A DNA stretch of 64,000 nt from an uncultured Anaerolineae bacterium (GTDB lineage: Bacteria; Chloroflexota; Anaerolineae; Anaerolineales; Villigracilaceae): contig CAIJPN010000048.1 of the NCBI GenBank assembly GCA_903822545.1, forward strand, positions 1 through 64,000, in the 5' to 3' direction. The notes beneath the pieces are model-generated. The model had not been told where the DNA came from. It saw only the letters and a list, made by a program, of their open reading frames with translations, and searched no databases. Within the stretch, counting starts at the first letter, position 1, and every line of letters starts with the position of its first letter. Of the stretch, positions 1 through 64,000 are shown piece by piece. The translations under genes and the position numbers were made by a program.

Positions 1-256
1 GCTGTACTATCTGAAAGTTTATCCAACCTTTGATGTTTTAGGGGCACAGTTTGGCATGAACCGTTCAAAAGCCTGTGAAAATGTTCATGCTCTGCGGCCC
101 ATCTTGTACAAAGCTTTGCAGAATTTGGGTGTCATGCCATCGCGAGAATTCAAAACGGTTGGAGAGTTTCGTACAGCTTGCGCGTATGCCAAGGCAAAAG
201 CTGCGTCCAGAGTTGAAAATTTCTCCGTCTGTACGCCTGTCAGCGCGCGCATTTGA
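1..256 (+). pseudogene. IS5-type transposase remnant (5' end outside window)
   Basis: The reading frame is open from base 2 to a TGA at 254-256. The first ~55 residues look like the helix-turn-helix that precedes the DDE domain in IS5-like transposases: LYYLKVYPTFDVLGAQFG followed by a basic NRSKACENVHALRP helix. After the segment EFKTVGEFRTAC the sequence stops resembling the family and ends without any DDE residue. It is therefore a truncated, dead element. Bases 257-377 downstream hold nothing I recognise; no terminal inverted repeat is visible. The family call rests on the HTH pattern only. Confidence 0.55.
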
Positions 257-377
257 CGCTCGTCTCGAATTTCTGGTATCCCTTGGCAAGCTCCTCGCAA
301 GGTTTTACGCAAATCTACCAGATTTTTCACTATTCAGGAACACCCCTATCGTTCAATAAGCATTGAGGGCGTGAATC

Positions 378-1493
378 TTAGCGGTTGCCAAGCTCTGGCA
401 TGGAAAAATCGAGCGGGTGCTGGGTCTGCTCTACATCAAAGGATGGGGTAACGATTTTCCGCAGGTAGTCATCGGCGAAATCAATCTTCAGTTCTACCCA
501 CATGGGCAAGTGATCAGACATTTGGAAGGTTCGCCAAACCTTCAGGTAGTATTCCTTATTTTTGGGGGTATCAAGGGCAGAGCCATCAGGGGCGCACTCA
601 AGCTGTGAGCGGTTCTTCATCAGCGGGTAAAACTCGGTGCATTCTCCCTCGGTGAAAAGCGTTTTGTACAGGTTGAACACCCCGGCATGTCCGCCAAACT
701 TCACCTGCCCATCACGGGCTTTGAAGGCGATCTGGTCATAATATTTATCCAGCAGCATGTTGGAGGGGCTCAGACCTTCCGGGATGATAAACCCGTGCTT
801 TTGAAGCGCCTCCATCGTCTGGTGCTTGGGGCTGATGATGTTGAAATCGCCCAGGAGAATGTAATTGGCCGCTTCGTCATCGGCGCGCTTCGAAAGGAAG
901 GCGGCAATGGCGTCGATTTCAGCAATCCGCCGTTGCAGCAGCTTGCCCCGGTCTTCCCCATAATATATGTGCACGGTGCAGATGTTGAAACGAAACCAGC
1001 CCGATTGGAAGGCAACCATGAACGGTGTACGCGCAAACTGTTGTCCGCCAATCGTTTTGTTGGTTGGCAGGACAATTTCTCCGGCAATTTTTTGGAAGCG
1101 CACTTTGCGGGTATCGTACACAAAAGTCATACGTTCGCTGTTGCCAGAAGTACCTTCCACATTATCGGTGGTGATGTAGTCCCAGTCTGGGCCAAGAATG
1201 CGCATGACGATGTTGAGCCCGCTCAAGTCTTTGTTGACTTCCTGAATGGCGACCACATCAAACGCTGAAATGATCTCAGCAATGTAAAACAAAGATTCTT
1301 TTAGCCGGGGGCCATGCCCAAACTTGTTTGAATCAAAATCGCGCAGGTTCCAGGTCGCCACAAGGATCGTATCGTTCATGGTGCGCGCTGGAACATCATC
1401 ACGAAGCTGCTGGCGCAGGTTGAGCAAGTTATTTGCGCTGCGATATCCTTCATCCAGGCTGAAATTGTTGTTGATCGGGAAGTAAAACGGCAT
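378..1493 (-). CDS. Endonuclease/exonuclease/phosphatase (EEP) family protein
   Basis: 371 residues. The EEP-fold metal and catalytic motifs occur in order: VATWNLRDF (near residue 46), VVAIQEV (near 82, metal-binding Glu), LLGDFNI (catalytic Asp/Asn) and MSDHLPMWVEL near the C-terminus (catalytic Asp-His). The family cleaves phosphodiester or phosphomonoester bonds in nucleic acids, sphingomyelin or phosphoinositides; substrate cannot be told here. I chose ATG at 1493 because a strong GGAGGA ribosome site lies directly upstream; a start ten codons earlier would place that site inside the gene. No signal peptide is apparent, so a cytoplasmic enzyme is likely. It stands alone between a transposase remnant and a decayed region. 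Bases 1494-1618 show nothing. Confidence 0.8.
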   Translation of the reverse strand: MPFYFPINNNFSLDEGYRSANNLLNLRQQLRDDVPARTMNDTILVATWNLRDFDSNKFGHGPRLKESLFYIAEIISAFDVVAIQEVNKDLSGLNIVMRILGPDWDYITTDNVEGTSGNSERMTFVYDTRKVRFQKIAGEIVLPTNKTIGGQQFARTPFMVAFQSGWFRFNICTVHIYYGEDRGKLLQRRIAEIDAIAAFLSKRADDEAANYILLGDFNIISPKHQTMEALQKHGFIIPEGLSPSNMLLDKYYDQIAFKARDGQVKFGGHAGVFNLYKTLFTEGECTEFYPLMKNRSQLECAPDGSALDTPKNKEYYLKVWRTFQMSDHLPMWVELKIDFADDYLRKIVTPSFDVEQTQHPLDFSMPELGNR

Positions 1494-1618
1494 AGCTCCT
1501 CCTTCAAACTGGAAACTCGACAATTATACGATACGGTTATTGTACTGCAAATCGCCGCTGATTTTTTATTTCTGATGCTTCCTGTTCAAATTCCTGAAAA
1601 TTATGCAGATTTTGGTCT

Positions 1619-2008
1619 TCACATTTCGTACTGGCGCAGGTAACCCCTGTTTAGCGCATCATCCAGCAGCGCTTGGGCCGCAGCTTCATCCTGATTGACG
1701 AATTCAATCACGGCTGCCCGGCCGACCAGTTTGTGGCGGATTATCCACAACAATAAAATCCCCCGCACGACGATCGCGGGGACGATTCCATCGAATTTAC
1801 CGGTCTACTGCCCATACATTCAGTATCACCCATCTGGCAGGCCTTTGCCACAAAACTGGCAGTCTACCCCCAGGAGGCGATCCTCCAGGTCGGCCTTGAT
1901 GCCAGCCAGGAAAATGGAATTGCCATATAAAACCAGGCAAGGGTCTGCGATCATAAGATTCACTTTAGTTTTGGGGCTGTGCGTTGGGTATCTGATCCGG
2001 TGCGGCAC
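1619..2008 (-). pseudogene. Decayed coding fragments
   Basis: Several short out-of-frame coding pieces lie on the minus strand. One (about 1797-1619) encodes a hydrophobic stretch (VPAIVVRGILLLWII) followed by a helical tail ending LLDDALNRGYLRQYEM before a TGA at 1621-1619. Another (2008-1826) holds a single CxxC pair (VDCQFCGKGLPDG), perhaps half a zinc ribbon. No frame is long enough to be a working gene. They may be the far end of the broken genes just upstream on this strand. Confidence 0.35.
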
Positions 2009-2051
2009 ATCCCCTGGGCCGCGCCGGACTGCCCACCAGGGCGATATATAC

Positions 2052-2662
2052 TTACGGGTTGCTTACTACCGCCGTTCCCTCATTATAGCCGTGCTCGCCA
2101 GCCGAGTTTACACAATCTGCAGTAACCTGGGCCTGACCGACCGCCAGGGGCTGGACATAGAGCCAGCCGGGGTAATCATCTCGTGGCGACAACGAGACAA
2201 TGCCAGAAGGAGTTACAGACCAACTGCAAGTTTGCCAGGGGTTGCCCCAGATGACCCATTCCTTGAGGTAATCGGTTGTGAGCAAGTCCAGTGTGGCCGG
2301 TTCGGGCGCAGGGTTGACCGTGACGGTGGCGCTGCCATGATATCTGCCCAGCGCGCCGCAGGTTTCGGTGATCGTCACCGTGCCGACGGTATTTCCTTTT
2401 ACTGTGGCAGACCTGGTGGTGGAAGCAGTGACCCAGGCGATCGCCGGGTTGCTGCTGCTCCAGCTACAGGTGCTCAAAATCGTGCCGCTCGTTAGATTGG
2501 CGGATTCTCCAACCGTGATTGTCGAACTGGACGGCGAGATTTTTTAGGCTGTAGACCGTTCCGAAGAGGTTGTCTCCGCTGGCCTGGAAAAAACAGCCAC
2601 GGCAACTACGGCGACCACAAGGACGCCGACAATTGCCAAATCGTTTTTGTTCGTTTGTTCAT
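2052..2662 (-). pseudogene. Secreted bacterial Ig-like (Big_2-type) repeat protein, disrupted
   Basis: An ATG at 2662 has a good GGAG site upstream and starts a basic leader followed, after a one-base shift in an A-run, by a hydrophobic segment (LAIVGVLVVAVVAVAVF). About 20 codons later an in-frame TAA interrupts the frame, which then continues as two Ig-like repeats: TITVGESANLTSGT with the core Trp in CSWSSSNPAIAWV, and a second with CSWSVTPSGIVSLSP. Big_2 domains usually decorate surface proteins. One frameshift plus one nonsense codon argue for a dead gene, unless the A-run change is an assembly error. The final product would have been membrane-anchored or secreted. Confidence 0.6.
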
Positions 2663-2691
2663 TTGTTGGGTTTCTCCTATTTGATATCAAC

Positions 2692-3300
2692 TTACTTCAC
2701 TGTTACAACAGACATGCTGGTGGCGTTGGAACAGGTGGCTGTAATGGTGGCATTGCCTGCCAGAAGACCAACAACCCTGACCCCGCTGTTTCCTATCGTG
2801 TGAGAAGTTTGGGGATCTACAACCAAAGGGATATATGGGTCTTGCAGCGCGACAATATCCGTATTGGGAGTGGAAAGGGTGCAATTGTGCATCAAGGCGG
2901 TGGAGAAAACCCGGCTGACGGCGACGATCATTCCGGCCTCGTCGCCTGCGCTGCCCAGGTAAAGGATATTCTCCAGCACGGCGAAAGTGGTTCCCGACGC
3001 AAAACCATAGATCGCCCATCCACAAAATAGGTAAAATCAGGACGGCGCACCACGTAGATGAGCACCAGCGACTTCAGGACTTCTTCCAGGATGGGCGCCA
3101 CCGCCGTCGCCAGCAGGGTGAAACCGATGAAGCCCCCCGATGTAGGTATTGATTTGAAGGGCCAGGAAAAAGGCCACCAGCCCTCCGCCCATGCAAATCA
3201 AAATCCCCTTGATGCTGCCCAATGCATACAGATCCAGCCAGCGGACAATCCCGAGAAATACGAGCGGTATGCCAATAGCCACGAGCATTGCGATAATCAT
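2692..3300 (-). pseudogene. PrsW-type glutamic intramembrane protease, frameshifted and fused to an Ig-like tail
   Basis: From ATG at 3300 the frame encodes transmembrane helices (IPLVFLGIVRWLDLYALGS..., GGGLVAFFLALQINTYIGG). A shift in a run of six G (about 3133) moves to a frame carrying APILEEVLKSLVLIYVVRR, the EExxK motif of PrsW (PF13367). A second shift near 3014 leads to IYGFASGTTFAVLENILYL, the family's second catalytic Glu motif, and then FSTALMH, the third motif His. Directly after this His (about 2890) the sequence becomes an Ig-like repeat (SNATSMSVVTVK end) with no further membrane helices. PrsW proteases cleave membrane substrates such as anti-sigma factors. This copy is broken by two frameshifts and its C-terminal membrane part has been replaced. 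Confidence 0.65.
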
Positions 3301-3361
3301 GATGTGGAAATCGCCTTTCAGTCGATATTGGCAAGCGCTTTGCGCAGAAATAACCGATGGG

Positions 3362-3384
3362 ATGTCAGGCTATAAGCCTGACAT
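3362..3384. repeat. Short palindromic (REP-like) hairpin
   Basis: ATGTCAGGC / GCCTGACAT arms with a TATAA loop. It lies in the 238-bp gap between the broken PrsW gene and the response regulator, where no gene is visible. There is no T-run next to it, so it is not a standard terminator. Confidence 0.5.
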
Positions 3385-3538
3385 CCTGCTTACTTGGCTC
3401 TTCAAGATTTTTCGTAAAATACCTTGGCGGGCACACATCCGTCAAATCCGTGTACAAAAAAGCTAATTCTCGGAGAGCCGAAATATTTGATCCCTGGCCG
3501 GTTTCTAAACCCGCCCTACAGATAATTTTGCAAGATGC

Positions 3539-4192
3539 CTATCGGACTTTTCCCAGCCCATGACGAGCGGCATAGGCGATCACCTGCGCGCGGTTTTCAA
3601 GGTGAAGCCGCTCCAGGATTTGCCCCATGTGATAGCGGATGGTCGGTTCGCTAAGGTGAAGCGCATCGCCAATCTGCGGATAGGTCAACCCCTGCGCGAC
3701 GAGAGTCAAGATTTCGCTTTGGCGCGCTGTTAACTCATCCGGTGAAACCGCATCCCCCAACGTCTCCACGCGCCTGGCCTGTCGGGCAAACTCATCTAGC
3801 AGTCGCGCCGCCAGAATTGGCGGCAGGGCCGCGCCGCCCTTTTCCACCTGGGCGATCATTTCCAGGAAACGGTCGGCGCTTTGGCTTTTCAGCAGGTACC
3901 CGCACGCCCCGCTTCGGATGGCTTCGAATAGATATTCATCGCTGGATGAAACAGTCAGCATGACGATCTTGATTTGCGGCAGTTCTGCTTTGATCAGGCG
4001 TGTTGCAATCAGGCCGTCCGCTTCGGGCATGTCAATGTCCATCAGGATCAACTCTGGCGAAAGCAGGCGCGCCTGTCTGAGCGCATCCAGCCCGTTGCTG
4101 GCCGTTCCCAGCACGTCATAGCCTTTTGCAGACAGCAAAACCTTGAGCGATTGCAGGAAAAGGGCATGATCATCAACCAGCAAGAGGTTCAT
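3539..4192 (-). CDS. Response regulator, NarL/FixJ type (REC + LuxR HTH)
   Basis: 217 residues, the usual length. The N-terminal receiver domain has the acidic pair D7/D8, phospho-acceptor D52 (LILMDIDMPEADG) and the conserved Lys in GYLLKSQ. The C-terminal LuxR-type helix-turn-helix (about 150-212) reads LTARQSEILTLVAQGLTY followed by PQIGDALHLSEPTIRYH. It is a DNA-binding transcription regulator activated by phosphorylation. Its gene starts 16 bp after the stop of the histidine kinase upstream on the same strand, so the two form a two-component operon. The target genes are not obvious from position. Confidence 0.93.
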   Translation of the reverse strand: MNLLLVDDHALFLQSLKVLLSAKGYDVLGTASNGLDALRQARLLSPELILMDIDMPEADGLIATRLIKAELPQIKIVMLTVSSSDEYLFEAIRSGACGYLLKSQSADRFLEMIAQVEKGGAALPPILAARLLDEFARQARRVETLGDAVSPDELTARQSEILTLVAQGLTYPQIGDALHLSEPTIRYHMGQILERLHLENRAQVIAYAARHGLGKVR

Positions 4193-4208
4193 CGCGGCCT
4201 CGGCGTAT

Positions 4209-5882
4209 TCATTCTTTGGATATTTCCATTTGTACCACGATCCGGGTTCCGTTACCGGGGCGCGAATCTACTTCCAGGCGGCCACCCAGCGCCTCGGCCC
4301 GCTCGCGGATGGATTGCAGCCCAAAACCCTGAGATTTTGTTCCAGCCCAAGCGGCATCAAACCCCCGGCCATCATCCACAATGGCAACCTGTACCTGCAA
4401 CCCTGATAATGTAAACGTTACCTGGATATTTTTGGCGTGGGCGTGTTTGCGCACATTGGAAAGCGCCTCTTGGATGATGCGCAGGAGCTGCAACTCGGCC
4501 TTTGCGCCAATTCCGCGTGTTTCAAGCTCCGGCGGGATGCTTAGCCTGATTTCCAGGCCATATTGCTGGCTGAAGTGCCCCGCATACTGGCGCAACACCT
4601 GAAAAAACGGGACATTTGAATCCAGCGCCAGCTTTGCGCCGAGCAAATACTCGCGCACATCCACCTCGGAAGAAAGCGTTGTTTCTTCGATTAGCTCCAG
4701 GCAGGCACCCACCTGGGTTATTTGGTCCTGTTGCAGCAAAATTTTGGCGGCGCTGGCTTGCAACCGGGCCGCTGCCAAAGTTTGGGCCAGGCTGTCGTGC
4801 AACTCACGCGCCAGGCGGTCTCGCTCTTGCAGGGTTGCCAGGGCGCGCTGCTGTTCGATGATCTTGGCCTGGGCGCGTTTTTGCTCGGTAATATCGCGCA
4901 GCAACAGCAGGCGACCCACTTCCAGCCCGCGCCAGTCTTTTAGCTGGGAAAAAGCCAGGGTGTAATCCCGCGCTCCTGGCCCGGCGCCCAGGCTGAATTC
5001 CAGTTCCGGCCCGAGGGAATTATCCGCCAGCAATTTCTCAATATCGGCAGGAAGAAGTGAGCTAAATTTCTGGTTCCGGGCGCGTTGGGCGGAAACTTGC
5101 AAAATCTGCTCTGCCGCCGGGTTGATGTTCACCACATGCCCGAGCGGATTCAACACCAACATGCCCGCGTAAAGCTGGTCGATTGCCGTCTGGCGTGCCA
5201 TGACAATTGGGTCGAAAATCCGGAAGGCGAACAGCGCGATGGCATAGGCTGTGAAGGGGATCGCAAACGCGGGCACATAGAACCAGTTATCAACCACCTT
5301 GAAATTTGCGACATATGCCAGGCGGCCTCCCAACTCTCCCAGGAGCATAATTGAAACGGGCCAACGGTGTTGCGGCGAGCGGATAAACAGCCAAATCAGG
5401 ATGAAAAAGCAGGCCAAAGTCCATAAAATTCCATAGATGAAAAATGTCCAAACGATTGGGCCGCGCACCGGGATGATCGATTCTGCAAAGCTGAAACCGA
5501 TCCAAATGAGATGATGGAAATCGTTTGTCAGAACAGCAACGATCCCCAGGAGCGGGATAATCGACAGCAAGGCGATGTTGCGACGAGTCAGCCAGCGTCC
5601 TGGCCAAACGTATTCCAGGAAAAAGCAGGTAGTGGCTGTAACCGTTGGCACCTGGCAACTGGCCTGAAGTTTATACCAAACAATTTTGGTTGCAAGATCC
5701 ATTGCTATCATTTCCAGGATGATGCCGGTTGACCATAACATAGCGAAAAGGCAGCCAATAGCAAGGGGCAGCGCACCAGGGATATTGCGATGCTGCCAGC
5801 CGTAGATGCACAGGATCAGCAATAAAACCTGGTTCGATACCGATGGCCAGATGGTGGGGGTGTAAGCATAGTCAGTGATCAT
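4209..5882 (-). CDS. Membrane sensor histidine kinase, NarX-type (7TM-PAS-HisKA_3-HATPase)
   Basis: 557 residues from the chosen ATG. Residues 1 to about 210 hold seven hydrophobic helices like the histidine-kinase N-terminal 7TM module. A PAS-like segment follows (about 220-330: AGMLVLNPLGHVVNINPAAEQIL). The HisKA_3 dimerisation helix has its phospho-acceptor His in RDRLARELHDSLAQ (about residue 363), and the ATPase domain has LSNVRKHAHA, VDDGRGFD and FGLQSIRERAEALGG. Two adjacent ATGs (5885 and 5882) sit behind an AGGTGAG site; 5882 gives better spacing. A longer version from 5957 is possible but has no better site. Partner is the NarL-type regulator 16 bp downstream. The signal sensed is unknown. 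Confidence 0.9.
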   Translation of the reverse strand: MITDYAYTPTIWPSVSNQVLLLILCIYGWQHRNIPGALPLAIGCLFAMLWSTGIILEMIAMDLATKIVWYKLQASCQVPTVTATTCFFLEYVWPGRWLTRRNIALLSIIPLLGIVAVLTNDFHHLIWIGFSFAESIIPVRGPIVWTFFIYGILWTLACFFILIWLFIRSPQHRWPVSIMLLGELGGRLAYVANFKVVDNWFYVPAFAIPFTAYAIALFAFRIFDPIVMARQTAIDQLYAGMLVLNPLGHVVNINPAAEQILQVSAQRARNQKFSSLLPADIEKLLADNSLGPELEFSLGAGPGARDYTLAFSQLKDWRGLEVGRLLLLRDITEQKRAQAKIIEQQRALATLQERDRLARELHDSLAQTLAAARLQASAAKILLQQDQITQVGACLELIEETTLSSEVDVREYLLGAKLALDSNVPFFQVLRQYAGHFSQQYGLEIRLSIPPELETRGIGAKAELQLLRIIQEALSNVRKHAHAKNIQVTFTLSGLQVQVAIVDDGRGFDAAWAGTKSQGFGLQSIRERAEALGGRLEVDSRPGNGTRIVVQMEISKE

Positions 5883-5885
5883 CAT

Positions 5886-6163
5886 CTCACCTAGTATGGT
5901 CATTATCAATCGGATAAATTCAAATGTCAAATAATGTCCGTGACAGGTGAGTATCAAAAGAAAAGACTTTCATTTTTGATGTGTAAAAACTATTGCTTCC
6001 GATCGCGATGTGAGTATCTTGCTTTACTATGCTCCATGGCATTCGGGAGTATTTTTGTCAATCCCCCAGCCCCGCCACCGCCTGCAGATGATAGGGCCAA
6101 CTGCACTTCTGCATCGATCAGGGGTTGTATTGAACATTCCCAAACATATGACATAAATCATAC
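5886..6163. other. Divergent intergenic region
   Basis: The interval lies between the divergently transcribed histidine kinase and the GntR regulator. I see no gene in it. It must contain the promoter of the kinase operon on the minus strand, but no clear -35/-10 pair stands out. The right part becomes AT-rich, leading into the palindrome at 6172. Confidence 0.4.
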
Positions 6164-6193
6164 TTGACTTTAATATATGATATTAGATATTAT
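6164..6193 (+). promoter_or_regulatory. Sigma70-type promoter of the GntR gene
   Basis: TTGACT (6164-6169), an 18-bp spacer and TATTAT (6188-6193). The -10 box lies exactly at the centre of the palindrome at 6172-6210, so a protein bound to the palindrome would block RNA polymerase. Start of transcription is expected near 6200. Confidence 0.6.
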
Positions 6194-6210
6194 ATCTAAT
6201 ATCATATATT
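6172..6210. promoter_or_regulatory. 39-bp perfect palindrome, probable GntR operator
   Basis: Two 19-bp arms (6172-6190 and 6192-6210) are perfect inverted repeats around the single base 6191; the core is TATGATATTAGATAT and its mirror. It is made only of A/T with three G/C per arm and ends 20 bp before the GntR start codon. GntR-family dimers bind palindromes at their own promoters, so autoregulation is the simplest reading. Confidence 0.65.
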
Positions 6211-6230
6211 AGAAAAAGCGCAGGTTATTT

Positions 6231-6914
6231 ATGTTCCCAACCGAAACTGCATCCCATAAACAACTCCGCAATGTGGTGGCTGACCAGTTGCGCGCCGCTA
6301 TCCTCGGAGGGCGCCTGAAACCTGGCGAATGGTTGCGCCAGGAACGATTGGCCCAAGAGTTGGGCGTCAGCCAGATGCCGGTTCGCGAGGCTCTCAAGGA
6401 GTTGACTGCCGAAGGATTGATAGAGCACTTACCGTATCGAGGGGTGCGGGTGATAGAGTTCAACCCGGACGACATTGCTGACCTGTATGAGCACCGCGCC
6501 TTTCTCGAAGGTCGCGCCGCCCGGATTGCGGCCAACAACATTACTGCCGAAGAAATCGCTGAACTTAAGCGGTTGCAAAAAGAGATGGAACAGAATCTTG
6601 CCCCGGAAAAGCTTGCTATTTATCGTGACCTGAACCGTAATTTTCATCAAATCATTTATACAGCCAGCCACAGAGAATACCTGATTCGCACGCTGACCCA
6701 GATGTGGGCCACCTTCCCAACAATGTTGATTGGGAATTTCCAGGCGACTGCCACCAACCCCCTTCCCGAACGCGATAATCCAGACATTACCGAGCATCAC
6801 ACCCTGATCGATGCCATCGAACGGCGTGATGGTATTACGGCTGAACTGGTACTGAAAGATCACATCATGGCTGTGGCGCGACAGTTTCTTGCTTCGCTGG
6901 ATGAGCGAAAGTGA
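6231..6914 (+). CDS. GntR family transcriptional regulator, FadR/FCD subfamily
   Basis: 227 residues. The N-terminal winged helix-turn-helix (about 10-75) reads LRAAILGGRLKPGEWLRQERLAQELGVS followed by MPVREALKELTAEGLI, the GntR signature. The all-helical FCD ligand domain (about 80-220) has the candidate metal/ligand residues seen in the family: Asp/Arg in RDLNRNFHQIIY, and two His in EHHTLIDAIERRD and LKDHIMAV. Such regulators sense small carboxylic or amino acids. It lies 224 bp upstream of the peptide transporter operon in the same direction and probably controls both that operon and itself through the palindrome at 6172-6210. The ribosome site is weak (GCAGG). Confidence 0.9.
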   Translation: MFPTETASHKQLRNVVADQLRAAILGGRLKPGEWLRQERLAQELGVSQMPVREALKELTAEGLIEHLPYRGVRVIEFNPDDIADLYEHRAFLEGRAARIAANNITAEEIAELKRLQKEMEQNLAPEKLAIYRDLNRNFHQIIYTASHREYLIRTLTQMWATFPTMLIGNFQATATNPLPERDNPDITEHHTLIDAIERRDGITAELVLKDHIMAVARQFLASLDERK

Positions 6915-7138
6915 AACCCTGATGGTGATGGGTGTCCAGTCAGTAACAGCGCTGGAATTCCAGCACCAGAGCGAGGCTGTGTGGTGTCGTCGGTGGAGCG
7001 AGCGCCGGGGCGGCGCATCTTTAAAAAGATGATTTGCAACGGTACAGCGTTCATCCCCGAAAAGATTTCAATTCGTGAGTGAATCCACTGTTGTGCCAGA
7101 TGGCATGACAGAGATAAAAAAACGAAAAGGAGAAGTGT
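6915..7138. other. Intergenic region before the peptide transporter
   Basis: No gene. It contains a 14-bp perfect palindrome GCTGGAATTCCAGC (6951-6964) and a 7-bp hairpin CATCTTT/AAAGATG (7016-7031). Either could be an operator or a leader structure of the transporter mRNA. A strong AAGGAG ribosome site (7127-7132) precedes the next gene. No copy of the 39-bp palindrome is present here. Confidence 0.4.
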
Positions 7139-8878
7139 ATGAAGAAAATTCTATTCGCTTTCGTGGTACTGGCCTTTGTGCTGGCCGCTTGCAGTCCGGC
7201 AGCCACGGAAAACCCTGCTCAACCGGCATCCACTGAAGCCCCGGCCCAGCCAGCCGCTACCGATGCTCCCAAGCCGACCGAAGCCCCCGCGGTTGACCCG
7301 AATACCCCGGTAATGGGCGGTACGGTCATCGTTGGCACGCCGCAGGAACCGGGCACACTCAGCCCCCTGCTGTCTTCGGCCACCATTGATGATGTCATCA
7401 ATGCGTTCATTGTTGAAGGCCTGGTGACGATGGATGGCGATGGCAAGTATGCTCCTGTACTGGCTGAAGAATTGCCAACCGCTTCTGAAGATGGCCTGAC
7501 CGTGACGTACAAGTTGAAGAAGGATATCAAGTTCTCCAACGGTGACCCGTTTACCTGCGCTGATGTGCAGTTCACTTATGAAGCCATCGTCTCTGACCTT
7601 TCGGGCGCAAGCACCTCGGGTTACAGCGACATCGAAAAGATCGAATGCCCTGATGATTACACCGCAGTAGTCACCTTTGCAGAAGTTTACGCCCCCTTCA
7701 TGCGCCTGTTTGCCTTCATTGTTCCCAAGGGCGCTGGTGACCTGACGAAGCTGGATACCTGGGAATACAACCGCGCCCCAATCGGCACCGGCCCCTGGAT
7801 GGTTTCGGAATGGGCGGCCGGCGACCACATTACGCTGGTCAAGAATCCCAATTATCGCGAAGAAGGCAAGCCTTACCTGGACAGTGTGATCGTAAAGATC
7901 CTGCCCTCGCGCGAAACTGGCGTGCAGCTGCTCGGTACTGGTGAAATCACCGTGCTGTGGGACCTGACCGAAGCTGACATCCCCACCATTGAAAAGCTGG
8001 ATGGCGTAGGTTGGTCTGGCGCTTTGTATGGTTACGGTGAAAATGAATTGCTGGTGCTTAATTTTGGAGCAAACGATGGCTCGGCTCCGGCAGATCCTTC
8101 TAAGGCTCCGCACTTTGCCCTGAGTGACCTGCGCGTGCGCCAGGCACTTCAGTATGGCATCGACAAGCAGACGATTGTGGATAACCTGCTGGGCGGCAAT
8201 GTCAAAGTCGGCACCACTGTCTTGCCTGCTGGTCAGTGGGCCTGCCCGCAGCCGGCCAGCGAATACAATGTGGAAAAGGCCAAAGCCCTGCTCGATGAAG
8301 CTGGCTGGGTGGTTGGCGCTGACGGTATCCGCGAAAAAGATGGCATCAAACTGAGCCTGAAGATTTCCACCACCACTGGCAACCAGCTGCGCGAACAGAC
8401 CGAGCAGGTTTTGGTCGAAATGCTGAAAGAAATCGGCATCGACCTGGTGATTGATAACGTACCGTCCGATGTGCTCTTTGCCAGCTGGGATTCGGATGGC
8501 ATGCGCAAGAAAGGCCGTTTCGATATCCTGCTCTACACCACCGGCGGCGGTATCGACCCCGATAGCCACCTGTTTGGCAATTACCACTCTGCCCGCATCC
8601 CAACTGCTGAAAATGAAGGCGCTGGCAACAACTACAGCCGCTACATCAACGCCGATGTAGACGCCTTGATCGACGACGCTGCCTTCAACCCCGACCAGGG
8701 GGCTCGCCGTGAAGCCTACTGCAAAGCTGCCGAGCAAATCAACAAAGATTTACCGCGCATCTTCCTCTACGAGCGCATGGTGATCAGCGGCTACCGCGAA
8801 CAACTGCAGAACTTCCGCGTTTCGCCGGGCTATGCCGACCTGACCCTCGACTCGCAAAATTGGTGGCTGAAGCCATAA
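7139..8878 (+). CDS. Oligopeptide-type ABC transporter substrate-binding lipoprotein (SBP family 5)
   Basis: 579 residues. The N-terminus is a lipoprotein signal: a basic MKK, a hydrophobic core and the lipobox VLAAC with Cys18 as the lipidation site. A flexible Ala/Pro/Thr/Glu spacer (about 19-58) follows. The mature domain matches family 5 solute-binding proteins (DppA/OppA type): GGTVIVGTPQEPGTLSP, the signature LAEELPTASEDGLTVTYKLK, FSNGDPFTCADVQFTYEAI, WMVSEWAAGDHITLVKNPNY and the late YERMVISGYR. It captures the substrate outside the membrane and delivers it to the two permeases encoded next. A di- or oligopeptide is the usual ligand, but family 5 also binds sugars, nickel-chelates and opines, so specificity is inferred from the neighbours. 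Confidence 0.92.
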   Translation: MKKILFAFVVLAFVLAACSPAATENPAQPASTEAPAQPAATDAPKPTEAPAVDPNTPVMGGTVIVGTPQEPGTLSPLLSSATIDDVINAFIVEGLVTMDGDGKYAPVLAEELPTASEDGLTVTYKLKKDIKFSNGDPFTCADVQFTYEAIVSDLSGASTSGYSDIEKIECPDDYTAVVTFAEVYAPFMRLFAFIVPKGAGDLTKLDTWEYNRAPIGTGPWMVSEWAAGDHITLVKNPNYREEGKPYLDSVIVKILPSRETGVQLLGTGEITVLWDLTEADIPTIEKLDGVGWSGALYGYGENELLVLNFGANDGSAPADPSKAPHFALSDLRVRQALQYGIDKQTIVDNLLGGNVKVGTTVLPAGQWACPQPASEYNVEKAKALLDEAGWVVGADGIREKDGIKLSLKISTTTGNQLREQTEQVLVEMLKEIGIDLVIDNVPSDVLFASWDSDGMRKKGRFDILLYTTGGGIDPDSHLFGNYHSARIPTAENEGAGNNYSRYINADVDALIDDAAFNPDQGARREAYCKAAEQINKDLPRIFLYERMVISGYREQLQNFRVSPGYADLTLDSQNWWLKP

Positions 8879-8900
8879 CCCCAGCAAGCGTACTATAATT

Positions 8901-8930
8901 TGTGGAGGAAGGGGCATCCCTTCCTCCACA
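8901..8930 (+). terminator. 13-bp hairpin between binding protein and permease genes
   Basis: TGTGGAGGAAGGG (8901-8913), loop GCAT, then the exact complement (8918-8930). Only CTTATT follows, so it is a weak terminator or an mRNA-stabilising stem. Such stems after a binding-protein gene commonly give more binding protein than permease. Confidence 0.6.
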
Positions 8931-8956
8931 CTTATTCCAACAGGTGAAAATCCGAG

Positions 8957-9928
8957 ATGATAACTTATCTTCTGCGCCGGTTACTGCAATCACTCCTGAC
9001 TTTACTGGTCATCAGTATGATCCTGTTCGGGCTGATCAGCTCGGTTCCCGGGGGAATCATGTCTGCTTACCAGGAAAACCCAGATTTCACGCCCGAAGAC
9101 CTGGCGCGTCTCGAAGCCAAATACGGGTTGAACGACCCGGCTCCTGTTCGCTACCTGAAATGGCTGGGCAACAGCCTGCAAGGGGATTTTGGCAACTCAT
9201 TCACCTCGAAGCGTCCTGCCCTGCTGGAAATTGCCGACCGCCTGCCCAATACCATGCTGTTGATGGGCGTTACGCTGATCGCTACCCTGCTAATTGCTAT
9301 TCCGCTGGGCATTCTTTCCGCACTCAAGCAATACACCTGGTTCGATCATATCTCCACCACCATCGCTTTCGCCGGGCAATCCCTGCCCGTTTTTTGGTTT
9401 GGACTTTTACTCATCATCATTTTTGCTGTCACCCTGAAAGGCGCCGATGGCCGGCCGTGGTTGCCCGGTTCAGGGATGGCAACCTTGGGCAAACCCTTCT
9501 CCCTGGTCGATCGCATCGAACACCTGATTTTACCGGTTTCCATGCTGGCTTTTGTCTCGGCCGCAGGTTATATGCGTTACCTGCGCTCTTCCATGTTGGA
9601 TGTCATCCACGAAGATTACGTCCGCACGGCGCGCGCCAAAGGGCTGCGCGAGCGAGTGGTAATCTACAGACACGCCCTGCGCAATGCCCTCATCCCACTG
9701 GTGACTCTGATTGGCCTTGACCTGCCATCCTTATTTGGCGGTGCGCTCTTCACCGAAACCATCTTCGCCTGGCCGGGAATTGGCCGCCTGTACTTTACTG
9801 CCGCCCTCAAAACCGACTACCCGGTGGTCATGGCCGTGCTGATCATCTACAGCGCCCTGATCATCTTATCCAACCTGCTGGTCGATGTGGTTTATGCCGC
9901 GCTCGATCCGCGGATCCGTCTCTCCTAA
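8957..9928 (+). CDS. ABC transporter permease, DppB/OppB type
   Basis: 323 residues, typical for DppB. Six membrane helices are visible: the N-terminal LLQSLLTLLVISMILFGLI, the block MLLMGVTLIATLLIAIPLGIL, and the C-terminal pair. The cytoplasmic EAA loop that docks the ATPase is present as DYVRTARAKGLRERVVIYRHALRNALIP (read in two parts: DYVRTARAKGL, then RHALRNALIP), with the following DLPSLFGGALFTETIF and WPGIGRL. It forms the membrane channel together with the DppC-type partner 97 bp downstream. The family's ATPases are not encoded nearby, so they must come from elsewhere in the genome. Confidence 0.92.
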   Translation: MITYLLRRLLQSLLTLLVISMILFGLISSVPGGIMSAYQENPDFTPEDLARLEAKYGLNDPAPVRYLKWLGNSLQGDFGNSFTSKRPALLEIADRLPNTMLLMGVTLIATLLIAIPLGILSALKQYTWFDHISTTIAFAGQSLPVFWFGLLLIIIFAVTLKGADGRPWLPGSGMATLGKPFSLVDRIEHLILPVSMLAFVSAAGYMRYLRSSMLDVIHEDYVRTARAKGLRERVVIYRHALRNALIPLVTLIGLDLPSLFGGALFTETIFAWPGIGRLYFTAALKTDYPVVMAVLIIYSALIILSNLLVDVVYAALDPRIRLS

Positions 9929-10025
9929 CCGGGATCAAACGACCCATCGAAAGTCTCCAGACTTTCGACTCAGCCAATCCCGGAATCAAACACCCAGACG
10001 TTTGACCATCACTGGATGACCAACC
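9929..10025. repeat. Two small palindromic units in the inter-permease gap
   Basis: TCGAAAGTC/GACTTTCGA (arms 9947-9955 and 9960-9968, loop TCCA) is followed by CAAAC...GTTTG around 9988-10004. Each unit is preceded by the related words GGGATCAAAC and GGAATCAAAC, so this may be a tandem copy of one short element. No T-run follows either. Confidence 0.45.
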
Positions 10026-10952
10026 ATGCGCATTTCCACAATATCCGAATTTTCCGGCTTCCGCACCTTGCGCGAAGAATCGCTGTTTCGTTTCTTCTGG
10101 TTGCGCTTCCGCAAACATAGCATGGCGCTGGTTGGCACAACCATCATTACCATTATTATTTTCATGGTTGCTTTTGCCCCGCTGCTAACCCCATATGATG
10201 CGTTCAAACAAGATTTGAAACATCGCCTCCAGGCTCCCAGCGCCGAGCATTGGATGGGCACCGACGATCTGGGCCGCGACCTGTGGACACGCATTCTCTA
10301 TGGCGGGCGCATCTCGCTCTCGGTTGGGCTGACTGCCATGGCAATTTCCATTATTTTTGGTTCACTCATTGGTCTGACATCTGGCTATTATGGCGGTTGG
10401 GTGGATAGCATCCTGATGCGCATCACCGAAATCTTTCTTTCTATCCCGCGCCTGTTCGTGCTGATCGCCATGGGCATGTTCCTGCGCAGCCTCGACCTGC
10501 CCAGCCTGCAAGCCGGGTCATTCCTGCCCATCTCCATCGTCATCGGCGCGCTATCGTGGATGGGCACCGCCCGCCTGGTACGTGCCTCCACCCTCGAATT
10601 GCGCGACCGCGAATTTGTGCAAGCCTCCCGCGCCCTCGGAGCGCACGATGCCCGCACCCTTTTCCAGCACATCTTCCCCAATGTGGCCAGCCCAATCATC
10701 GTCTCGGCCACCCTTGGCCTGGCGGGAGCCATCATCAGCGAAAGCGGCCTCTCCTACCTCGGGTTTGGCGTCCAACTCCCTACTCCCACCTGGGGCAACA
10801 TGCTCTCCAACACCCAGAACCAGATGCTGACCGCCCCCTGGACAGCCATCTTCCCCGGCCTGATGATTTTCATCGTGGTCATTGCCATCAACTACCTGGG
10901 TGATGGCCTGCGCGATGCGCTCGACCCGCGACACATCGTTGGCAAAAAATAA
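10026..10952 (+). CDS. ABC transporter permease, DppC/OppC type
   Basis: 308 residues. The N-terminal OppC_N helix (TIITIIIFMVAFAPLL) is followed by the substrate-loop motif HWMGTDDLGRDLWTRILYGGRISL, here read as WMGTDDLGRD and RILYGGRISL, typical of DppC. Four further helices and the EAA loop DREFVQASRALGAHD with HIFPNVASPIIV follow, then SGLSYLGFGVQLPTPTWGNML. It pairs with the DppB-type permease. No strong ribosome site precedes the ATG. A hairpin with a short T-run right after its stop may end the transporter transcript. Confidence 0.92.
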   Translation: MRISTISEFSGFRTLREESLFRFFWLRFRKHSMALVGTTIITIIIFMVAFAPLLTPYDAFKQDLKHRLQAPSAEHWMGTDDLGRDLWTRILYGGRISLSVGLTAMAISIIFGSLIGLTSGYYGGWVDSILMRITEIFLSIPRLFVLIAMGMFLRSLDLPSLQAGSFLPISIVIGALSWMGTARLVRASTLELRDREFVQASRALGAHDARTLFQHIFPNVASPIIVSATLGLAGAIISESGLSYLGFGVQLPTPTWGNMLSNTQNQMLTAPWTAIFPGLMIFIVVIAINYLGDGLRDALDPRHIVGKK

Positions 10953-10961
10953 GACACACAG

Positions 10962-10991
10962 TAGGGGCGCGGCCATCGCGCCCCTATCCTT
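10962..10991 (+). terminator. Intrinsic terminator after the permease genes
   Basis: TAGGGGCGCG (10962-10971), loop GCCAT, CGCGCCCCTA (10977-10986), then TCCTTTTT. It is GC-rich and followed by a short U-tract. It would end or attenuate the transporter mRNA before the cyanophycinase-like gene 10 bp downstream. Confidence 0.65.
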
Positions 10992-11000
10992 TTTAATCCC

Positions 11001-13046
11001 ATGAATCGTTTCATTCTCTTTCTCCTGACTTCGGCCCTCCTGCTGGCCAGCCCGCCCCCCGGCGCGCTTATCCCCATCGGCGGCGGCTACAGCGACATCT
11101 ACGCCGGGTTTTCGCAGGCCGCCGTCGCCAACGCCCAAAACAACCAGGTCAACATCCTCGTCCTGGCCCCCACCTACTCCACCAACCCCATCTCCATCAC
11201 CGAAGCCGAGCGCCAGACCAACCTGAAAGACGCCAATGAACGGCGCTTCCAGGTGGAGGAAGCCTGCAAGCGGGCGGCCTCGCCGCAACTGACCTGCAAA
11301 GCCATCCTGGCCCCAATTTTCACCCGCGCTGATGCCGAAAACCCGACTCACCTGAGCCTGTTTGCCAATGACCTGGCCGCCATCTTCATCCTCGGCGGCG
11401 ACCAAACGGTTGCCATGCAAATCATCACCGGCACCCCGCTCGAGAAACGGCTGGAAGAACTGCACAAAAACGGAGTCATCGTCGGCGGGACGAGCGCGGG
11501 CGGCGGGATGCAATCCCGCGCCATGCTGGCCGGTTACAACACCAACTTCGCTGCCGAAACCTCGCTCTTTTTTGGAGCAGCGGACGTTTGGAACTCCCCC
11601 GAAAAACATGGTCTGACCTTTGGCTTGCACACCGCCATCCTCGACCAGCATTTCTACCAGCGCGCCCGCTTTGGGCGGCTGATTAACGCCATCCTCCAGC
11701 CAGGCGTGCCGCATCTCGGCGTGGGCGTGGATGCCTATACCGGCGTTTCGGCCAACGATGAAGTGCTGGGCGGCGTTTTTGGCCTGTACACCGTCACCGT
11801 GCTGGATGCCGAAACCTATCATGCCGCCGATGCGCTCAAATATGTCAGCATTGCTGATGAAACCCGTCCGCCCTTGCTTTCGGCGCGCAATATTCTCGTC
11901 AACCTGCTCTCCCCCGGGGATTTCTCCTACAACCTGAAAACCCGCGTAGCGCAATTTGGCAAATTGCGCCACCCACCCGCCGCGAACCTGGAACGCCGTT
12001 TTGACGCACTGACCTTGCCCAAAGGTGCTGGCGCGCTGCTCCTGGCCGGGGATTTATCCGATAACCTGGCCGATAGTCCGGTAGTTGCCCGTTTCAAAGC
12101 CCTCGCCGGGGACAAAATACTGGTTGTTGCCACCGGCTACCCTTCCGAACGTTCCGCCCAGGGCGCGTTGAAAAAGTACGGCGAGGCATTCGGCAGCAGC
12201 GTCCAGGTTTTTGTTGCTGACCAGCCCCTCGTCATTCCGTCCGAAACGACCGGCATCGTCATCTTTGGCAAAGACCAATCCAAAATCACCCCCGCCGCGC
12301 TGGCGCCGATTAAGGAATTTTGGCTGGCTGGCAAGCCGCTGCTGGCCGATAACGCCGCTGCCGCGCTGCTGGGCCGTTCCTTTTCGGCGCACGGCCCCAC
12401 CCCCAAAGAGGCCGAAGATGCCGAACTGGCCACCCAAAAATCCTTCCGCCAGGGCAAAACCAGCCTCCAGCCCGGCCTGGGATTGCTTAATATCACCCTT
12501 GAACCCCAAATCCTGGCTGATAATCGCTTTGGGCGCTGGTTCTCGCTGGCTTACAATCACCCCGATTTACTTGCGGTGGGGTTGAACAGAGATACCGCCA
12601 TTGAAATCAGCGCCGAGGGTGCCAGCGTCCTGGGTGAAAACGGGATTTTCGTGCTTGACCTGCGTTCTGCCAAACTAGCGCTGGGCGGCAGTGACGGATT
12701 TGTCATCGCCAATGGCCTGCTGGATATCTTTGCGCCCGGTGAAACCATCCAACCGGAAACAGCAGATATGAACGCCGCCTACCAACCCCAGCCTACGCCC
12801 GGGTTGCCGCTTTCCGCCACACCGACTGCGAAACCAACCATCACTGTCACTCCCACGTTGTACCCGACGGTTATCCCGACCATCATCCCGCACCTCTCTG
12901 AACCAACCCGCCGCCCCCCCACCGTCACCGCCGCGCCGGTTGCGCCACCCGCCCCGGCGCCTCGGTCATTATGGGGACTGATCATTGGCTTGGCGCTCAT
13001 TATCAGCGCGGCGCTGGCGGCCCGTTTATTGAAAAACCGGCGCTAA
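11001..13046 (+). CDS. Membrane-anchored cyanophycinase-like protein with two S51 domains
   Basis: 681 residues. A signal peptide (about 1-18) exports the protein. Residues about 22-290 match cyanophycinase/peptidase S51: IPIGGGYSD, LAAIFILGGDQ and the nucleophile elbow VIVGGTSAGGGMQS with Ser near residue 164. Cyanophycinase cuts the multi-arginyl-polyaspartate polymer to beta-Asp-Arg dipeptides. Residues about 330-585 appear to be a second, degenerate copy: compare RFGRLINAILQPGVPHLGVG with RFGRWFSLAYNHPDLLAVGL. Where the first copy has GTSAGG the second has ADNAAAAL, so it is probably inactive. A Pro/Thr-rich stalk (about 595-655) and a final helix (LWGLIIGLALIISAALAARLL) ending in KNRR tether it to the outer face of the membrane. 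Placement beside a dipeptide importer and a deacylase supports extracellular polymer or peptide breakdown; the actual substrate is unproven. Confidence 0.75.
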   Translation: MNRFILFLLTSALLLASPPPGALIPIGGGYSDIYAGFSQAAVANAQNNQVNILVLAPTYSTNPISITEAERQTNLKDANERRFQVEEACKRAASPQLTCKAILAPIFTRADAENPTHLSLFANDLAAIFILGGDQTVAMQIITGTPLEKRLEELHKNGVIVGGTSAGGGMQSRAMLAGYNTNFAAETSLFFGAADVWNSPEKHGLTFGLHTAILDQHFYQRARFGRLINAILQPGVPHLGVGVDAYTGVSANDEVLGGVFGLYTVTVLDAETYHAADALKYVSIADETRPPLLSARNILVNLLSPGDFSYNLKTRVAQFGKLRHPPAANLERRFDALTLPKGAGALLLAGDLSDNLADSPVVARFKALAGDKILVVATGYPSERSAQGALKKYGEAFGSSVQVFVADQPLVIPSETTGIVIFGKDQSKITPAALAPIKEFWLAGKPLLADNAAAALLGRSFSAHGPTPKEAEDAELATQKSFRQGKTSLQPGLGLLNITLEPQILADNRFGRWFSLAYNHPDLLAVGLNRDTAIEISAEGASVLGENGIFVLDLRSAKLALGGSDGFVIANGLLDIFAPGETIQPETADMNAAYQPQPTPGLPLSATPTAKPTITVTPTLYPTVIPTIIPHLSEPTRRPPTVTAAPVAPPAPAPRSLWGLIIGLALIISAALAARLLKNRR

Positions 13047-13098
13047 CCCCACCCCCCTGGCAACGTTGAAAGCCAGTCAAGCTCTCAAAGGAAATAAA

Positions 13099-14196
13099 AT
13101 GTCCCTCACCCTCGGCACTGCCCAGTCAGAACGCGGAAAAATCACCTACGGCGAGTACCCGCTCGTCCGGCACCCCATCGGCGGCGCGGACGCCCTGCCC
13201 GTCATCATCGCCCAGGGTCAAGGCGACGGCCCGGTGTTCTGGGTCACTGCTGGCATTCACGGCATCGAACACGCCGGTCTCCAGGTCATCCATCGCCTGA
13301 TTACTCCCGAACTGCTGGCTGACTTGCGCGGCACACTGGTCGCCATCCCGGGTCTCAACCCGGCTGGCCTGCGTACCCTCCAGCGCCGCGCTTATTATCA
13401 CGATGGCGACCCCAACCGGCTCTTCCCGGACGGGCGGACACCCTTCACCGACCCGGACAAAGCCCCGCCCTCCGCGTTGGAGCAGGCCTACGGGCAGCTT
13501 TTTGAAGAAATCAAACAATCTGCATCCTACTTTTTTGACCTGCACTGTATCAGCATTGGTTCGCTTTCCTTCGCCTTTCGCGACCGGCTGCTGTACCGCA
13601 AGGGCGACGAAGCTGCCCGCCAGCGCGCTGAAGCCACCAGCGCCAAAATGGAGGCCATGGCCCACGCTTACGGCCACACCCTGATTGCCGATTTCGCCGT
13701 CAGCAAGTATATCGACGAAAAATTGCACCGCGCCACCACCGCATCCATCGCCATGCTGGCGGGCATCCCAGCCTTGACGGCTGAAATCAGCAGTTCCTAC
13801 ACCCCGGCCCGGGCCACCGTCAACGCCAGCCTGGCCGGTCTGCGAAACATCTTGCGCTGGGCCGGGATGCTGCCCGGCGACCCGGAACCAATCACCGGCG
13901 TCAAAGTCGTTGACCCCGGCTATCCCACCCGGCGACGCAGCGTGGCCCGTGTGACCACCGCCTGTATCGTTCATCACCTGGCCGAACCCGGTGATCTGGT
14001 TAAAGTTGGCGACCCGCTGGTGGAAATGCGTGATGCCTGGGGCCGGGTGTTGGGCATCCTATATTCCGAATACGATGGTTTTGTCATCTCATGCCCGCCT
14101 GGCATTCTCTACTACCCCGGCGAAGCCAGCGTCCTGCTTGCCATCCGCGATGACGAACCCCTGGTCGGCCCCTACCCTGACACCTTTTTCGATTGA
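13099..14196 (+). CDS. Succinylglutamate desuccinylase/aspartoacylase family zinc hydrolase
   Basis: 365 residues. The zinc site of the M14-like AstE/ASPA family is visible: GIHGIEHAGLQ (His and Glu near residues 54-57), DPNRLFPDG, and FFDLHCIS (third ligand His near 150). A late EISSSYTPARA supplies the probable general-base Glu region. The C-terminal ~90 residues form a beta-rich domain (VAEPGDLVKVGDPLVEMRD). These enzymes release an acyl group from an amino acid. I chose ATG 13099 because AAGGAAA precedes it; an in-frame ATG at 13066 lacks a site. It starts 53 bp after the cyanophycinase-like gene and probably completes the breakdown of imported material, for example N-acyl or beta-aspartyl products. 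No signal peptide, so cytoplasmic. Confidence 0.8.
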   Translation: MSLTLGTAQSERGKITYGEYPLVRHPIGGADALPVIIAQGQGDGPVFWVTAGIHGIEHAGLQVIHRLITPELLADLRGTLVAIPGLNPAGLRTLQRRAYYHDGDPNRLFPDGRTPFTDPDKAPPSALEQAYGQLFEEIKQSASYFFDLHCISIGSLSFAFRDRLLYRKGDEAARQRAEATSAKMEAMAHAYGHTLIADFAVSKYIDEKLHRATTASIAMLAGIPALTAEISSSYTPARATVNASLAGLRNILRWAGMLPGDPEPITGVKVVDPGYPTRRRSVARVTTACIVHHLAEPGDLVKVGDPLVEMRDAWGRVLGILYSEYDGFVISCPPGILYYPGEASVLLAIRDDEPLVGPYPDTFFD

Positions 14197-14238
14197 GTGT
14201 TGAGCCATCCCGTTAACGAGATAAAAACTGGCTTCAGC

Positions 14239-15066
14239 TTACCCGTACAACTCGCGCCGGAAAAACTCGGGCAGGGCGAAGGCCGCGCGGTGAACATCAG
14301 GGTTGATGTAGTTGTTCACGCCGGGCGGATAGGGTTTGTCCAGCCCATCTGTCCAGGGGGTGTTGGAGACATACATGAAACCGATCCCGCCACCGGGGTA
14401 GGTGGGGATTTGGGCGTAATAATAGGCGGGGTTTTTGCTGAGCGCCTGGGCGCTGGCATAAATCGTTTTGATCAGCGTTGTGTCGAAGTAGGGCTGTTCG
14501 CACTGGGTGGCGGCAGCCCCGCCGGGGGCCAGGGCGCGCACCATCAGCTTGTAGAAATCATCTGAAAACAGGCGCTCGGCCATGCCGATGGGGTCGGTAG
14601 TGTCTGAGATGATGACATCATACTGGCCGGGATTTTCTTCCAGGTAGCCAAAAGCATCTCGCACCAGCAGCCGCGCGCGCGGGTCGGCCCACGGATCCCC
14701 GAAAGCCGGGAAAAACTTCCGGGAGGTTTCCACCACCTTTTGGTCGAGTTCGCACACGATGGCTTCTTCCACCGAGGGGTAACGCAGCACCTGTTGCAGT
14801 GAACCGCCATCCCCACCGCCGACGATCAGCACCCGGCGTGGATTTTTGACCGCCAGCATGGGCACATGCACGATCATCTCGTGGTAACCCATGTTGTCGC
14901 GTTCGGTGAGCTGGATGATGCCATCCAGGATCAGGGCGTTGCCGAAAAACTCGGTTTCCACGGCCTGCAAATGCTGGTATTCGGTCTGCTCATCGGCCAG
15001 GATGCGCTGGACGTGGATACCTTTGCGATAATACGAGTGCAATTCTTCGGTAAACCAGATGCTCAT
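14239..15066 (-). CDS. speE: Spermidine synthase (polyamine aminopropyltransferase)
   Basis: 275 residues, normal length. It transfers the aminopropyl group of decarboxylated S-adenosylmethionine to putrescine. Visible motifs are the N-terminal beta domain (WFTEELHSYYRKG, LILDGIIQLTERDNMGYHEMIVHVP), the Rossmann glycine loop VLIVGGGDGGSLQQVLRYPSV, the acidic residue after beta-2 (VCELDQKVV), the catalytic Asp in DVIISDTTDPIG and the substrate Tyr in CEQPYFDTTL. The start ATG overlaps the stop of the S-adenosylmethionine decarboxylase gene by 4 bp, so the two are translationally coupled and form a minimal spermidine operon. Arginine released upstream in the window could in principle feed putrescine, but no arginine decarboxylase is seen here. 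Confidence 0.95.
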   Translation of the reverse strand: MSIWFTEELHSYYRKGIHVQRILADEQTEYQHLQAVETEFFGNALILDGIIQLTERDNMGYHEMIVHVPMLAVKNPRRVLIVGGGDGGSLQQVLRYPSVEEAIVCELDQKVVETSRKFFPAFGDPWADPRARLLVRDAFGYLEENPGQYDVIISDTTDPIGMAERLFSDDFYKLMVRALAPGGAAATQCEQPYFDTTLIKTIYASAQALSKNPAYYYAQIPTYPGGGIGFMYVSNTPWTDGLDKPYPPGVNNYINPDVHRAAFALPEFFRRELYG

Positions 15067-15470
15067 GCGTGCTCCATTAGCGCCAGGGCGGGCGTTTCCA
15101 GCATAAATCGCTGCACTTCTGCGTCACGATCCAGTTTGCGCAGCGAGAAATTATCTGCGCCAAAGGCCTGTTTGATTTCCTGGATGAGCGGGATCAAATC
15201 TTTGCCAAGTGCGCAGGTGAACAGATCGATGGCACAATAGCCATACTCAGGCCAGGCATGCAGGCTGGCATGAGACTCTGAGAGCAACAAAAAGCAAGTA
15301 AAGCCATGCGGGCTGAACTTGTAAAAGCCCTCATCCACAACCGTCAGCCCGCTGTTGCGGACTGCCCTGGAAAAAAGTGCATACGCGCGCTCACTATCCA
15401 GCAGCGCTTCGCGGTTGCAGTTGGAGAGATCACAAATATAGTGCTCCCCAAGTTTCAGTGATGTGTTCAA
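15063..15470 (-). CDS. speH: S-adenosylmethionine decarboxylase proenzyme (class 1B, SpeH/SpeD type)
   Basis: 135 residues, the short prokaryotic class 1B form. It makes decarboxylated S-adenosylmethionine for spermidine synthase. The self-processing site LLSESHASLHAWPEYGY is intact: cleavage is expected between Glu65 and Ser66, with Ser66 becoming the pyruvoyl group, and the processing/catalytic residues His71 and Cys86 (IDLFTC) have the same spacing as in the Thermotoga enzyme. It is the first gene of the speH-speE pair; its promoter must lie in the 300-bp gap shared with the divergent NAD genes. Confidence 0.95.
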   Translation of the reverse strand: MNTSLKLGEHYICDLSNCNREALLDSERAYALFSRAVRNSGLTVVDEGFYKFSPHGFTCFLLLSESHASLHAWPEYGYCAIDLFTCALGKDLIPLIQEIKQAFGADNFSLRKLDRDAEVQRFMLETPALALMEHA

Positions 15471-15771
15471 TCGGCCTCCAGAAGATGAATTTACGAACGG
15501 CGGGAGATTTTCAATTGAATGGACTCTCCTGTCAACGCTGGAAGGCTGTGAATTTTCATCAAATATTCGGCCACAATATTCATTTAACGCATGAAAAAAG
15601 TCGTCAGATTAACGGAATCGCAATCATGCTCCGAATCTATGCCCAACCGAAAAGACAGCTAAAGTTAAAAAACGCAAAAAATAGGGGGTGAAAATAACGA
15701 TTATGCACCGCGCTGGTTGTGATAAGATTGACCGACTTATCCGCCCTGACCGTATCCCCTGTTAAACTGAC
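15471..15771. other. Divergent intergenic region (speH / NAD genes)
   Basis: AT-rich gap of 301 bp without a gene. It must carry promoters for speH on the minus strand and for the nitrilase-nadE pair on the plus strand, but no -35/-10 pair is convincing. No hairpin with a T-run was seen. The plus-strand gene has no clear ribosome site. Confidence 0.4.
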
Positions 15772-16623
15772 ATGAAACTCACCTTAGCTTTAGCCCAACT
15801 CAATACCCGCCTTGGCGAGGTTGACTCCAACCTGGAAAAGCACCTGGCCTTTGTGCGTGAAGCCCGCCAGGCTGGCGCGGAACTTATCCTTTTCCCTGAA
15901 CTTTCGCTGACCGGCTATGTTTTGCAGGATATTGCCTCGGCAGTTGCTCGCCGGCCATCCGCAGGTGACCCGGTTTTCAAATCACTGCTCGAAGCCTCGC
16001 GCGAAATCGACATGGTGGTTGGTTTTGTGGAAGAAGATCGCCGTTACCGCAACTACATCGCCGCCGCCTATCTTTCGGGTGGGGAAGTGCTGCATATTCA
16101 CCGCAAAGTCTACCTGCCCACTTATGGCATCTTCGATGAAAAACGCTATTTCGCCGCTGGCGATAGCTTCCGCGCCTTTGAAACCCGTTTTGGGCGTGTG
16201 GGCATGCTCATTTGCGAAGATTTCTGGCATGCATCTTCGCCATACTGCCTGTGGATGGATGGCGCGGACCTGATGTTCTTCACTTCCGCTTCACCTGGTC
16301 GCGGCATCACCGATGAAATCTTGGGTTCGGCAAAATGGGTTGAAACCGTCAACCAAACCTATGCTGGTTTATTTACCACCTTTGTGGCCCACACCAACAA
16401 AGTCGGTTTTGAAGACGGCCTGAACTTCTTCGGCGGCTCCACCGTCTTCGACCCGGATGGCAGGCTCGTGTCTCAGGCGCCCTACAACGATGAGGGCCTG
16501 ACCCTGGCCGAACTCGACCTCTCCCAAATCCGCCGTACCCGCGCCCGCCTGCCCGTGCTGCGTGATGAGCGGCTGGATTTAACCGTGAAGGAATTGAGCC
16601 GGGTTTTGGGGAAGGGTGTGTGA
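15772..16623 (+). CDS. Nitrilase-family amidohydrolase, probable glutaminase partner of NAD synthase
   Basis: 283 residues. The carbon-nitrogen hydrolase triad is complete: Glu43 (LILFPELSLTGY), Lys112 (HRKVYLPTYG) and Cys148 (GMLICEDFWH). The segment ICEDFWH and overall layout resemble the N-terminal glutaminase domain of glutamine-dependent NAD synthetases. Here that domain is a separate protein whose stop codon overlaps the start of the NAD synthase gene. It would release ammonia from glutamine for NadE. This pairing is inferred from the overlap; a role on another amide is possible. Confidence 0.85.
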   Translation: MKLTLALAQLNTRLGEVDSNLEKHLAFVREARQAGAELILFPELSLTGYVLQDIASAVARRPSAGDPVFKSLLEASREIDMVVGFVEEDRRYRNYIAAAYLSGGEVLHIHRKVYLPTYGIFDEKRYFAAGDSFRAFETRFGRVGMLICEDFWHASSPYCLWMDGADLMFFTSASPGRGITDEILGSAKWVETVNQTYAGLFTTFVAHTNKVGFEDGLNFFGGSTVFDPDGRLVSQAPYNDEGLTLAELDLSQIRRTRARLPVLRDERLDLTVKELSRVLGKGV

Positions 16624-17450
16624 ATATGAATATCGATCTCTCCATTAATTCCGATCTCGTCCGCACCCTGCTGACAAAGTTCATCCACTCTGAAATCACT
16701 CGCACCGGGTTGACGAGAGCCGTGATTGGCATTTCGGGCGGCATCGACTCGGCGCTGGTGGCTTTCCTGGCGGTGGAAGCCCTCGGCGCGGAAAATGTGC
16801 TCGGCGTGCGAATGCCGTACAAGTCCTCGTCACAGGATTCGCTTGACCATGCCCAACTGGTCATCGATGCGCTGCGAATGCCCTCGTTGACCATCCCCAT
16901 CACCGAGATGGCCGATGGGCTGATCGCCAAATTCCCCGATATATCCAACATGCGCAAGGGCAACATCATGGCGCGCTGCCGCATGGTGACCCTTTATGAC
17001 CAGTCCGAAGCGTTTCGGGGGCTGGTAGTGGGCACCGGTAACAAGACTGAGATCATGCTGGGATATTCCACGCTGTATGGGGATGGCGCCTACGCCTTGA
17101 ATCCCATCGGCGACCTGTACAAGGCCCAGGTGCGGCAGCTTTCACGTGCCATGGGCGTCCCCCAGCCGATCATCGACAAAGCGCCCTCCGCTGACCTGTG
17201 GGCCGGACAAACCGACGAACAGGAACTCGGCTTCACCTACGAAGAAGCCGACCGGTTACTGTACCTGCTGGTTGACCAGCGCTACACGCCCGGCGAGTGC
17301 ATCGAAGCCGGGTTTGCGCAGAATTTCGTTGACACGGTGGTAAAACGTATTCGCCGCAACCACTTCAAGCGTGTCATGCCGGTTGTCGCCAAAATCACCA
17401 CCCGCACACCAGGATACGACTTTCTCTACCTGCGCGATTGGGGTACCTAA
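16620..17450 (+). CDS. nadE: NAD+ synthase
   Basis: 276 residues from GTG 16620, or 274 from the ATG at 16626; the GTGA overlap with the preceding stop favours the GTG, the spacing from GGGGAAGG allows either. It amidates nicotinic-acid adenine dinucleotide to NAD+ using ATP. The PP-loop pyrophosphatase motif VIGISGGIDSALVAF (SGGIDS at 39-44) is intact, followed by GTGNKTEIMLGYSTLYGDGA and PIGDLYKAQVRQLSR, and APSADLWAGQTDEQELGF, all typical. The protein is the short ammonia-dependent form, so the nitrilase upstream is the likely ammonia source. Confidence 0.95.
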   Translation: MNMNIDLSINSDLVRTLLTKFIHSEITRTGLTRAVIGISGGIDSALVAFLAVEALGAENVLGVRMPYKSSSQDSLDHAQLVIDALRMPSLTIPITEMADGLIAKFPDISNMRKGNIMARCRMVTLYDQSEAFRGLVVGTGNKTEIMLGYSTLYGDGAYALNPIGDLYKAQVRQLSRAMGVPQPIIDKAPSADLWAGQTDEQELGFTYEEADRLLYLLVDQRYTPGECIEAGFAQNFVDTVVKRIRRNHFKRVMPVVAKITTRTPGYDFLYLRDWGT

Positions 17451-17615
17451 CTCAATCCAGAATTCTGCCCTGTGTGGAGTCCGCAAGTTTTACAGGCGGG
17501 CAGCCGGAAGCAGAGTTCCGACTGCCAAATCAAAGTGATACCGTTTACCAGCAGGCTGCAACCTGCCGGTTTCCCTACGATTGGCCTACTTGTGGAATTG
17601 TGGAAAAACTAGCGG

Positions 17616-17644
17616 TTGACTTCCACCCTGATTGGTCTTATACT
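17616..17644 (+). promoter_or_regulatory. Near-consensus sigma70 promoter
   Basis: TTGACT (17616-17621), exactly 17 bp, TATACT (17639-17644). Transcription should begin near 17651. It is the best -35/-10 match I found in the window and drives the short leader or small RNA that ends at 17736. The preceding 165 bp (17451-17615) show no gene. Confidence 0.7.
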
Positions 17645-17650
17645 GTTTGC

Positions 17651-17736
17651 AAGGATTGAGATGACGCCTATGCAAGGTTTCAAGTTTTCCCCGGTAAGAC
17701 ATGCGTGAGCACACGGCTGTATACGTGTGCTTTTTT
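17651..17736 (+). ncRNA. Candidate small RNA or attenuated leader upstream of the SWIM gene
   Basis: An ~85-nt transcript is defined by the promoter at 17616-17644 and the terminator at 17708-17736. It contains the repeated words TTTGCAAGGATT and TATGCAAGGTTT. The 5' arm of the terminator can also form CGTG-AGCA-CACG (17704-17715), which would exclude the terminator stem, so a switching attenuator is possible. No known riboswitch class was recognised. Confidence 0.45.
17708..17736 (+). terminator. Intrinsic terminator
   Basis: AGCACACG (17708-17715), 8-nt loop, CGTGTGCT (17724-17731) followed by TTTTTT. It lies only 27 bp before the start of the SWIM-domain gene, which suggests either that it ends a small RNA or that it controls read-through into that gene. 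Confidence 0.75.
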
Positions 17737-17762
17737 ATTCTCTAATGCGAAGGAGATAAATG

Positions 17763-18005
17763 ATGGACTACGGATTGATCGGAAAAATTGAGAAAGCCAA
17801 ACGCTACGCTGAAGACCGCAAGCGTTTTACGTTCCATTCGTTTGATGTCACGTTCCGCGGCGACAACAACGATCATCATGTTACTTTCAATGATGGCGTT
17901 TTTCACTGCGACTGTGAATTTTTCCTGACCCATAAACGCTGCGGGCACACAATGGCGATAGAGATATTGTTAAAGGATATGGTTCCCGAAGTGAAGGAAG
18001 CGTAA
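17763..18005 (+). CDS. Free-standing SWIM zinc-finger protein
   Basis: 80 residues. An AAGGAG site (17750-17755) precedes two adjacent ATGs (17760, 17763); the second has better spacing. The C-terminal half is a complete SWIM zinc finger, CxCxnCxH: FHCDCEFFLTHKRCGHTMA, preceded by the usual strands FHSFDVTFRGD and HHVTFNDG. SWIM domains bind zinc and mediate DNA or protein contacts, often as part of SWI2/SNF2 or transposase proteins; here it is nearly the whole protein. It is flanked by terminators on both sides and so is a one-gene transcript. Function unknown; a small nucleic-acid-binding or regulatory role is a guess. Confidence 0.8.
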   Translation: MDYGLIGKIEKAKRYAEDRKRFTFHSFDVTFRGDNNDHHVTFNDGVFHCDCEFFLTHKRCGHTMAIEILLKDMVPEVKEA

Positions 18006-18024
18006 CATACAATTGAATAGCCAA

Positions 18025-18055
18025 CCCTGGAGGCCGTAAGCCTCCAGGGTTTTTT
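18025..18055 (+). terminator. Intrinsic terminator after the SWIM gene
   Basis: CCCTGGAGG (18025-18033), loop CCGTAAG, CCTCCAGGG (18041-18049), then TTTTTT. A strong classical terminator. Confidence 0.9.
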
Positions 18056-18206
18056 AATTCAAATTATTGTTATGAGAATATTGTTACCCAGCTTGTTTAT
18101 GTAGAATGCACCGATTTTGGTCATCGTCCTGTATAATCTGCAATCGCGGTTTTCGGCTTGGATGAAAATTCACAATACACTCTCAGAAAAACAGGAATCA
18201 TTTCTT

Positions 18207-19895
18207 ATGCAGATCGAGCGTTTCGCAAGACAATTGGAAGAATCGACCATCAAGCGTCATCTGTTTTTCCTGGCGGCCACCCTCGTCACAGTGTTGCTGA
18301 TAGGCTATCACTTTGGCACCTTTGACGAGGGAATGCACATCCCCTTCCTGAAGGCCAATGCCGACCCCACGCTGTATCCCAGCGACCCAATGATCGGCCT
18401 GAAAGAAATTTACTACTCCTATTTCTGGTTGTTCTTTATTCCAATCTTGAAAATGGGCTGGCTCGAACCTGTGCTGTTTATAGTCCATCTCGCCACAATC
18501 TACCTGAGCTTTTGGGCAATCTGGGATTTAAGCCATACCCTCTTTCGCAACTCACTGGCCTCGATGCTCAGCCTGTTCGGCATCATCGTGCCACATTTCA
18601 GCTTTGTCGGCTTCCCAATCTTCGAATTTGCACCCCTCAGCCGGACATTTGTCCTGCCATTCCTGATAATCGCCGTCAACCAGTTCTTCAAAAGACGCAT
18701 TCCATTGGCTTTCCTGATAGCCGGCATCATGTACAACATCCATGTTGTCTCAGTCAATTTCGTCCTGGCGATGTTTGGATTGGCTTGTCTGTTGGAATTT
18801 CGCCGTATCGGCATCAAAACCCTGCTCCTGAGCGCTTTCCTCTTCATCATTTCCGCCCTGCCAGTTTTGATGTGGAAAGCGGGCGGTACGCCTGTCGATT
18901 TTACCTTGCGCCCAGATTGGGTCGCCTTTCTCAACAAAACCTATTTCCTGCACATTTTTGCCATGTTTGGGCCATATCCTGGCCCCTGGGCTGTCACCTT
19001 CGGCGGATTCAGCGCCCTGGTATTGTTTTTCCTGGCCGATCCATTCGATGCCAAGACCGAAATCGCTGTCACTGCCCATAACTTTATTTACGCAGGCATC
19101 ATCGTCGTGCTGGTCAACCTTTTCACGGTGTATTTCCTGCCCGTTACCATCATCATCCAATCACAGATTGCCCGCATCGGCCTGTGGATTTTGATCCTGG
19201 CTTATGTTTTCTTCGCCAATTACATCGTCAAACTCTACACCGAAAAAACTGTTTCGCGGGTGGCCCTTGCAACGCTAATTGTTGCCTACATCTTTTCACC
19301 AACACCCATCCTGGTGGTAATTGTCTGGATGGTGATCATGTTCGTTCGCAATCCGCGTATTCACCGCCTGGCAGCAGTCCTGACGCCCCTGACCATTCTC
19401 TCCACCTACGGCATTGTGCTGCTGCTGGGATTCTGGACGCCCGGTATTTTCATTTATGGGCAGTTCACCCCCTGGGTAGATGTCCAGCATTGGGCGCGTG
19501 AAAATACTCCCAAAGAAGCCCGCTTCATCACACCGCCCGAACGCTGGGGCGTACAGGAATCAGATTGGCGTGTGCACTCCGAGCGCTCGAGCGCGGCAAC
19601 TTTTTCAGAGTTGCTTGTGGCAGCCTTCCAGCCGGGTTATGAAGTAGGCTGGGAACCTCGCTTTGAGTTGGTGGCTCCCGGGGCGTTTGCAAAATTTAAT
19701 GGGGATTATTTCGCCAATGTCCGGTATACCCACGATGCTTATTATGGCCTATCCACGGATCAGTTGCTCAATGCGGCTTGCAAACTGGACGCCCAGTATA
19801 TTGTATTTGAAAAGCCTTCGCTGCACGAACTGCCGGTTGCTTACCAGAATAGCGGATTTGTTATTTACGATATGACTCAAACCGCCTGCCCGTAA
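18207..19895 (+). CDS. Polytopic membrane protein, DUF6798/glycosyltransferase-C-like
   Basis: 562 residues from ATG 18207, chosen for the AGGA 10 bp upstream; in-frame starts at 18162 (ATG) and 18117 (TTG) are possible. About 12-13 membrane helices fill residues 15-430, and a soluble, presumably extracytoplasmic domain of ~130 residues follows (HWARENTPKEARFITPPERWG...). The first loop carries FDEGMHIPFLKANADPTLYPSDPM, an acidic loop like the one in GT-C fold lipid-linked sugar transferases. The order of helices then a terminal globular domain starting with a 'Trp-Ala-x-x-Asn-Thr-Pro' segment is typical of such proteins. No enzymatic activity can be assigned. It is a single-gene unit between two terminators. 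Confidence 0.7.
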   Translation: MQIERFARQLEESTIKRHLFFLAATLVTVLLIGYHFGTFDEGMHIPFLKANADPTLYPSDPMIGLKEIYYSYFWLFFIPILKMGWLEPVLFIVHLATIYLSFWAIWDLSHTLFRNSLASMLSLFGIIVPHFSFVGFPIFEFAPLSRTFVLPFLIIAVNQFFKRRIPLAFLIAGIMYNIHVVSVNFVLAMFGLACLLEFRRIGIKTLLLSAFLFIISALPVLMWKAGGTPVDFTLRPDWVAFLNKTYFLHIFAMFGPYPGPWAVTFGGFSALVLFFLADPFDAKTEIAVTAHNFIYAGIIVVLVNLFTVYFLPVTIIIQSQIARIGLWILILAYVFFANYIVKLYTEKTVSRVALATLIVAYIFSPTPILVVIVWMVIMFVRNPRIHRLAAVLTPLTILSTYGIVLLLGFWTPGIFIYGQFTPWVDVQHWARENTPKEARFITPPERWGVQESDWRVHSERSSAATFSELLVAAFQPGYEVGWEPRFELVAPGAFAKFNGDYFANVRYTHDAYYGLSTDQLLNAACKLDAQYIVFEKPSLHELPVAYQNSGFVIYDMTQTACP

Positions 19896-19915
19896 AAGCA
19901 GGCGATTTAATGGAT

Positions 19916-19956
19916 CAGGAGCCAGGAATATCCCTTTCCTGGCTCCTGGCGTTTTT
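19916..19956 (+). terminator. Intrinsic terminator
   Basis: CAGGAGCCAGGA (19916-19927) pairs with TCCTGGCTCCTG (19937-19948), followed by GCG and TTTTT. It ends the membrane-protein gene, facing the convergent DUF4129 gene. Confidence 0.8.
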
Positions 19957-19967
19957 GGGGGGAAGCA

Positions 19968-21593
19968 TCATTTCCCTTTTGGGCGCAGCGCCTTGCGGAT
20001 GCGCTCCCACAGCGAGTGGGCGCGGGCTACCTGGGGAGCTTCTACCGGGCGGGGAGAGTAACGGGCGGCGACGAAGGTTTCGGTCAACGCATCAATCTCC
20101 GCCTGGACTTCTGGCAAGGCCGGGTCGAGGGCGGCGGCGTATTCGGCGGGGGTTTGGGATGGTTTGCGAGGCAATCCGCGTTCGCCGCCGCGACGAATGA
20201 GCGCGAGGTAGTAGAAGGTGATGCGCTGGCGGGTATCCAGGCGGCGGGGGTTGAGAAAGTTGAAGCCGGATCGGGCTGGGGTGGAAAACCGTCCAAGCAG
20301 TTGGCGCAACCCCTCCGTGGCGGAGTGTGAGAGTTCCCTGGCGCTGGTGAAAAGGCCGTGGAGGAGCTTCCAGAGTGTGCCAAGCCGCAGGTTTTGCAAA
20401 ACTTTTTCCAGGGCAGAGGCCAGCCCGGCGTGCTGGCGGATGAATTGGAGCAGGGCGAATCCAATCAGCGCGATTAAAAGTCCCCAGGTGAAAGCAGATT
20501 TGACCAGGTCAAGCCAGGGATTGCCGGTGGGGGCCATGCTTTCGGGCGTGGGGAAAAGTTCGGGCGCGGGAGGGGGCGTAGGCTCGATGGTTGGCGCGGG
20601 TTGTTTTATCCCGAAGATGGAAAGAATCAGCCCCAGCAGGGAGGCAAATCCAAATAGCAAAAATTGCATCAAGTAAAAGATGAAAGCCATTAAACCCTGA
20701 AGCAGGCTGCCCATCACAGAGAAAAATCCCAGGCTGAAACTGGTCGGCAACAGGCTGGCCAGCCCCATCAACAGGAGCAGGAATGCCAACCCGTAAGCAG
20801 CCCAACGCGCGGCCATGGCGGTTGGAATGTGGATCCGCTGGTAGCTCCACTGGGTGTGCAGCGACATGAACTGTCCCTGGCCGAGCAGCGCCAGCCCGAG
20901 CATAAAGTAGGCCAGGGTGCTTAAGCTGCCGGTGGATGTGTTGATGATGGATAGTACGGGCTCGCCGCTGTTGAAAAAGGCGCGCAAGTTGACGCGCAGG
21001 ATGGCCGTCAGGATGACGAGCACGATACCCTGGCCGAGCACCAGGTTCATTAAGCGAATGCGCGCTGGCAGGGTGTTGCGCGGCGCGGCAAAATCTTCTT
21101 CCAGGGCCACCAGCCCCTGTGTCAGGCCCATTTCTCCGATCAGGTCGGCAAAATACCCGCTTGATATCCAGTTTGCGATGGTGAGCACGATGGCCGCAAT
21201 ATATTCTGGCCGGAAAAACTGGTCGATAAAGTTGTTCCCCAGCGCGGATAAATCAGCCAGGAACCCGGCCATGCCGCCCGAAAAAGCCAGCATCAGCCGC
21301 AGCGCCACCAGGATGAGCACCCACTGTGCCCCGAAGGCTTTCAGCCAATCACTGGTGAGCAGCGAGATGCGCGTGAAGCTGTGGTAACTGTACTGCCGTT
21401 CCAGGCTGACCAGCACACTGATGAGCATAAAAGTTAAAACCGGCCAGGTGGGCAGCGCCTTAAGGATGAGCTGGCTGGCCGTCAGGCTGGCGCAAGCCAT
21501 CATGGCGGCGACCAGCCAGTAACCGGTCTGGCGGTAGACCGATTCGGTGCGCAGGGCTTCGGGGGGTAGTTGGGAGGCTCTCATTTTCGCCAC
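19968..21593 (-). CDS. Membrane protein with C-terminal DUF4129 domain
   Basis: 541 residues. About ten hydrophobic helices occupy residues 25-400, interrupted by a Pro-rich loop (APTIEPTPPPAPELFPTPES). The C-terminal ~100 residues match DUF4129 (PF13559): RQRITFYYLALIRRGGERGLPRK, TPAEYAAALDPALPE and LTETFVAARYSPRPV. DUF4129 normally sits at the end of transglutaminase-type proteins or beside MoxR/DUF58 genes. Here it is the last gene of a MoxR-DUF58-DUF4129 operon and overlaps the DUF58 gene by 13 bp. The molecular role of the set is not established; it is thought to act in assembly or quality control of cell-surface complexes. Confidence 0.85.
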   Translation of the reverse strand: MAKMRASQLPPEALRTESVYRQTGYWLVAAMMACASLTASQLILKALPTWPVLTFMLISVLVSLERQYSYHSFTRISLLTSDWLKAFGAQWVLILVALRLMLAFSGGMAGFLADLSALGNNFIDQFFRPEYIAAIVLTIANWISSGYFADLIGEMGLTQGLVALEEDFAAPRNTLPARIRLMNLVLGQGIVLVILTAILRVNLRAFFNSGEPVLSIINTSTGSLSTLAYFMLGLALLGQGQFMSLHTQWSYQRIHIPTAMAARWAAYGLAFLLLLMGLASLLPTSFSLGFFSVMGSLLQGLMAFIFYLMQFLLFGFASLLGLILSIFGIKQPAPTIEPTPPPAPELFPTPESMAPTGNPWLDLVKSAFTWGLLIALIGFALLQFIRQHAGLASALEKVLQNLRLGTLWKLLHGLFTSARELSHSATEGLRQLLGRFSTPARSGFNFLNPRRLDTRQRITFYYLALIRRGGERGLPRKPSQTPAEYAAALDPALPEVQAEIDALTETFVAARYSPRPVEAPQVARAHSLWERIRKALRPKGK

Positions 21594-22792
21594 TGATCGA
21601 GATCGTGTTCGCTGGCAATGGATACCACCGGGATGCCGAAAATACCGGCTTTGTGGCTGATTTCGCTCGCGGGCGCGCCGCGCCCGGCCAGTACCAGCAG
21701 GGTATTCTGCCCGGCGCGGCGGGCCTGGTACAACTCATCTAGCAGGGCATCCCCGGCGCTGCCGGTGATGACGATCAGCGTGGTGCCCCAGGGCAATTGG
21801 GCGCGTTGGCGCTGGAGCAGAATCGGCAGCGGGACGGCTGCGCTCATCTCGGCGCGCGCCAGGGTTTCGAGCAGGCGCATCAGGTGTGCCTGTCCTTTGC
21901 GCGGTGGGAAGTTTTGTGGCAGACCATCCGCTGCCAGCGGGTCGCGCCCGTTGACGAGCAGCCCGACGGTTTGTTTTTGGGATACGATCCAACTGGCAAG
22001 CGAAGCGGCGATCACCACTGCCAGTTCGGTGTCATCGATGCGGCTGCGAAAGCTGTAATCATCTACCGCCAGGTTGAGCACCAGCAGCGTCTCGAGCGCA
22101 ATCGACGGTTCGAACAGCTTGACCTGCATCTGCCCGGTGGAGGCGCTAGCTTTCCAATCCACCCGGCGCAGCGAATCCCCGGCCACATATTCGCGCTTGC
22201 CAAAAACGCGCGTGGGGTCTTCAAACAGCGGGCGGGCATGGCGCAGCGTGCCATGCGGTGAGCGCGAGGGCAGGCGTACGCTTTTCAGCGGCACAATTTT
22301 GGGATAGACCGTTATAAACTGGCTCGATCCTTCGGATGAAATCGCCCCGCTCAGGCCCAGGATATCCCCGGTGGAAAGGATCAGCGGCCCAACTGGATAA
22401 CAGCCCCGTTTAAGCGCTTCGAGAGTGTACTCAAACTGGACTCCGGCCCGCCCTGCCAGTTGCGTCACGCGTTGGAACGGTTTCGACCCGCCCAGCGCCA
22501 CCGACAGCGCCTCACGCACTTCCAGCCACGGGAGCGGCAGCCAGCCCTGGTTTTTAACCCGCAGCTGGATATTGATCTTTTCTCCCAGGAATGCATGGTC
22601 GCTGAATTCGCGCTCGTGTGCCACCTGTCCCAATGCGTGACGGCTCCACCACGTTCCGGCGGCAAAAGCGCCCAGAATAAGGTACAGCAGCGTCAGCGCA
22701 AAATCATCCTGCAGGAAAGATGCAACCAGCAGCAGGAGAACCAGCAGGGAGAAAAAAGTATCAAGCATGGCAATTTTGGAGTGCGGAAGCAA
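21581..22792 (-). CDS. DUF58 domain protein (MoxR-associated)
   Basis: 403 residues (an internal ATG at 22768 would remove 8 residues and is equally plausible). Two N-terminal membrane helices (FFSLLVLLLLVASFLQ and LTLLYLILGAFAAGTWW) are followed by a beta-rich region and the DUF58 core with FGKREYVAGDSLRRVDWKASASTGQMQVK, including the signature RRVDWKASA. The C-terminal part resembles a von Willebrand A fold (LLVLNLAVDDYS, TLIVITGSAGD). It starts 18 bp after the MoxR gene. Such proteins are the usual partner of MoxR ATPases. Confidence 0.9.
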   Translation of the reverse strand: MLPHSKIAMLDTFFSLLVLLLLVASFLQDDFALTLLYLILGAFAAGTWWSRHALGQVAHEREFSDHAFLGEKINIQLRVKNQGWLPLPWLEVREALSVALGGSKPFQRVTQLAGRAGVQFEYTLEALKRGCYPVGPLILSTGDILGLSGAISSEGSSQFITVYPKIVPLKSVRLPSRSPHGTLRHARPLFEDPTRVFGKREYVAGDSLRRVDWKASASTGQMQVKLFEPSIALETLLVLNLAVDDYSFRSRIDDTELAVVIAASLASWIVSQKQTVGLLVNGRDPLAADGLPQNFPPRKGQAHLMRLLETLARAEMSAAVPLPILLQRQRAQLPWGTTLIVITGSAGDALLDELYQARRAGQNTLLVLAGRGAPASEISHKAGIFGIPVVSIASEHDLDQWRK

Positions 22793-22810
22793 AGCTTGCG
22801 CAGCGACAAA

Positions 22811-23752
22811 TTACGGAACCAATCCCAACGGTGTGGATTCAATCACATCCGCCAGGATGGATGCGGCGCTTCGTCCGCGCAGTTCGGCTTCTGGTTTGAC
22901 GATCAGGCGGTGGGTTAATGTAACCGGGGCCAGCAGCTTAACATCGTCTGGCAAGACGTGATCGCGTCCACGCAGGGCTGCCAGGGCCTGGGATGTCTTA
23001 AACAGGGCCAGGCTCCCGCGCGGACTGATGCCAAGAGCCAGGTCGGGGTGACTGCGGGTAGCGGCAGCCAAATCCACAATGTATTTTTGCAGGGTTTCAT
23101 CCACATGCACTTCCCAAACCTGGCGCTGGAGGGCGGCCAACCCGCCGCCCTCGACAACTTTTTCCAGCTTCGTGATCGGGTGCTCGTGCTGGAGATTGAG
23201 CAAAATCTGGCGCTCATCTGCCGGGGATGGATATCCAAGCGAAATCCGCATCAGGAAACGGTCAAGCTGGGCTTCGGGCAGCGGGAAGGTACCCTCGTAC
23301 TCGATCGGATTCTGGGTTGCGAGCACCAGGAAAGGCCGTGGCAGTTCGCGGGTGGTGCCATCTACCGTCACCTGTTGTTCCTGCATCGCCTCCAGTAGGG
23401 CCGATTGGGTGCGCGGCGTGGCGCGGTTGATCTCGTCGGCCAGCAGGATGTTGACAAAAATCGGGCCGGGGCGAAACTCAAAATCACCATTTTTCTGGTT
23501 AAAAATTGAAACGCCGGTCACATCGTTGGGCATCAGGTCTGGAGTGCATTGGATGCGCTTGAAGTTGATGCCCAGGCTGACCGATACTGCGCGCGCCAGC
23601 ATAGTCTTGCCCGAACCGGGCACATCTTCCAGCAGCACATGGCCCTCGCACAGCAGTGCCACCATCAGCATTTCCAGCGCGGTGCGCTTGCCGATGATGA
23701 CTTTTTCAACGTTGTTTATGATTTGGTTGGTGAAGGTGTGAATATTTTCCAT
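22811..23752 (-). CDS. MoxR family AAA+ ATPase
   Basis: 313 residues, standard length. The Walker A is EDVPGSGKTMLAR (44-54), Walker B ILLADEINRATPRTQSALLEAMQE, sensor 1 VLATQNPIEYEGTFPLPEAQLDRF, and sensor 2 SPRGSLALFKTSQALA. It is a chaperone-like ATPase thought to insert cofactors or remodel membrane or secreted protein complexes with the DUF58 and DUF4129 partners encoded downstream. It is the first gene of the three-gene operon. Confidence 0.95.
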   Translation of the reverse strand: MENIHTFTNQIINNVEKVIIGKRTALEMLMVALLCEGHVLLEDVPGSGKTMLARAVSVSLGINFKRIQCTPDLMPNDVTGVSIFNQKNGDFEFRPGPIFVNILLADEINRATPRTQSALLEAMQEQQVTVDGTTRELPRPFLVLATQNPIEYEGTFPLPEAQLDRFLMRISLGYPSPADERQILLNLQHEHPITKLEKVVEGGGLAALQRQVWEVHVDETLQKYIVDLAAATRSHPDLALGISPRGSLALFKTSQALAALRGRDHVLPDDVKLLAPVTLTHRLIVKPEAELRGRSAASILADVIESTPLGLVP

Positions 23753-23880
23753 GGGTAGTTTTTCTTATCAGAGTTTCAACATTTGTGACAATTTTTCGGA
23801 ATTGTTGGTTTTGCTAATAAAGATTATAAGCGGCAACCGGCTCAAAATTGGAACAAGGTTTTTGGGGCTGAATAATACCC

Positions 23881-23917
23881 AACGAAAAACGACGGCCAAA
23901 TGCCGTCGTTTTTCGTT
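23881..23917 (-). terminator. 16-bp perfect stem, terminator of the histidine kinase gene
   Basis: AACGAAAAACGACGGC and its exact complement around the loop CAAAT. Read on the minus strand the 3' arm carries TCGTTTTTCGTT. It lies 15 bp after the kinase stop codon and separates that gene from the MoxR operon. Confidence 0.8.
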
Positions 23918-23931
23918 GAAGAGATCCACTT

Positions 23932-26148
23932 TTATAACTTCAACTTCACTGCGCTGCCCATGCGCACCGTTTTGCTTTCACTTTGTGCCCGCAGTGGCAG
24001 GATGACGTGGAAAATACTGCCGGGGCATTTTTCTTCATCGTAGCCCGCACTCTCAACCCAGATGCGCCCGCCGTGAACTTCGACAATGCCACGCGAGAGC
24101 GCTAACCCCAACCCCACGCCGGAGCCCTTGAATTTGGTTTTCCCGGTTGAGTGACGATTGATCAACTCGCCAGGTTGGTAAAACTTGGTGAAAATCACTT
24201 CCTGGAAATCTTTATCGATGCCCACGCCTGTATCCGTCACCACAATTTCGATGCCACCCTCGGGCAGGTCACGGTTATTGGGCAAGACTTGTTTGCCGCT
24301 GATGGTGACTTTCCCGCCATTGGGTGTGAATTTGATGGCGTTGATGATCAGATGGTAGAACAGCTTTTTGAGCGCATTGGGATCGGCTGTGATGGAGGGC
24401 AATTGCGGCAGGTCAATATCCATTTCTTGCTGACGCTCGGCCACCATTTTGGCCATTTCCTGGGCCAGCCCGCGGATCAATTCTGTTACAAAAACATCCT
24501 GGCGAGTCAGTTCAATTGTGCGCGTATCGATCTGTGCGATGTCAAACATCGAGTCCATGATCTCGATCAGGCGCAGTGTGCTTTTGTGGATACCTTTCAG
24601 GATGTCGCGCACGGCTGAATCGAGCGTATCGTTTTCAAGCAGCATTTCGGTGTAGGCCTTGGCGACTGTAAGAGGGGTGCGCAGTTCGTGCGAGGCGATG
24701 CTGATGAAGTTGGATTTGGTCGATTCGATCTTTGCCAGGTCGTGGTTGGCCTTGTCAAGGTAGGTATAGGCTTCGCGGATCTGGTTGTTGAGTTTTTTCA
24801 GGTTTTCAACCAGGCGCGCATTTTGCAGTGCCACACCAGTTTGACTGGCAATGGTGGAGAGCAGGATCAGGTCTTCTTCAGTGTAGCGGCGGCGCGAGTT
24901 TTTTGGGCCGAGTGCCAGCAGGCCGATCCACTCATCTTTGGAGATGATCGGGACGTAGACATCCATATCCAGCGAGGCCAGCCATTTGCGTTCCATCACA
25001 TCTGTGTTGCGGAAAGGCGGCGCAAAATCGATGTCATATTGCAGCAGCGGTTTGTGTTCTCCACTGAGCGATGCTACCACCGGGCTGTCGCCGCGCAGGC
25101 GGCCGGGTTGGGCTATGCTGGTGCCGTTGGCGGTGCGGATACACGTCAGCCGGTAAATTTTCAGTTCGGCTTCGCCAATTTCCGGGTCGATCAGGAACAA
25201 TAGGCCGCGTTCAATTTCCAGGGCGCGGGTGATTGTATCCAGCGCGGCAGTGGCCAGCTTGTCGATATCCAAAATGTTGCTGATGTTGATGCTATACTCG
25301 CGCAGCGTCTTGGATGAGTCGTACACTTCTACTTTGAATAGCCTGTCGATGGCCCCGCGCACAAAATTATGCAGCGGCGCATAGATCACCGAGATGAGCA
25401 GCGCGATGGATGCCCCGATCAGCAATGGGTTGAAGCCCGGTGTTGTGCGGAAGATTGATTGCGCCAGCAGCGACCCGCTGATGTAAATGCCCATCGAAAG
25501 GGTAATTGTCGCCAGGTAGACCAGGAACGAGCGGAAGATATCGCGCATATCCAGGATGTGGTGCTGCAAAATCACATACGACATCACCATAACTGCCAGC
25601 AGGCGCAGCGCCCCGTGCATAAAATCGTTCTGGTAGAACACGGTCACATCGTTGGCGATTGTGAGCAGCAGCACAGGCCCCCAATACATCACCCGGTTGC
25701 GCTGGATCGGCTGGCGGGTTTGCATAAAAGCCCGCACAAACATAAAGATGAAGACACCGCTAAATAATACCCAGGTCAAGAACAGGATCAGGAAGTTGCC
25801 GGTAAAAGCCACCCCCGCCACCAGCACCAGGGCCAGCGCAAACACCCATTTTTGATTGAAAGAAATAAAATTCAGGAAAGATTCCAGCATCAGCAGGGCC
25901 AGCAGCAGGGCGCCGATATTTCCCACCAGCGTCAGGGCCGCGCCGTTCAGCGCAACCACCCAGCCTGTCAATCCCAAAAAACGAATCACACCCAGCCCCA
26001 GCGCAATAATCAGGTAAGCCACCAGCAGGAAGATGGGAAAATCAAAACTACGCGGACGCCGCAGCGCAAAAACCAGCAACGCTGCATAAATCACCACTGC
26101 GACCGCCAGGGGCACAAGCTCAGACAAAGGCAATTCGTATAAGCCCAT
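23932..26148 (-). CDS. Membrane sensor histidine kinase (7TM-GAF-HisKA-HATPase)
   Basis: 738 residues. Seven to nine hydrophobic helices span residues 8-270. A GAF domain (about 300-440: ERGLLFLIDPEIGEAELKIY, GLLALGPKNSRRRYTEEDLILLSTIASQTGVALQNARLV) is followed by a coiled linker, HisKA with the phospho-acceptor His in [20 protein letters not shown] (about residue 486), and a full HATPase domain: INAIKFTPNGG, VTDTGVGIDKDF, GSGVGLGLALSRGIVEVHGG. No response regulator gene is next to it, so it is an orphan kinase. The lipid-embedded N-terminus and GAF suggest it senses a membrane-soluble or intracellular small ligand. Confidence 0.93.
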   Translation of the reverse strand: MGLYELPLSELVPLAVAVVIYAALLVFALRRPRSFDFPIFLLVAYLIIALGLGVIRFLGLTGWVVALNGAALTLVGNIGALLLALLMLESFLNFISFNQKWVFALALVLVAGVAFTGNFLILFLTWVLFSGVFIFMFVRAFMQTRQPIQRNRVMYWGPVLLLTIANDVTVFYQNDFMHGALRLLAVMVMSYVILQHHILDMRDIFRSFLVYLATITLSMGIYISGSLLAQSIFRTTPGFNPLLIGASIALLISVIYAPLHNFVRGAIDRLFKVEVYDSSKTLREYSINISNILDIDKLATAALDTITRALEIERGLLFLIDPEIGEAELKIYRLTCIRTANGTSIAQPGRLRGDSPVVASLSGEHKPLLQYDIDFAPPFRNTDVMERKWLASLDMDVYVPIISKDEWIGLLALGPKNSRRRYTEEDLILLSTIASQTGVALQNARLVENLKKLNNQIREAYTYLDKANHDLAKIESTKSNFISIASHELRTPLTVAKAYTEMLLENDTLDSAVRDILKGIHKSTLRLIEIMDSMFDIAQIDTRTIELTRQDVFVTELIRGLAQEMAKMVAERQQEMDIDLPQLPSITADPNALKKLFYHLIINAIKFTPNGGKVTISGKQVLPNNRDLPEGGIEIVVTDTGVGIDKDFQEVIFTKFYQPGELINRHSTGKTKFKGSGVGLGLALSRGIVEVHGGRIWVESAGYDEEKCPGSIFHVILPLRAQSESKTVRMGSAVKLKL

Positions 26149-26234
26149 CTTAGCTTAAGTATACCCGAAATTGGCTTTTCACAATCACTCCATTGGGGTA
26201 TAGTTAGCGAAATTGCCATACATAGGAATCTAAA

Positions 26235-28964
26235 ATGCTCATTTCACGTCAAGCACGAGATACATACAAATTTTCTCCCAATATTTATACTCCCGAAGGC
26301 CGCGTAAAACTGACCGAATTTGCCGATGCGCGCGAATTTGCCGCCCAAATGTCAGCGGTGCGCGGCTCACCTGTCCCGGCGGGTGAAATCAACGCCCTGG
26401 GTATCATGGATGAAGTCCTGCGCGTCATCATCCGCCAGTATGAGCTGCAAAATCCTGGCGTAATGGAACGGGCTTTGCAAAACCTGGCTGGAAAATTGGG
26501 GCCGGATTCTACCGAGGTGGTTTTAACTGCTTTTGTGAGTGAATTCCCGCCCCAGGCAGTTTACCGCGCGGAACAGGCACCCCGGAGCTGGCTGGCCGCT
26601 TCGACAGGCGGACGCTCCAACCGCAGCAACGCCATCGAGGAGCTTTTACTGTTACGAGTGACCCACCTCAACCCGGCCACCCAGCCCTACCATGATCTGT
26701 TCGATGACCGTTCGCTGCGCTACAACGAATCCTACGAACCGATCCTCAGCGGCCTGGAAAGTTTCTTTAACGGCGAAAAAGGCTTCGGCGCGGATGAATC
26801 TGCGGTGGGAAAAGCTGCCAGCGGCGAATCACTCTTTGCGGTGCTGCGCGCCCCGGCGCTGGCATCCCCCTATTCACTTGAAGGACAATTGCAATTCCTG
26901 GCGCAGCGCTGGAGCGTGCTGGTCGGCGAGAATTTCGTCCAGCGCATCTTGCGCGGCATTGATTTTGTGAAAGAAGAAGCCATGCGCGGAAATTTCGCGG
27001 GCGGGTTTGGCGGCGAAGCCCCGCTGCTGACCTTCGGCGGCGCGTATGCCGAGTACGAAAATTTTAGCCCGGATAAAGACTGGATGCCGCGCTGCATCTT
27101 GATGGCGAAAAACAGCTACGTCTGGCTGGCGCAGCTTTCCAAATGGTACGGGCGCGATATTTCGCGGCTCGACCAGATCCCCGATGAAGAACTGGACAAG
27201 CTGGCGCGAGCAGGCATTACCGGCCTGTGGCTGATCGGCCTGTGGGAGCGCAGCAAGGCCAGTCAGCGCATGAAGCAAATGATGGGCGATGCCGACGCAG
27301 TGGCCTCGGCCTACTCGCTCTACTCGTACGACATCGCCGCCGATCTGGGCGGCTGGGATGCGCTGGGCAACCTGCGCTGGCGCGCCTGGCAGCGCGGCAT
27401 CCGGCTTTCGGCGGATATGGTTCCCAACCACATGGGCATCGACTCGACCTGGGTGGTGGAACACCCCGATTGGTTCCTTGCGGTGCCGCAGACGCCCTAC
27501 CCGGCCTATTCTTTCAACGGCCCCGACCTTTCGGATGACTCCCGCGCCGGGATCTGGCTGGAAGATCATTATTACAGCAAAAGCGACGCGGCGGTGGTCT
27601 TCAAGCGCGCCGACCGCTACAGCGGCGATGTGCGCTATATCTATCACGGCAACGACGGCACTTCCATGCCCTGGAACGACACCGCCCAACTCGATTTTCT
27701 CAAGGCCGAAGTGCGCGAGGCCGTCATCCAGACGGTTTTGCACGTGGCGCGCAACTTCCCGATCATCCGTTTTGATGCGGCCATGACGCTCGCCAAAAAG
27801 CACATCCAGCGCCTGTGGTTCCCCGAGCCGGGCGCGGGTGGGGCCATCCCCAGCCGCTCGGAGCATGGCTTGACGCGCGAACAGTTCGACGCCGCCATCC
27901 CGGAAGAGTTCTGGCGCGAGGTGGTGGATCGCGTAGCCGCCGAAGTGCCCGATACGCTGCTGCTGGCCGAGGCCTTCTGGCTGATGGAAGGCTACTTTGT
28001 GCGCACGCTGGGCATGCACCGCGTCTACAACTCAGCCTTCATGCACATGCTGCGCGACGAAGACAACGCCAAATATCGCTCGGTGATGAAAAACACGCTG
28101 GAATTCGACCCGCAAATCATGAAGCGCTACGTCAACTTCATGAACAACCCCGACGAAAAGACCGCTGTCGAGCAGTTTGGCGATGGCGACAAGTATTTCG
28201 GCGTTGCCACCGTGCTTTCCACCCTGCCGGGGCTGCCGATGTTCGGTCACGGGCAGTTCGAGGGCTTCCGCGAGAAATACGGCATGGAATTCCGCCGCCC
28301 GAAGTGGGAAGAGCAGGTCAACGATGGCCTGGTCAAAGGCCACGAGTGGAAAATCTTCCCGCTGCTGCACAAACGCTACATCTTCGCCGAGGTCGATAAC
28401 TTCCTGCTCTACGATTTCACGGTGGAAGGTGGCGTCAATGAAGATGTCTTTGCCTATTCCAACCGTTTTAATGACGAACGCGGCCTGATCGTTTACCACA
28501 ACAAATACGCCCAAACCGCCGGGTGGATCAAAACATCCGTTGGATATATGGATAAATCCACCGCACAACTGGTGCAGAAAACCCTGGCGGATGGGCTGGC
28601 GCTACCCGTCGATGGGTACGCCATCTTCAGGGATTACGTCACCCGTTTGGAATACATCCGCCCCTGCGCCGAACTCTACGAAAAGGGCCTTTTCGTAGCC
28701 CTGGCCGGGTACCAGCACCAGGCCTTCCTCGACTGGCGCTTTGTCGGCGGCGAACAGTGGAAACAAGTCTGCGAATCCCTCAACGGCGCGGGCGTCGAAT
28801 CGGTGCAGGCCAAATTCGATGAGATGTTTGCGAAGAAAGAAGAAGAGAAGAAAGAAGAACCGGTTGCAAAGAAGAAACGGGTGACGAGGAAGAAAAAAGT
28901 AGAAAGTGGCGAGAAGAAAGAACCGGCGGCGAAGAAGCCGAGGAAAAGCAAAAAGGTAGAGTAA
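26235..28964 (+). CDS. Alpha-amylase family (GH13) protein with Lys-rich tail
   Basis: 909 residues. A long N-terminal helical region (1-265) precedes a GH13 TIM barrel. Visible family motifs are SADMVPNHMGID (region I), FPIIRFDAAMTL with the nucleophile Asp near residue 513 (region II), TLLLAEAFW with the acid/base Glu near 578 (region III) and VNFMNNPDE near 636 (region IV; most GH13 enzymes have NHD or NHDE here). The start of the barrel reads AGITGLWLIGLWERSKAS. The C-terminus (about 865-909) is a low-complexity tail of Lys, Glu, Ala and Pro resembling histone H1 or AlgP tails. No signal peptide, so the enzyme is intracellular and probably acts on storage glucan or a maltodextrin or trehalose-type sugar. 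Exact reaction unknown. It is monocistronic and ends at a bidirectional terminator. Confidence 0.85.
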   Translation: MLISRQARDTYKFSPNIYTPEGRVKLTEFADAREFAAQMSAVRGSPVPAGEINALGIMDEVLRVIIRQYELQNPGVMERALQNLAGKLGPDSTEVVLTAFVSEFPPQAVYRAEQAPRSWLAASTGGRSNRSNAIEELLLLRVTHLNPATQPYHDLFDDRSLRYNESYEPILSGLESFFNGEKGFGADESAVGKAASGESLFAVLRAPALASPYSLEGQLQFLAQRWSVLVGENFVQRILRGIDFVKEEAMRGNFAGGFGGEAPLLTFGGAYAEYENFSPDKDWMPRCILMAKNSYVWLAQLSKWYGRDISRLDQIPDEELDKLARAGITGLWLIGLWERSKASQRMKQMMGDADAVASAYSLYSYDIAADLGGWDALGNLRWRAWQRGIRLSADMVPNHMGIDSTWVVEHPDWFLAVPQTPYPAYSFNGPDLSDDSRAGIWLEDHYYSKSDAAVVFKRADRYSGDVRYIYHGNDGTSMPWNDTAQLDFLKAEVREAVIQTVLHVARNFPIIRFDAAMTLAKKHIQRLWFPEPGAGGAIPSRSEHGLTREQFDAAIPEEFWREVVDRVAAEVPDTLLLAEAFWLMEGYFVRTLGMHRVYNSAFMHMLRDEDNAKYRSVMKNTLEFDPQIMKRYVNFMNNPDEKTAVEQFGDGDKYFGVATVLSTLPGLPMFGHGQFEGFREKYGMEFRRPKWEEQVNDGLVKGHEWKIFPLLHKRYIFAEVDNFLLYDFTVEGGVNEDVFAYSNRFNDERGLIVYHNKYAQTAGWIKTSVGYMDKSTAQLVQKTLADGLALPVDGYAIFRDYVTRLEYIRPCAELYEKGLFVALAGYQHQAFLDWRFVGGEQWKQVCESLNGAGVESVQAKFDEMFAKKEEEKKEEPVAKKKRVTRKKKVESGEKKEPAAKKPRKSKKVE

Positions 28965-28967
28965 AAC

Positions 28968-29002
28968 AAAACTCCGGGATGTTGATACATCTCGGAGTTT
29001 TT
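28968..29002. terminator. Bidirectional terminator between convergent genes
   Basis: AAAACTCCGGGATG (28968-28981) pairs, with one G-U, with CATCTCGGAGTTTT (28988-29001) around a TTGATA loop. T-runs lie on both sides, so it serves both the GH13 gene and the hybrid kinase gene. Confidence 0.85.
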
Positions 29003-29023
29003 AGTCATCGAAAAGGCTATGTA

Positions 29024-31873
29024 TTAAGCTTTCTTATCCAGGAAGCCTTCGATCAGGTCAAGCAACTGTTTCAGGCTGACGGGTTTGCTGATGTATTCGT
29101 TTGCCCCGGCTTCGAGGCAGCGTTCGCGGTCCCCGGTCATTGCCAGAGCGGTCAGGGCAATGATAGGGGTGGCAACAAAGCGCGGGTTGGCGCGTAACAG
29201 CCGGATGGCTTCCAATCCATCCATCTCTGGCATTTGGATATCCATCAGGATTACATCGGGGGAAAATAGGTCGGCTGTTGCCAGGGCTTCGCGGCCGTTG
29301 TATGCCACTAGAATCTGGTAACCGAAGTTTTCAAGATAATCACGGATGGTCAGGATGTTGGTTTCGGTGTCCTCGGCCAACAGGATGACTCCGGCGGATT
29401 GTTTCACTACATGCGCAGGCGGGTTGGCGGGGGCATCTGGCCTGGCGTTGGTTGGGGTCTGTATGGCCTGCCCGGGCGGGTAGGGCTGCCAGGGCAGCGA
29501 GATGGTGAAGCGGCTGCCTTTCCCAACCTCGCTTTCCACGCTGACCGTGCCATTGTGCATTTCGGTCAGGTGTTTGACCAGCGACAATCCCAACCCGGTA
29601 CCTTCGTGCTGGCGCGTCAGGCTGCTATCTACCTGGGTGAAAGGGAAAAACAGGCGTTTCATATCTTGGGGGGATATGCCGATTCCGGTGTCGATAACCT
29701 GGAAATCGAGACAGCCGCGTTCGGGGTTGGGCTGCACTTTCAGGGCAACTGTCCCGCCGGATGGGGTAAATTTGACAGCATTACTGAGCAGGTTAACTAA
29801 AATCTGTTTCATGTAACGCGGATCGGCCTGGATGGTGGTTCTGGCCGGTTGGGGCGAAAACTCGATAGTAATGTCCTTTTTCAGCGCTGGTTCTTTGATA
29901 AATGCCAGGCTGGCTTCGCATACATCTGAGACGATAATGGTTTCAGTGTGGATTTCCAGTTTGCGAGCTTCAATTTTGGAAAGGTCCAGGATGTCGTTGA
30001 TCAGGCTGAGCAGGTGTCGCCCGCTGGATTCGATGGTGCGCATAAATTTTCTCTGGTGTTCGTTCAGCGGGCCGCGATATTCATCCAGCATCATCTCAGA
30101 AAGTCCCAGGATGCCGTTGAGCGGGGTGCGCAGTTCGTGGCTCATGTTAGCCAGGAATTCATCTTTGGCGTGCGCGGCTTTTTCCAGGGCGCTGTAGGCG
30201 GCGCTGAGTTCATCGCGGCTCTTTCGCAGGGCATTTTCAGATTTTTTGTGTTCGCTGTTATCCATGACGGTGGAACGACTCGTGACGAATCGCTGTTTGT
30301 CGTCATAGATAGCGGTGGCATTGATCAGCACCGGGAAGGTGGAACCGTCTTTGCGCACAAAATCCAATTCCAGGTCGTGGATCCATCCACGTTCTTTGAA
30401 GATCGGGAAAAAGGTACGCATGATGGCCTGGCTTTCGCTGGTCATGATGTTGGTAATGCTGTGGCCGAGTATTTCTGCAGCTGTGTAGCCGAGCCAGTTT
30501 AACTCGGTCTGGTTGACCATCACAAAAACGCCATTTGCATCCAGCGAATGGTAGCCGCAGGGGGCATGCTGGTACAAATCCTGTACTTCAGCGGTGCGCT
30601 CCTGAACGCGTTGTTCAAGTTCTTCGGCCAGGTTGCGGTATTTTTCTTCGCTCAGCCGCAGTGATTCTTCAGCCTGGCGGCGTTCGGTAATATCATGGAT
30701 GATGGAAAAGAGCAGGGTGCGATCTTTGGTTTTAATCGGGTGTGAGCGCACTTCCACGGTGCGGATTTGCCCGTTTGCCAGGCGATGGGGAAAGATAAAG
30801 TAGTTGCGCTCTTCCGATTTGGCATGTTGTCGTTCAGCCGCCACTTTTTCTCGGGGCAGCTGATTGATGGCGCTGATATTCATCGAAACCAGTTCGTTGT
30901 AGCTGAAACCGTAAAAAGCCACAGCCGCAGGGTTGGCATTGATGATGTTCCCCGTATCGGGATCGATCAATAACATAACCGCATGACTGTGCTCGAAAAT
31001 GGAGTGGAAAAGCTCCTCGCTATCGCGCAGGGCTTGTTCGGTATCGCGACGTTCGGTTACATCACGCAGTATGGCTGTGAAAAAGCGCTCCCCGTGCAAT
31101 TCAACATAGGAGAAGCTCGATTCTGCTGGGAATTCTTCACCGTTGGCGCGCATCCCGACCACCTGAAAGGTTTTCCCCGCCGGGTATCGCTGGAGTGAAT
31201 CTTGGTTCATGCGGAACATAAACTTCAGGTGCTTGTCGCGATAGCGATTTGGCAGGAATGTCTCTAATGGCCGGCCCAGCGCCTGTGCGGCAGCAATTCC
31301 GAACATTTTTTCTGCGGCATTGTTAAACATGATGATGTTCAGGTCAGCATTGGTAGTGATGATGGCATCCATGGCCGCATCGATCATGCTTTTCAGGCGT
31401 TGTTCGCTGCGCGCAAGGGATTGTTCGGCCAGCTTGAATTGGGTGATGTTCCGTCCAACCCCCACAATTCCGCAAATATTACCCTGGGCATCCTGCATGG
31501 GTGATAACGAAGTTTGGTAATATTGCAGCCCTTCCGGGCCGGGCAAGGTCCACTCATATACAACATGCTGCCCTTGCAGGGCCTTCTGGTTGGCTTCTTC
31601 ATGGGGCTGCGCGGCCTGCTCGCCAAAAATTTCGTGGACGGTTCGCCCAATAAATTGTTCGGGGCGCAAGCCTGAGCGATTCACCCAACTCCCAAAAACC
31701 CCGCTATGGCGTTGCGACTGATCTAATGTAAAAACAACTTCATCCAATGAGTGGATTAGGTTATCAAAACGCTCTTCGGCGGCCTGAGCGCGGATTTCTA
31801 GTTCTGCGATTTTTTCCCGTTGCTTAAGCAACTCTTCCCTGAGTTCAGCTTCGAGAAACTGGCTCTTGCGCAT
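29024..31873 (-). CDS. Soluble hybrid histidine kinase with four PAS domains and a receiver
   Basis: 949 residues and no membrane helix. After a short coiled coil ([20 protein letters not shown]) come PAS domains at about 35-150, 160-280, 285-400 and 425-545, separated by coiled segments. HisKA has the His in [20 protein letters not shown], HATPase has [25 protein letters not shown] and [13 protein letters not shown]. The C-terminal receiver (about 822-945) has the phospho-acceptor Asp in [14 protein letters not shown] and Lys in EYISKPVSL. It lacks an HPt or output domain, so the phosphate must pass to a separate protein. An AAGGAG site precedes the ATG at 31873. The 205 bp upstream (31874-32078) show no gene. 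Confidence 0.95.
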
Positions 31874-32078
31874 AACGATCTCCTTTGGTACCGATCGCGG
31901 TTGCGAAGGTTTTGCGATGCGATCATTATTTAAATCAGCTTTTTACTACCCTGAACAGCAACTTGGGTTAAATTAAGTCTATCACCAAATCGCGGGTGTC
32001 TCTCAAAAACTGGAATGGAGATAGTGAAAAGCAGAGAGCGCAATTCTTACCGATGGGCAGTATATCTACTTGTGGGTT

Positions 32079-32792
32079 TTATACCCCAAACGGGTTGAAA
32101 TTGGTATCGCGATCGTAAAAATCTTCGTGTTCGGCGCGTTTCAGGAATCCAACGGCCAGGTAGGTGATCGGGGTCATCAGCGCTTCGATGGCGCATTTGA
32201 ACAGGTAGTTGGTCAACACCAGCGTAGTGAACAACGCCCAGGGGAAAACCCCAAAGGTACAAGCGATGATCACAAAGACCGTTGAGTCAACCAACTCCCC
32301 GACCAGGGTTGAGCCGATCGTGCGCATCCACAGCCAGCGTCCGGCGGTGAGCACTTTCAGCCTGGCCAAAACAAATGAGTTGGAAAATTCCCCGCTCCAG
32401 TAGCCTGCCAAAGATCCCAAAACAATGCCGCCACTGGCCATCCCGCCCAGGATGGCGGCGTAGGCCGCGTCCCCGGCGTAGCCCTGCCAGGTGGATTCAC
32501 CGGGAAGATGCTGTACCAGCCAGAAAGTGCCCGAAGCCAGTGCCAGGCAGAAAAAACCAGCCCAAATAACACGCCGCGAGCGCCTGAAGCCGTAGACTTC
32601 GGTCAGGATATCACCGAAAATGTAAGAAATGGGGAAAAGGATAGTGCCGCCGTCAAAAGCCATCGGGATGCCGAACAGGTTCAACCCCAGGTCAACGATT
32701 TTGGCTGACGAAGCCACATTGCTGACCACCAGCACGGTCACAAAAACGGCCATGATCAAATCGAAAAAACGATATTGCCTTTCAATATACAT
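32079..32792 (-). CDS. yhhQ: Queuosine precursor transporter (QPTR/YhhQ family)
   Basis: 237 residues with six to seven membrane helices. The family (Vut_1, PF02592) imports queuine or preQ0/preQ1 bases for tRNA modification. The motif pattern fits: VLVVSNVASSAKIVDLG, GTILFPISYIFGDILTEVYGFRRSRRVIW, NSFVLARLKVLTAGRWLWMRTIGSTLVGELVDSTVF (conserved as RTIGSTLVGELVDS) and LTNYLFKCAIEALMTPITY. ATG 32792 is chosen because an AGGAGC site lies 6-7 bp before it; a longer in-frame start at 32924 would swallow the structured leader. That leader (32801-32879) can sequester the ribosome site, suggesting control by a queuosine precursor. Confidence 0.92.
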   Translation of the reverse strand: MYIERQYRFFDLIMAVFVTVLVVSNVASSAKIVDLGLNLFGIPMAFDGGTILFPISYIFGDILTEVYGFRRSRRVIWAGFFCLALASGTFWLVQHLPGESTWQGYAGDAAYAAILGGMASGGIVLGSLAGYWSGEFSNSFVLARLKVLTAGRWLWMRTIGSTLVGELVDSTVFVIIACTFGVFPWALFTTLVLTNYLFKCAIEALMTPITYLAVGFLKRAEHEDFYDRDTNFNPFGV

Positions 32793-32800
32793 TTTTTGCT

Positions 32801-32879
32801 CCTGTGTTTTGGTTGTGTGCCACTGGCACAAGGCGGGAACTGCGACCGCCGCGGAGCGTATTTTTACCACAGGTGCCAG
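32801..32879 (-). promoter_or_regulatory. Pseudoknot-capable leader, candidate riboswitch
   Basis: On the minus strand CTGGCA (32879-32874) pairs with TGCCAG (32828-32823). Immediately after the 5' arm, CCTGTG (32873-32868) is the exact complement of CACAGG (32806-32801), which contains the ribosome-binding GG. An inner stem GGCGG/CCGCC (32850-32846 with 32836-32832) lies in the loop. This is an H-type pseudoknot that would hide the Shine-Dalgarno sequence, the same logic as preQ1 riboswitches. Confidence 0.5.
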
Positions 32880-32948
32880 GGCCTCGCAATAAAAAATAGT
32901 GTGGCGAATTACTCCTACCATCACCAGGGCAGCACTATAATCAGACTT

Positions 32949-33617
32949 ATGAGCGCATCATCCTTCCAGATTCGAAAGTGCCAGAACCCGGCCTGTGGAT
33001 TACGCTACCCATTGGTGGAATCGCATCCTTTTGGGGAACGCTGCCCACTTTGCCTGGGGCCAACGCTGGCAGTGCTCACACGTCCGCTCTCCCCGGAGCC
33101 GTTTTTGCCGTTAAATGGGCCGGCCCTGGCTGTTTCTCCAACTGGGGCAGGTGTCCAAAAACCTCGACTGGATGCGCTGCTGGATAACATTCGCTCAGCC
33201 TGGAATGTTGGCGCCATCTTTCGCACGGCAGATGGCCTGGGCGTGGAAAAACTATACCTGTGTGGTATCACACCTGGCCCCGAGAATGCCCAGGTGCGTA
33301 AAACTGCCCTGGGCGCGGAACAAACAATCGGGTGGGAAACTACGCGCGATGCGCTGTCAACTGCCAGGGCGTTAATCGACAGGGGCTACCAACTGATCGC
33401 GCTGGAGCAGGCCGACAGGGCGATTCCACTCGATGCGGTGAAACTTCCAGCCGAGAAAAATCTCCTGGTTGTTGGGAATGAAGTAACAGGTGTTGATCCG
33501 GCGCTGCTGGATCTGTGCCAGCAAATTGCCTATATCCCTATGTTTGGGCAAAAACGCTCGTTGAATGTGGAAGTGGCTTTTGGGATTGCGGCTAGTTCTC
33601 TAATTCGCCACGAATAG
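32949..33617 (+). CDS. SpoU/TrmH family RNA 2'-O-methyltransferase with N-terminal zinc ribbon
   Basis: 222 residues. Residues 9-38 form a four-Cys zinc ribbon (KCQNPACGLRYP ... GERCPLCLGPT). The SPOUT core follows: LDNIRSAWNVGAIFRTADGLGVEKLYLCGITP (motif 1: NVGAIFRTAD), LLVVGNEVTGVDPALLDLC (motif 2) and IPMFGQKRSLNVEVAFGIAASSLI (motif 3), giving the deep-knot S-adenosylmethionine site. It methylates a ribose in rRNA or tRNA; target unknown. ATG 32949 has no ribosome site, and TATAAT (32936-32941) ends 7 bp before it, so the mRNA may be leaderless. Its 3' end overlaps the convergent DUF4190 gene by 18 bp. Confidence 0.88.
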   Translation: MSASSFQIRKCQNPACGLRYPLVESHPFGERCPLCLGPTLAVLTRPLSPEPFLPLNGPALAVSPTGAGVQKPRLDALLDNIRSAWNVGAIFRTADGLGVEKLYLCGITPGPENAQVRKTALGAEQTIGWETTRDALSTARALIDRGYQLIALEQADRAIPLDAVKLPAEKNLLVVGNEVTGVDPALLDLCQQIAYIPMFGQKRSLNVEVAFGIAASSLIRHE

Positions 33618-33869
33618 CAGGTTGAACAGGGTATATACAAGGGTGATGACCATCCCCAAGGCCGAGACGGCTGTGCCGATCAGCCCGAGGGTGCGATATT
33701 CTGATTTCATGCCATACCAGCCGGTTAGCAGCCCCAGCAGGCTGGTGACGCCGCCGCAAATGGGGACGATGGCGGCGCACAGGCTAATGATGCTCAGTGA
33801 AAGCGAGGCGATGGCGGCCATTTTGTTGGTTTTTTCTTCGGGGTCAAGGCTGGCAGGGTCGATTTCCAT
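33600..33869 (-). CDS. Small DUF4190-like membrane protein
   Basis: 89 residues. An acidic N-terminus (MEIDPASLDPEEKTNKMA) is followed by two hydrophobic helices separated by GWYGMKSEYRT: LSLSIISLCAAIVPICGG... and GLIGTAVSALGMVITLVYTLF. This is the usual two-helix DUF4190 layout, with no known activity. It lies 15 bp downstream of the M50-like protease gene on the same strand and overlaps the methyltransferase gene end to end. Confidence 0.7.
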   Translation of the reverse strand: MEIDPASLDPEEKTNKMAAIASLSLSIISLCAAIVPICGGVTSLLGLLTGWYGMKSEYRTLGLIGTAVSALGMVITLVYTLFNLLFVAN

Positions 33870-33884
33870 TCATAATGTCCTTTT

Positions 33885-34712
33885 TCAGTAGGGTTTGCCA
33901 AAGAACAGCAGCACCAGCACCATTGAAAGCAGACCTCCGTGGAAAATGAAGATGGATTGTTTCCAACTGATTTTCCAGAAGGCGTCTTCGGTATCATCTT
34001 TCCAGCGCAGTTTTTTTACGCGGGCGATGAATGGGACGAAATGTGCCATGATGGCCGGGATGAAGATGGATGTAAATGTGCTGGTGAAGTTTTTTCCGTT
34101 GACGTGGATGGCGTAATCGTAGATTTCATCGGGAATGGTGTATGTGAAGAGGGCGATTTCCAGCAGGAAGATGGTTGTGGTCAGTGGGATGTGATGCAGC
34201 CCGGCATGGCGAAAGAGTTGTCCGGCCAGCAGGTAGCCTATGCTGATATAGAGTGTGCCGATGGCGAGCATGATCCATACTGCGAAGTTGCCCTGGTGAA
34301 CCAGTTTGGCGGCGTCGCCGTAGTAACCCCAGATGGCGTCGGATGCCATGTAAACACCATTGGAGAATAAGGCTGTGATGGCGATAATACCTGATAACCA
34401 GACAGCCCAGGCTTTGCGTTTTTTCTGCAAGATGATGATGAACCAGACGATCAGGCTGAAGGTGGGGCTGAAGAAAAAGCCCCCGGCGCTGACGTAGTCG
34501 ATGAAGATGGGATCAGACCGCACCCAGGATGTGTAGTAGGGGTTGAGATAAAAGCCTTTGATGGCATGCCCAAAGTACCACAAGGTCAGCACATGCCCGA
34601 TTTCGTGCAATCCAATGGCGACGATCATGCCGATTGTGATGGAGCCTGCCAGCAGCAGCACAAGGCGGATGGCTTCGTGACGTTTGAAGGGTCTTTCGGG
34701 CAGGGTTTCCAT
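33885..34712 (-). CDS. M50B-like membrane zinc protease homologue
   Basis: 275 residues with about seven membrane helices. In the first helix VAIGLHEIGHVLTLWYFGH gives a HExGH zinc motif (His36, Glu37, His40). Further on YVSAGGFFFSPTFSLIV resembles the re-entrant AGPLxN loop of site-2 proteases. I do not see the usual third ligand (an Asp in a late LDG/NxxPxxxxDG motif), so activity is uncertain. A role in regulated membrane proteolysis is possible by family. It is followed at 15 bp by the DUF4190 gene and preceded at 55 bp by the PAF-acetylhydrolase-like gene. Confidence 0.65.
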   Translation of the reverse strand: METLPERPFKRHEAIRLVLLLAGSITIGMIVAIGLHEIGHVLTLWYFGHAIKGFYLNPYYTSWVRSDPIFIDYVSAGGFFFSPTFSLIVWFIIILQKKRKAWAVWLSGIIAITALFSNGVYMASDAIWGYYGDAAKLVHQGNFAVWIMLAIGTLYISIGYLLAGQLFRHAGLHHIPLTTTIFLLEIALFTYTIPDEIYDYAIHVNGKNFTSTFTSIFIPAIMAHFVPFIARVKKLRWKDDTEDAFWKISWKQSIFIFHGGLLSMVLVLLFFGKPY

Positions 34713-34767
34713 GGGGAGGCTTCCTTTATTTTGTTGTCAGGATGCGGAAGGTTTTCAGCGCTGTGAC

Positions 34768-36186
34768 TCAGGGCAGGAAGTTCACTTCGGGGAAGTCAGC
34801 GGAGGGGCCATCGAACAGGCTGGTAGGCACTGCGCGGAATTGCTGTTCAAAGAAGGCCAGCACGTAGGTGTTGACCAGCTTTTGGACACGCTCACCGTTG
34901 ATGGGGCCTTTGAGTTTGAGCTGTGGGGCGAGCGGGCTGAGGGCGGGCAGGTCGCTGAAATCGTAGTGGGCGGTGCCGGTGATGCTCATCACGGCGTCAG
35001 TGGCGGGCAGGTGCTGGCGGAAGCCGCGGAAAAGCTGGTTGTTGCGGCTGTTGGTGTCATCGGCCCATTTTTGGGAGAAGAAGAAGGCGAAGGGCTGGGA
35101 AAGGCCGTTTTGCAGGACAGTCTTAGAGACGGGGCGCACGAACGGGTCAAGTGGGAAGCCGGCTTTGCAGCGTGGGTCGCGCCCGCAAAACTCGATGGAT
35201 GCGCCGCCGCCGGTGGAATGCCCCAATCCGCCGACTTTTTGCAGGTTGAGCAGGTTGGTGAAGATGTCATCGGGGGCGTTTTGGTTCCAGGTGGTGAGTG
35301 TGTCGAGAGTGTAGCTCATATCGCTGGCCCATTGGTCGACCAGGATGCGGGCGGTTTTTTCGTACTCATCCTGGTTGGTGGTATCTTCTGGCAGGGCGTT
35401 GGGGTTGTTGGGGGCGGAACTGCCATCGGGGAAGATGGTGAGACGTGAACCGTAGGGGTGTTCCATGCCAACGACGACATAGCCGTGCGAGGCCAGTTGT
35501 TGCATCAGGAAGGTGCTCTGGGCGCGGAAGCCGTTCCAGCCGTGAGAAAAAATCAGTACCGGGTAGGGTGCGCCGGAGTGGTCGGCTGGGGCGTTGAGAT
35601 AGGAGGATGAATGCGCCAGTGCAATATGGTTGAGGAAGAAGTGTGGCAGGTTGAGATAATCTGCGATGGCCGGGGCGACCTGTTCGGCGCCATCCAGCCA
35701 GAGTGCGGGGGAACTGCCAGGGGTGGGCGTGGCCGGGTACCAGACCTGGATCATGAATTTGCGCGGTTCATCTTTGCCGGAATAAATCTCTTGGCGAGAG
35801 TTGTCGGTTAGCACGTAGGTGGCTGTTCCGACTTTGTATGGGCCGTCTGGCGCGGGAACGCTCGGAACTGGCAGCAGGATGGGCAAACTCACTGTAGCGG
35901 TGAGCAGGATTGAGGGTAGGATGATCCGCAGCAGCAAAGCTCCCAGCGTGAGGGCCGGCTGGGATGTTGAAGCGGGTCGCAGCAGGTTGAATATCCCGAT
36001 AATCAAGATGATTGCTACAAAACTATAGAGCGGGATCATTTGCCAGCGATATTTTTCGAGGATGAGATGGGGCAGGGTGGCGATGGCGGGCAGGAAGGCC
36101 AGGGCTTGCGGGCGCGGCTGCCCGAGGAAGGGCCACAGCAGGTAAACGGCGAGCAGGATGGGGATGATGATTTCAAACAGGCGCAT
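34768..36186 (-). CDS. PAF-acetylhydrolase-like alpha/beta hydrolase with N-terminal membrane domain
   Basis: 472 residues. Four hydrophobic helices (1-130) anchor the protein; the alpha/beta hydrolase domain (about 140-465) probably faces outwards. Motifs match plasma-type platelet-activating-factor acetylhydrolase: oxyanion strand YPVLIFSHGWNGFRAQS, nucleophile elbow GGLGHSTGGGAS, acid in AGFPLDPFVRP, and catalytic His in GTAHYDFSDLP, the same spacing as GSVHQNFADF of PAF-AH. Expected substrates are short-acyl phospholipids or other esters. The C-terminal NTYVLAFFEQQF helix is also typical. Membrane fusion is commoner in bacterial homologues than in animal ones. Confidence 0.8.
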   Translation of the reverse strand: MRLFEIIIPILLAVYLLWPFLGQPRPQALAFLPAIATLPHLILEKYRWQMIPLYSFVAIILIIGIFNLLRPASTSQPALTLGALLLRIILPSILLTATVSLPILLPVPSVPAPDGPYKVGTATYVLTDNSRQEIYSGKDEPRKFMIQVWYPATPTPGSSPALWLDGAEQVAPAIADYLNLPHFFLNHIALAHSSSYLNAPADHSGAPYPVLIFSHGWNGFRAQSTFLMQQLASHGYVVVGMEHPYGSRLTIFPDGSSAPNNPNALPEDTTNQDEYEKTARILVDQWASDMSYTLDTLTTWNQNAPDDIFTNLLNLQKVGGLGHSTGGGASIEFCGRDPRCKAGFPLDPFVRPVSKTVLQNGLSQPFAFFFSQKWADDTNSRNNQLFRGFRQHLPATDAVMSITGTAHYDFSDLPALSPLAPQLKLKGPINGERVQKLVNTYVLAFFEQQFRAVPTSLFDGPSADFPEVNFLP

Positions 36187-36305
36187 GATGTTTTCTTTCG
36201 GAATGGGTGAATGGAAAATCGAAAATCATTAATGCGAAGATGTTGAGACGCAAAAGGTTAAAAAATCTTTGCGCTGTTTCGTTAAAAATTGGGATATTTG
36301 TAATT

Positions 36306-36818
36306 TTACAGGTATCGCGCAGGGTAGATGCCCGCCGCCACTTCATCTTTCAGCCGCTGCATGGCAGCTCGGGCTACCTGGGCCTGCCCGGCGCTGATAA
36401 CGTTGTGCTGGATGGCTTCTTCGAACTCGTCCCAGTCCAGTTCGAGCAGGGTGCCATCGGGTGTAAGCCAGATATCGAGGAACAGGTCAATCATTTCGTA
36501 GTTGCCATCGGCGCGGTGGGTGGCGGGTTCGCCGATATCAGAGTAGTGGCCGAGCAGGCCGCCCTCGGTGTCGCGGAATTCGAGCAGGTTGAAGGGCTGG
36601 TTGAAGAAGTAAACCTTGGCGATGGTCTGCACGCGCTGGTCGGCGCGGATCAACCCATCGCGCTGGAGCGCGGCGCTCAGGCGTTCAACAATATCCGGCG
36701 GCAGGCTTTTGAAGGTGCGCAGGCAGGTTTCATCTTCTGAGACAAAGTCTTCAACGTACAGGCTCAATCCCTTGCCCGGGCGGATGTAGTGGATTGTGGC
36801 ATTCATTGGTTCGATCAT
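36306..36818 (-). CDS. DUF402 domain protein
   Basis: 170 residues (166 from an internal ATG at 36806). The DUF402 (PF04167) signature is clear in the second half: NYEMIDLFLDIWLTPDGTLLELDWDEFEEAI, followed by a helical tail. Members bind divalent metal through these acidic residues; some act as nucleoside di/tri-phosphatases, others are fused to RNA-binding domains. The first half (IHYIRPGKGLSLYVEDFVSE, TIAKVYFFNQPFNLLEF) is a beta barrel. It stands alone with no obvious operon partner, and no clear ribosome site precedes either start. Confidence 0.82.
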   Translation of the reverse strand: MIEPMNATIHYIRPGKGLSLYVEDFVSEDETCLRTFKSLPPDIVERLSAALQRDGLIRADQRVQTIAKVYFFNQPFNLLEFRDTEGGLLGHYSDIGEPATHRADGNYEMIDLFLDIWLTPDGTLLELDWDEFEEAIQHNVISAGQAQVARAAMQRLKDEVAAGIYPARYL

Positions 36819-37000
36819 CAGGGTGCGGTTTGCTGGGTGGGTGATTGTAGCAACAGAATCGTTGCATGTAACAATTCTCGCACATTACTGAGCAATAGCA
36901 AAGGTAAAACACCAATTTCGTAGAAAAACCGCCCCCGGTGTGGTTCTTTTGCGCTGTCAAAGTTTACATCCCCAAAAAAGATGAAAGAAGCTGCTTCTTT

Positions 37001-37735
37001 TTATCTCGCTTCTATGCTGAAACTTCTCCTGTTTTCTCCCTTGAGCGCCTGCCTGATCTCCCTCACAGTAGGCGCTTCCATCTCAAAAATTGTGGCCCCG
37101 AGGAAGTCATCCGGGTGGTGAACATCGCCATTTTGGATGAGTGGGATGTCCCCAATTTGGGGGTAGCGGATGCGGGCCTCTATGGGGGTGATGTGTGCGG
37201 AAAGCTCGAGTGCGTCAAAGAGCGGGGGAACCAGCCCCAGGACGGGGATCAGCCCGTAGGCGCGGCGGTCGATGTGGGCCGGGATGACCAGCCCGCCCAG
37301 CGCATTTACCCTTGCAACGGCTTCTTCCAGTGTCAGGTCGGTCGATGCAATCAGCATCCGCTTTTCGTGGCGGAGGAAATCTCCGGTGGGATCGACGATG
37401 TATTGTTCGCCGATGTGCTCCGGGTCGTTTTCGAGGGGCGGATAATGCTGGTTAACGGTGGCCTGCCACAGGGCGGATTGTTCCAGTGTATCGAACAGGC
37501 ACAAGATGTGGACTTCTTCCCGGGTCTGAAGCTCCATCCCGGGCAGGACCATCAAGTTCCGCCCCCTGGCTGCTTGTATGACCGCCCCGGCATTTTCCAC
37601 GCTGTTATGGTCGGTGATGGCGATCAGGTTAATGCCGCATTCAAGTGCTTTCTCCACGATGACAGGCGGAATCATCTCTACCCCGGCGCAGGGCGAGAGT
37701 ACGGTGTGAACGTGAAGGTCGGCGCGGTAGCGCAT
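37001..37735 (-). CDS. PHP domain phosphoesterase
   Basis: 244 residues. All metal-ligand motifs of the polymerase-and-histidinol-phosphatase fold are present: ADLHVHTVLSP (His8, His10), IAITDHNSVENAG, LPGMELQTREEVHILCLF (Glu and His), VIPAHIDRRAYGL and NGDVHHPDDF. PHP proteins are trinuclear metal phosphoesterases; the substrate is not known. It is the last gene of a minus-strand cluster DRTGG-CBS/ATPase-DRTGG-PHP. Homologous clusters lie beside electron-bifurcating [FeFe]-hydrogenase genes in Firmicutes and Thermotogae, hinting at a redox-linked signalling role, but no hydrogenase gene is in this window. Confidence 0.88.
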   Translation of the reverse strand: MRYRADLHVHTVLSPCAGVEMIPPVIVEKALECGINLIAITDHNSVENAGAVIQAARGRNLMVLPGMELQTREEVHILCLFDTLEQSALWQATVNQHYPPLENDPEHIGEQYIVDPTGDFLRHEKRMLIASTDLTLEEAVARVNALGGLVIPAHIDRRAYGLIPVLGLVPPLFDALELSAHITPIEARIRYPQIGDIPLIQNGDVHHPDDFLGATIFEMEAPTVREIRQALKGENRRSFSIEAR

Positions 37736-37736
37736 A

Positions 37737-37780
37737 GTGGTAAGTGGTAAGTGGTAAGCAGTTGCTTGTCACTTACCACT
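37737..37780. repeat. Triplicated heptamer with distal complement
   Basis: GTGGTAA occurs three times in tandem (37737-37757), and its complement TTACCAC lies at 37773-37779, allowing a slipped hairpin. It fills the gap between the DRTGG and PHP genes and may affect coupling between them. Confidence 0.5.
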
Positions 37781-37784
37781 GCTT

Positions 37785-38123
37785 TTACCAGATTCCCATT
37801 TCCCAAAGTTTCCCGGCAATCGGGTAGCTGGGTTCGGGGGTGGAGAGCAGGATGATACCCTGTTCGTTTGCGCGGGCGATGACATCGGGTTCGGGGTGGG
37901 CATTTTCGGTGATGATGACGGCGCTGACTTCGCGCAGGGAGGCCACGGCGACCACGTTGATGTGTGCCTGGAGGGTGATCCAGATGTTGCCGGGTTGAGC
38001 GCCTGCCATGACGCAGCTCAACATGTCGCTGGCGTACCCGCCGCGTGGCTGGATGCCCCTGAAATCACGGGGCTGGGTCAGGGGGGTGAGTTCGAGTTGT
38101 TCGATGATGGTTTGCAGATTCAT
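37785..38123 (-). CDS. DRTGG domain protein
   Basis: 112 residues from ATG 38123, chosen for GGAGCC just upstream. The fold-type pattern matches DRTGG domains: MNLQTIIEQLELTPL, the glycine turn GGYASDMLSCVMAGAQPGNIWIT, VASLREVSAVIITENAHPEPDVI and NEQGIILLSTPEPSYPIAGKL. DRTGG occurs in CobB/HPr-kinase-type proteins and beside hydrogenase genes and probably binds a nucleotide or a partner protein. It lies downstream of the CBS/ATPase gene, with a structured RNA (38147-38231) in the gap. Confidence 0.82.
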   Translation of the reverse strand: MNLQTIIEQLELTPLTQPRDFRGIQPRGGYASDMLSCVMAGAQPGNIWITLQAHINVVAVASLREVSAVIITENAHPEPDVIARANEQGIILLSTPEPSYPIAGKLWEMGIW

Positions 38124-38146
38124 GGTGGCTCCATGTTTGGAGGAGG

Positions 38147-38231
38147 GGCGACCCGTCAGGTGCAATCAAGCACCTGTGTATGCCGGGTTCTCTGGTAGGC
38201 ATGTTATTTTGTAATGCCTGGGCGGGTCGCC
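38147..38231 (-). ncRNA. Candidate structured RNA (multibranch) in the DRTGG leader
   Basis: On the minus strand a 9-bp outer stem GGCGACCCG/CGGGTCGCC closes an 85-nt element. Inside are GGCAT/ATGCC (38218-38214 with 38202-38198) and CAGGTGC/GCACCTG (38176-38170 with 38163-38157, loop TTGATT), joined by a 21-nt single-stranded link. It ends 24 bp before the DRTGG start codon. It has no TTCRA T-loop and is not a tRNA; I cannot match it to a riboswitch class. Orientation is inferred from the flanking genes. Confidence 0.45.
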
Positions 38232-38239
38232 ACTACCTG

Positions 38240-39259
38240 TTATACCGGCGGCTCTTCGGGATGTTCTGCGCCGCCTTTGAATTTTTCTTCAGCCGACAGG
38301 TTGATCTCCATCAGCAGCTTGGTGCCTTTTCCGGGGGTGGATTCCAACTCCATTTTGTCCACGCAGCGTTTGATGTTGACCAGGCCCATACCTGCGCCAA
38401 AGCCCATTGCGCGCGCTTCAGATGAGGCTGTAGACCAGCCGGGGGTGAGCGCCTGGGCCACATCCGGGATGCCGGGGCCGTCATCGGTGGTTTGCATCAG
38501 GATGCGGTGCGGTTCGATCTGCACGCGCAGGATCCCGCCGTTGGTGGAGTGGATGATCAGGTTGATCTCAGCTTCGTAAACGGCGATCCCGCACTGGCGG
38601 GCCAGTTGGGGTGGGGCTCCCAGCCGCAGCAGGGCGCGTTTGATGTGGCTGGAGGCCTGTCCGCCGTTGACAAAGTCGCGCGGTTTGATGCGGTAGCGCA
38701 GGATCAGGCTGGTGCGGTCGGATGTGATATCTTCGAACAGGTGGCTGGCGCGGTAGCGGCGCAACTCTTCATCGTGATAATCTTTTTGCAGCGCCAGCAG
38801 GATTCCGCGTGTGATATCGCCCTTGGTCACCATGCCCACCAGTTTGCCGCTTTCATCGACCACAGGCAGGCGGCCCAATCCGCTTTTGGTGAAGGTTTCG
38901 AGCGATTTGACGATGGAATCGTAATCGTGGGCGCTGATGACTGGGCGGGTCATGTAGGCGCTGACGCTGGCCGAGAGCGCGTTTTCGCTCATGGCCCGGA
39001 CGATGTCTTCCATGCTGATGATGCCTGCCAGTTGCTCGCCATCCATCACCGGTGCGCCGGAGATACGGTGTTTGCGCAGCATCATTAGCACATCAGAAAT
39101 GCTCATTTGGGGTGCGGCGGTGTGAACTTCGCGTGACATGACATCACGATTTTTGAGTTCGTAGGCCAGTTCTTCCACGCGCCCGATTTCGCGCGCGTCC
39201 TGGTCGGTTACGATGCGACCTTTGCGCCCGTAGATTTCTTGCAGGCTGTTGTTACTCAT
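38240..39259 (-). CDS. CBS-domain protein with anti-sigma-type ATPase (HATPase_c) domain
   Basis: 339 residues. Two CBS motifs (about 40-155: VMSREVHTAAPQMSISDVLMML...ISMEDIVRAM and YMTRPVISAHDYDSIVKSLETF...MVTKGDITRG) form an adenine-nucleotide sensor. The C-terminal half (about 195-325) is a GHKL ATPase of RsbW/histidine-kinase type: N-box YEAEINLIIHS, G1 TTDDGPGIPDV, G2 GFGAGMGLVNIKRCVDKM. It has no phospho-acceptor His domain, so it probably binds or phosphorylates a partner. It overlaps the upstream DRTGG gene by 8 bp. It likely links energy charge to the output of the cluster. Confidence 0.88.
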   Translation of the reverse strand: MSNNSLQEIYGRKGRIVTDQDAREIGRVEELAYELKNRDVMSREVHTAAPQMSISDVLMMLRKHRISGAPVMDGEQLAGIISMEDIVRAMSENALSASVSAYMTRPVISAHDYDSIVKSLETFTKSGLGRLPVVDESGKLVGMVTKGDITRGILLALQKDYHDEELRRYRASHLFEDITSDRTSLILRYRIKPRDFVNGGQASSHIKRALLRLGAPPQLARQCGIAVYEAEINLIIHSTNGGILRVQIEPHRILMQTTDDGPGIPDVAQALTPGWSTASSEARAMGFGAGMGLVNIKRCVDKMELESTPGKGTKLLMEINLSAEEKFKGGAEHPEEPPV

Positions 39260-39656
39260 GATCGCCGTTCATATTGGTTTCAAAACTGCGCAGCCCGGCC
39301 CGGTATAGGCGGCCACACAGCTCGAACATGCCGTGTTCGCTTGAAATCAAGGGGATATTTTCCTGGATGGCAAGTTCCACCATTTCGGGCATGGGCTGTT
39401 TTCCGCGCAGGAAGATAATGGCGCGCACATCCGCCATCTGGGCGGTGCGGATAACCTGCGGGTTGCATAATCCGGTCAGCAGGACTGCATCCGGGCGGGC
39501 AGCGGCCAGCACGTCGCTCATCAGGTCGGCGCCAACCCCGCCGCGGATTTCGTGGTCGGTGAAGGTGGATGGGGTGAGGATGGTTCCATCCGCAATACGA
39601 AGAATTTCGCTTAGGTGCATAAAAGCCAGGGTCCTTTCCAGAAGCTCAGTTTTCAT
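39252..39656 (-). CDS. DRTGG-domain protein, first gene of the CBS/ATPase cluster
   Basis: 134 residues. Pattern as in the other DRTGG protein of the cluster: LSEILRIADGTILTPSTF, the core GGVGADLMSDVLAAARPDAVLLTG (compare GGYASDMLSCVMAGAQPGNIWIT), VIRTAQMADVRAIIFLRGKQPMPEMVELA and NIPLISSEHGMFELCGRLY. The two paralogues in one operon suggest a heteromer or two regulatory states. It overlaps the CBS/ATPase start by 8 bp, giving translational coupling. The gap to the divergent polysaccharide locus (39657-39944) carries regulatory inverted repeats but no gene. Confidence 0.82.
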   Translation of the reverse strand: MKTELLERTLAFMHLSEILRIADGTILTPSTFTDHEIRGGVGADLMSDVLAAARPDAVLLTGLCNPQVIRTAQMADVRAIIFLRGKQPMPEMVELAIQENIPLISSEHGMFELCGRLYRAGLRSFETNMNGDHE

Positions 39657-39785
39657 TATGCTAGATTTATTGCCTTTTCGGAAGGTGTTTTTTCACCTGT
39701 TTAGGATGACATTTATCCCGTTTGTGCAATTATTCACGAACAGGCGGTTGTTCCTGGTGCGGGACATCGGTTGCTGTGCCTGTTA

Positions 39786-39846
39786 TTTGGACAAATATAG
39801 TCCAAATGTCCTATTCAGATATTTATACATAGCATGTATACTGAAT
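39786..39846 (+). promoter_or_regulatory. Promoter region of the polysaccharide locus with inverted repeats
   Basis: TTTGGAC-N7-GTCCAAA (39786-39806) is a perfect 7-bp inverted repeat, a likely operator. Next, TTCAGA (39814-39819), 17 bp and TATACT (39837-39842) form a fair -35/-10 pair, and this stretch itself folds (ATTCAG...ATACAT-AGC-ATGTAT...CTGAAT). Confidence 0.5.
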
Positions 39847-39944
39847 ATACTAACAAATTTGCAAGGTTTATTTGCCCTTATCATCGATTGTTGGTTTGTT
39901 AGTGAATGTATTTTGTTCAAGAATTTTTGATATGGAGTAAAGTT

Positions 39945-41261
39945 ATGACACCCTTTAGCAAAGTTACTACTTCGGCAGTAATGAAGTCCACGATCGAATC
40001 ATTTTATTCGGTCACCCAAAAAACCGTTTGGGACGATCGGACGATTGACCGCCCCACAGTTTCAGTTGTCATCCCAACCCTCAACGAAGCCAAAAACCTG
40101 CCACTGGTTCTCCCATTCTTACCGACCGACTGGATTGATGAAGTGATTATCGTTGACGGTCGTTCGACCGATAATACTGTGGAAGTCGCCCGCCAGCTTT
40201 TCCCCTCGGTCAAGATTGTCATGGAGAGCCGCAAGGGCAAAGGTGTTGCCATGCGCGCTGGATATCAAGCCTCGTCTTGTGACATTATCGTGCTGCTAGA
40301 TGCCGATGGTTCGAACGACCCGCGTGAAATTCCGCGCTTCGTAAAACGCCTGATGGAAGGTGTTGATATGGTCAAAGGCTCCCGCTTCTCTGTCAGCGGG
40401 GGAACCACCGATATGACCTTTGTGCGCAAGATGGGAAATGCCGGGCTGGCCCTGGCCGCGAACATGCTCTTTTCGCAGAAATACACTGACCTGTGTTATG
40501 GTTTTCATGCCTTTTGGCGGCACTGTTTGGATGTGTTGGAACTCGAGCAATACGATGGCTTTGAGATTGATACTGCCCTGTATTTGCAGGCGCTGCGCAA
40601 AAATTTACGTGTGGTTGAAGAACCCAGCTTTGAGGGCGAACGTTTTTATGGTTCAAGCAATTTGAACGCCATCAAAGACGGCATTCGTGTTCTAAAAACC
40701 ATCTTCCGTGAACGTTTTGTGCGCTACAGCGCTGTGCAACACCCAATCGGTTTCCGTGGGCAGAAATTCGCCAGCAGCCTCGATTATGTCAATTTTGCGC
40801 CTGCCACCAGTTTCGACAATCCTTTCACCCTGATCCAGTTCCTGGCTTTTTCTGGCAGAGACCCAAAATCATTGCTCAAACTTGCCCTGAACGCGGCCCT
40901 GGAAAACCTGGATGCATCCTATGGTTCCCTGGTATTGCTCGATGAAACTGGCAACATCCGCGAAAGCTGCCTGGTGGGCGAGTCAGCCAACCATTCATCC
41001 CTCCCCGCAGATGTTAACCTGAACGGCCTGGCCGGTTGGGTTGCTCGTAATCGCCAGCCTGCACTGGTAGCCAATACAAGTGAAGACCCGCGTTGGTTGC
41101 AGCGGGAGTATAACGATCACAAATATTCCAAATCTGCGATCTCTATTCCCTTGATGCTTGGCAACCATGTGATTGGTGTCCTGACCCTCACCCGACCCCA
41201 AGAAAAACAGTTCACCGAATCTGACCTGATCTCTGTTCAACGGGTTGCGATTGGGGTTTAG
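39945..41261 (+). CDS. GT2 glycosyltransferase fused to a GAF domain
   Basis: 438 residues from ATG 39945 (GGAG 7-10 bp upstream). Residues about 35-260 are a GT-A fold family 2 transferase of dolichol-phosphate-mannose/undecaprenyl-phosphate-sugar type: VSVVIPTLNEAKNLPLVLPFLP, IIVDGRSTDNTVEVA, IIVLLDADGSNDPREI (DxD) and ERFYGSSNLNAIKDGIRVLKTI. Residues about 305-438 are GAF-like: LENLDASYGSLVLLDETGNI, LAGWVARNRQPALVANTSEDPRW, AISIPLMLGNHVIGVLTLTRP, then a short ending. GAF normally binds small ligands in signalling proteins and is unusual on a transferase. First gene of the cell-surface polysaccharide locus. Confidence 0.88.
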   Translation: MTPFSKVTTSAVMKSTIESFYSVTQKTVWDDRTIDRPTVSVVIPTLNEAKNLPLVLPFLPTDWIDEVIIVDGRSTDNTVEVARQLFPSVKIVMESRKGKGVAMRAGYQASSCDIIVLLDADGSNDPREIPRFVKRLMEGVDMVKGSRFSVSGGTTDMTFVRKMGNAGLALAANMLFSQKYTDLCYGFHAFWRHCLDVLELEQYDGFEIDTALYLQALRKNLRVVEEPSFEGERFYGSSNLNAIKDGIRVLKTIFRERFVRYSAVQHPIGFRGQKFASSLDYVNFAPATSFDNPFTLIQFLAFSGRDPKSLLKLALNAALENLDASYGSLVLLDETGNIRESCLVGESANHSSLPADVNLNGLAGWVARNRQPALVANTSEDPRWLQREYNDHKYSKSAISIPLMLGNHVIGVLTLTRPQEKQFTESDLISVQRVAIGV

Positions 41262-41276
41262 CTCCACCCTGAAAAC

Positions 41277-42254
41277 ATGGCACCAATGTTGAACTTTACG
41301 GTCATCATTTGCGCCTACACAGAAGACCGATGGGATGATCTCATCTCATCGGTTTCTTCTGTAAAAGCGCAGTCCATACCGCCATCGCAGATTATCATAG
41401 TCATCGACCACAACCGGCAGCTCTATGAACGCGCCCTGGCGCAGTTCCCCGGCATTACCTTGCTGGAAAATCGTGATGAACGCGGATTGTCAGGTGCGCG
41501 TAATACCGCCATTTCTGCCGCTACCGGGAATATCATCGCATTTATTGATGAAGATGCCGCCGCTGATCGCGATTGGCTGAAACTGCTGAACCAGAATTTT
41601 GCCGACCCCAGGGTGCTGGGCGTGGGCGGGAGTATCATCCCCAACTGGGAAAACGGCCGCCCCAACTGGTTCCCCCGCGAATTTGACTGGGTTGTCGGCT
41701 GCACCTACATTGGCCTGCCCGAGCAGACAGCCCCTGTACGCAATCTCATCGGCTGCAACATGGCTTTTCGCCGCGAGGTTTTTGAAGGCGTGGGCGTTTT
41801 CCGCAATGGCATCGGGCGAGTCGGCACCATCCCGGTTGGTTGTGAAGAGACCGAAATCTGCATCCGCGCCCGCCAGAAGTGGCCGGAAGGCAGCTTTGTT
41901 TTTGAGCCGCGCGCCAGCGTGCTGCACAATGTTCCCGAAAAGCGCAAAAAGTTCGCGTATTTCCGTTCACGTTGTTATGGAGAGGGCATTTCCAAGGCGC
42001 TTATCTCACGTTTTGTTGGCCAAAAAGATGGTACACAATCCGAGTGGGCCTATACGTTGAATGTCTTGCCGCGTGGCGTGCTCAAGGGTCTGGGCGACCT
42101 GCTGCGAGGCGATTTTGCCGGGTTGCAGCGCGCCCTGGCGATCATTGCCGGGTTGCTGATCACTACCAGCGGATTCCTGGCTGGCAAATTTTTGCGCTCC
42201 CAGGTTAATACCAGCGCTGCCCCGCTGCTGCATAAAGCCCCAGACGCCGGTTAA
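41277..42254 (+). CDS. GT2 glycosyltransferase
   Basis: 325 residues. Family 2 GT-A motifs: FTVIICAYTEDRWDDLISSV, SQIIIVIDHNRQL, LSGARNTAISAATGNIIAFIDEDAAADRDWL (acidic DED metal site), GVGGSIIPNWENGRP, and the acceptor-side acidic motif PVGCEETEICIRARQK. The C-terminal ~50 residues include a hydrophobic helix (ALAIIAGLLITTSGFLAGKFL) that probably anchors it to the inner membrane face. It lies 15 bp after the GT2-GAF gene and 9 bp before the Tat-leader gene, so it is in the same operon. It adds one sugar to a growing lipid-linked glycan; donor unknown. Confidence 0.9.
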   Translation: MAPMLNFTVIICAYTEDRWDDLISSVSSVKAQSIPPSQIIIVIDHNRQLYERALAQFPGITLLENRDERGLSGARNTAISAATGNIIAFIDEDAAADRDWLKLLNQNFADPRVLGVGGSIIPNWENGRPNWFPREFDWVVGCTYIGLPEQTAPVRNLIGCNMAFRREVFEGVGVFRNGIGRVGTIPVGCEETEICIRARQKWPEGSFVFEPRASVLHNVPEKRKKFAYFRSRCYGEGISKALISRFVGQKDGTQSEWAYTLNVLPRGVLKGLGDLLRGDFAGLQRALAIIAGLLITTSGFLAGKFLRSQVNTSAAPLLHKAPDAG

Positions 42255-42263
42255 TCCCCGAAT

Positions 42264-42479
42264 ATGGCAAAAATCTCCCGCCGCGATTTCTTGAAGTTGT
42301 TCCTGGCCGCTGCCGGGGCTTTTTTTGCTATTTCCCTGCAAAAACTTTCCCAACAGCCTGCTGCGCCAGGGCTGGATGTCACGGCTACTCCTTTCCAGCC
42401 TCGCATCGATTTTTCTCATTGGGGCCAGGATGATTTGACTTTTGCCGCCCTGACTGTACCTTACAACGATTTACGATAG
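42264..42479 (+). CDS. Tat leader peptide segment of a split beta-helix protein
   Basis: 71 residues. The N-terminus SRRDFLKLFLAAAGAFFAI is a textbook twin-arginine export signal (S-R-R-x-F-L-K), followed by a short mature region ending in VPYNDLR and a TAG (42477-42479). The beta-helix gene at 42489 is in the same reading frame and begins only three codons after the TAG. So this is either the leader half of one protein interrupted by a single nonsense codon, or a tiny separate lipid-free exported peptide. The first reading is more likely, as the downstream protein lacks any export signal. Confidence 0.6.
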   Translation: MAKISRRDFLKLFLAAAGAFFAISLQKLSQQPAAPGLDVTATPFQPRIDFSHWGQDDLTFAALTVPYNDLR

Positions 42480-42488
42480 AATTTATCC

Positions 42489-43847
42489 ATGCCCATCCAG
42501 CCGGTTTTGCCTGAACATAGCCCCAACCAGGGACGCGAAATCTGGAATGCCAACGACCAGGAATTGCTCTCCCGGTTTGATTCGTTTGGGTTGGATGTGA
42601 AATCATCCGCGTTTGGCGCAAAAGGTGACGGGGCGACGGATGACCTTCCAGCGTTGCAAAAAGCTGTCGATGCCTGTGCCCAACTGGGGGGCGGATGGGT
42701 TTTCCTTCCAACAGGCACTTACCAATTAAACGGGTCGCTTATCCTGCGCGATAAGGTCAACATCTACGGCGCGGGTATGTTCAATAGCACCCTGCGCCTG
42801 GGCGATGGCGTTAACCTGCCGGTGGTGAGCGATGAAGGCCACACGCCCTCGCGTGATTTTGCCTTTGGGCGTGTGCAGCTTGCCAATTTTGCCATCGATG
42901 GCAACAAGGCGGGCAACCCCGGCGGGCAGGAAGGCTTGCTGACCAGCGCGTACTTCTCGATTTTTGAGAACCTGCTCGTCCGCGAATGTGGCACGCACGG
43001 CATTCGCATGGGCGACCGCAAGCTGGAGAATGCTTCCAGCCAGAACCGGGTGAGCGGGTGCCGGATTTTCAACTGCAACCAGGCCGGGATTTACCTGGAT
43101 GTCAACAGCATCGACCATGCCATCACTGCCAACTATATTTATGGTTGTGATAGCGGGATTGTGATCCGAAATGGCGGGGTGCGTGTGGTCAACAATGATA
43201 TTTACAGGCACACCAGCGCGGCCATTGATGTAGAGCAAACCAGTTATGGGTTGGTGATTGCATCCAATGATTTCAACGGAAACAAAGGCACGGTTATTCA
43301 TGTTTCGCGCACCACACAGGCAACAGAGCGCACATGGAGCCAGTTTCTTATTGCCGGGAATTCGATTTTGGGCGATGGCCTTGAATCAGATAACCTGTAC
43401 GATGCAATTTATGTTGAAACTTCGGCGGATGCCGGCATCTCGAGCTTGAGCATCGTCTCGAATAAGATTTTCGCCCTGGAGGCGGCCAACCGTTACCGTT
43501 ACGGGGTGCACCTGGAAAAGAATGTCACCGATACGCACTGCGCTGCCAATCACATATCGCGGGTGGGCACATCTGGTTACTTTGTTGGGGCCAGCTGCGC
43601 CCGGGTAACGGTAGACAGCCTGGGGGGCGGGGCGCTCCCCTCGCCCGAACTTCCAGCCAGTGGGCAGCCATTCCAAAATCCCTACCCGGTGGCCGTTTCT
43701 GTCTATGTGAGCGGTGGCCTGGTGCGTGATGTTGCTCTCGCGGCTGTTTCAACAGGCCTGTTTTCCGGTAATTTTTCCCTGCCGGTTGGGCAAACCATTA
43801 CCCTTGTTTACGACCAGGTGCCAGCGTGGGCCTGGTTTAGCCATTAA
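42489..43847 (+). CDS. Pectate-lyase-superfamily parallel beta-helix protein
   Basis: 452 residues. The start region SSAFGAKGDGATDDLPALQKAVDAC with GGGWVFLPTGTYQLNGSLILRDKVNIYGAG is the classical Pectate_lyase_3 opening (AKGDGxTDDxxAxQ). Rungs of a right-handed beta helix follow (IFENLLVRECGTHGIRMGD, VSGCRIFNCNQAGIYLDVNSIDHAITANYIYGCDSG...). Such proteins cleave or bind acidic polysaccharide in surface-glycan loci. The protein has no own signal; the in-frame Tat leader just upstream (42264) would supply it if the TAG at 42477 were read through or absent. Catalytic residues cannot be assigned. Confidence 0.8.
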   Translation: MPIQPVLPEHSPNQGREIWNANDQELLSRFDSFGLDVKSSAFGAKGDGATDDLPALQKAVDACAQLGGGWVFLPTGTYQLNGSLILRDKVNIYGAGMFNSTLRLGDGVNLPVVSDEGHTPSRDFAFGRVQLANFAIDGNKAGNPGGQEGLLTSAYFSIFENLLVRECGTHGIRMGDRKLENASSQNRVSGCRIFNCNQAGIYLDVNSIDHAITANYIYGCDSGIVIRNGGVRVVNNDIYRHTSAAIDVEQTSYGLVIASNDFNGNKGTVIHVSRTTQATERTWSQFLIAGNSILGDGLESDNLYDAIYVETSADAGISSLSIVSNKIFALEAANRYRYGVHLEKNVTDTHCAANHISRVGTSGYFVGASCARVTVDSLGGGALPSPELPASGQPFQNPYPVAVSVYVSGGLVRDVALAAVSTGLFSGNFSLPVGQTITLVYDQVPAWAWFSH

Positions 43848-43870
43848 TTTTATTTTTCAGAATAGGAATC

Positions 43871-44989
43871 ATGATGTCGAACACTAGCTCGTCCAACGAA
43901 TGGGTGAAATTTAACCTGCACAACCTGGTTTCCATCCGCATCCACAAGAACGCTCCTACGGTTGCACAGTTTGTAGATATGTTTGGCCCCTTCCTGACCG
44001 ATGAAGACCTGACGCATTACGACCTGACGATTAAAGCCGAAATGGAGCCGCTGCTCAATGGCGCTTCGGGCGAAACCCACGGCGAAACCGAGTTTCACTA
44101 CAACTTTGAAGGCATCCACCTGGATGCTCTTGAAGTGCAGGTTTTCCGCGAACCGGATGGCGGCTTCCGCCTGAATGGTACCCGCGAAATGCTGACGATG
44201 GCCCTGCCGCTGGTCGACCGCCTGATGGTGCAGAAAAGCGCCGCTATGGTGCACGCCCTGACCGCCGAATACAAAGGCCACGCCCTGCTGATGCCCGCCT
44301 GGGGCGGCACCGGCAAGACCAGCACCATGTCCAAACTGGTGAAGCTGGATGGCTGGGCTTTTATGGGCGATGACTGGGCTTTTGTGACTGACAAGGGCGA
44401 TTTGTTGTCTTTTGCCAAGCCGATGTTCATCAAGCCATATCACCGTTCGCTTTATCCGCACCTGTTTAAGAAGGTACACAAACCGTTGGTGCCCAACCAG
44501 CTTTCCAAGGCTATCCACAGCATGACTACGCTGGTGCATCCGTACATCACGAAGTACCCGCACCTGGCGGCCATCACCCGGCGCTATTCACCCGAGCACA
44601 TCATGGTGACCCCGCAGATGGCCTTCCCCGAAGCGCGTTTTTCCAATGGCGCGCCTGTGGCTGCCGTCCTGTTTGTGGAACGTTTCCAAAATGCCACCCC
44701 TGAACCATATTTTGTCGAAAAAGACACGCGCTGGATGACAAGCCAGGTGGTTGGCAATTTCTTCTCCGAACTGCCGCGCCAGTCGCGGGTGGTGATGGCG
44801 GCCCTGGGCGCTTCGGCCCTTTCGCCGATCGACCAGGCCATGATCGAAAAATCGGCCATCGTCAGCCAGGCCTTTGAAGGCAAACGCTGCTTCTACCTGC
44901 GCGTTCCGCTGATGTGTACCCCCGACCAGGCTTCAGACATCATCGTGGCGCATATCCAAAAAGTGATGGAAATGGCGGGCGTGAAGTAA
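43871..44989 (+). CDS. HPr-kinase-like P-loop protein of the polysaccharide locus
   Basis: 372 residues. A P-loop GGTGKTSTMSKLV (Walker A near 144-151) is followed by GWAFMGDDWAFVTDKGDLLSFAKP, the HprK-type acidic motif with two Asp. The remainder has no HPr kinase C-terminal helix and there is no PTS HPr gene nearby. Related HprK-like proteins are common in bacterial exopolysaccharide loci, where their substrate is unknown. The first ~130 residues (VKFNLHNLVSIRIHKNAPTVAQFVDMFG...) form a separate N-terminal domain. Two ATGs (43871, 43874) are possible. The stop codon is directly followed by the next start. Confidence 0.75.
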   Translation: MMSNTSSSNEWVKFNLHNLVSIRIHKNAPTVAQFVDMFGPFLTDEDLTHYDLTIKAEMEPLLNGASGETHGETEFHYNFEGIHLDALEVQVFREPDGGFRLNGTREMLTMALPLVDRLMVQKSAAMVHALTAEYKGHALLMPAWGGTGKTSTMSKLVKLDGWAFMGDDWAFVTDKGDLLSFAKPMFIKPYHRSLYPHLFKKVHKPLVPNQLSKAIHSMTTLVHPYITKYPHLAAITRRYSPEHIMVTPQMAFPEARFSNGAPVAAVLFVERFQNATPEPYFVEKDTRWMTSQVVGNFFSELPRQSRVVMAALGASALSPIDQAMIEKSAIVSQAFEGKRCFYLRVPLMCTPDQASDIIVAHIQKVMEMAGVK

Positions 44990-45796
44990 ATGTTACCCGT
45001 CACGGTCATTGTCCCCGTCCGAAACGCTGAAAGCATGGCGGATGACTGCCTGGCCTCGATTTTCCGCGCCAACCCGCGCGAAGTGATCGTGGTGGATGGC
45101 AACTCCACTGACGGCACGCTGGAAATTATCGGCAAGTACCCGGCCAAGGTTCTTTCGGATAACGGCCGGGGCGTCCCCGCCGCGCGCATGCTGGGGATTG
45201 AAGCTGCCACTTCGGATGTGGTGGTGCTGATCGACGTGGACATTGTCCTGCCGGATGGCGCGCTGGAGGCCCTGTACGCCGAATATACCGATGGCGGCTA
45301 CGATGCCCTCCAGGCTGGTCTTGAAAGCATCTCTGGCCCGGGCTACTGGGGTCGGGCGTTGGCCACGCATCATAATCGCGGGCGCAGTAAGAACTGGCCG
45401 GGTGTCATGGCCACCTTTTTCCGCCGCCAGATTTTGCTGGATTATCGTTTCGATGAACGTTTCCGCTCAGGCGAAGATATTGAACTGCGCTGGCGGCTGG
45501 AGAAAGCCAATCTCAAAGTTGGTGTTTCGCGCAAAACCATTGTCAAGCACCGTTTTGGTGATACCTACGAAGTGGCCCTCGACCAGTTCACGCAGGATGG
45601 CAAAGGTATTGGGCGCATGTATGCCAAATACGGCCTGCCTGCGCTGAAGCTGCTTTTCATCCCCGCGGCGGGCTGCGTGCGCGGAATCCTGCTCAGCCTG
45701 CTGCGCCTCGAACCGCAGTGGATCCCGTACTACCTGGTTTATCTTTTCTACAACTACGCATCCATGCCCGGCGGGATGCGGGAAAAATTATCGTAA
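44990..45796 (+). CDS. GT2 glycosyltransferase
   Basis: 268 residues. GT2 pattern: VTVIVPVRNAESMADDCL, EVIVVDGNSTDGTLEII, VPAARMLGIEAATSDVVVLIDVDIVLPDGAL (DVD metal site), and the acceptor motif RFRSGEDIELRWRLEKA. The C-terminal third is a membrane-associating helix pair (LKLLFIPAAGCVRGILLSLL, IPYYLVYLFYNYASM). It begins with no gap after the HprK-like gene, indicating translational coupling, so the two may act on the same lipid-linked intermediate. Confidence 0.9.
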   Translation: MLPVTVIVPVRNAESMADDCLASIFRANPREVIVVDGNSTDGTLEIIGKYPAKVLSDNGRGVPAARMLGIEAATSDVVVLIDVDIVLPDGALEALYAEYTDGGYDALQAGLESISGPGYWGRALATHHNRGRSKNWPGVMATFFRRQILLDYRFDERFRSGEDIELRWRLEKANLKVGVSRKTIVKHRFGDTYEVALDQFTQDGKGIGRMYAKYGLPALKLLFIPAAGCVRGILLSLLRLEPQWIPYYLVYLFYNYASMPGGMREKLS

Positions 45797-45801
45797 CCCT
45801 G

Positions 45802-45835
45802 TAGCGCGAGATAATCATCTCGCGCTATGATTATC
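45802..45835 (+). promoter_or_regulatory. Two overlapping, mutually exclusive hairpins before the flippase gene
   Basis: Stem A: TAGCGCGAGAT (45802-45812) with ATCTCGCGCTA (45817-45827). Stem B: GATAATCAT (45810-45818) with ATGATTATC (45827-45835). They share bases, so only one can form. Stem B ends directly before the AGGA ribosome site (45836-45839). Confidence 0.5.
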
Positions 45836-45843
45836 AGGAACCT

Positions 45844-47112
45844 ATGCGCGCCAAACTCAACGCCTTTCTCTCCGACCATGCCGAACTTCGCCGCCTGTGG
45901 AACTCGCTCTCGCTCATTTTGGGGCGTGTCTCCTCCTCCGGGCTGGGGTTCATCACCACCATGCTCACCGCGCGGCTGTATGCGCCCGCCGAAGTGGGCA
46001 TTTCATCCGGCATCGTCTCAGCCATGATGTTGTGCGTGCAGATTGCGTTGCTGGGCGTAGGCGCGGCGGTCATCTCGGTTTACCCCAAACACAAAGACCA
46101 ACCTCGGCAGGTTATCAACACCGGGCTGAATATCATCACCCTGGCCTCGCTGCTGGCCGCGCTGGCCTTTTTGGCGCTTTCCTCGTTCGCATTCCGCGAG
46201 CTGGCCATCGTCAGCCGCAGCCTGGTTTACACCCTGATGTTCTTCGGCATCACACTTTTCGGCACAGTCAACGTTTACCTTGACCACGTTTCCATCGTCC
46301 TGCGCCGGGGCAGCCAGGTTCTCACCCGCAACGTGCTTTTTGGCATCGTCACCATTGCAGGCGTGCCGCTCATTCCGCTGCTCACCGGCCAGCAAAATTC
46401 CATGTCGATCATCCTGGCCTGGGTTTTGGCCGGTTTTGTGGCCTGCGTGGTGGGGATATTCCAACTTTTTCGCGCGCTGGATGGTTATTCTTATCGCCCC
46501 GAGCTTGATTCCACCCTGGCAAAAGAACTCATCGGGATCGGACTCCCGAACTACCTGCTCACGTTAACCGAACGCGCCCCCAACTGGATCATGCCCATCA
46601 TGGTCACCGAACTGCTCTCCCCATCCGATAATGCCATCTGGTACAACGTCTGGATGATGGCCTGGGTGGTTTTCATCATCCCCATTTCGGTTGGGCAAAA
46701 CCTGTTTGCAGATGTGGCCCACAACCCGGATGCGCTGCGCGCTGCCCTGCGCCGTTCCAACCGAACATCCATCGCCCTGGGAACGCTCGCCGCCCTCGGG
46801 ACGATGGCCCTGGCCTGGGTCATTCTCTCGCTTTTGGGCAAACCCTACGCAGATGCCGGAACCCTGCCTTTGAGAATCCTTGTCCTGGCAGTGTATCCCG
46901 TGATTTTCGTCCAATCCTATTATGCCGTCTGCCGCGGACGCCGCACCCTGCGCGAAGCAATTCTTACCGGGCTGCTGAGCGGCATTCTCAGCTTAACCAC
47001 CGCCGTAACATTTGGGCTGCAATATGGCCTGGCGGGCATGGCTACCACCTGGCTGGTCACCCAGTTCGCAGCGGGCGGCTGGGCATTGTATCGACTGCGC
47101 AAAATCGGCTGA
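45844..47112 (+). CDS. Polysaccharide flippase (MOP/Wzx-type)
   Basis: 422 residues with about 12 membrane helices in an even pattern, as in MOP-superfamily flippases. Opening LWNSLSLILGRVSSSGLGFITTMLTARLYAPAEVGISS is the typical 'N-terminal amphipathic helix then TAxLYxPxEVG' start of Wzx/oligosaccharide translocases. It moves a lipid-linked oligosaccharide across the inner membrane. The AGGA site 4 bp upstream could be masked by the hairpins at 45802-45835. Its stop is followed by a new promoter region (47113-47242), so it ends the first transcript of the locus. Confidence 0.88.
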   Translation: MRAKLNAFLSDHAELRRLWNSLSLILGRVSSSGLGFITTMLTARLYAPAEVGISSGIVSAMMLCVQIALLGVGAAVISVYPKHKDQPRQVINTGLNIITLASLLAALAFLALSSFAFRELAIVSRSLVYTLMFFGITLFGTVNVYLDHVSIVLRRGSQVLTRNVLFGIVTIAGVPLIPLLTGQQNSMSIILAWVLAGFVACVVGIFQLFRALDGYSYRPELDSTLAKELIGIGLPNYLLTLTERAPNWIMPIMVTELLSPSDNAIWYNVWMMAWVVFIIPISVGQNLFADVAHNPDALRAALRRSNRTSIALGTLAALGTMALAWVILSLLGKPYADAGTLPLRILVLAVYPVIFVQSYYAVCRGRRTLREAILTGLLSGILSLTTAVTFGLQYGLAGMATTWLVTQFAAGGWALYRLRKIG

Positions 47113-47166
47113 CAACCAGGTTCAGCTTAACAGTACCTTTGGGTGAGCTTGTTATGAATTGTCCAC

Positions 47167-47197
47167 TTGCTCACCTTGCATTTATGTAAGGTATAAT
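47167..47197 (+). promoter_or_regulatory. Promoter with adjoining palindrome for the secreted repeat protein
   Basis: TATAAT (47192-47197) abuts the near-palindrome CCTTGCATTTATGTAAGG (47174-47191). TTGCTC (47167-47172) could serve as a -35 with 19-bp spacing. The palindrome sits between the two boxes, a repressor-type position. Confidence 0.45.
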
Positions 47198-47242
47198 AAT
47201 TAAGACAATATCGGTAGATATTATTTTTTAAGGAGTTTTATT

Positions 47243-50074
47243 GTGAACCAGCGTTTTTCGTTCCAAAACTTGTTTATTCCCAGGCGCATCAGCTTCCTGA
47301 TGACGGCTTTGCTTATCTTGGGGATTACTTTTTCATCACCTGGCTTGTTGATTGCTTCGGCTGCCGGGGATGTGGGCTATAAAGATTTCCAGTATACCGG
47401 CGCTACTGCCCCCACGGGCCAGAAGCCTCAAAGCAAATTGTGGCACAACGATGGCCTGTGGTGGGGGGTGCTATTTAATAAAACCAGCGGCAAATTTGAA
47501 ATTTATCGCCTCAATTGGGCTACCCAGACCTGGGCCACCACCGGCACTACAGTAGATAGTCGTTCCAAATCATCCGCCGATGCCTTGTGGGATGGTTCAA
47601 AGCTGTACACCGTCAGTGCAGTGCCGCCCGGCACCAGCGGCGATGTAGGCATAAAAGTGACCCGTTTCAGCTACAACCCTGTGACCAAAATTTACAGCCT
47701 GGATACAGGATTCCCAGTCACAATTGCCAATTCTGCTATTGAAACAGTGGTTATGGACAAGGATACTACCGGCACGTTATGGGTCACATACACAGACTCA
47801 AATGGCAGCGGTGGGCGCAAAGTACAGGTGGCGCACTCCACATCCAGCGAGACAAGTTGGACCAGCCCCTATACCTTGCCCACTACCGGCGCAAGCAACC
47901 TCACCAGCGATGACATTTCAACAATCGTTGCCTACAACGGCAAAATTGGCATCCTGTGGAGCAACCCAAATAATGACTCGCTTTATTTTGCCAGCCACGA
48001 AGACGGCACTGCTGATAATCTCTGGACCCTAAACCCCGCGCTGCAAGGCCCGAATTACCCGGATGACCACATTAACATCAAATCGCTCCAGGCTGATTCA
48101 TCTGGCCAGGTATATGCGGCTGTGAAAACCTCGTTGAACGATGTGCTCCCTTCCACTTCTAGCGAGCCGTTGATTTTGCTCCTGGAAATGGACAACAACG
48201 GCTCGTGGAGCCGCCGCACCGTTGCTCGCGTTTCTGATAACCACACCCGCCCGATCGTGCTGTTGGATGTGGAAAATCGCGAAGTATACGTTTTCATGAC
48301 CTATCAGTATGGAACCCAGACCAGCGGCGCAATCTACTACAAAAAGGCCAGCCTCGATAACAAAGGCCTCCAATTCCCCAGCGGCCTGGGCACGCCCTTT
48401 ATTGAATATGCCGCCGATACCCACATCAACAACATTTCTTCCACCAAACAGCCACTTAATGGCACTACAAACCTTGTGGCAATCGCGGGCGATGACACAA
48501 CCCGTTACTATTTTCATAATGTGATTGACCTGGTCAACTCTGGCCCCACCGCCACGCCGACCAACACATCCTTGCCAACCAACACCCCGCTCCCAACCAG
48601 CACGTTCACAGCCACAGCCATCCCGCCAACCCCAACCAACACAGCCGTGCCGCCAACCCCCACACCCATGGGCGCCCCACTCTTCACCGATGGATTTGAA
48701 AGCGGCGACTTTAGCAACTGGACGACGGTCGTCAATGCTGTCAGCGGTCTCGCTACTGTGCAGAGCGCCAACGTCAACACCGGCACCTATGCAGCGCAGT
48801 TTACCAGCCAGGCCATCAAAAACTCGCTGACCTACATCCGCAAAAACCTGGGCACTGCCCAGACCGAAATTACTGCCAGCGGGTACTTCAAAGTAACCGT
48901 AGAAGGCAGCAAAACTGCCAATATTCCCTTCTTCCGGCTGTTCAACCCATCCGGAACACGTGTGGTTTCAGTTTACCGCCAAAACTCCACCGGATTGATC
49001 CGCGTGGCTGACCAGAGCACCACCCGTGATACCACTGCCAGCCTGCCGCTCAATACCTGGGCAAAAGTTGACCTGCATATCATCGCGGCAGGTTCCGGGT
49101 TGAGCACCATCCGGGTTTTTGTAAACGACATCCAGGTATTGAATACCAGCGCGGGCAACATTGGCACCGCTGGCATATTAAATCTCCAGCTTGGAAGCGA
49201 AACAACCTCCCAACTCTACACTTTAATTGCGGATGACATCCTGGTTGCTGGCCCTGGCGTTGCCCAGCCAACAGCTACCCCGCTGCCGCCCACCGCTACC
49301 GCGACTCTTGCCCCCCCCACAGCCACTCCCGTGCCGCCCACCGCAACACCCCTTGGCCCAACCGCCACCGATACACCGGTTCTACCAACAGCCACCCCCG
49401 CGCCTCCCACCGCGACATCCTTCCCAACCGACACGCCCACTGCTACACCGCTCCCAACCGAGACATCGACCCCGACAGCCACAGCTATCGTCAACAACCT
49501 GTTCTCTGATGGCTTTGAAAGCGGAAGTTTCTCCGCGTGGACATCCGTCACTGTTGGCGGGGATGGTTCAGCCACCGTCCAGGAAACCAGCGTTAACTCG
49601 GGCAGTTTCGCAGCCCGGTTATCGGCCAGCGCCAACACTGGTTCAGCCGCCTACATCCGGGCAAGCCTGGCATCTGCCCAACTGGATACCACAGCTACCG
49701 CTTATTTCATGATCACTCAAGAAGGCGCCAGCGGCGCGAATGTGCCTCTCTTCCGCCTGTACAACTCATCTGGAACCCGCCTCCTGACACTCTACCGTCA
49801 GAATCTTGACTCTGACCGGGTGTGGGCTTCTGATGGTGTCACGCGCTTCTCAACCACCGGGCTGCTGCCACTGAACACCTGGACAAAGATCGATTTGCGC
49901 GTTATTACTGCCGGAACCGGCCTCAGCACGATCCAGGTTTATATAAACGATGTGTTGGTTTTGAATACCAATGCTGCCAGCCTGGGAACATCCGGCGTGT
50001 TGACTTACCAGCTTGGTAATGACACAACCAAACAAGTGTTCACCCTGTTTGCCGATGATGTCAATATCAAATAG
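47243..50074 (+). CDS. Large secreted protein: beta-propeller-like head and two duplicated domains with Pro/Thr linkers
   Basis: 943 residues from GTG 47243 behind AAGGAG. A signal peptide (MTALLILGITFSSPGLLIASAA) leads to a sialidase/beta-propeller-like region (about 40-430, WGVLFNKTSGKFEIYRL, GIKVTRFSYNPVTKIY, KIGILWSNPNNDSLYFASHEDG). Then come two copies of one ~190-residue domain: residues about 480-671 (FTDGFESGDFSNW) and 753-943 (FSDGFESGSFSAW), both with the pattern ...LNTWxKxDLxxI...GLSTIxVxxNDxxVLNT. They resemble LamG-type jelly rolls and may bind sugars. Pro/Thr-rich linkers (about 433-479, 672-752) are typical of Chloroflexota surface proteins. No membrane anchor or sorting motif is seen at the C-terminus. 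It is probably a cell-surface adhesin or glycan-binding protein of the locus. Confidence 0.8.
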   Translation: MNQRFSFQNLFIPRRISFLMTALLILGITFSSPGLLIASAAGDVGYKDFQYTGATAPTGQKPQSKLWHNDGLWWGVLFNKTSGKFEIYRLNWATQTWATTGTTVDSRSKSSADALWDGSKLYTVSAVPPGTSGDVGIKVTRFSYNPVTKIYSLDTGFPVTIANSAIETVVMDKDTTGTLWVTYTDSNGSGGRKVQVAHSTSSETSWTSPYTLPTTGASNLTSDDISTIVAYNGKIGILWSNPNNDSLYFASHEDGTADNLWTLNPALQGPNYPDDHINIKSLQADSSGQVYAAVKTSLNDVLPSTSSEPLILLLEMDNNGSWSRRTVARVSDNHTRPIVLLDVENREVYVFMTYQYGTQTSGAIYYKKASLDNKGLQFPSGLGTPFIEYAADTHINNISSTKQPLNGTTNLVAIAGDDTTRYYFHNVIDLVNSGPTATPTNTSLPTNTPLPTSTFTATAIPPTPTNTAVPPTPTPMGAPLFTDGFESGDFSNWTTVVNAVSGLATVQSANVNTGTYAAQFTSQAIKNSLTYIRKNLGTAQTEITASGYFKVTVEGSKTANIPFFRLFNPSGTRVVSVYRQNSTGLIRVADQSTTRDTTASLPLNTWAKVDLHIIAAGSGLSTIRVFVNDIQVLNTSAGNIGTAGILNLQLGSETTSQLYTLIADDILVAGPGVAQPTATPLPPTATATLAPPTATPVPPTATPLGPTATDTPVLPTATPAPPTATSFPTDTPTATPLPTETSTPTATAIVNNLFSDGFESGSFSAWTSVTVGGDGSATVQETSVNSGSFAARLSASANTGSAAYIRASLASAQLDTTATAYFMITQEGASGANVPLFRLYNSSGTRLLTLYRQNLDSDRVWASDGVTRFSTTGLLPLNTWTKIDLRVITAGTGLSTIQVYINDVLVLNTNAASLGTSGVLTYQLGNDTTKQVFTLFADDVNIK

Positions 50075-50100
50075 CCTTGCACAAATTGGTGCCCTAAGCC

Positions 50101-50131
50101 TGCGCCCCTCTTCTCCTGGAAGAGGGGCGCA
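50101..50131 (+). terminator. 13-bp hairpin after the repeat-protein gene
   Basis: TGCGCCCCTCTTC (50101-50113), loop TCCTG, exact complement (50119-50131). It lacks a T-run, so it may stabilise mRNA or act as a weak stop before the polymerase-like gene 15 bp downstream. Confidence 0.5.
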
Positions 50132-50146
50132 TTACAACCCTTATTT

Positions 50147-51946
50147 ATGAATCCAAATACACTTACCAGCCGATTGCTTAACCATCGCTCCAGAGAAACA
50201 GCCCAACCGCTGATTCTTCTCGCCATTTCTGCCGGGTTGTTCATCCTATCGGCGGGGAATATTAACCTGCGTGGCATGACCGATATCGGCCTGATTGTGG
50301 TGTTGCCGCCAGCCATTTATGCAGCGCTGCTGTTGCTCACTTTTAGCTTCATATGGAGCCTGCATCACTCAGAAGAACGATTCTTCATCCTGTTGATGCA
50401 CTGCATTCTCCTGATAATTATCTTGCACGGCATCACTGTGCCGGTTGAAGAAGTGCCGCGATTCAACGTCACCTGGCGGCATGTTGGCCTGGTCGATTAT
50501 ATGCTGCGCAACCAGGCCATCAATCCGCGCATCGATGCCTATTTCAACTGGCCCTCGTTTTTTGTCCTGTCCGCTTTTGTCATGGAGATCATGGGGCTGA
50601 AAGACCCGATCCAACTGGCCTTCTGGCCCTCGGTTTTCAACAGCCTTTTATATCTTGGCCCGCTGCTGCTGATTTTGCGCGCCGTCACCAACAACAAAAA
50701 GCTGATCTGGTACGGCCTGTGGTTGTTTTACCTGGCAAACTGGATTGGTCAGGATTATTTTGCGCCACAAGCCCTGAATTTCTTCCTCTATATCACAATC
50801 TTGGGCATCCTGCTGTGGAGTTTCAAAGGCACCCAGGCAATCCCCTGGATGGAGCGACTGTTCAGCTTCATCAACCCCCGTGTTGTGCTCAGCGAGACCC
50901 AGGAGCAGCGCGCCCTCCTGCGTGGCAAAAACACCGCGCGCCGCCAGCGCCTGGTTGGGCTGCTGGTAATCATCCTGACGATGCTTTTCTCGGTAGCCAG
51001 CCACCAACTTACACCGTTTGCCATCCTGATCAGTGTGGCTGTCCTTTCGATCTTTAACCAGATTTCAGCCCGCGGCTTGGGTTACATTCTCACTATCATG
51101 ATAGCCGTTTGGCTGGGCTACATGGCAGTGACCTATATGCAAGCCCGCACCGATGTGCTTCTGGCAAACGTTGGCCGGGTTGATCAAGCGATTTCCGCCA
51201 ACGTCACCGAACGAATCAGCGGCAGCCCGGGCCACGATATTATCGTGCGCTTGCGCCTGGCGCAAACCCTTGTCTTCTGGGGATTGGCCTTCCTTGGCGG
51301 TATACGACGCGTTCTTAAAAATTATTTTGATCTCATCCCCGTGCTGCTGGCTTTTCCACCATTTGTTTTGCTCATGCTGCAATTTTATGGCGGGGAAATG
51401 ATCTTGCGCGTATATTTCTTTACCCTACCTTTCATGATTTTCTTTGTCTCTGGCCTGGTTTATACCGATTTCCCGCAAAAATACATCCGCTGGCAGCCCT
51501 GGCTCGCCGGGTTGCTGAGCTTAACCCTGATCGCCACTTTCTATTTTTCGCGCTACGGCAACGAGAAGATTGACCAGTTCACGGCCAAAGAAGTTGAAGC
51601 CGTTACCCACCTTTACAAAATTGCCGAAACCGGCTCACTCTTGGGCGCGCCTTCACCCCACTACCCAATCAAATTTGCAGGTTATGAACTTTATTCAGTC
51701 AAATTCTATGAAGATGCTGTCCTGGCTGGCGACGTAACAGCCCTGGTCACCGCCATGGAAGAGAAACAGGCCCGCGCGTCATTTTTCACCGTTACCACCA
51801 GCCAGGAATCCTACTTTTATCTTTTTTATAACTTCCCGCCCGCAAAATGGCAGGAATTTGAAGACAAAATGGTCGCATCTGGCCGTTTTGAACGGATTTA
51901 TACCAATGAAGATGCCCGCATTTACAAACTACTCCAGGCTCCTTAA
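50147..51946 (+). CDS. Polytopic membrane protein, candidate polysaccharide polymerase
   Basis: 599 residues. About 13 hydrophobic helices up to residue 480 and a soluble tail of ~115 residues (VYTDFPQKYIRWQP... then a globular end with EVEAVTHLYKIAETGSLLG). A large loop (about 120-140, NPRIDAYFNWPSFF) is external. Charge and helix layout recall Wzy/O-antigen-ligase or GT-C proteins, but the family motifs are not clear. Position between the secreted protein and small membrane proteins of the locus supports a role in glycan assembly. It overlaps the next gene by 35 bp. Confidence 0.6.
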   Translation: MNPNTLTSRLLNHRSRETAQPLILLAISAGLFILSAGNINLRGMTDIGLIVVLPPAIYAALLLLTFSFIWSLHHSEERFFILLMHCILLIIILHGITVPVEEVPRFNVTWRHVGLVDYMLRNQAINPRIDAYFNWPSFFVLSAFVMEIMGLKDPIQLAFWPSVFNSLLYLGPLLLILRAVTNNKKLIWYGLWLFYLANWIGQDYFAPQALNFFLYITILGILLWSFKGTQAIPWMERLFSFINPRVVLSETQEQRALLRGKNTARRQRLVGLLVIILTMLFSVASHQLTPFAILISVAVLSIFNQISARGLGYILTIMIAVWLGYMAVTYMQARTDVLLANVGRVDQAISANVTERISGSPGHDIIVRLRLAQTLVFWGLAFLGGIRRVLKNYFDLIPVLLAFPPFVLLMLQFYGGEMILRVYFFTLPFMIFFVSGLVYTDFPQKYIRWQPWLAGLLSLTLIATFYFSRYGNEKIDQFTAKEVEAVTHLYKIAETGSLLGAPSPHYPIKFAGYELYSVKFYEDAVLAGDVTALVTAMEEKQARASFFTVTTSQESYFYLFYNFPPAKWQEFEDKMVASGRFERIYTNEDARIYKLLQAP

Positions 51947-52331
51947 CTCTGCCTGGCTTTGGCCCGCCATCCTCAGCGCCTCTGCCCTGGCAATTGCCGC
52001 TATCTTCTTCACAGATTCACAATTCGCGCTGCGCAGCCTGTTGGCTTTGTGGTTCCTGCTGGTTTGCCCTGGCATGGCAGTCGTGCAGATTTTTGATGTA
52101 CAAGATCCCCTGCTCGAATGGGTTCTTTCCAGCGCCCTGAGCATCTCCCTCGCCGGGATCATCTCCACCATCCAGATTTATACCGGAACCTGGTCACCTG
52201 CTGTCGCCCTGTGGATTTTAATCGGTATCACCCTGGCAGGCGTTTTGATCCAATCCATGCTTAACCTTAAGCTAATTTCCTGGCCTGTCAGCCAGGCCAG
52301 CATCGCTGTCACACGGGAGGCGCGCGAATGA
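51912..52331 (+). CDS. Small membrane protein, DUF1616-like
   Basis: 139 residues from ATG 51912; an in-frame start at 51858 would overlap the polymerase-like gene further. Four helices, with the sequence SLLALWFLLVCPGMAVVQIF and LLEWVLSSALSISLAGIIS resembling the N-terminal membrane half of DUF1616 proteins, which occur in archaeal and Chloroflexota surface-glycan loci. The soluble C-terminal half typical of longer members is absent, so it may be a short variant. Stop and next start overlap by 4 bp (ATGA). Confidence 0.6.
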   Translation: MPAFTNYSRLLNSAWLWPAILSASALAIAAIFFTDSQFALRSLLALWFLLVCPGMAVVQIFDVQDPLLEWVLSSALSISLAGIISTIQIYTGTWSPAVALWILIGITLAGVLIQSMLNLKLISWPVSQASIAVTREARE

Positions 52332-52579
52332 CCACCCTGATCACAAATGTTGCGCCGGTATTCCAGAGTCCGGCCTTTACTGAATCCCAGTTGATTGCCT
52401 TTTCGATGGTGCTGATTGGCCTGCTCTTCACGTTACTGGTCGAAAAAGAATTCATCCGGGCGTATGGCATCGAAACCATTCGTATCTGGCTGGACACATT
52501 CAACATCTACACCTGGTCATTGTTATGTGTCTTTGCCTATCTGATTGCGATGCGTTTTCTCGGATTCATTGTCAACTAA
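52328..52579 (+). CDS. Small two-helix membrane protein
   Basis: 83 residues, not recognised. Two hydrophobic helices (LIAFSMVLIGLLFTLLV and YTWSLLCVFAYLIAMRFLGFIV) flank a loop with EFIRAYGIETIRIWLDT. Translationally coupled to the preceding small membrane protein through a 4-bp ATGA overlap, and ends 18 bp before the CPBP protease. It is probably an accessory subunit in the same complex. Confidence 0.7.
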   Translation: MTTLITNVAPVFQSPAFTESQLIAFSMVLIGLLFTLLVEKEFIRAYGIETIRIWLDTFNIYTWSLLCVFAYLIAMRFLGFIVN

Positions 52580-52597
52580 CCTTTGGCTGCTGCTCCC

Positions 52598-53389
52598 ATG
52601 TCAGAAAATTCCGCCCAAACTGCTTCATCACAAACCAACAGCGATAAAAACCTGCTTATCGTGGCGATTTTATACTTCTTTGCCATTTTAAATGAATTTA
52701 TCGCCCTGTACAGTCCGTTCAACAGCGCTATTGCCAGCGCATTGGTGATTTTCCTGGCCCTGAATATTGCCGCCTGGAATTATAAAACCCCGCTTTACCG
52801 GGTTTTGCCTGCCCTGGCCTTAGTGCCGTTCATGCGTATGCTCAGCCTCGTCTTACCGCTGACGGGTTCCAATAACCAGCTGTGGTATCTGCTGGTAGCA
52901 CTGCCAGTTCTGACTTCGCTGGTTTTGCTCTTGCGCAGCCGCCACATCAGCCTGGCAAGCATTGGCCTTCGCCGCAGCTCCTGGATGACGCAGCTGCCGA
53001 TTGCGCTTACCGGCCTGCCTTTGGGCTTTATCGGTTTCCTGATTTTGCGCCCCCCGCAGCTATTCCCTTCTGACGGGTTATTGCTTTGGGCTGCCAACCT
53101 GCTCATCCTGCTGGTTTTTGTCTCATTTACCGAAGAAGTGCTTTTCCGTGGTCTCCTTTTGCGGGTTATGAGCGAAATCAACGCGCCGGTTGCCTCCATC
53201 TCTCTGGCCATCCTGTACGCAAGTTTGCACATCGGCTCAAAATCGCCGGTATATGCCCTTTACATGGGGTTGGTGGGCTGGCTTTTCTCCCGTTTTGCCA
53301 GCCAGACTGGCTCCATCTGGGGGATCGTTGTTGCCAACTTCCTGCTCGTCACCGGGATGGGATTGGTTTGGCCGCTGTTGCTTTTCTAA
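52598..53389 (+). CDS. CPBP family intramembrane metalloprotease
   Basis: 263 residues from ATG 52598 (a TTG five codons earlier is possible). Eight or so hydrophobic helices. The CAAX-protease/bacteriocin-processing signature is present: FVSFTEEVLFRGLLLRVMSEI (EExxxR type, with Glu pair) and ILYASLHIGSKSPV (second metal His). C-terminal NFLLVTGMGLVWPLL. CPBP enzymes cleave near membrane surfaces, for example prenylated or peptide substrates. In a polysaccharide locus its role could be to process the secreted repeat protein; that is inferred only from position. Confidence 0.8.
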   Translation: MSENSAQTASSQTNSDKNLLIVAILYFFAILNEFIALYSPFNSAIASALVIFLALNIAAWNYKTPLYRVLPALALVPFMRMLSLVLPLTGSNNQLWYLLVALPVLTSLVLLLRSRHISLASIGLRRSSWMTQLPIALTGLPLGFIGFLILRPPQLFPSDGLLLWAANLLILLVFVSFTEEVLFRGLLLRVMSEINAPVASISLAILYASLHIGSKSPVYALYMGLVGWLFSRFASQTGSIWGIVVANFLLVTGMGLVWPLLLF

Positions 53390-53445
53390 GCCGGTGAATG
53401 TCTAGGCTGGGAAATGCTAAAAATTAGAATAGGTAAGGATTATAA

Positions 53446-54066
53446 ATGACCCCCGAAACCAATCCAACTGTATCAAACTTAACCCAGCGTGATCCCGCTG
53501 TTTCCCTGGATGGTTGCAACCGGATACTGATTATCGGTAGAACCGGTTCTGGAAAGACCACCCTGGCGCGAGAACTTGCCAAAATTCTCGGCGTACAACA
53601 TGTGGAATTGGATTCACTGTATTTTGAACCGGATTTCAGCACTGTGCCCCTGCCCGTGCTGCGGGAGCGCACCAGCGCGGCAATAGCGGGCGAACGTTGG
53701 GTCACTGACGGTAACAAAAGCGCTGTCCGCGACCTGGTCTGGCCGCGGGCAGATACAATCATCTGGCTTGATTACCCCCTGGTGGTCAGCCTGTGGAGGC
53801 TAGGAAAACGGGCTTTGTGGCGCACCTCGGTGCTACAGGCGCAGGCAGCCGAGACCGGTGAAAAAACCGGGCTGTTCAAAAAGCTCATCTCTGCGGCCAG
53901 GGGTGTGCTCCGGGCGCTCCAATCGCACATGGGTCAGCGCCGTGAATTCCCCAGGCTGTTTGCCCTGCCCCAAAACCAGCACCTTGCAGTGGTACGTCTC
54001 CAGTCGCCGCAGGCTACCAGTCAGTGGCTGGCGCGTATTTCAGATGGACGAAATATTTCCCAGTAA
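53446..54066 (+). CDS. Adenylate-kinase-like P-loop kinase (FlaR-type topology-modulation protein)
   Basis: 206 residues. Walker A ILIIGRTGSGKTTLARELAKIL (31-40), the LID/NMP region with GVQHVELDSLYFEPDFS, and WPRADTIIWLDYPLVVSLWRLGKRA, characteristic of small kinases annotated as topology modulation/FlaR proteins. The usual final Arg-rich helix is present (HMGQRREFPRLFALPQ). Substrate unknown. It follows the CPBP gene at 56 bp, so it may be the last gene of the locus or independent. A terminator lies 26 bp downstream. Confidence 0.75.
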   Translation: MTPETNPTVSNLTQRDPAVSLDGCNRILIIGRTGSGKTTLARELAKILGVQHVELDSLYFEPDFSTVPLPVLRERTSAAIAGERWVTDGNKSAVRDLVWPRADTIIWLDYPLVVSLWRLGKRALWRTSVLQAQAAETGEKTGLFKKLISAARGVLRALQSHMGQRREFPRLFALPQNQHLAVVRLQSPQATSQWLARISDGRNISQ

Positions 54067-54092
54067 GTAAGGCTCGGCCGGGAACTATTTAT

Positions 54093-54139
54093 CCAACACC
54101 CTGCGTCTCCCTATCAGGAATGCGCAGGGTGTTGGTTTT
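54093..54139 (+). terminator. Terminator after the kinase gene
   Basis: CCAACACCCTGCG (54093-54105) pairs with CGCAGGGTGTTGG (54123-54135), then TTTTG. The 13-bp stem is strong; the T-run is short. Confidence 0.7.
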
Positions 54140-54460
54140 GTGGGGGAAAGTGCCCAATTTATCACCGGGCAGGATCGATACACTCCGTGATGATTTAGCT
54201 TCCTTGCACCCTCGGGGCAGGTTCTGGCAGCCGGTAAAGCCCGGCGAAGGCGTTTACGTTAATCGTAACAGGGAGTTTTAAATTTTGTGATTGTACCTTG
54301 AAACCTGGCGTTGATTAGAACCCGGGTTGGGCGGTTGCGTCTATAATTAATCCAGGTTGCCACTTTTTCATAACTGTCGCTTTGCTGCGCTATTTTTTCA
54401 CGAGATACCGTCCTGAGCGGAGTGATACGTTTGTTGCGAAGAAAGGAAAGGTTAGTTGCC
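54140..54460. other. Intergenic region
   Basis: 321 bp with no gene that I can support. TATAAT occurs at 54342-54347 and could be the -10 box for the next gene, but there is no matching -35. GAAAGGAAAGG near its right end provides the ribosome site for the gene at 54461. Confidence 0.35.
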
Positions 54461-54886
54461 ATGCAGACAGACGCGTTAATCAACTTTGTGGTATTTTCCC
54501 TGGCTCTTGGTTTGGGGGTTACTGTTTTTGTGCTGGGGTTGCTGTTGCTGTTGAGTTACCTGGGGGGCTGGGGAGCCCTGACGCGCAAATATGCTGCCTT
54601 GCCCGTGATCGATAAGGGCGCTTTATTGGAAGAAAAACCCCAGCGCAAAGCCTGGGTGGGGTTAAGTTCTTTTGGGAATCTGGTTGTGGCGCGTTGTTTT
54701 GAGCGTGGCCTGGAACTGACTGTGACTTTTCCTTTTTCCCCGCCGTTGTTCTTTCCCTGGGATGATGTGCGCGATTTCAAGCATGTTAACGCGATCCCAT
54801 TCCCGCAAATGGATCAGTTTATGGTTGGAGGTCGTCTCATCCGCCTGTCGAACCCCCTGGCCGAACTGGCAAAACGCAAGGGCTGA
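54461..54886 (+). CDS. Hypothetical single-pass membrane protein
   Basis: 141 residues from ATG 54461, favoured over GTG 54422 because of AAAGG upstream. One long hydrophobic segment (LINFVVFSLALGLGVTVFVLGLLLLLSYLGGWGAL) near the N-terminus, then a small cytoplasmic domain of beta strands (GLSSFGNLVVARCFERGLELTVTFPFSPPLFFPWDDV) resembling a PH-like fold: 'FFPWDDVRDFKH' is the pattern seen in small PH-domain proteins. Function unknown. It precedes the two-component genes by 46 bp but a strong hairpin intervenes. Confidence 0.65.
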   Translation: MQTDALINFVVFSLALGLGVTVFVLGLLLLLSYLGGWGALTRKYAALPVIDKGALLEEKPQRKAWVGLSSFGNLVVARCFERGLELTVTFPFSPPLFFPWDDVRDFKHVNAIPFPQMDQFMVGGRLIRLSNPLAELAKRKG

Positions 54887-54908
54887 TTGAGAAGCATAAT
54901 AAAAAAAT

Positions 54909-54927
54909 GGGCTGCTGTTTGCAGCCC
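54909..54927. terminator. GC-rich hairpin upstream of the histidine kinase
   Basis: GGGCTGC-TGTTT-GCAGCCC, preceded on the plus strand by seven A. Read on the minus strand the stem is followed by TTTTTTT, a good terminator in that direction, although no minus-strand gene lies here. On the plus strand it sits 6 bp before the GTG start and could hinder translation. Confidence 0.5.
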
Positions 54928-54932
54928 AGGCG

Positions 54933-57086
54933 GTGAATTCTCTTGTGACGACTCTTCCTGCGTGGTTTATTTTGACCCCTTCGGGGTTAACCAGCCTGGT
55001 ACTGCTGCTTTTTACGGCAGTTTTCTTTGTATTCCTGGTGCGTCGCCATCCCTCCTCACTGGCTGGACGCTGGTTAATGGGTCATGAAGCCAGCCTGGTG
55101 ATTTTCCTGATCGCCCACTTGCTGGTTATATCCGCTTTTTTGCCTTTCTGGTACCCGGTAATGTACCTGAGCTTTGTCATTGGGATGGGCTGTCTTTTGC
55201 AATTTGCATTTGCATTCCCCCGACCCTGGCCCACCCCTACCCTGGCGCGCTGGATGGGGGCTTTATCGCTGTTTTCCATTGTTTTGTGCATCTTGCAGGC
55301 AGTCTCGTTCTGGTTCTCACCACAAGACCAGGCCGCTCATCGCGCACTCAGGGTGGAGGGGGTGGGGCTGGGGCTGTGGCAAATCCTGGCGGCCATGATT
55401 GTGCTGGCTCACCAGGCGGCGCGCCTGGATGGGTCTAATCGCCCGGTCTGGCTCTCGTTGGTTGCACCAATCCACCCCGATGCGCGGGCTGCCAGGAATA
55501 TGCTGCTGGCCTCCTTGGCAATCGCTGGCTTTGTCGCTGCAACTTTTGCTTACCCTATTTGGCTGAGTCAAATCCTGCCAGTGTCCATTTTCAATATCGC
55601 CTGGAGCATCGGCCTGATGTTGATGCTCTCATTATTTGACATCACCTACCTTTTTAATACGCCCGAGTCTATCTCATTCCAGACCCGGCTGGTGCTTGGA
55701 ACGCTGACATCTGTTTTAACCAGTGTCTGGCTGCTCTCTTTGGTTTACCCCTTTCAACTACAAGTTTCGTACGATTCGGCTCGTCTCGCAGATATCGAGA
55801 TGGTGCGAGCCGAATTGCTGCGCAACAAAAACACCGGGGCCGATTTGCTAGATACTGCCTCGCTCCCACCTACCGTCACATTTATCGCAGCCTGCCCATC
55901 CGAAGAATCTCCAACACCTGGTGAGCTCGATCTGTTTTTCGTCCGCCAGACCGAGCTGGATATGTCTCATTTATGTGAAGATAAATTCTTGATGGGCAGC
56001 CTGTATGGGATGGGCAGCCTGGAGACACTCAGCGAAATCCAGACGCTCAGTCATGATGGACAGAACTACCTGGTGGGTTTTGCTTTTGCCGATTACCTGG
56101 AAACAATGAACTCGTTTTCCATTCCCATTGCGCTGGTTTTACTGGGCAGCACCCTCATCATTATGCTGCTGCTACCGCTGGTTTTTTACACCAACCTGGT
56201 CAAGCCGTTGGGTGCGCTGCTGAATGGGATGCAGCAGGTAAACCGGGGTCGGCTGGATGTGATTGTGCCGATCCAGTCAAACGATGAAATTGGCCAGCTG
56301 GCGCAATCATTTAATGCCATGGCGGCTGAATTACGCACATCGGTGACTACCCTGGAGAACCAATTTGCCGAATCGCGTAAAGCTGAAAAATCCTTGCGCG
56401 AACAGCAGGAGCAATTGCGCGCACTCTCAGCCCGGTTTGCTGAAGTGGAAGAAGCCGAGCGCAGCAAATTAGCCCGTGAATTGCACGACCAGGCCGGGCA
56501 AAATTTGACAGCTCTAAATCTCACGCTCAAACTGGTGCGCACGCAGCTAACCGCCAGCGCTCCATCGGCGGCAACCAGTCCCCAGATCATTGCGCGGCTG
56601 GATGATGCTTCTGAGCTTGTGCGCCAGACCACCCAACTCATTCGTAATGTGATGGAAGACCTCCATCCACCAGCCTTGGAAGAGTTTGGGCTGACCGCCG
56701 CCCTGCGCTGGTACACCAACCGCTTCACCGCCCTGACCAATATCGCCGTAAATGTAAGCGGGCCTGACCCTTTAATTTATCGCCTGCCGCAAGTTGAGAT
56801 AGCCCTGTTCCGCATAGCCCAGGAAGCCTTGACCAACATTGCCCGCCATGCCCAGGCCAGCCGGGTGGATATTCAACTCAACCAGACGGCTGACTCTATA
56901 AGCATGATTATCCAGGATAACGGACAGGGTTTTGATGCATCCAAGGATGTTTCTGGTCCTGTAGAACCCCGCTCACGTTGGGGCTTGCGTATCATGGCAG
57001 AGCGCGCCGAATCCATCGGCGGAACCTGGCGGGTAGAATCCGTTCCCCGGCAGGGCACACGCATCATTGTCGAGGTTAAATTATGA
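54933..57086 (+). CDS. Membrane sensor histidine kinase, NarX-type with HAMP
   Basis: 717 residues from GTG 54933; there is no clear ribosome site, so the start is uncertain. Eight or nine hydrophobic helices up to residue ~280, then an extracytoplasmic loop domain (about 285-395) and another helix (SFSIPIALVLLGSTLIIMLLLPLVFY). HAMP follows (LVKPLGALLNGMQQVNRGRLDVIVP), then a coiled coil and HisKA_3 with His518 in ERSKLARELHDQAGQNLTALN, and HATPase motifs EALTNIARHAQA, IQDNGQGFDAS and WGLRIMAERAESIGG. It overlaps its response regulator by 4 bp. The large extracellular loop suggests detection of an external signal. Confidence 0.92.
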   Translation: MNSLVTTLPAWFILTPSGLTSLVLLLFTAVFFVFLVRRHPSSLAGRWLMGHEASLVIFLIAHLLVISAFLPFWYPVMYLSFVIGMGCLLQFAFAFPRPWPTPTLARWMGALSLFSIVLCILQAVSFWFSPQDQAAHRALRVEGVGLGLWQILAAMIVLAHQAARLDGSNRPVWLSLVAPIHPDARAARNMLLASLAIAGFVAATFAYPIWLSQILPVSIFNIAWSIGLMLMLSLFDITYLFNTPESISFQTRLVLGTLTSVLTSVWLLSLVYPFQLQVSYDSARLADIEMVRAELLRNKNTGADLLDTASLPPTVTFIAACPSEESPTPGELDLFFVRQTELDMSHLCEDKFLMGSLYGMGSLETLSEIQTLSHDGQNYLVGFAFADYLETMNSFSIPIALVLLGSTLIIMLLLPLVFYTNLVKPLGALLNGMQQVNRGRLDVIVPIQSNDEIGQLAQSFNAMAAELRTSVTTLENQFAESRKAEKSLREQQEQLRALSARFAEVEEAERSKLARELHDQAGQNLTALNLTLKLVRTQLTASAPSAATSPQIIARLDDASELVRQTTQLIRNVMEDLHPPALEEFGLTAALRWYTNRFTALTNIAVNVSGPDPLIYRLPQVEIALFRIAQEALTNIARHAQASRVDIQLNQTADSISMIIQDNGQGFDASKDVSGPVEPRSRWGLRIMAERAESIGGTWRVESVPRQGTRIIVEVKL

Positions 57087-57739
57087 GTATCACAATTTTC
57101 CTGGTAGACGATCATTCCGTTTTGCGTGAAGGCCTGCGCTTGTTGCTTGAAACACAGCCAGACCTGCAAGTGATCGGCTCTGTTGCCAGCGGGCGCGAAG
57201 CCATCAACCAGCTAAAACAGATCGATCCCAATATTGCGATTCTTGATATTGCCATGCCAGATATGAGCGGGCTAGAAGTTGCGCGCTACCTCCAGATTAC
57301 CCGCCCTGCCACCCAGGTGATCATGCTTTCCATGCACCGCACCCCCGAACATATTGTCCAGGCGCTTGAATCGGGAGCCCGTGGTTACATTCTTAAAGAA
57401 TCAGCCAGCGACGAAGTAATTGAAGCTATCCGTGCTGTCCAGGCGGGGAACCGCTACATGAGCCGTGATGTTTCCAACATCGCGGTGGATTATTACCTGC
57501 GCCTGTATAAATCTGGTTATTACGCATCTCCTTTGGAAAGACTTAACGATCGCGAGCGCGATGTCTTGCGCCTGCTGGTGGATGGAAAAACATCCACCGA
57601 AATTGCCGAAAAGTTGGGATTGTCATCCAAAACGGTGGATAACTACCGTAGCGGCATCATGCACAAGCTGGATATTCACCACCTGCCCGGCCTGGTCAAA
57701 TTTGCCATACAGAATGGCTTAATCTCGCTGGATTCCTGA
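57083..57739 (+). CDS. Response regulator, NarL type
   Basis: 218 residues. Receiver domain with acid pair Asp9/Asp10, phospho-acceptor Asp55 (NIAILDIAMPDMSG), switch Thr/Ser (VIMLSMHRTPE) and Lys (GYILKESASDE). LuxR HTH at about 150-210 (LNDRERDVLRLLVDGKTSTEIAEKL and SSKTVDNYRSGIMHKLDIH). Translationally coupled to the kinase (ATGA overlap). The pair directly precedes the CHAT-SIR2/nSTAND genes in the same direction but is separated by a 13-bp-stem hairpin, so control of that module is only a possibility. Confidence 0.95.
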   Translation: MSITIFLVDDHSVLREGLRLLLETQPDLQVIGSVASGREAINQLKQIDPNIAILDIAMPDMSGLEVARYLQITRPATQVIMLSMHRTPEHIVQALESGARGYILKESASDEVIEAIRAVQAGNRYMSRDVSNIAVDYYLRLYKSGYYASPLERLNDRERDVLRLLVDGKTSTEIAEKLGLSSKTVDNYRSGIMHKLDIHHLPGLVKFAIQNGLISLDS

Positions 57740-57827
57740 TTCGCGCCAACCCGGGCGCAGGTTGCCAATATTGGGATAAATTTCACGAAGTGTGAGATTC
57801 CCCCACCCAACTATATGAGATATCCCC

Positions 57828-57873
57828 ATTGCGCTTAACCGAGCTGCTGGTATGCTTGGTTAAGCGCAATTTT
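57828..57873 (+). terminator. 13-bp perfect inverted repeat, probable terminator
   Basis: ATTGCGCTTAACC (57828-57840), 17-nt loop, GGTTAAGCGCAAT (57858-57870), then TTT. It lies 89 bp after the response regulator stop and separates it from the CHAT gene. The short T-run leaves an operator function open. The rest of the 57740-57998 gap shows no gene. Confidence 0.6.
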
Positions 57874-57998
57874 GATTCCTTGCACAGGCTAATACAACTT
57901 TTTTTGTATTATCGCGCAGTGCTACATAAGCAATCCCCGTTTTTTGCTCGAGGCAATCATGATCATCTTAAGAACGCAATTCCACAGGGAGTCCCTTT

Positions 57999-60035
57999 AT
58001 GAGCAATACCTATGCCGATTTGGAACTAAGTTTACATCGACGGGATGAGGCTGGCTATGCGGTTGAGTTTCGGTTCACCCAGGCGGGAGATGATGCCGAT
58101 AATCGACTATCAGGCAACGACCAGTTACGAGTCGCTTTTGATTTTGAAAAATTCAGGGAGTTGATCTACCTTCCTGAAGAATACAGCCAGGCTCTGACCA
58201 ATTCCTTGTTTGGCGACCCAGCTCTTGCCGCCGCCTTTCTCCAGGCGCGTGCCAATGCTCAAAAGGATGGCGTGCCACTGCGCTTGCGGCTTTTTATGGG
58301 AACCAGCGCTCCAGAACTTCACTCCCTGCGCTGGGAATGCTTGCTTGACCCGCAAGATAAAACCCCCCTCACCACCAACGAAAACATCTACTTTTCACGT
58401 TACCTTGCCAGCACCAACTGGCGGCCTGTGCGCCTGCGCCCCAAAGGTGATTTGCGCGCACTGGTTTTGGTGGCCAACCCATCCGACCTGCTCGAAAATA
58501 AACTGGCCCCGGTGGATATCGCCGCTGAGACAAACCGCGCCCAAACTGGCCTGGAGGGCCTCCAGGTTGTTAGCCTGCCTAATGAGACAGAGCGGGCCAG
58601 CCTGGCAGTGCTCACAACCCATTTGCGTGAATCCAACCCCGATGTGCTTTACATTGTCGCGCACGGGTACATTGCCAACGGCCAGCCCTTCCTGTGTCTC
58701 GAAGATGATAACGGCAAATTGGCGCGCGTGCGCGGCGAAGCCCTGGTTACACAGCTGAAAGAATTGCCCGAACGTCCCCGGCTGGCGGTGCTTGTTTCGT
58801 GCCAGAGCGCCGGAAAAGGCGTTGGCGAGGCGCTCTCCGCATTGGCACCACGTTTGGCCGAAATTGGCATCCCAGCAGTACTGGCCATGCAAGACAATAT
58901 CTCCATCGACACCGCTGATAAATTCATCAGCGCCTTCTTCCACGAAATCCAGCGCGATGGGCAAATCGATCGCGCCGTTGTCGTGGCGCGCGGCGCAGTG
59001 CGCAGCGCCCCCGATTACTGGGTGCCGACCTTGTTCACCCGTCTGAAAAGCGGGCGATTGTGGTACATCCCTGGCGTGGGGGTGGATGGCAAGGAGTTTG
59101 GCAAATTCCCGGCAGTGGTGCGCAACATTCGCAAAATGCGCACCACCCCCATCCTGGGCCCCGGATTGATCGAGCCGCTCTTCGGTTCACTGCGCGAAGT
59201 AGCCCGGCGCTGGGCCGACCAGTTCCAGTACCCCATGTCGCCGCACGAGCGTGAATCGCTGCCGCAGGTGGCCCAGTTCCTTTCCATTAGCCAGGACCCG
59301 CTTTTCCCCTTCGACGAACTGGAAGAATACCTGCGAACCTACATCCGCGCCACCCACAAAGATGACCTGACGCCCGATCTATTAAACGGCACCCCGCCTC
59401 TCGACAAGTTGATCGAAGCCGTAGGCGCGCGTCGCCGCGAACAAAACCCGCTCGAACCGCACCGCGTGCTCGCCAGCCTCGACCTCCCCGTTTACATCAC
59501 CGCCAACCCCGATAGTCTGCTCGAAGCCGCCCTGGCAGCCGCCGGGAAACAGCCCCAATCGGTGATTTGCCCCTGGAACGAAGAGATCGACCCGCCAGAT
59601 GTCACCCCGCCCGATCCGGCCCACCCGTTGGTTTACCACTTCTTTGGGCGCTGGAATCAGCCCGAATCAATGGTACTGACCGAAGATCAGTACTTTGCCT
59701 TCCTGATTGGCGCCACCCGCAACACAGACATTATCCCAGAGCGGGTGCGCGAAGCCCTCACAAACGCCGGGCTGCTCTTTCTCGGCTTCCAGACCGACGA
59801 ATGGGCCTTCCGGGTACTTTTCCAGACCATCCTGGCCCAACCGGGTAGCAGCCTGCGCTCCAACTATGCCCAGGTTGCCGCCCAGGTTGTCCCCGAAGAC
59901 GAGCGCCTGATGGCTCCGCAACGTGCACTCAAATATCTCGAAAAATACTTCTCCAAAGGCGCTGACATCGAAATCTACTGGGGCAGCCCCCAGGAACTTT
60001 TAGGCGCACTTACCCGCCAGATCCAGGGCCGCTAG
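57999..60035 (+). CDS. CHAT-family caspase-like protease fused to a SIR2-like domain
   Basis: 678 residues behind a GGGAG site. Residues about 100-355 are a CHAT peptidase: the dyad His222 (DVLYIVAHGYIANGQPFLCLED) and Cys268 (PRLAVLVSCQSAGKGVGEA) with the usual spacing, plus GIPAVLAMQDNISIDTADKFISAFF. Residues about 375-640 are a SIR2-like domain: TPILGPGLIEPLFG (the GAGxS-type NAD loop), PVYITANPDSLLEAAL (TxNxDxLLE) and PLVYHFFGRWNQPESMVLTEDQYFAFL (the HG and downstream motif). CHAT enzymes are caspase relatives activated in bacterial immunity; SIR2 domains in defence proteins deplete NAD+. The fusion is directly followed (9 bp) by an nSTAND-WD40 NTPase. No membrane helix. Activity of each domain is inferred from intact motifs. 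Confidence 0.88.
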   Translation: MSNTYADLELSLHRRDEAGYAVEFRFTQAGDDADNRLSGNDQLRVAFDFEKFRELIYLPEEYSQALTNSLFGDPALAAAFLQARANAQKDGVPLRLRLFMGTSAPELHSLRWECLLDPQDKTPLTTNENIYFSRYLASTNWRPVRLRPKGDLRALVLVANPSDLLENKLAPVDIAAETNRAQTGLEGLQVVSLPNETERASLAVLTTHLRESNPDVLYIVAHGYIANGQPFLCLEDDNGKLARVRGEALVTQLKELPERPRLAVLVSCQSAGKGVGEALSALAPRLAEIGIPAVLAMQDNISIDTADKFISAFFHEIQRDGQIDRAVVVARGAVRSAPDYWVPTLFTRLKSGRLWYIPGVGVDGKEFGKFPAVVRNIRKMRTTPILGPGLIEPLFGSLREVARRWADQFQYPMSPHERESLPQVAQFLSISQDPLFPFDELEEYLRTYIRATHKDDLTPDLLNGTPPLDKLIEAVGARRREQNPLEPHRVLASLDLPVYITANPDSLLEAALAAAGKQPQSVICPWNEEIDPPDVTPPDPAHPLVYHFFGRWNQPESMVLTEDQYFAFLIGATRNTDIIPERVREALTNAGLLFLGFQTDEWAFRVLFQTILAQPGSSLRSNYAQVAAQVVPEDERLMAPQRALKYLEKYFSKGADIEIYWGSPQELLGALTRQIQGR

Positions 60036-60044
60036 GAGGAAACC

Positions 60045-63000
60045 ATGAATCTTAATACCAAGTCTACCAATCCTTACGTTGGGCCGCGTTCCTTTGAGAC
60101 TGGTGATGCGCTCTATGGCCGCGACCGCGAAGTCGGCCAGCTTGCTTCGTTGCTAATCGCCGAGCGGATCGTGCTGCTGCATTCTCCTTCTGGCGCAGGC
60201 AAAACCTCACTCATCCAGGCCGGGCTTTTACCACGCCTGGCCGACGATTTCAACATTCTGCCCATTGTGCGCGTGGGGATGGAAATTCGCAACACTGGCA
60301 GCGCAGCCAATCGATATGTGCTCAGCACACTTTTCTCGCTGGAAGAAGGCCTGCCCGAAGAACAGCGCCGCCCGCTGGAAGAACTTTCTGCGCTGACGCT
60401 TGACCAGTATCTCGAAACACGTCCCCGCCCCGAAGATGCCCCACAAACCCAATTGTTGATCTTTGACCAGTTTGAAGAAATCCTGACCGCTGCGCCAACC
60501 GACCGGCAAGGCAAGCAGGAATTTTTTGCCCAACTGGGCGCGGCCCTGCGCAACCGCAAACGTTGGGCGCTGTTTGCGGTGCGCGAGGATTTCCTTGGGC
60601 AATTTGCGCCTTACATCCTGCCCATTCCCAACCGCTTCAACGTTAAATTCCGTCTCGATCTGCTGGCGGTGGATGCCGCGCGCGAGGCCATCCAGAGCCC
60701 GGCGCGTAATGCTGGCGTCAACTTCACCCAAAGCGCTGCCCAAAAACTGGTGGATGACCTGCGCTCGGTGCTGGTGCAACTCCCCGATGGCAGCATCGAG
60801 ACCCAGCTTGGGCAATATGTCGAGCCGGTGCAGTTACAGGTGGTTTGTTACAACCTGTGGCAGCCCCAGGTTGTGGAGGATGGCATCATCGATGAAAGCG
60901 ACTTAACCCGGATGGGGGATGTCAACCACGCCCTGGCCGATTTCTACGCCGGAGTTGTTCATGATGTGTGCGCTGCCACCGGGGTTGATGAGCGCAACAT
61001 CCGCGAGTGGTTTGGCAAGCGCCTGATCACCAAGGAAGGTTTCCGCGGGCATGTGCTCATGGGGCAGGAATCCAGTGAAGGCCTGAGCAATGTGGCCGTG
61101 CGCCTGCTGGAAAATGCCCATATTGTGCGCGGCGACAAACGCGCCGGGGCCACCTGGTTTGAGCTGGCCCACGACCGTATGATCGAGCCTATCAACAAAA
61201 ACAACGCTGATTGGTTTAATGAGAATTTGAGCCTGTTCCAGAAACAGGCTGCGTTGTGGATGGAGCGAAACCGGGCCGAGAGCCTTTTGTTGCGTGGGAA
61301 AAGCCTGACCGAAGCTGAAAAAGAAGCATCCCGAATCAACCTGACCCAGGCTGAACAAGATTACCTGAAGGCTTGCCGTGATCTTCGGGCGCATCTGCGC
61401 CGCCAGCGCATTGTGGTGACAGGCTTCACCCTGGTCATCTTGTTTAGTTTGTCTGGTGCGCTGCTTACTTTCTGGCAGATTTCTGTTACGGCGCAAAAAA
61501 ATGCGAATATCCAGGCAAACCTGGCAGCCGAGGCCCAAGCGAATGCCCAACTGGCTGAGCAGAACGAGAAGGTTGCCAAAGAGAAGGCTGATGAAGCCGC
61601 CAAAAATGCGCAGATTGCAGAGGAGAATGCCAAACTGGCCCGCGAACAGGCTCAAAAAACCCTGGCGGCAGGCCTGGCGGCCCAGGCGATCTCACAAAAA
61701 AATATTGATTATCCACTGGCGTTGTTGCTGGCATCTGAATCTTACAAACGCGAGCCCGATTCGATGTTGGCTCGCAATGCGCTCTTTGATGTTTTGGAGC
61801 ATACCCCTTATTCACGCCTGTTTGGGCATCGCGCCCAGGTGACCGGGGTGGCTTTCAGTCCACAGGCTGGTTTGCTCGCTTCAGCCGGATGCCAGGATGA
61901 TAGTGGGGCGGCCTGTAAACTGGGTGAGATCATTTTGTGGGATGCCAAAACACACCAACTGCTCAGCCGCCTGCCTGGTGATTATGGTTTTGTGCGCGGG
62001 GTAAGTTTTAGCCCAGATGGCAAAACCCTGGCTTCGGCTGGCTGTATTCCGATTGAGCCTGGAAGTCCGCAGCAGGGCTGCGCTGCCAGTTATGGGCAGG
62101 TTGTTTTGTGGGATGTTTCGGACCCGGGCGCTCCCAGGCGTTTGGCTGAAAACCGTGCGGAGCACACCAGTTTCCCTTATACGCTTGCTTTTAGCCAGGA
62201 TGGTAAAACCCTGGCTTCTGCCGGGACTGACCAGAAGATTGTGTTGTGGAATATTGGGCCGCAAACGATGGAGAAGGCCGGGGAAATCTTGCAGGCGCAC
62301 TCCAGCTTTATCTTCAGTTTGGCATTCCACCCTAATAACGGGCTGCTGGCTTCGGGTGGGGATGATTTTTTTGTGCACTTGTGGAATGTGTCAGATGTGG
62401 CTGATCCCCAACCGGGCGCAACGATCGACCAGCAAAAAGCTGCTATAACGGGAGTGGCGTTCAGCCCGGATGGAGCGCGGCTGGCCGCTTCCAGCAAGAA
62501 TAAAACTGTCATTGTGTGGGAGATGGCCGGGGATGTGGCCCAAAATCCGCAGATCTTGAATGGGCATAAGGCTTCGGTTAATTCGGTGGCATTTAGCCCG
62601 AATGCTGCTCAACTGGCTTCTGCCGGGGCAAATGGTGAGATTTTGCTGTGGGATGTGCAGTCGCTTGCACAGCGTGGGTTGTCGCTGCGGGTTCATACCG
62701 GGGCGGTATATGCGCTGGCTTTTGGCGCGCCGCAGGCCGGGCAGCTGGCATTGGTTTCTGCCAGTGCCGATCGTTCGGTGATTTTGTGGGATGTGCTGCA
62801 TCGCCAGCCGGTGGCGCATCCCCAGGCGCCAGTGCAGGTTAATCCTGGTGGGGATGTTAGCGCTACCAGTGGCAGCCTGACGGCTATCGCCCATGGGCAG
62901 GTGATTACGCTGGAAGGGCCGCAGGGCAGCCTATCGTTGGATTGCGGTCACACCGGGCAGGTGAACAGCCTGGCGTTCAGCCCTGTGCCGGTGAATGGAA

Positions 63001-63305
63001 AGCTGCTGCTGGCTTCTGCCAGTGATGACCAGACGATTATTTTGTGGGATGTGAACCAATCTAGCTGCGAGTCTGCCTCTTTTTTCAAAATGACAGGCTT
63101 TGATAAACCGCTTTTACAGGTGTCTTTTAGCCTGGACGGGAAACTGTTGACCAGTGTTGATGCGGCTGGCAGCACGGTTTCCTGGCAGGTTGACCCGGCT
63201 GAATGGCAATTGCAGGCTTGCCAGGCCACTGCTGGACGCAGTTTGACACAAGACGAAGTTACGAAGTATCTCCAGGAACCAGATTACCAGGGTTCCTGTC
63301 AATAG
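60045..63305 (+). CDS. nSTAND NTPase with transmembrane helix, coiled coil and WD40 propeller
   Basis: 1086 residues behind AGGAGG. Residues about 10-420 are a novel STAND NTPase: NPYVGPRSFETGDALYGRDREV, Walker A SPSGAGKTSLIQAG (47-60), Walker B LLIFDQFEEIL (near 139), then a winged-helix/arm region with HDRMIEPIN. One hydrophobic helix (about 460-485, VVTGFTLVILFSLSGALLTFW) is followed by an Ala/Glu/Lys coiled coil (about 490-545). Residues about 580-1065 hold at least nine WD40 repeats, e.g. GHRAQVTGVAFSPQAGLLASAG and GHTGQVNSLAFSPVPV, each closing with a ILWD-type motif. The order puts NTPase and propeller on opposite sides of the helix. WD40-STAND proteins act as inducible scaffolds or sensors; the CHAT-SIR2 gene upstream is the natural effector. 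Confidence 0.9.
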   Translation: MNLNTKSTNPYVGPRSFETGDALYGRDREVGQLASLLIAERIVLLHSPSGAGKTSLIQAGLLPRLADDFNILPIVRVGMEIRNTGSAANRYVLSTLFSLEEGLPEEQRRPLEELSALTLDQYLETRPRPEDAPQTQLLIFDQFEEILTAAPTDRQGKQEFFAQLGAALRNRKRWALFAVREDFLGQFAPYILPIPNRFNVKFRLDLLAVDAAREAIQSPARNAGVNFTQSAAQKLVDDLRSVLVQLPDGSIETQLGQYVEPVQLQVVCYNLWQPQVVEDGIIDESDLTRMGDVNHALADFYAGVVHDVCAATGVDERNIREWFGKRLITKEGFRGHVLMGQESSEGLSNVAVRLLENAHIVRGDKRAGATWFELAHDRMIEPINKNNADWFNENLSLFQKQAALWMERNRAESLLLRGKSLTEAEKEASRINLTQAEQDYLKACRDLRAHLRRQRIVVTGFTLVILFSLSGALLTFWQISVTAQKNANIQANLAAEAQANAQLAEQNEKVAKEKADEAAKNAQIAEENAKLAREQAQKTLAAGLAAQAISQKNIDYPLALLLASESYKREPDSMLARNALFDVLEHTPYSRLFGHRAQVTGVAFSPQAGLLASAGCQDDSGAACKLGEIILWDAKTHQLLSRLPGDYGFVRGVSFSPDGKTLASAGCIPIEPGSPQQGCAASYGQVVLWDVSDPGAPRRLAENRAEHTSFPYTLAFSQDGKTLASAGTDQKIVLWNIGPQTMEKAGEILQAHSSFIFSLAFHPNNGLLASGGDDFFVHLWNVSDVADPQPGATIDQQKAAITGVAFSPDGARLAASSKNKTVIVWEMAGDVAQNPQILNGHKASVNSVAFSPNAAQLASAGANGEILLWDVQSLAQRGLSLRVHTGAVYALAFGAPQAGQLALVSASADRSVILWDVLHRQPVAHPQAPVQVNPGGDVSATSGSLTAIAHGQVITLEGPQGSLSLDCGHTGQVNSLAFSPVPVNGKLLLASASDDQTIILWDVNQSSCESASFFKMTGFDKPLLQVSFSLDGKLLTSVDAAGSTVSWQVDPAEWQLQACQATAGRSLTQDEVTKYLQEPDYQGSCQ

Positions 63306-63336
63306 GTTTGCCGGGGTTCTCATCTGGAGGCGCACC

Positions 63337-64000
63337 ATGTCGAAACTATTTCGGAAAATTTTAGTTGTTGGGGTTTTGTTTGGGTTGTTGACAGGTATGG
63401 GGTTGGGGGCGGTTATCCCGGTACGGGCGGCCACCAGCACTGTTAACCGGACAGGAGACAGCGGCGGTGGCTCTCTTCGCTGGGCGATAGGAGATGCCGG
63501 GGTTGGCGGGACGGTTACCTTTGACCCCAAGCTGTCTGGGCAAACCATCTATCTGGATTCCAGCCTGGTTATTACCCAGGATGTCATGATTGATGGCAGT
63601 GGGCTGGCCGTGCCGATCACCATCAGCGGCGATAGCGGTGGCGATGGCACAGGCGATGTGCGTGTGTTTTATGTCAATCCAGGAGTGACGCTCAGCCTGG
63701 TAAATGTTACGATTACTAAAGGTTTGTGCCACGGCTGCAATGGGGCCGGTATTTTTAACGATGGCGGCGCGCTCAATCTTACCAATGTCACGGTTTCTGA
63801 AAACCAGGCGCTCAGCGATGGCTATGGCGGCGGTGTTTACAGCCGCGGCACGCTGAATATACAGGACAGCGTTTTTAGCAACAATTTTGGCGACCATGAC
63901 GGCGGCGGACTATTGATCAACAGCGGTAATGCCACCATCACAAACAGCAGTTTTGACGGCAACCAGGTGAACCTGTGGGGTGGCGGGGGTATCCTGATCA
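63337..64000 (+). CDS. Secreted parallel beta-helix (choice-of-anchor type) protein, 3' end outside window
   Basis: Open to the window edge (221 residues seen). TGGAGG precedes the ATG by 6-7 bp. A signal peptide (KILVVGVLFGLLTGMGLGAVIPVRA) is followed by TSTVNRTGDSGGGSLRWAIGDA, the usual opening of CSLREAI/right-handed beta-helix surface proteins, and rungs rich in GG-turns: VTLSLVNVTITKGLCHGCNGAGIFNDGGALNLTNVTVSENQ in several segments. Such proteins bind or cleave polysaccharides or act as adhesins. It begins 31 bp after the nSTAND gene in the same direction. Whether it belongs to that module is unclear. Confidence 0.75.
   Translation, partial: MSKLFRKILVVGVLFGLLTGMGLGAVIPVRAATSTVNRTGDSGGGSLRWAIGDAGVGGTVTFDPKLSGQTIYLDSSLVITQDVMIDGSGLAVPITISGDSGGDGTGDVRVFYVNPGVTLSLVNVTITKGLCHGCNGAGIFNDGGALNLTNVTVSENQALSDGYGGGVYSRGTLNIQDSVFSNNFGDHDGGGLLINSGNATITNSSFDGNQVNLWGGGGILI

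Follow-up and report, generated by a model that had tools for sequence, protein, structure and literature searches.

A probable preQ1-I riboswitch with an inserted hairpin in the leader of a queuosine precursor transporter gene

Does the leader of a queuosine precursor transporter gene fold so that it can hide its own ribosome-binding site, and if so, by which stems? The gene in question lies on the minus strand (32079..32792) of a 64,000-nucleotide stretch of DNA, here called the window, which was analysed as a whole. It encodes a yhhQ-type protein of 237 aa, whose expected role as a queuosine precursor transporter was borne out by a TIGR00697 score of 108.7 bits (cut-off 50.95) and a match to Pfam Vut_1 (PF02592). 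Its ATG is at 32792, preceded at a distance of 6 nt by the Shine-Dalgarno (SD) sequence AGGAG (32803-32799, minus strand), and a divergent gene starts at 32949. The original prediction had proposed that two stems, CTGGCA/TGCCAG and CCTGTG/CACAGG, form a pseudoknot over the SD, and that this might be a preQ1-class or related riboswitch outside the known consensus. All four strands are present exactly as quoted on the minus strand (CTGGCA, 32879-32874; CCTGTG, 32873-32868; TGCCAG, 32828-32823; CACAGG, 32806-32801), and CTGGCA can be extended to CTGGCAC, with GTGCCAG (32829-32823) as its partner. CACAGG is indeed complementary to CCTGTG and covers the AGG of AGGAG. The genome itself carries a Tgt with a profile score over the cut-off and no QueF-II, the form of QueF that was searched for, over the cut-off (the best match is a GTP cyclohydrolase I), which fits salvage of an imported precursor. 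A transporter match, sometimes weak or fragmentary, was found in 75 of 100 genomes of the same family, and 65 transporter leaders were read, the window's own included.

As in homologous leaders, the window has a core (32850-32832) and an A-rich tail with the SD (32813-32799), here with a 16-nt insert in between, so that on the minus strand the layout reads GGCGG-UCGCAGUUC-CCGCC-UU-(GUGCCAGUGGCACACA)-ACCAAAACACAGGAG. Stem P1 consists of GGCGG (32846..32850) and CCGCC (32832..32836); its pair probability is 0.89-0.96, and partition function calculations predict that it forms whether or not further 5′ sequence is present. The loop UCGCAGUUC (32837..32845), which is identical in loci L099-L103 and L105, would provide L1, the 5′ strand of P2 and a C, C32837, directly before the P1 3′ strand. 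In the L3 tail ACCAAAACAC (32804..32813; ACCAAAACA in the plain relative L002) the motif CAAAACA is nearly invariant among relatives, and the tail as a whole, ACCAAAACACAGGAG, is conserved in kind, although the 16-nt hairpin splits it from P1. Two pairs can be proposed for P2, both by analogy: G32840-C32806 would correspond to G11-C30 of the Thermoanaerobacter tengcongensis (Tte) aptamer, and C32842-G32802, the latter base within the SD, is a candidate pair modelled on Tte. The preQ1 review PMC11625349 describes preQ1-I aptamers as made up of P1, a loop whose specifier C precedes the 3′ strand of P1, an L3 rich in A, and a tail in which the SD is the 3′ strand of P2; by this description C32837 is expected to be the preQ1 specifier. 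Two of the features by which preQ1-I is recognised are seen in the window: a short P1 hairpin (GGCGG/CCGCC) whose 3′ strand immediately follows a C (C32837), and the position before a queuosine synthesis or transport gene (TIGR00697). Judged by its sequence, the element is most probably a preQ1-I aptamer and so a variant within a class already known.

The best explanation, to which we assign a probability of roughly 0.88, is that the leader holds a preQ1-I riboswitch which controls translation of the transporter and in which a hairpin has been inserted between P1 and L3. When preQ1 is plentiful, it would bind C32837 between P1 and P2, and the ligand-bound loop would pair with the tail through the two P2 pairs proposed above. 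The first bases of AGGAG would thereby be buried and the ribosome kept off, and translation of the importer would fall. When preQ1 is scarce, the SD would be free and the importer made.

The element goes uncalled by Rfam. Across the whole window no family attained its gathering score, and at E values up to 10 the region 32600-33100 gave no match to RF00522, preQ1-II (RF01054) or preQ1-III (RF02680), the single hit being a weak snoRNA match. Relatives free of the insert fail too: RF00522 was over its cut-off in none of the 100 family genomes (55 candidates scored per genome) and in one of 14 control genomes, and no Rfam family was over cut-off in ten chosen loci. With E up to 1, RF00522 matched in 24 of the 100 family genomes; the centres of 30 loci were read, not every gene being checked. 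One of them, L067, which is the same site as L104, reached 28.1 of the required 39 bits and is a preQ1-I before queF. The others that were read looked like chance, and relaxed-threshold matches to Rfam as a whole were discarded as unrelated families only. Matching RF00522 at its gathering score is a criterion of detection, not an attribute of the RNA itself.

The core together with the tail is present in five of the 65 transporter leaders, namely the window, L002, L003, L005 and L012, the other 60 having no core beside the transporter. The four relatives have a plain version, GGCGG-UCGCAGUUC-CCGCC-UUAUCAAAACAAGGAG or near variants of it, right before the start codon. In L003 and L005 the aptamer starts 6 and 11 nt, respectively, past the stop codon with which a preceding reading frame ends, which favours translational control. 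In genomes G004, G041 and G051 (L100, L101 and L103) the aptamer is found before queF instead, and in L061-L065 a queF-like sequence appears by eye to end just before the transporter gene. A covariance model, R1, was built from five relatives with the window excluded (L002, L003, L005, L012 and L067, the last found by RF00522 below its cut-off). Where the preQ1-I, -II and -III models of Rfam suggested for such a search gave nothing, R1 matched the window at 32850-32830 with 26.3 bits (E 2.1e-4), the match ending at model position 21, where the insert starts. Since the first four relatives were picked by eye for a core in common with the window, R1 is not blind to it. The window core is the sole R1 match in its own genome at E up to 1; scores above 45 bits were obtained in 10 of the 100 genomes from the family, half of which are model sources, and scores above 30 bits in 28 of 396 genomes of the class, none of which is a model source. 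A larger model, R3, based on 27 distinct relatives, gave the window core 26.2 bits (E 1.5e-4 in its own genome, where one weaker match has E 0.037). Full-length R3 matches scoring more than 40 bits, many of them model sources, came from 10 of the 152 genomes of the family and 25 of the 396 of the class. R1 and R3 matches below about 30 bits were followed up in small part, and among six stretches fetched L309 alone looked real. A pattern for GGCAG-type aptamers matched in 51 of 396 genomes; 14 matches were judged real by eye and the rest chance, and a reversed control pattern also matches many genomes.

In total 37 loci were listed, and after L156 had been dropped as noise the alignment A3 comprised 27 distinct sequences among 36 rows. 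By eye, a transporter or QueF start lies right downstream in 29 of the 37 rows, the exceptions being L131, L145 and L151 (mis-centred), L133, L136, L138 and L143 (where the script chose another frame) and L156. All ten downstream proteins that were picked, seven behind single or tandem core matches and three behind a form with a hairpin in L2, belong to the queuosine pathway by curated cut-offs (five TIGR00697, four QueF-II and one QueC). All 135 P1 cells in the alignment of 27 rows are paired, in part because pairing helped to choose the rows. Three P1 pairs are invariant, and the outer pair is GC in 23 rows, AU in two, UA in one and GU in one, with double changes in three of the 27 distinct rows. 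None of 500 shuffles reached the covariation score of P1, and 111 of 500 had as many pairs with both bases changed. Directly ahead of the 3′ strand of P1, 30 of the 36 relatives have C, whereas the base is G in five (L132, L133, L136, L143 and L151) and U in one (L097, the same site as L012). From the sequences, either P1 is one pair shorter at these non-C loci, or their ligand or function may be different.

The 16-nt insert GUGCCAGUGGCACACA (32814..32829) sets the window apart from its plain relatives, none of the ten matches above 40 bits in 152 family genomes having it. It gives rise to a perfect hairpin of 6 bp with a 3-nt loop, UGUGCC-AGU-GGCACA (32830-32816; -7.9 kcal/mol), with a probability of 0.73-0.93 in a transcript starting at 32853 and of 0.12-0.16 in one starting at 32885. 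It is not a genomic repeat, the only other match in the genome having three mismatches. All contigs of 84,980 species genomes, from which the window's own may have been left out, were scanned with one pattern, the single core spelling UCGCAG with at least 13 nt before CAAAACA. This returned 36 stretches with a lengthened L3 against about 59 expected by chance in our own estimate; seven had five or six P1 pairs, and all 36 were judged by eye to be chance, none having an SD and a start codon in the next 25 nt. The window is thus the sole insert-bearing case found of its core type, and the insert is without covariation support of its own; it may have arisen recently, may lack a function or may result from misassembly. 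From such rarity one could argue that the locus is a degenerate, non-functional preQ1-I relic, its switch broken by the insert, and the absence of a convincing second case in either the 152 family genomes or the species-wide scan is in line with this. However, the specifier C, the loop, CAAAACA and the SD have all been kept, and the insert is no random sequence but a perfect 6-bp hairpin. Two other preQ1-I-like aptamers outside the family, the upstream members of the tandems L281 (G459) and L280 (G486), also carry a hairpin at this position of L3; L281 allows other pairings as well. We therefore regard a relic as unlikely. Most likely the insert is not itself the switch but an addition that is tolerated or serves for tuning. 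Located at the point where L3 departs from the base of P1, the hairpin can protrude or stack there and need not disturb the ligand pocket.

How the insert folds, and whether the stems of the original prediction can form at all, depends on where transcription starts. By eye, TGGTAAAAAT (32860..32869, minus strand) resembles an extended -10 box, with TTGCGA (32889-32884) as a weak -35 box 17 nt upstream; the same 10-mer also occurs in L104, 11 nt before P1, and TGATAAAAT lies 16-18 nt before P1 in L100, L101 and L103. The divergent gene at 32949 makes it probable that the promoter is within the gap. With TGGTAAAAAT as the promoter, transcription would begin near 32853 and neither of the two stems could form. 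A strict promoter scan of 32700-33100 gave no promoter; it did return a single terminator-like site, which falls within the aptamer on the plus strand (0.5 expected). A five-of-six test for a -10 box was positive in 5 of 29 leaders compared with 63 of 1800 random stretches, the window being without one. As the strict scans do not confirm TGGTAAAAAT, the promoter stays one that we infer. The transcript may start near 32853, in which case CTGGCA and CCTGTG (32868..32879, minus strand), possibly part of the promoter spacer, would lie upstream of it.

In a longer RNA, stem 1 (CTGGCA/TGCCAG) forms alongside P1 at the cost of the insert hairpin. It could accordingly be argued that GUGCCAG has two alternative partners, the local GGCAC and the upstream CUGGCAC, and that the choice between them, with P1 present in both states and the upstream partner winning in longer RNA, adds a second layer of switching. 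This would, however, require a start site upstream of 32879, with the divergent gene starting as near as 32949 and the strict scan yielding no promoter, and it is without comparative support, so that we consider it highly improbable.

The two stems on their own constitute weak evidence, as an exact H-type pseudoknot of 6+6 bp over the SD arose in 79 of 2000 dinucleotide shuffles (with the upstream leader shuffled and the SD tail fixed) and the 106-nt leader is not unusually stable compared with shuffled sequences (z -0.40). In a transcript long enough for both, a pseudoknot-free partition function gave stem 1 a probability of 0.83-0.84 and stem 2 (CCTGTG/CACAGG) one of 0.10. Neither stem has both its strands in any of the 36 relatives with an aptamer core or in any of the other 64 transporter leaders. 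The covariation of CCTGTG with CACAGG that had been anticipated in homologues was accordingly not found: no core-bearing relative has both strands, and there is nothing to covary. A comparable double stem covering the SD, with other letters, occurs in the leaders of two of the 36. Thus a novel pseudoknot of these two stems hiding the SD, despite its exact complements and a stable first stem (-11.1 kcal/mol as a duplex) favoured in long transcripts, is very unlikely, given its absence from relatives, its frequency in shuffles, its improbable second stem, which would be incompatible with the putative conserved P2, and 5′ strands that are possibly untranscribed, to judge from the TGGTAAAAAT box common to L104. 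What survives of the original prediction is the kind of element, a probable preQ1-class pseudoknot that involves the SD and is missed by Rfam; the stems are replaced by P1 GGCGG/CCGCC, and the element is a class I variant and not a new class. Of the strands named, TGCCAG is part of the inserted hairpin, and CACAGG would supply the P2 3′ strand of the preQ1-I fold.

Several other layouts of preQ1-I-like aptamers were observed in the relatives. Tandem aptamers precede the transporter in L139, L140, L141, L142, L146, L153 and L155 (alignment A4) as well as in L195-L202, in the layout GCCGG-loop-CCGGC...CUGC directly abutting a second P1 (GGCGG; AGCGG in L153). P2 of the first aptamer is GCAG/CUGC, or CCGA/UCGG in L153, and the three double changes all come from the L153 row. 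With a tandem model, scores above 90 bits were seen in one family for 8 of its 52 genomes, six of the eight being model sources; L153 belongs to another family. A hairpin within L2, following the P2 5′ strand GCAG and preceding the specifier, is present in L270-L279, L280 and L309. In L270-L279 it has the form GCCGG-URGCAG-(hairpin)-AC-CCGGC-L3-CUGC before queF, the transporter or queC, with double changes in three of four counted pairs over nine distinct rows (L270 is misaligned there), and no Rfam match at E up to 0.5. By eye, a short hairpin such as GGCAGCAAUGCC abuts the 5′ side of P1 in several members of one further family (L132-L136, L143-L145, L148, L149 and L151). L126 contains, near its high-coordinate end (G071, C306, about 6072-6095), a second, partial core copy, AGCGGUCGAAGUUCCCGCUU, which is without the usual tail and lies some 1.7 kb upstream of the one at queF. 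On balance we favour, with some reserve, the view that the bacterial class of the window uses an elaborated preQ1-I family uncalled by Rfam, with L3 hairpins (window, L280, L281), L2 hairpins (L270-L279, L280, L309) and abutting tandems before the transporter (8 of 52 genomes of one family, and L153).

The preQ1-I aptamers are textbook minimal riboswitches, built as a pseudoknot of roughly 35 nt. The class is known, but neither its lineage-specific form nor the hairpin in L3 has a precedent in the literature searched. No link of preQ1 riboswitches to Chloroflexota, Chloroflexi or Anaerolineae was found there, including passages of PMC3766115 and PMC2258182. The preQ1 review PMC11625349 contains no word beginning with “insert”. 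In a 2022 review of tandem riboswitches (PMC9481103), which cites McCown 2014 for the diversity of preQ1 classes, Table 3 has preQ1-I among the classes not found in tandem. The relatives point to a lineage-wide preQ1-I group below the cut-off of the standard model, some of whose members have inserted hairpins or are arranged in tandem. If this is true, the smallest known riboswitch fold would be a scaffold that tolerates add-on domains and doubling, which perhaps sharpens the response. Confirmation would provide natural designs for how so small a pseudoknot takes up extra domains, and would mean that queuosine salvage is regulated in this known manner in genomes without RF00522 calls as well.

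Among known systems, the window resembles the type II preQ1-I aptamer of Tte in its 5-bp P1, a loop opening with UCGCAG, the specifier C and the A-rich L3, and, by analogy, in translational control with SD nucleotides as the 3′ strand of P2. Unlike in Tte, the P1 3′ strand is preceded by UC instead of AC, the loop is one base shorter than the Tte loop, L3 carries the hairpin insert and RF00522 does not match. The UC before the P1 3′ strand is shared with preQ1-I type I, in which, according to PMC11625349, the P1 5′ strand is followed by UU, in contrast to UC in the window. The preQ1-II and preQ1-III riboswitches have HLout folds that are roughly double the class I size or more, and their Rfam models do not match the window; like the window, they are described in PMC11625349 as pseudoknots with an additional hairpin upstream of queuosine precursor transporters.
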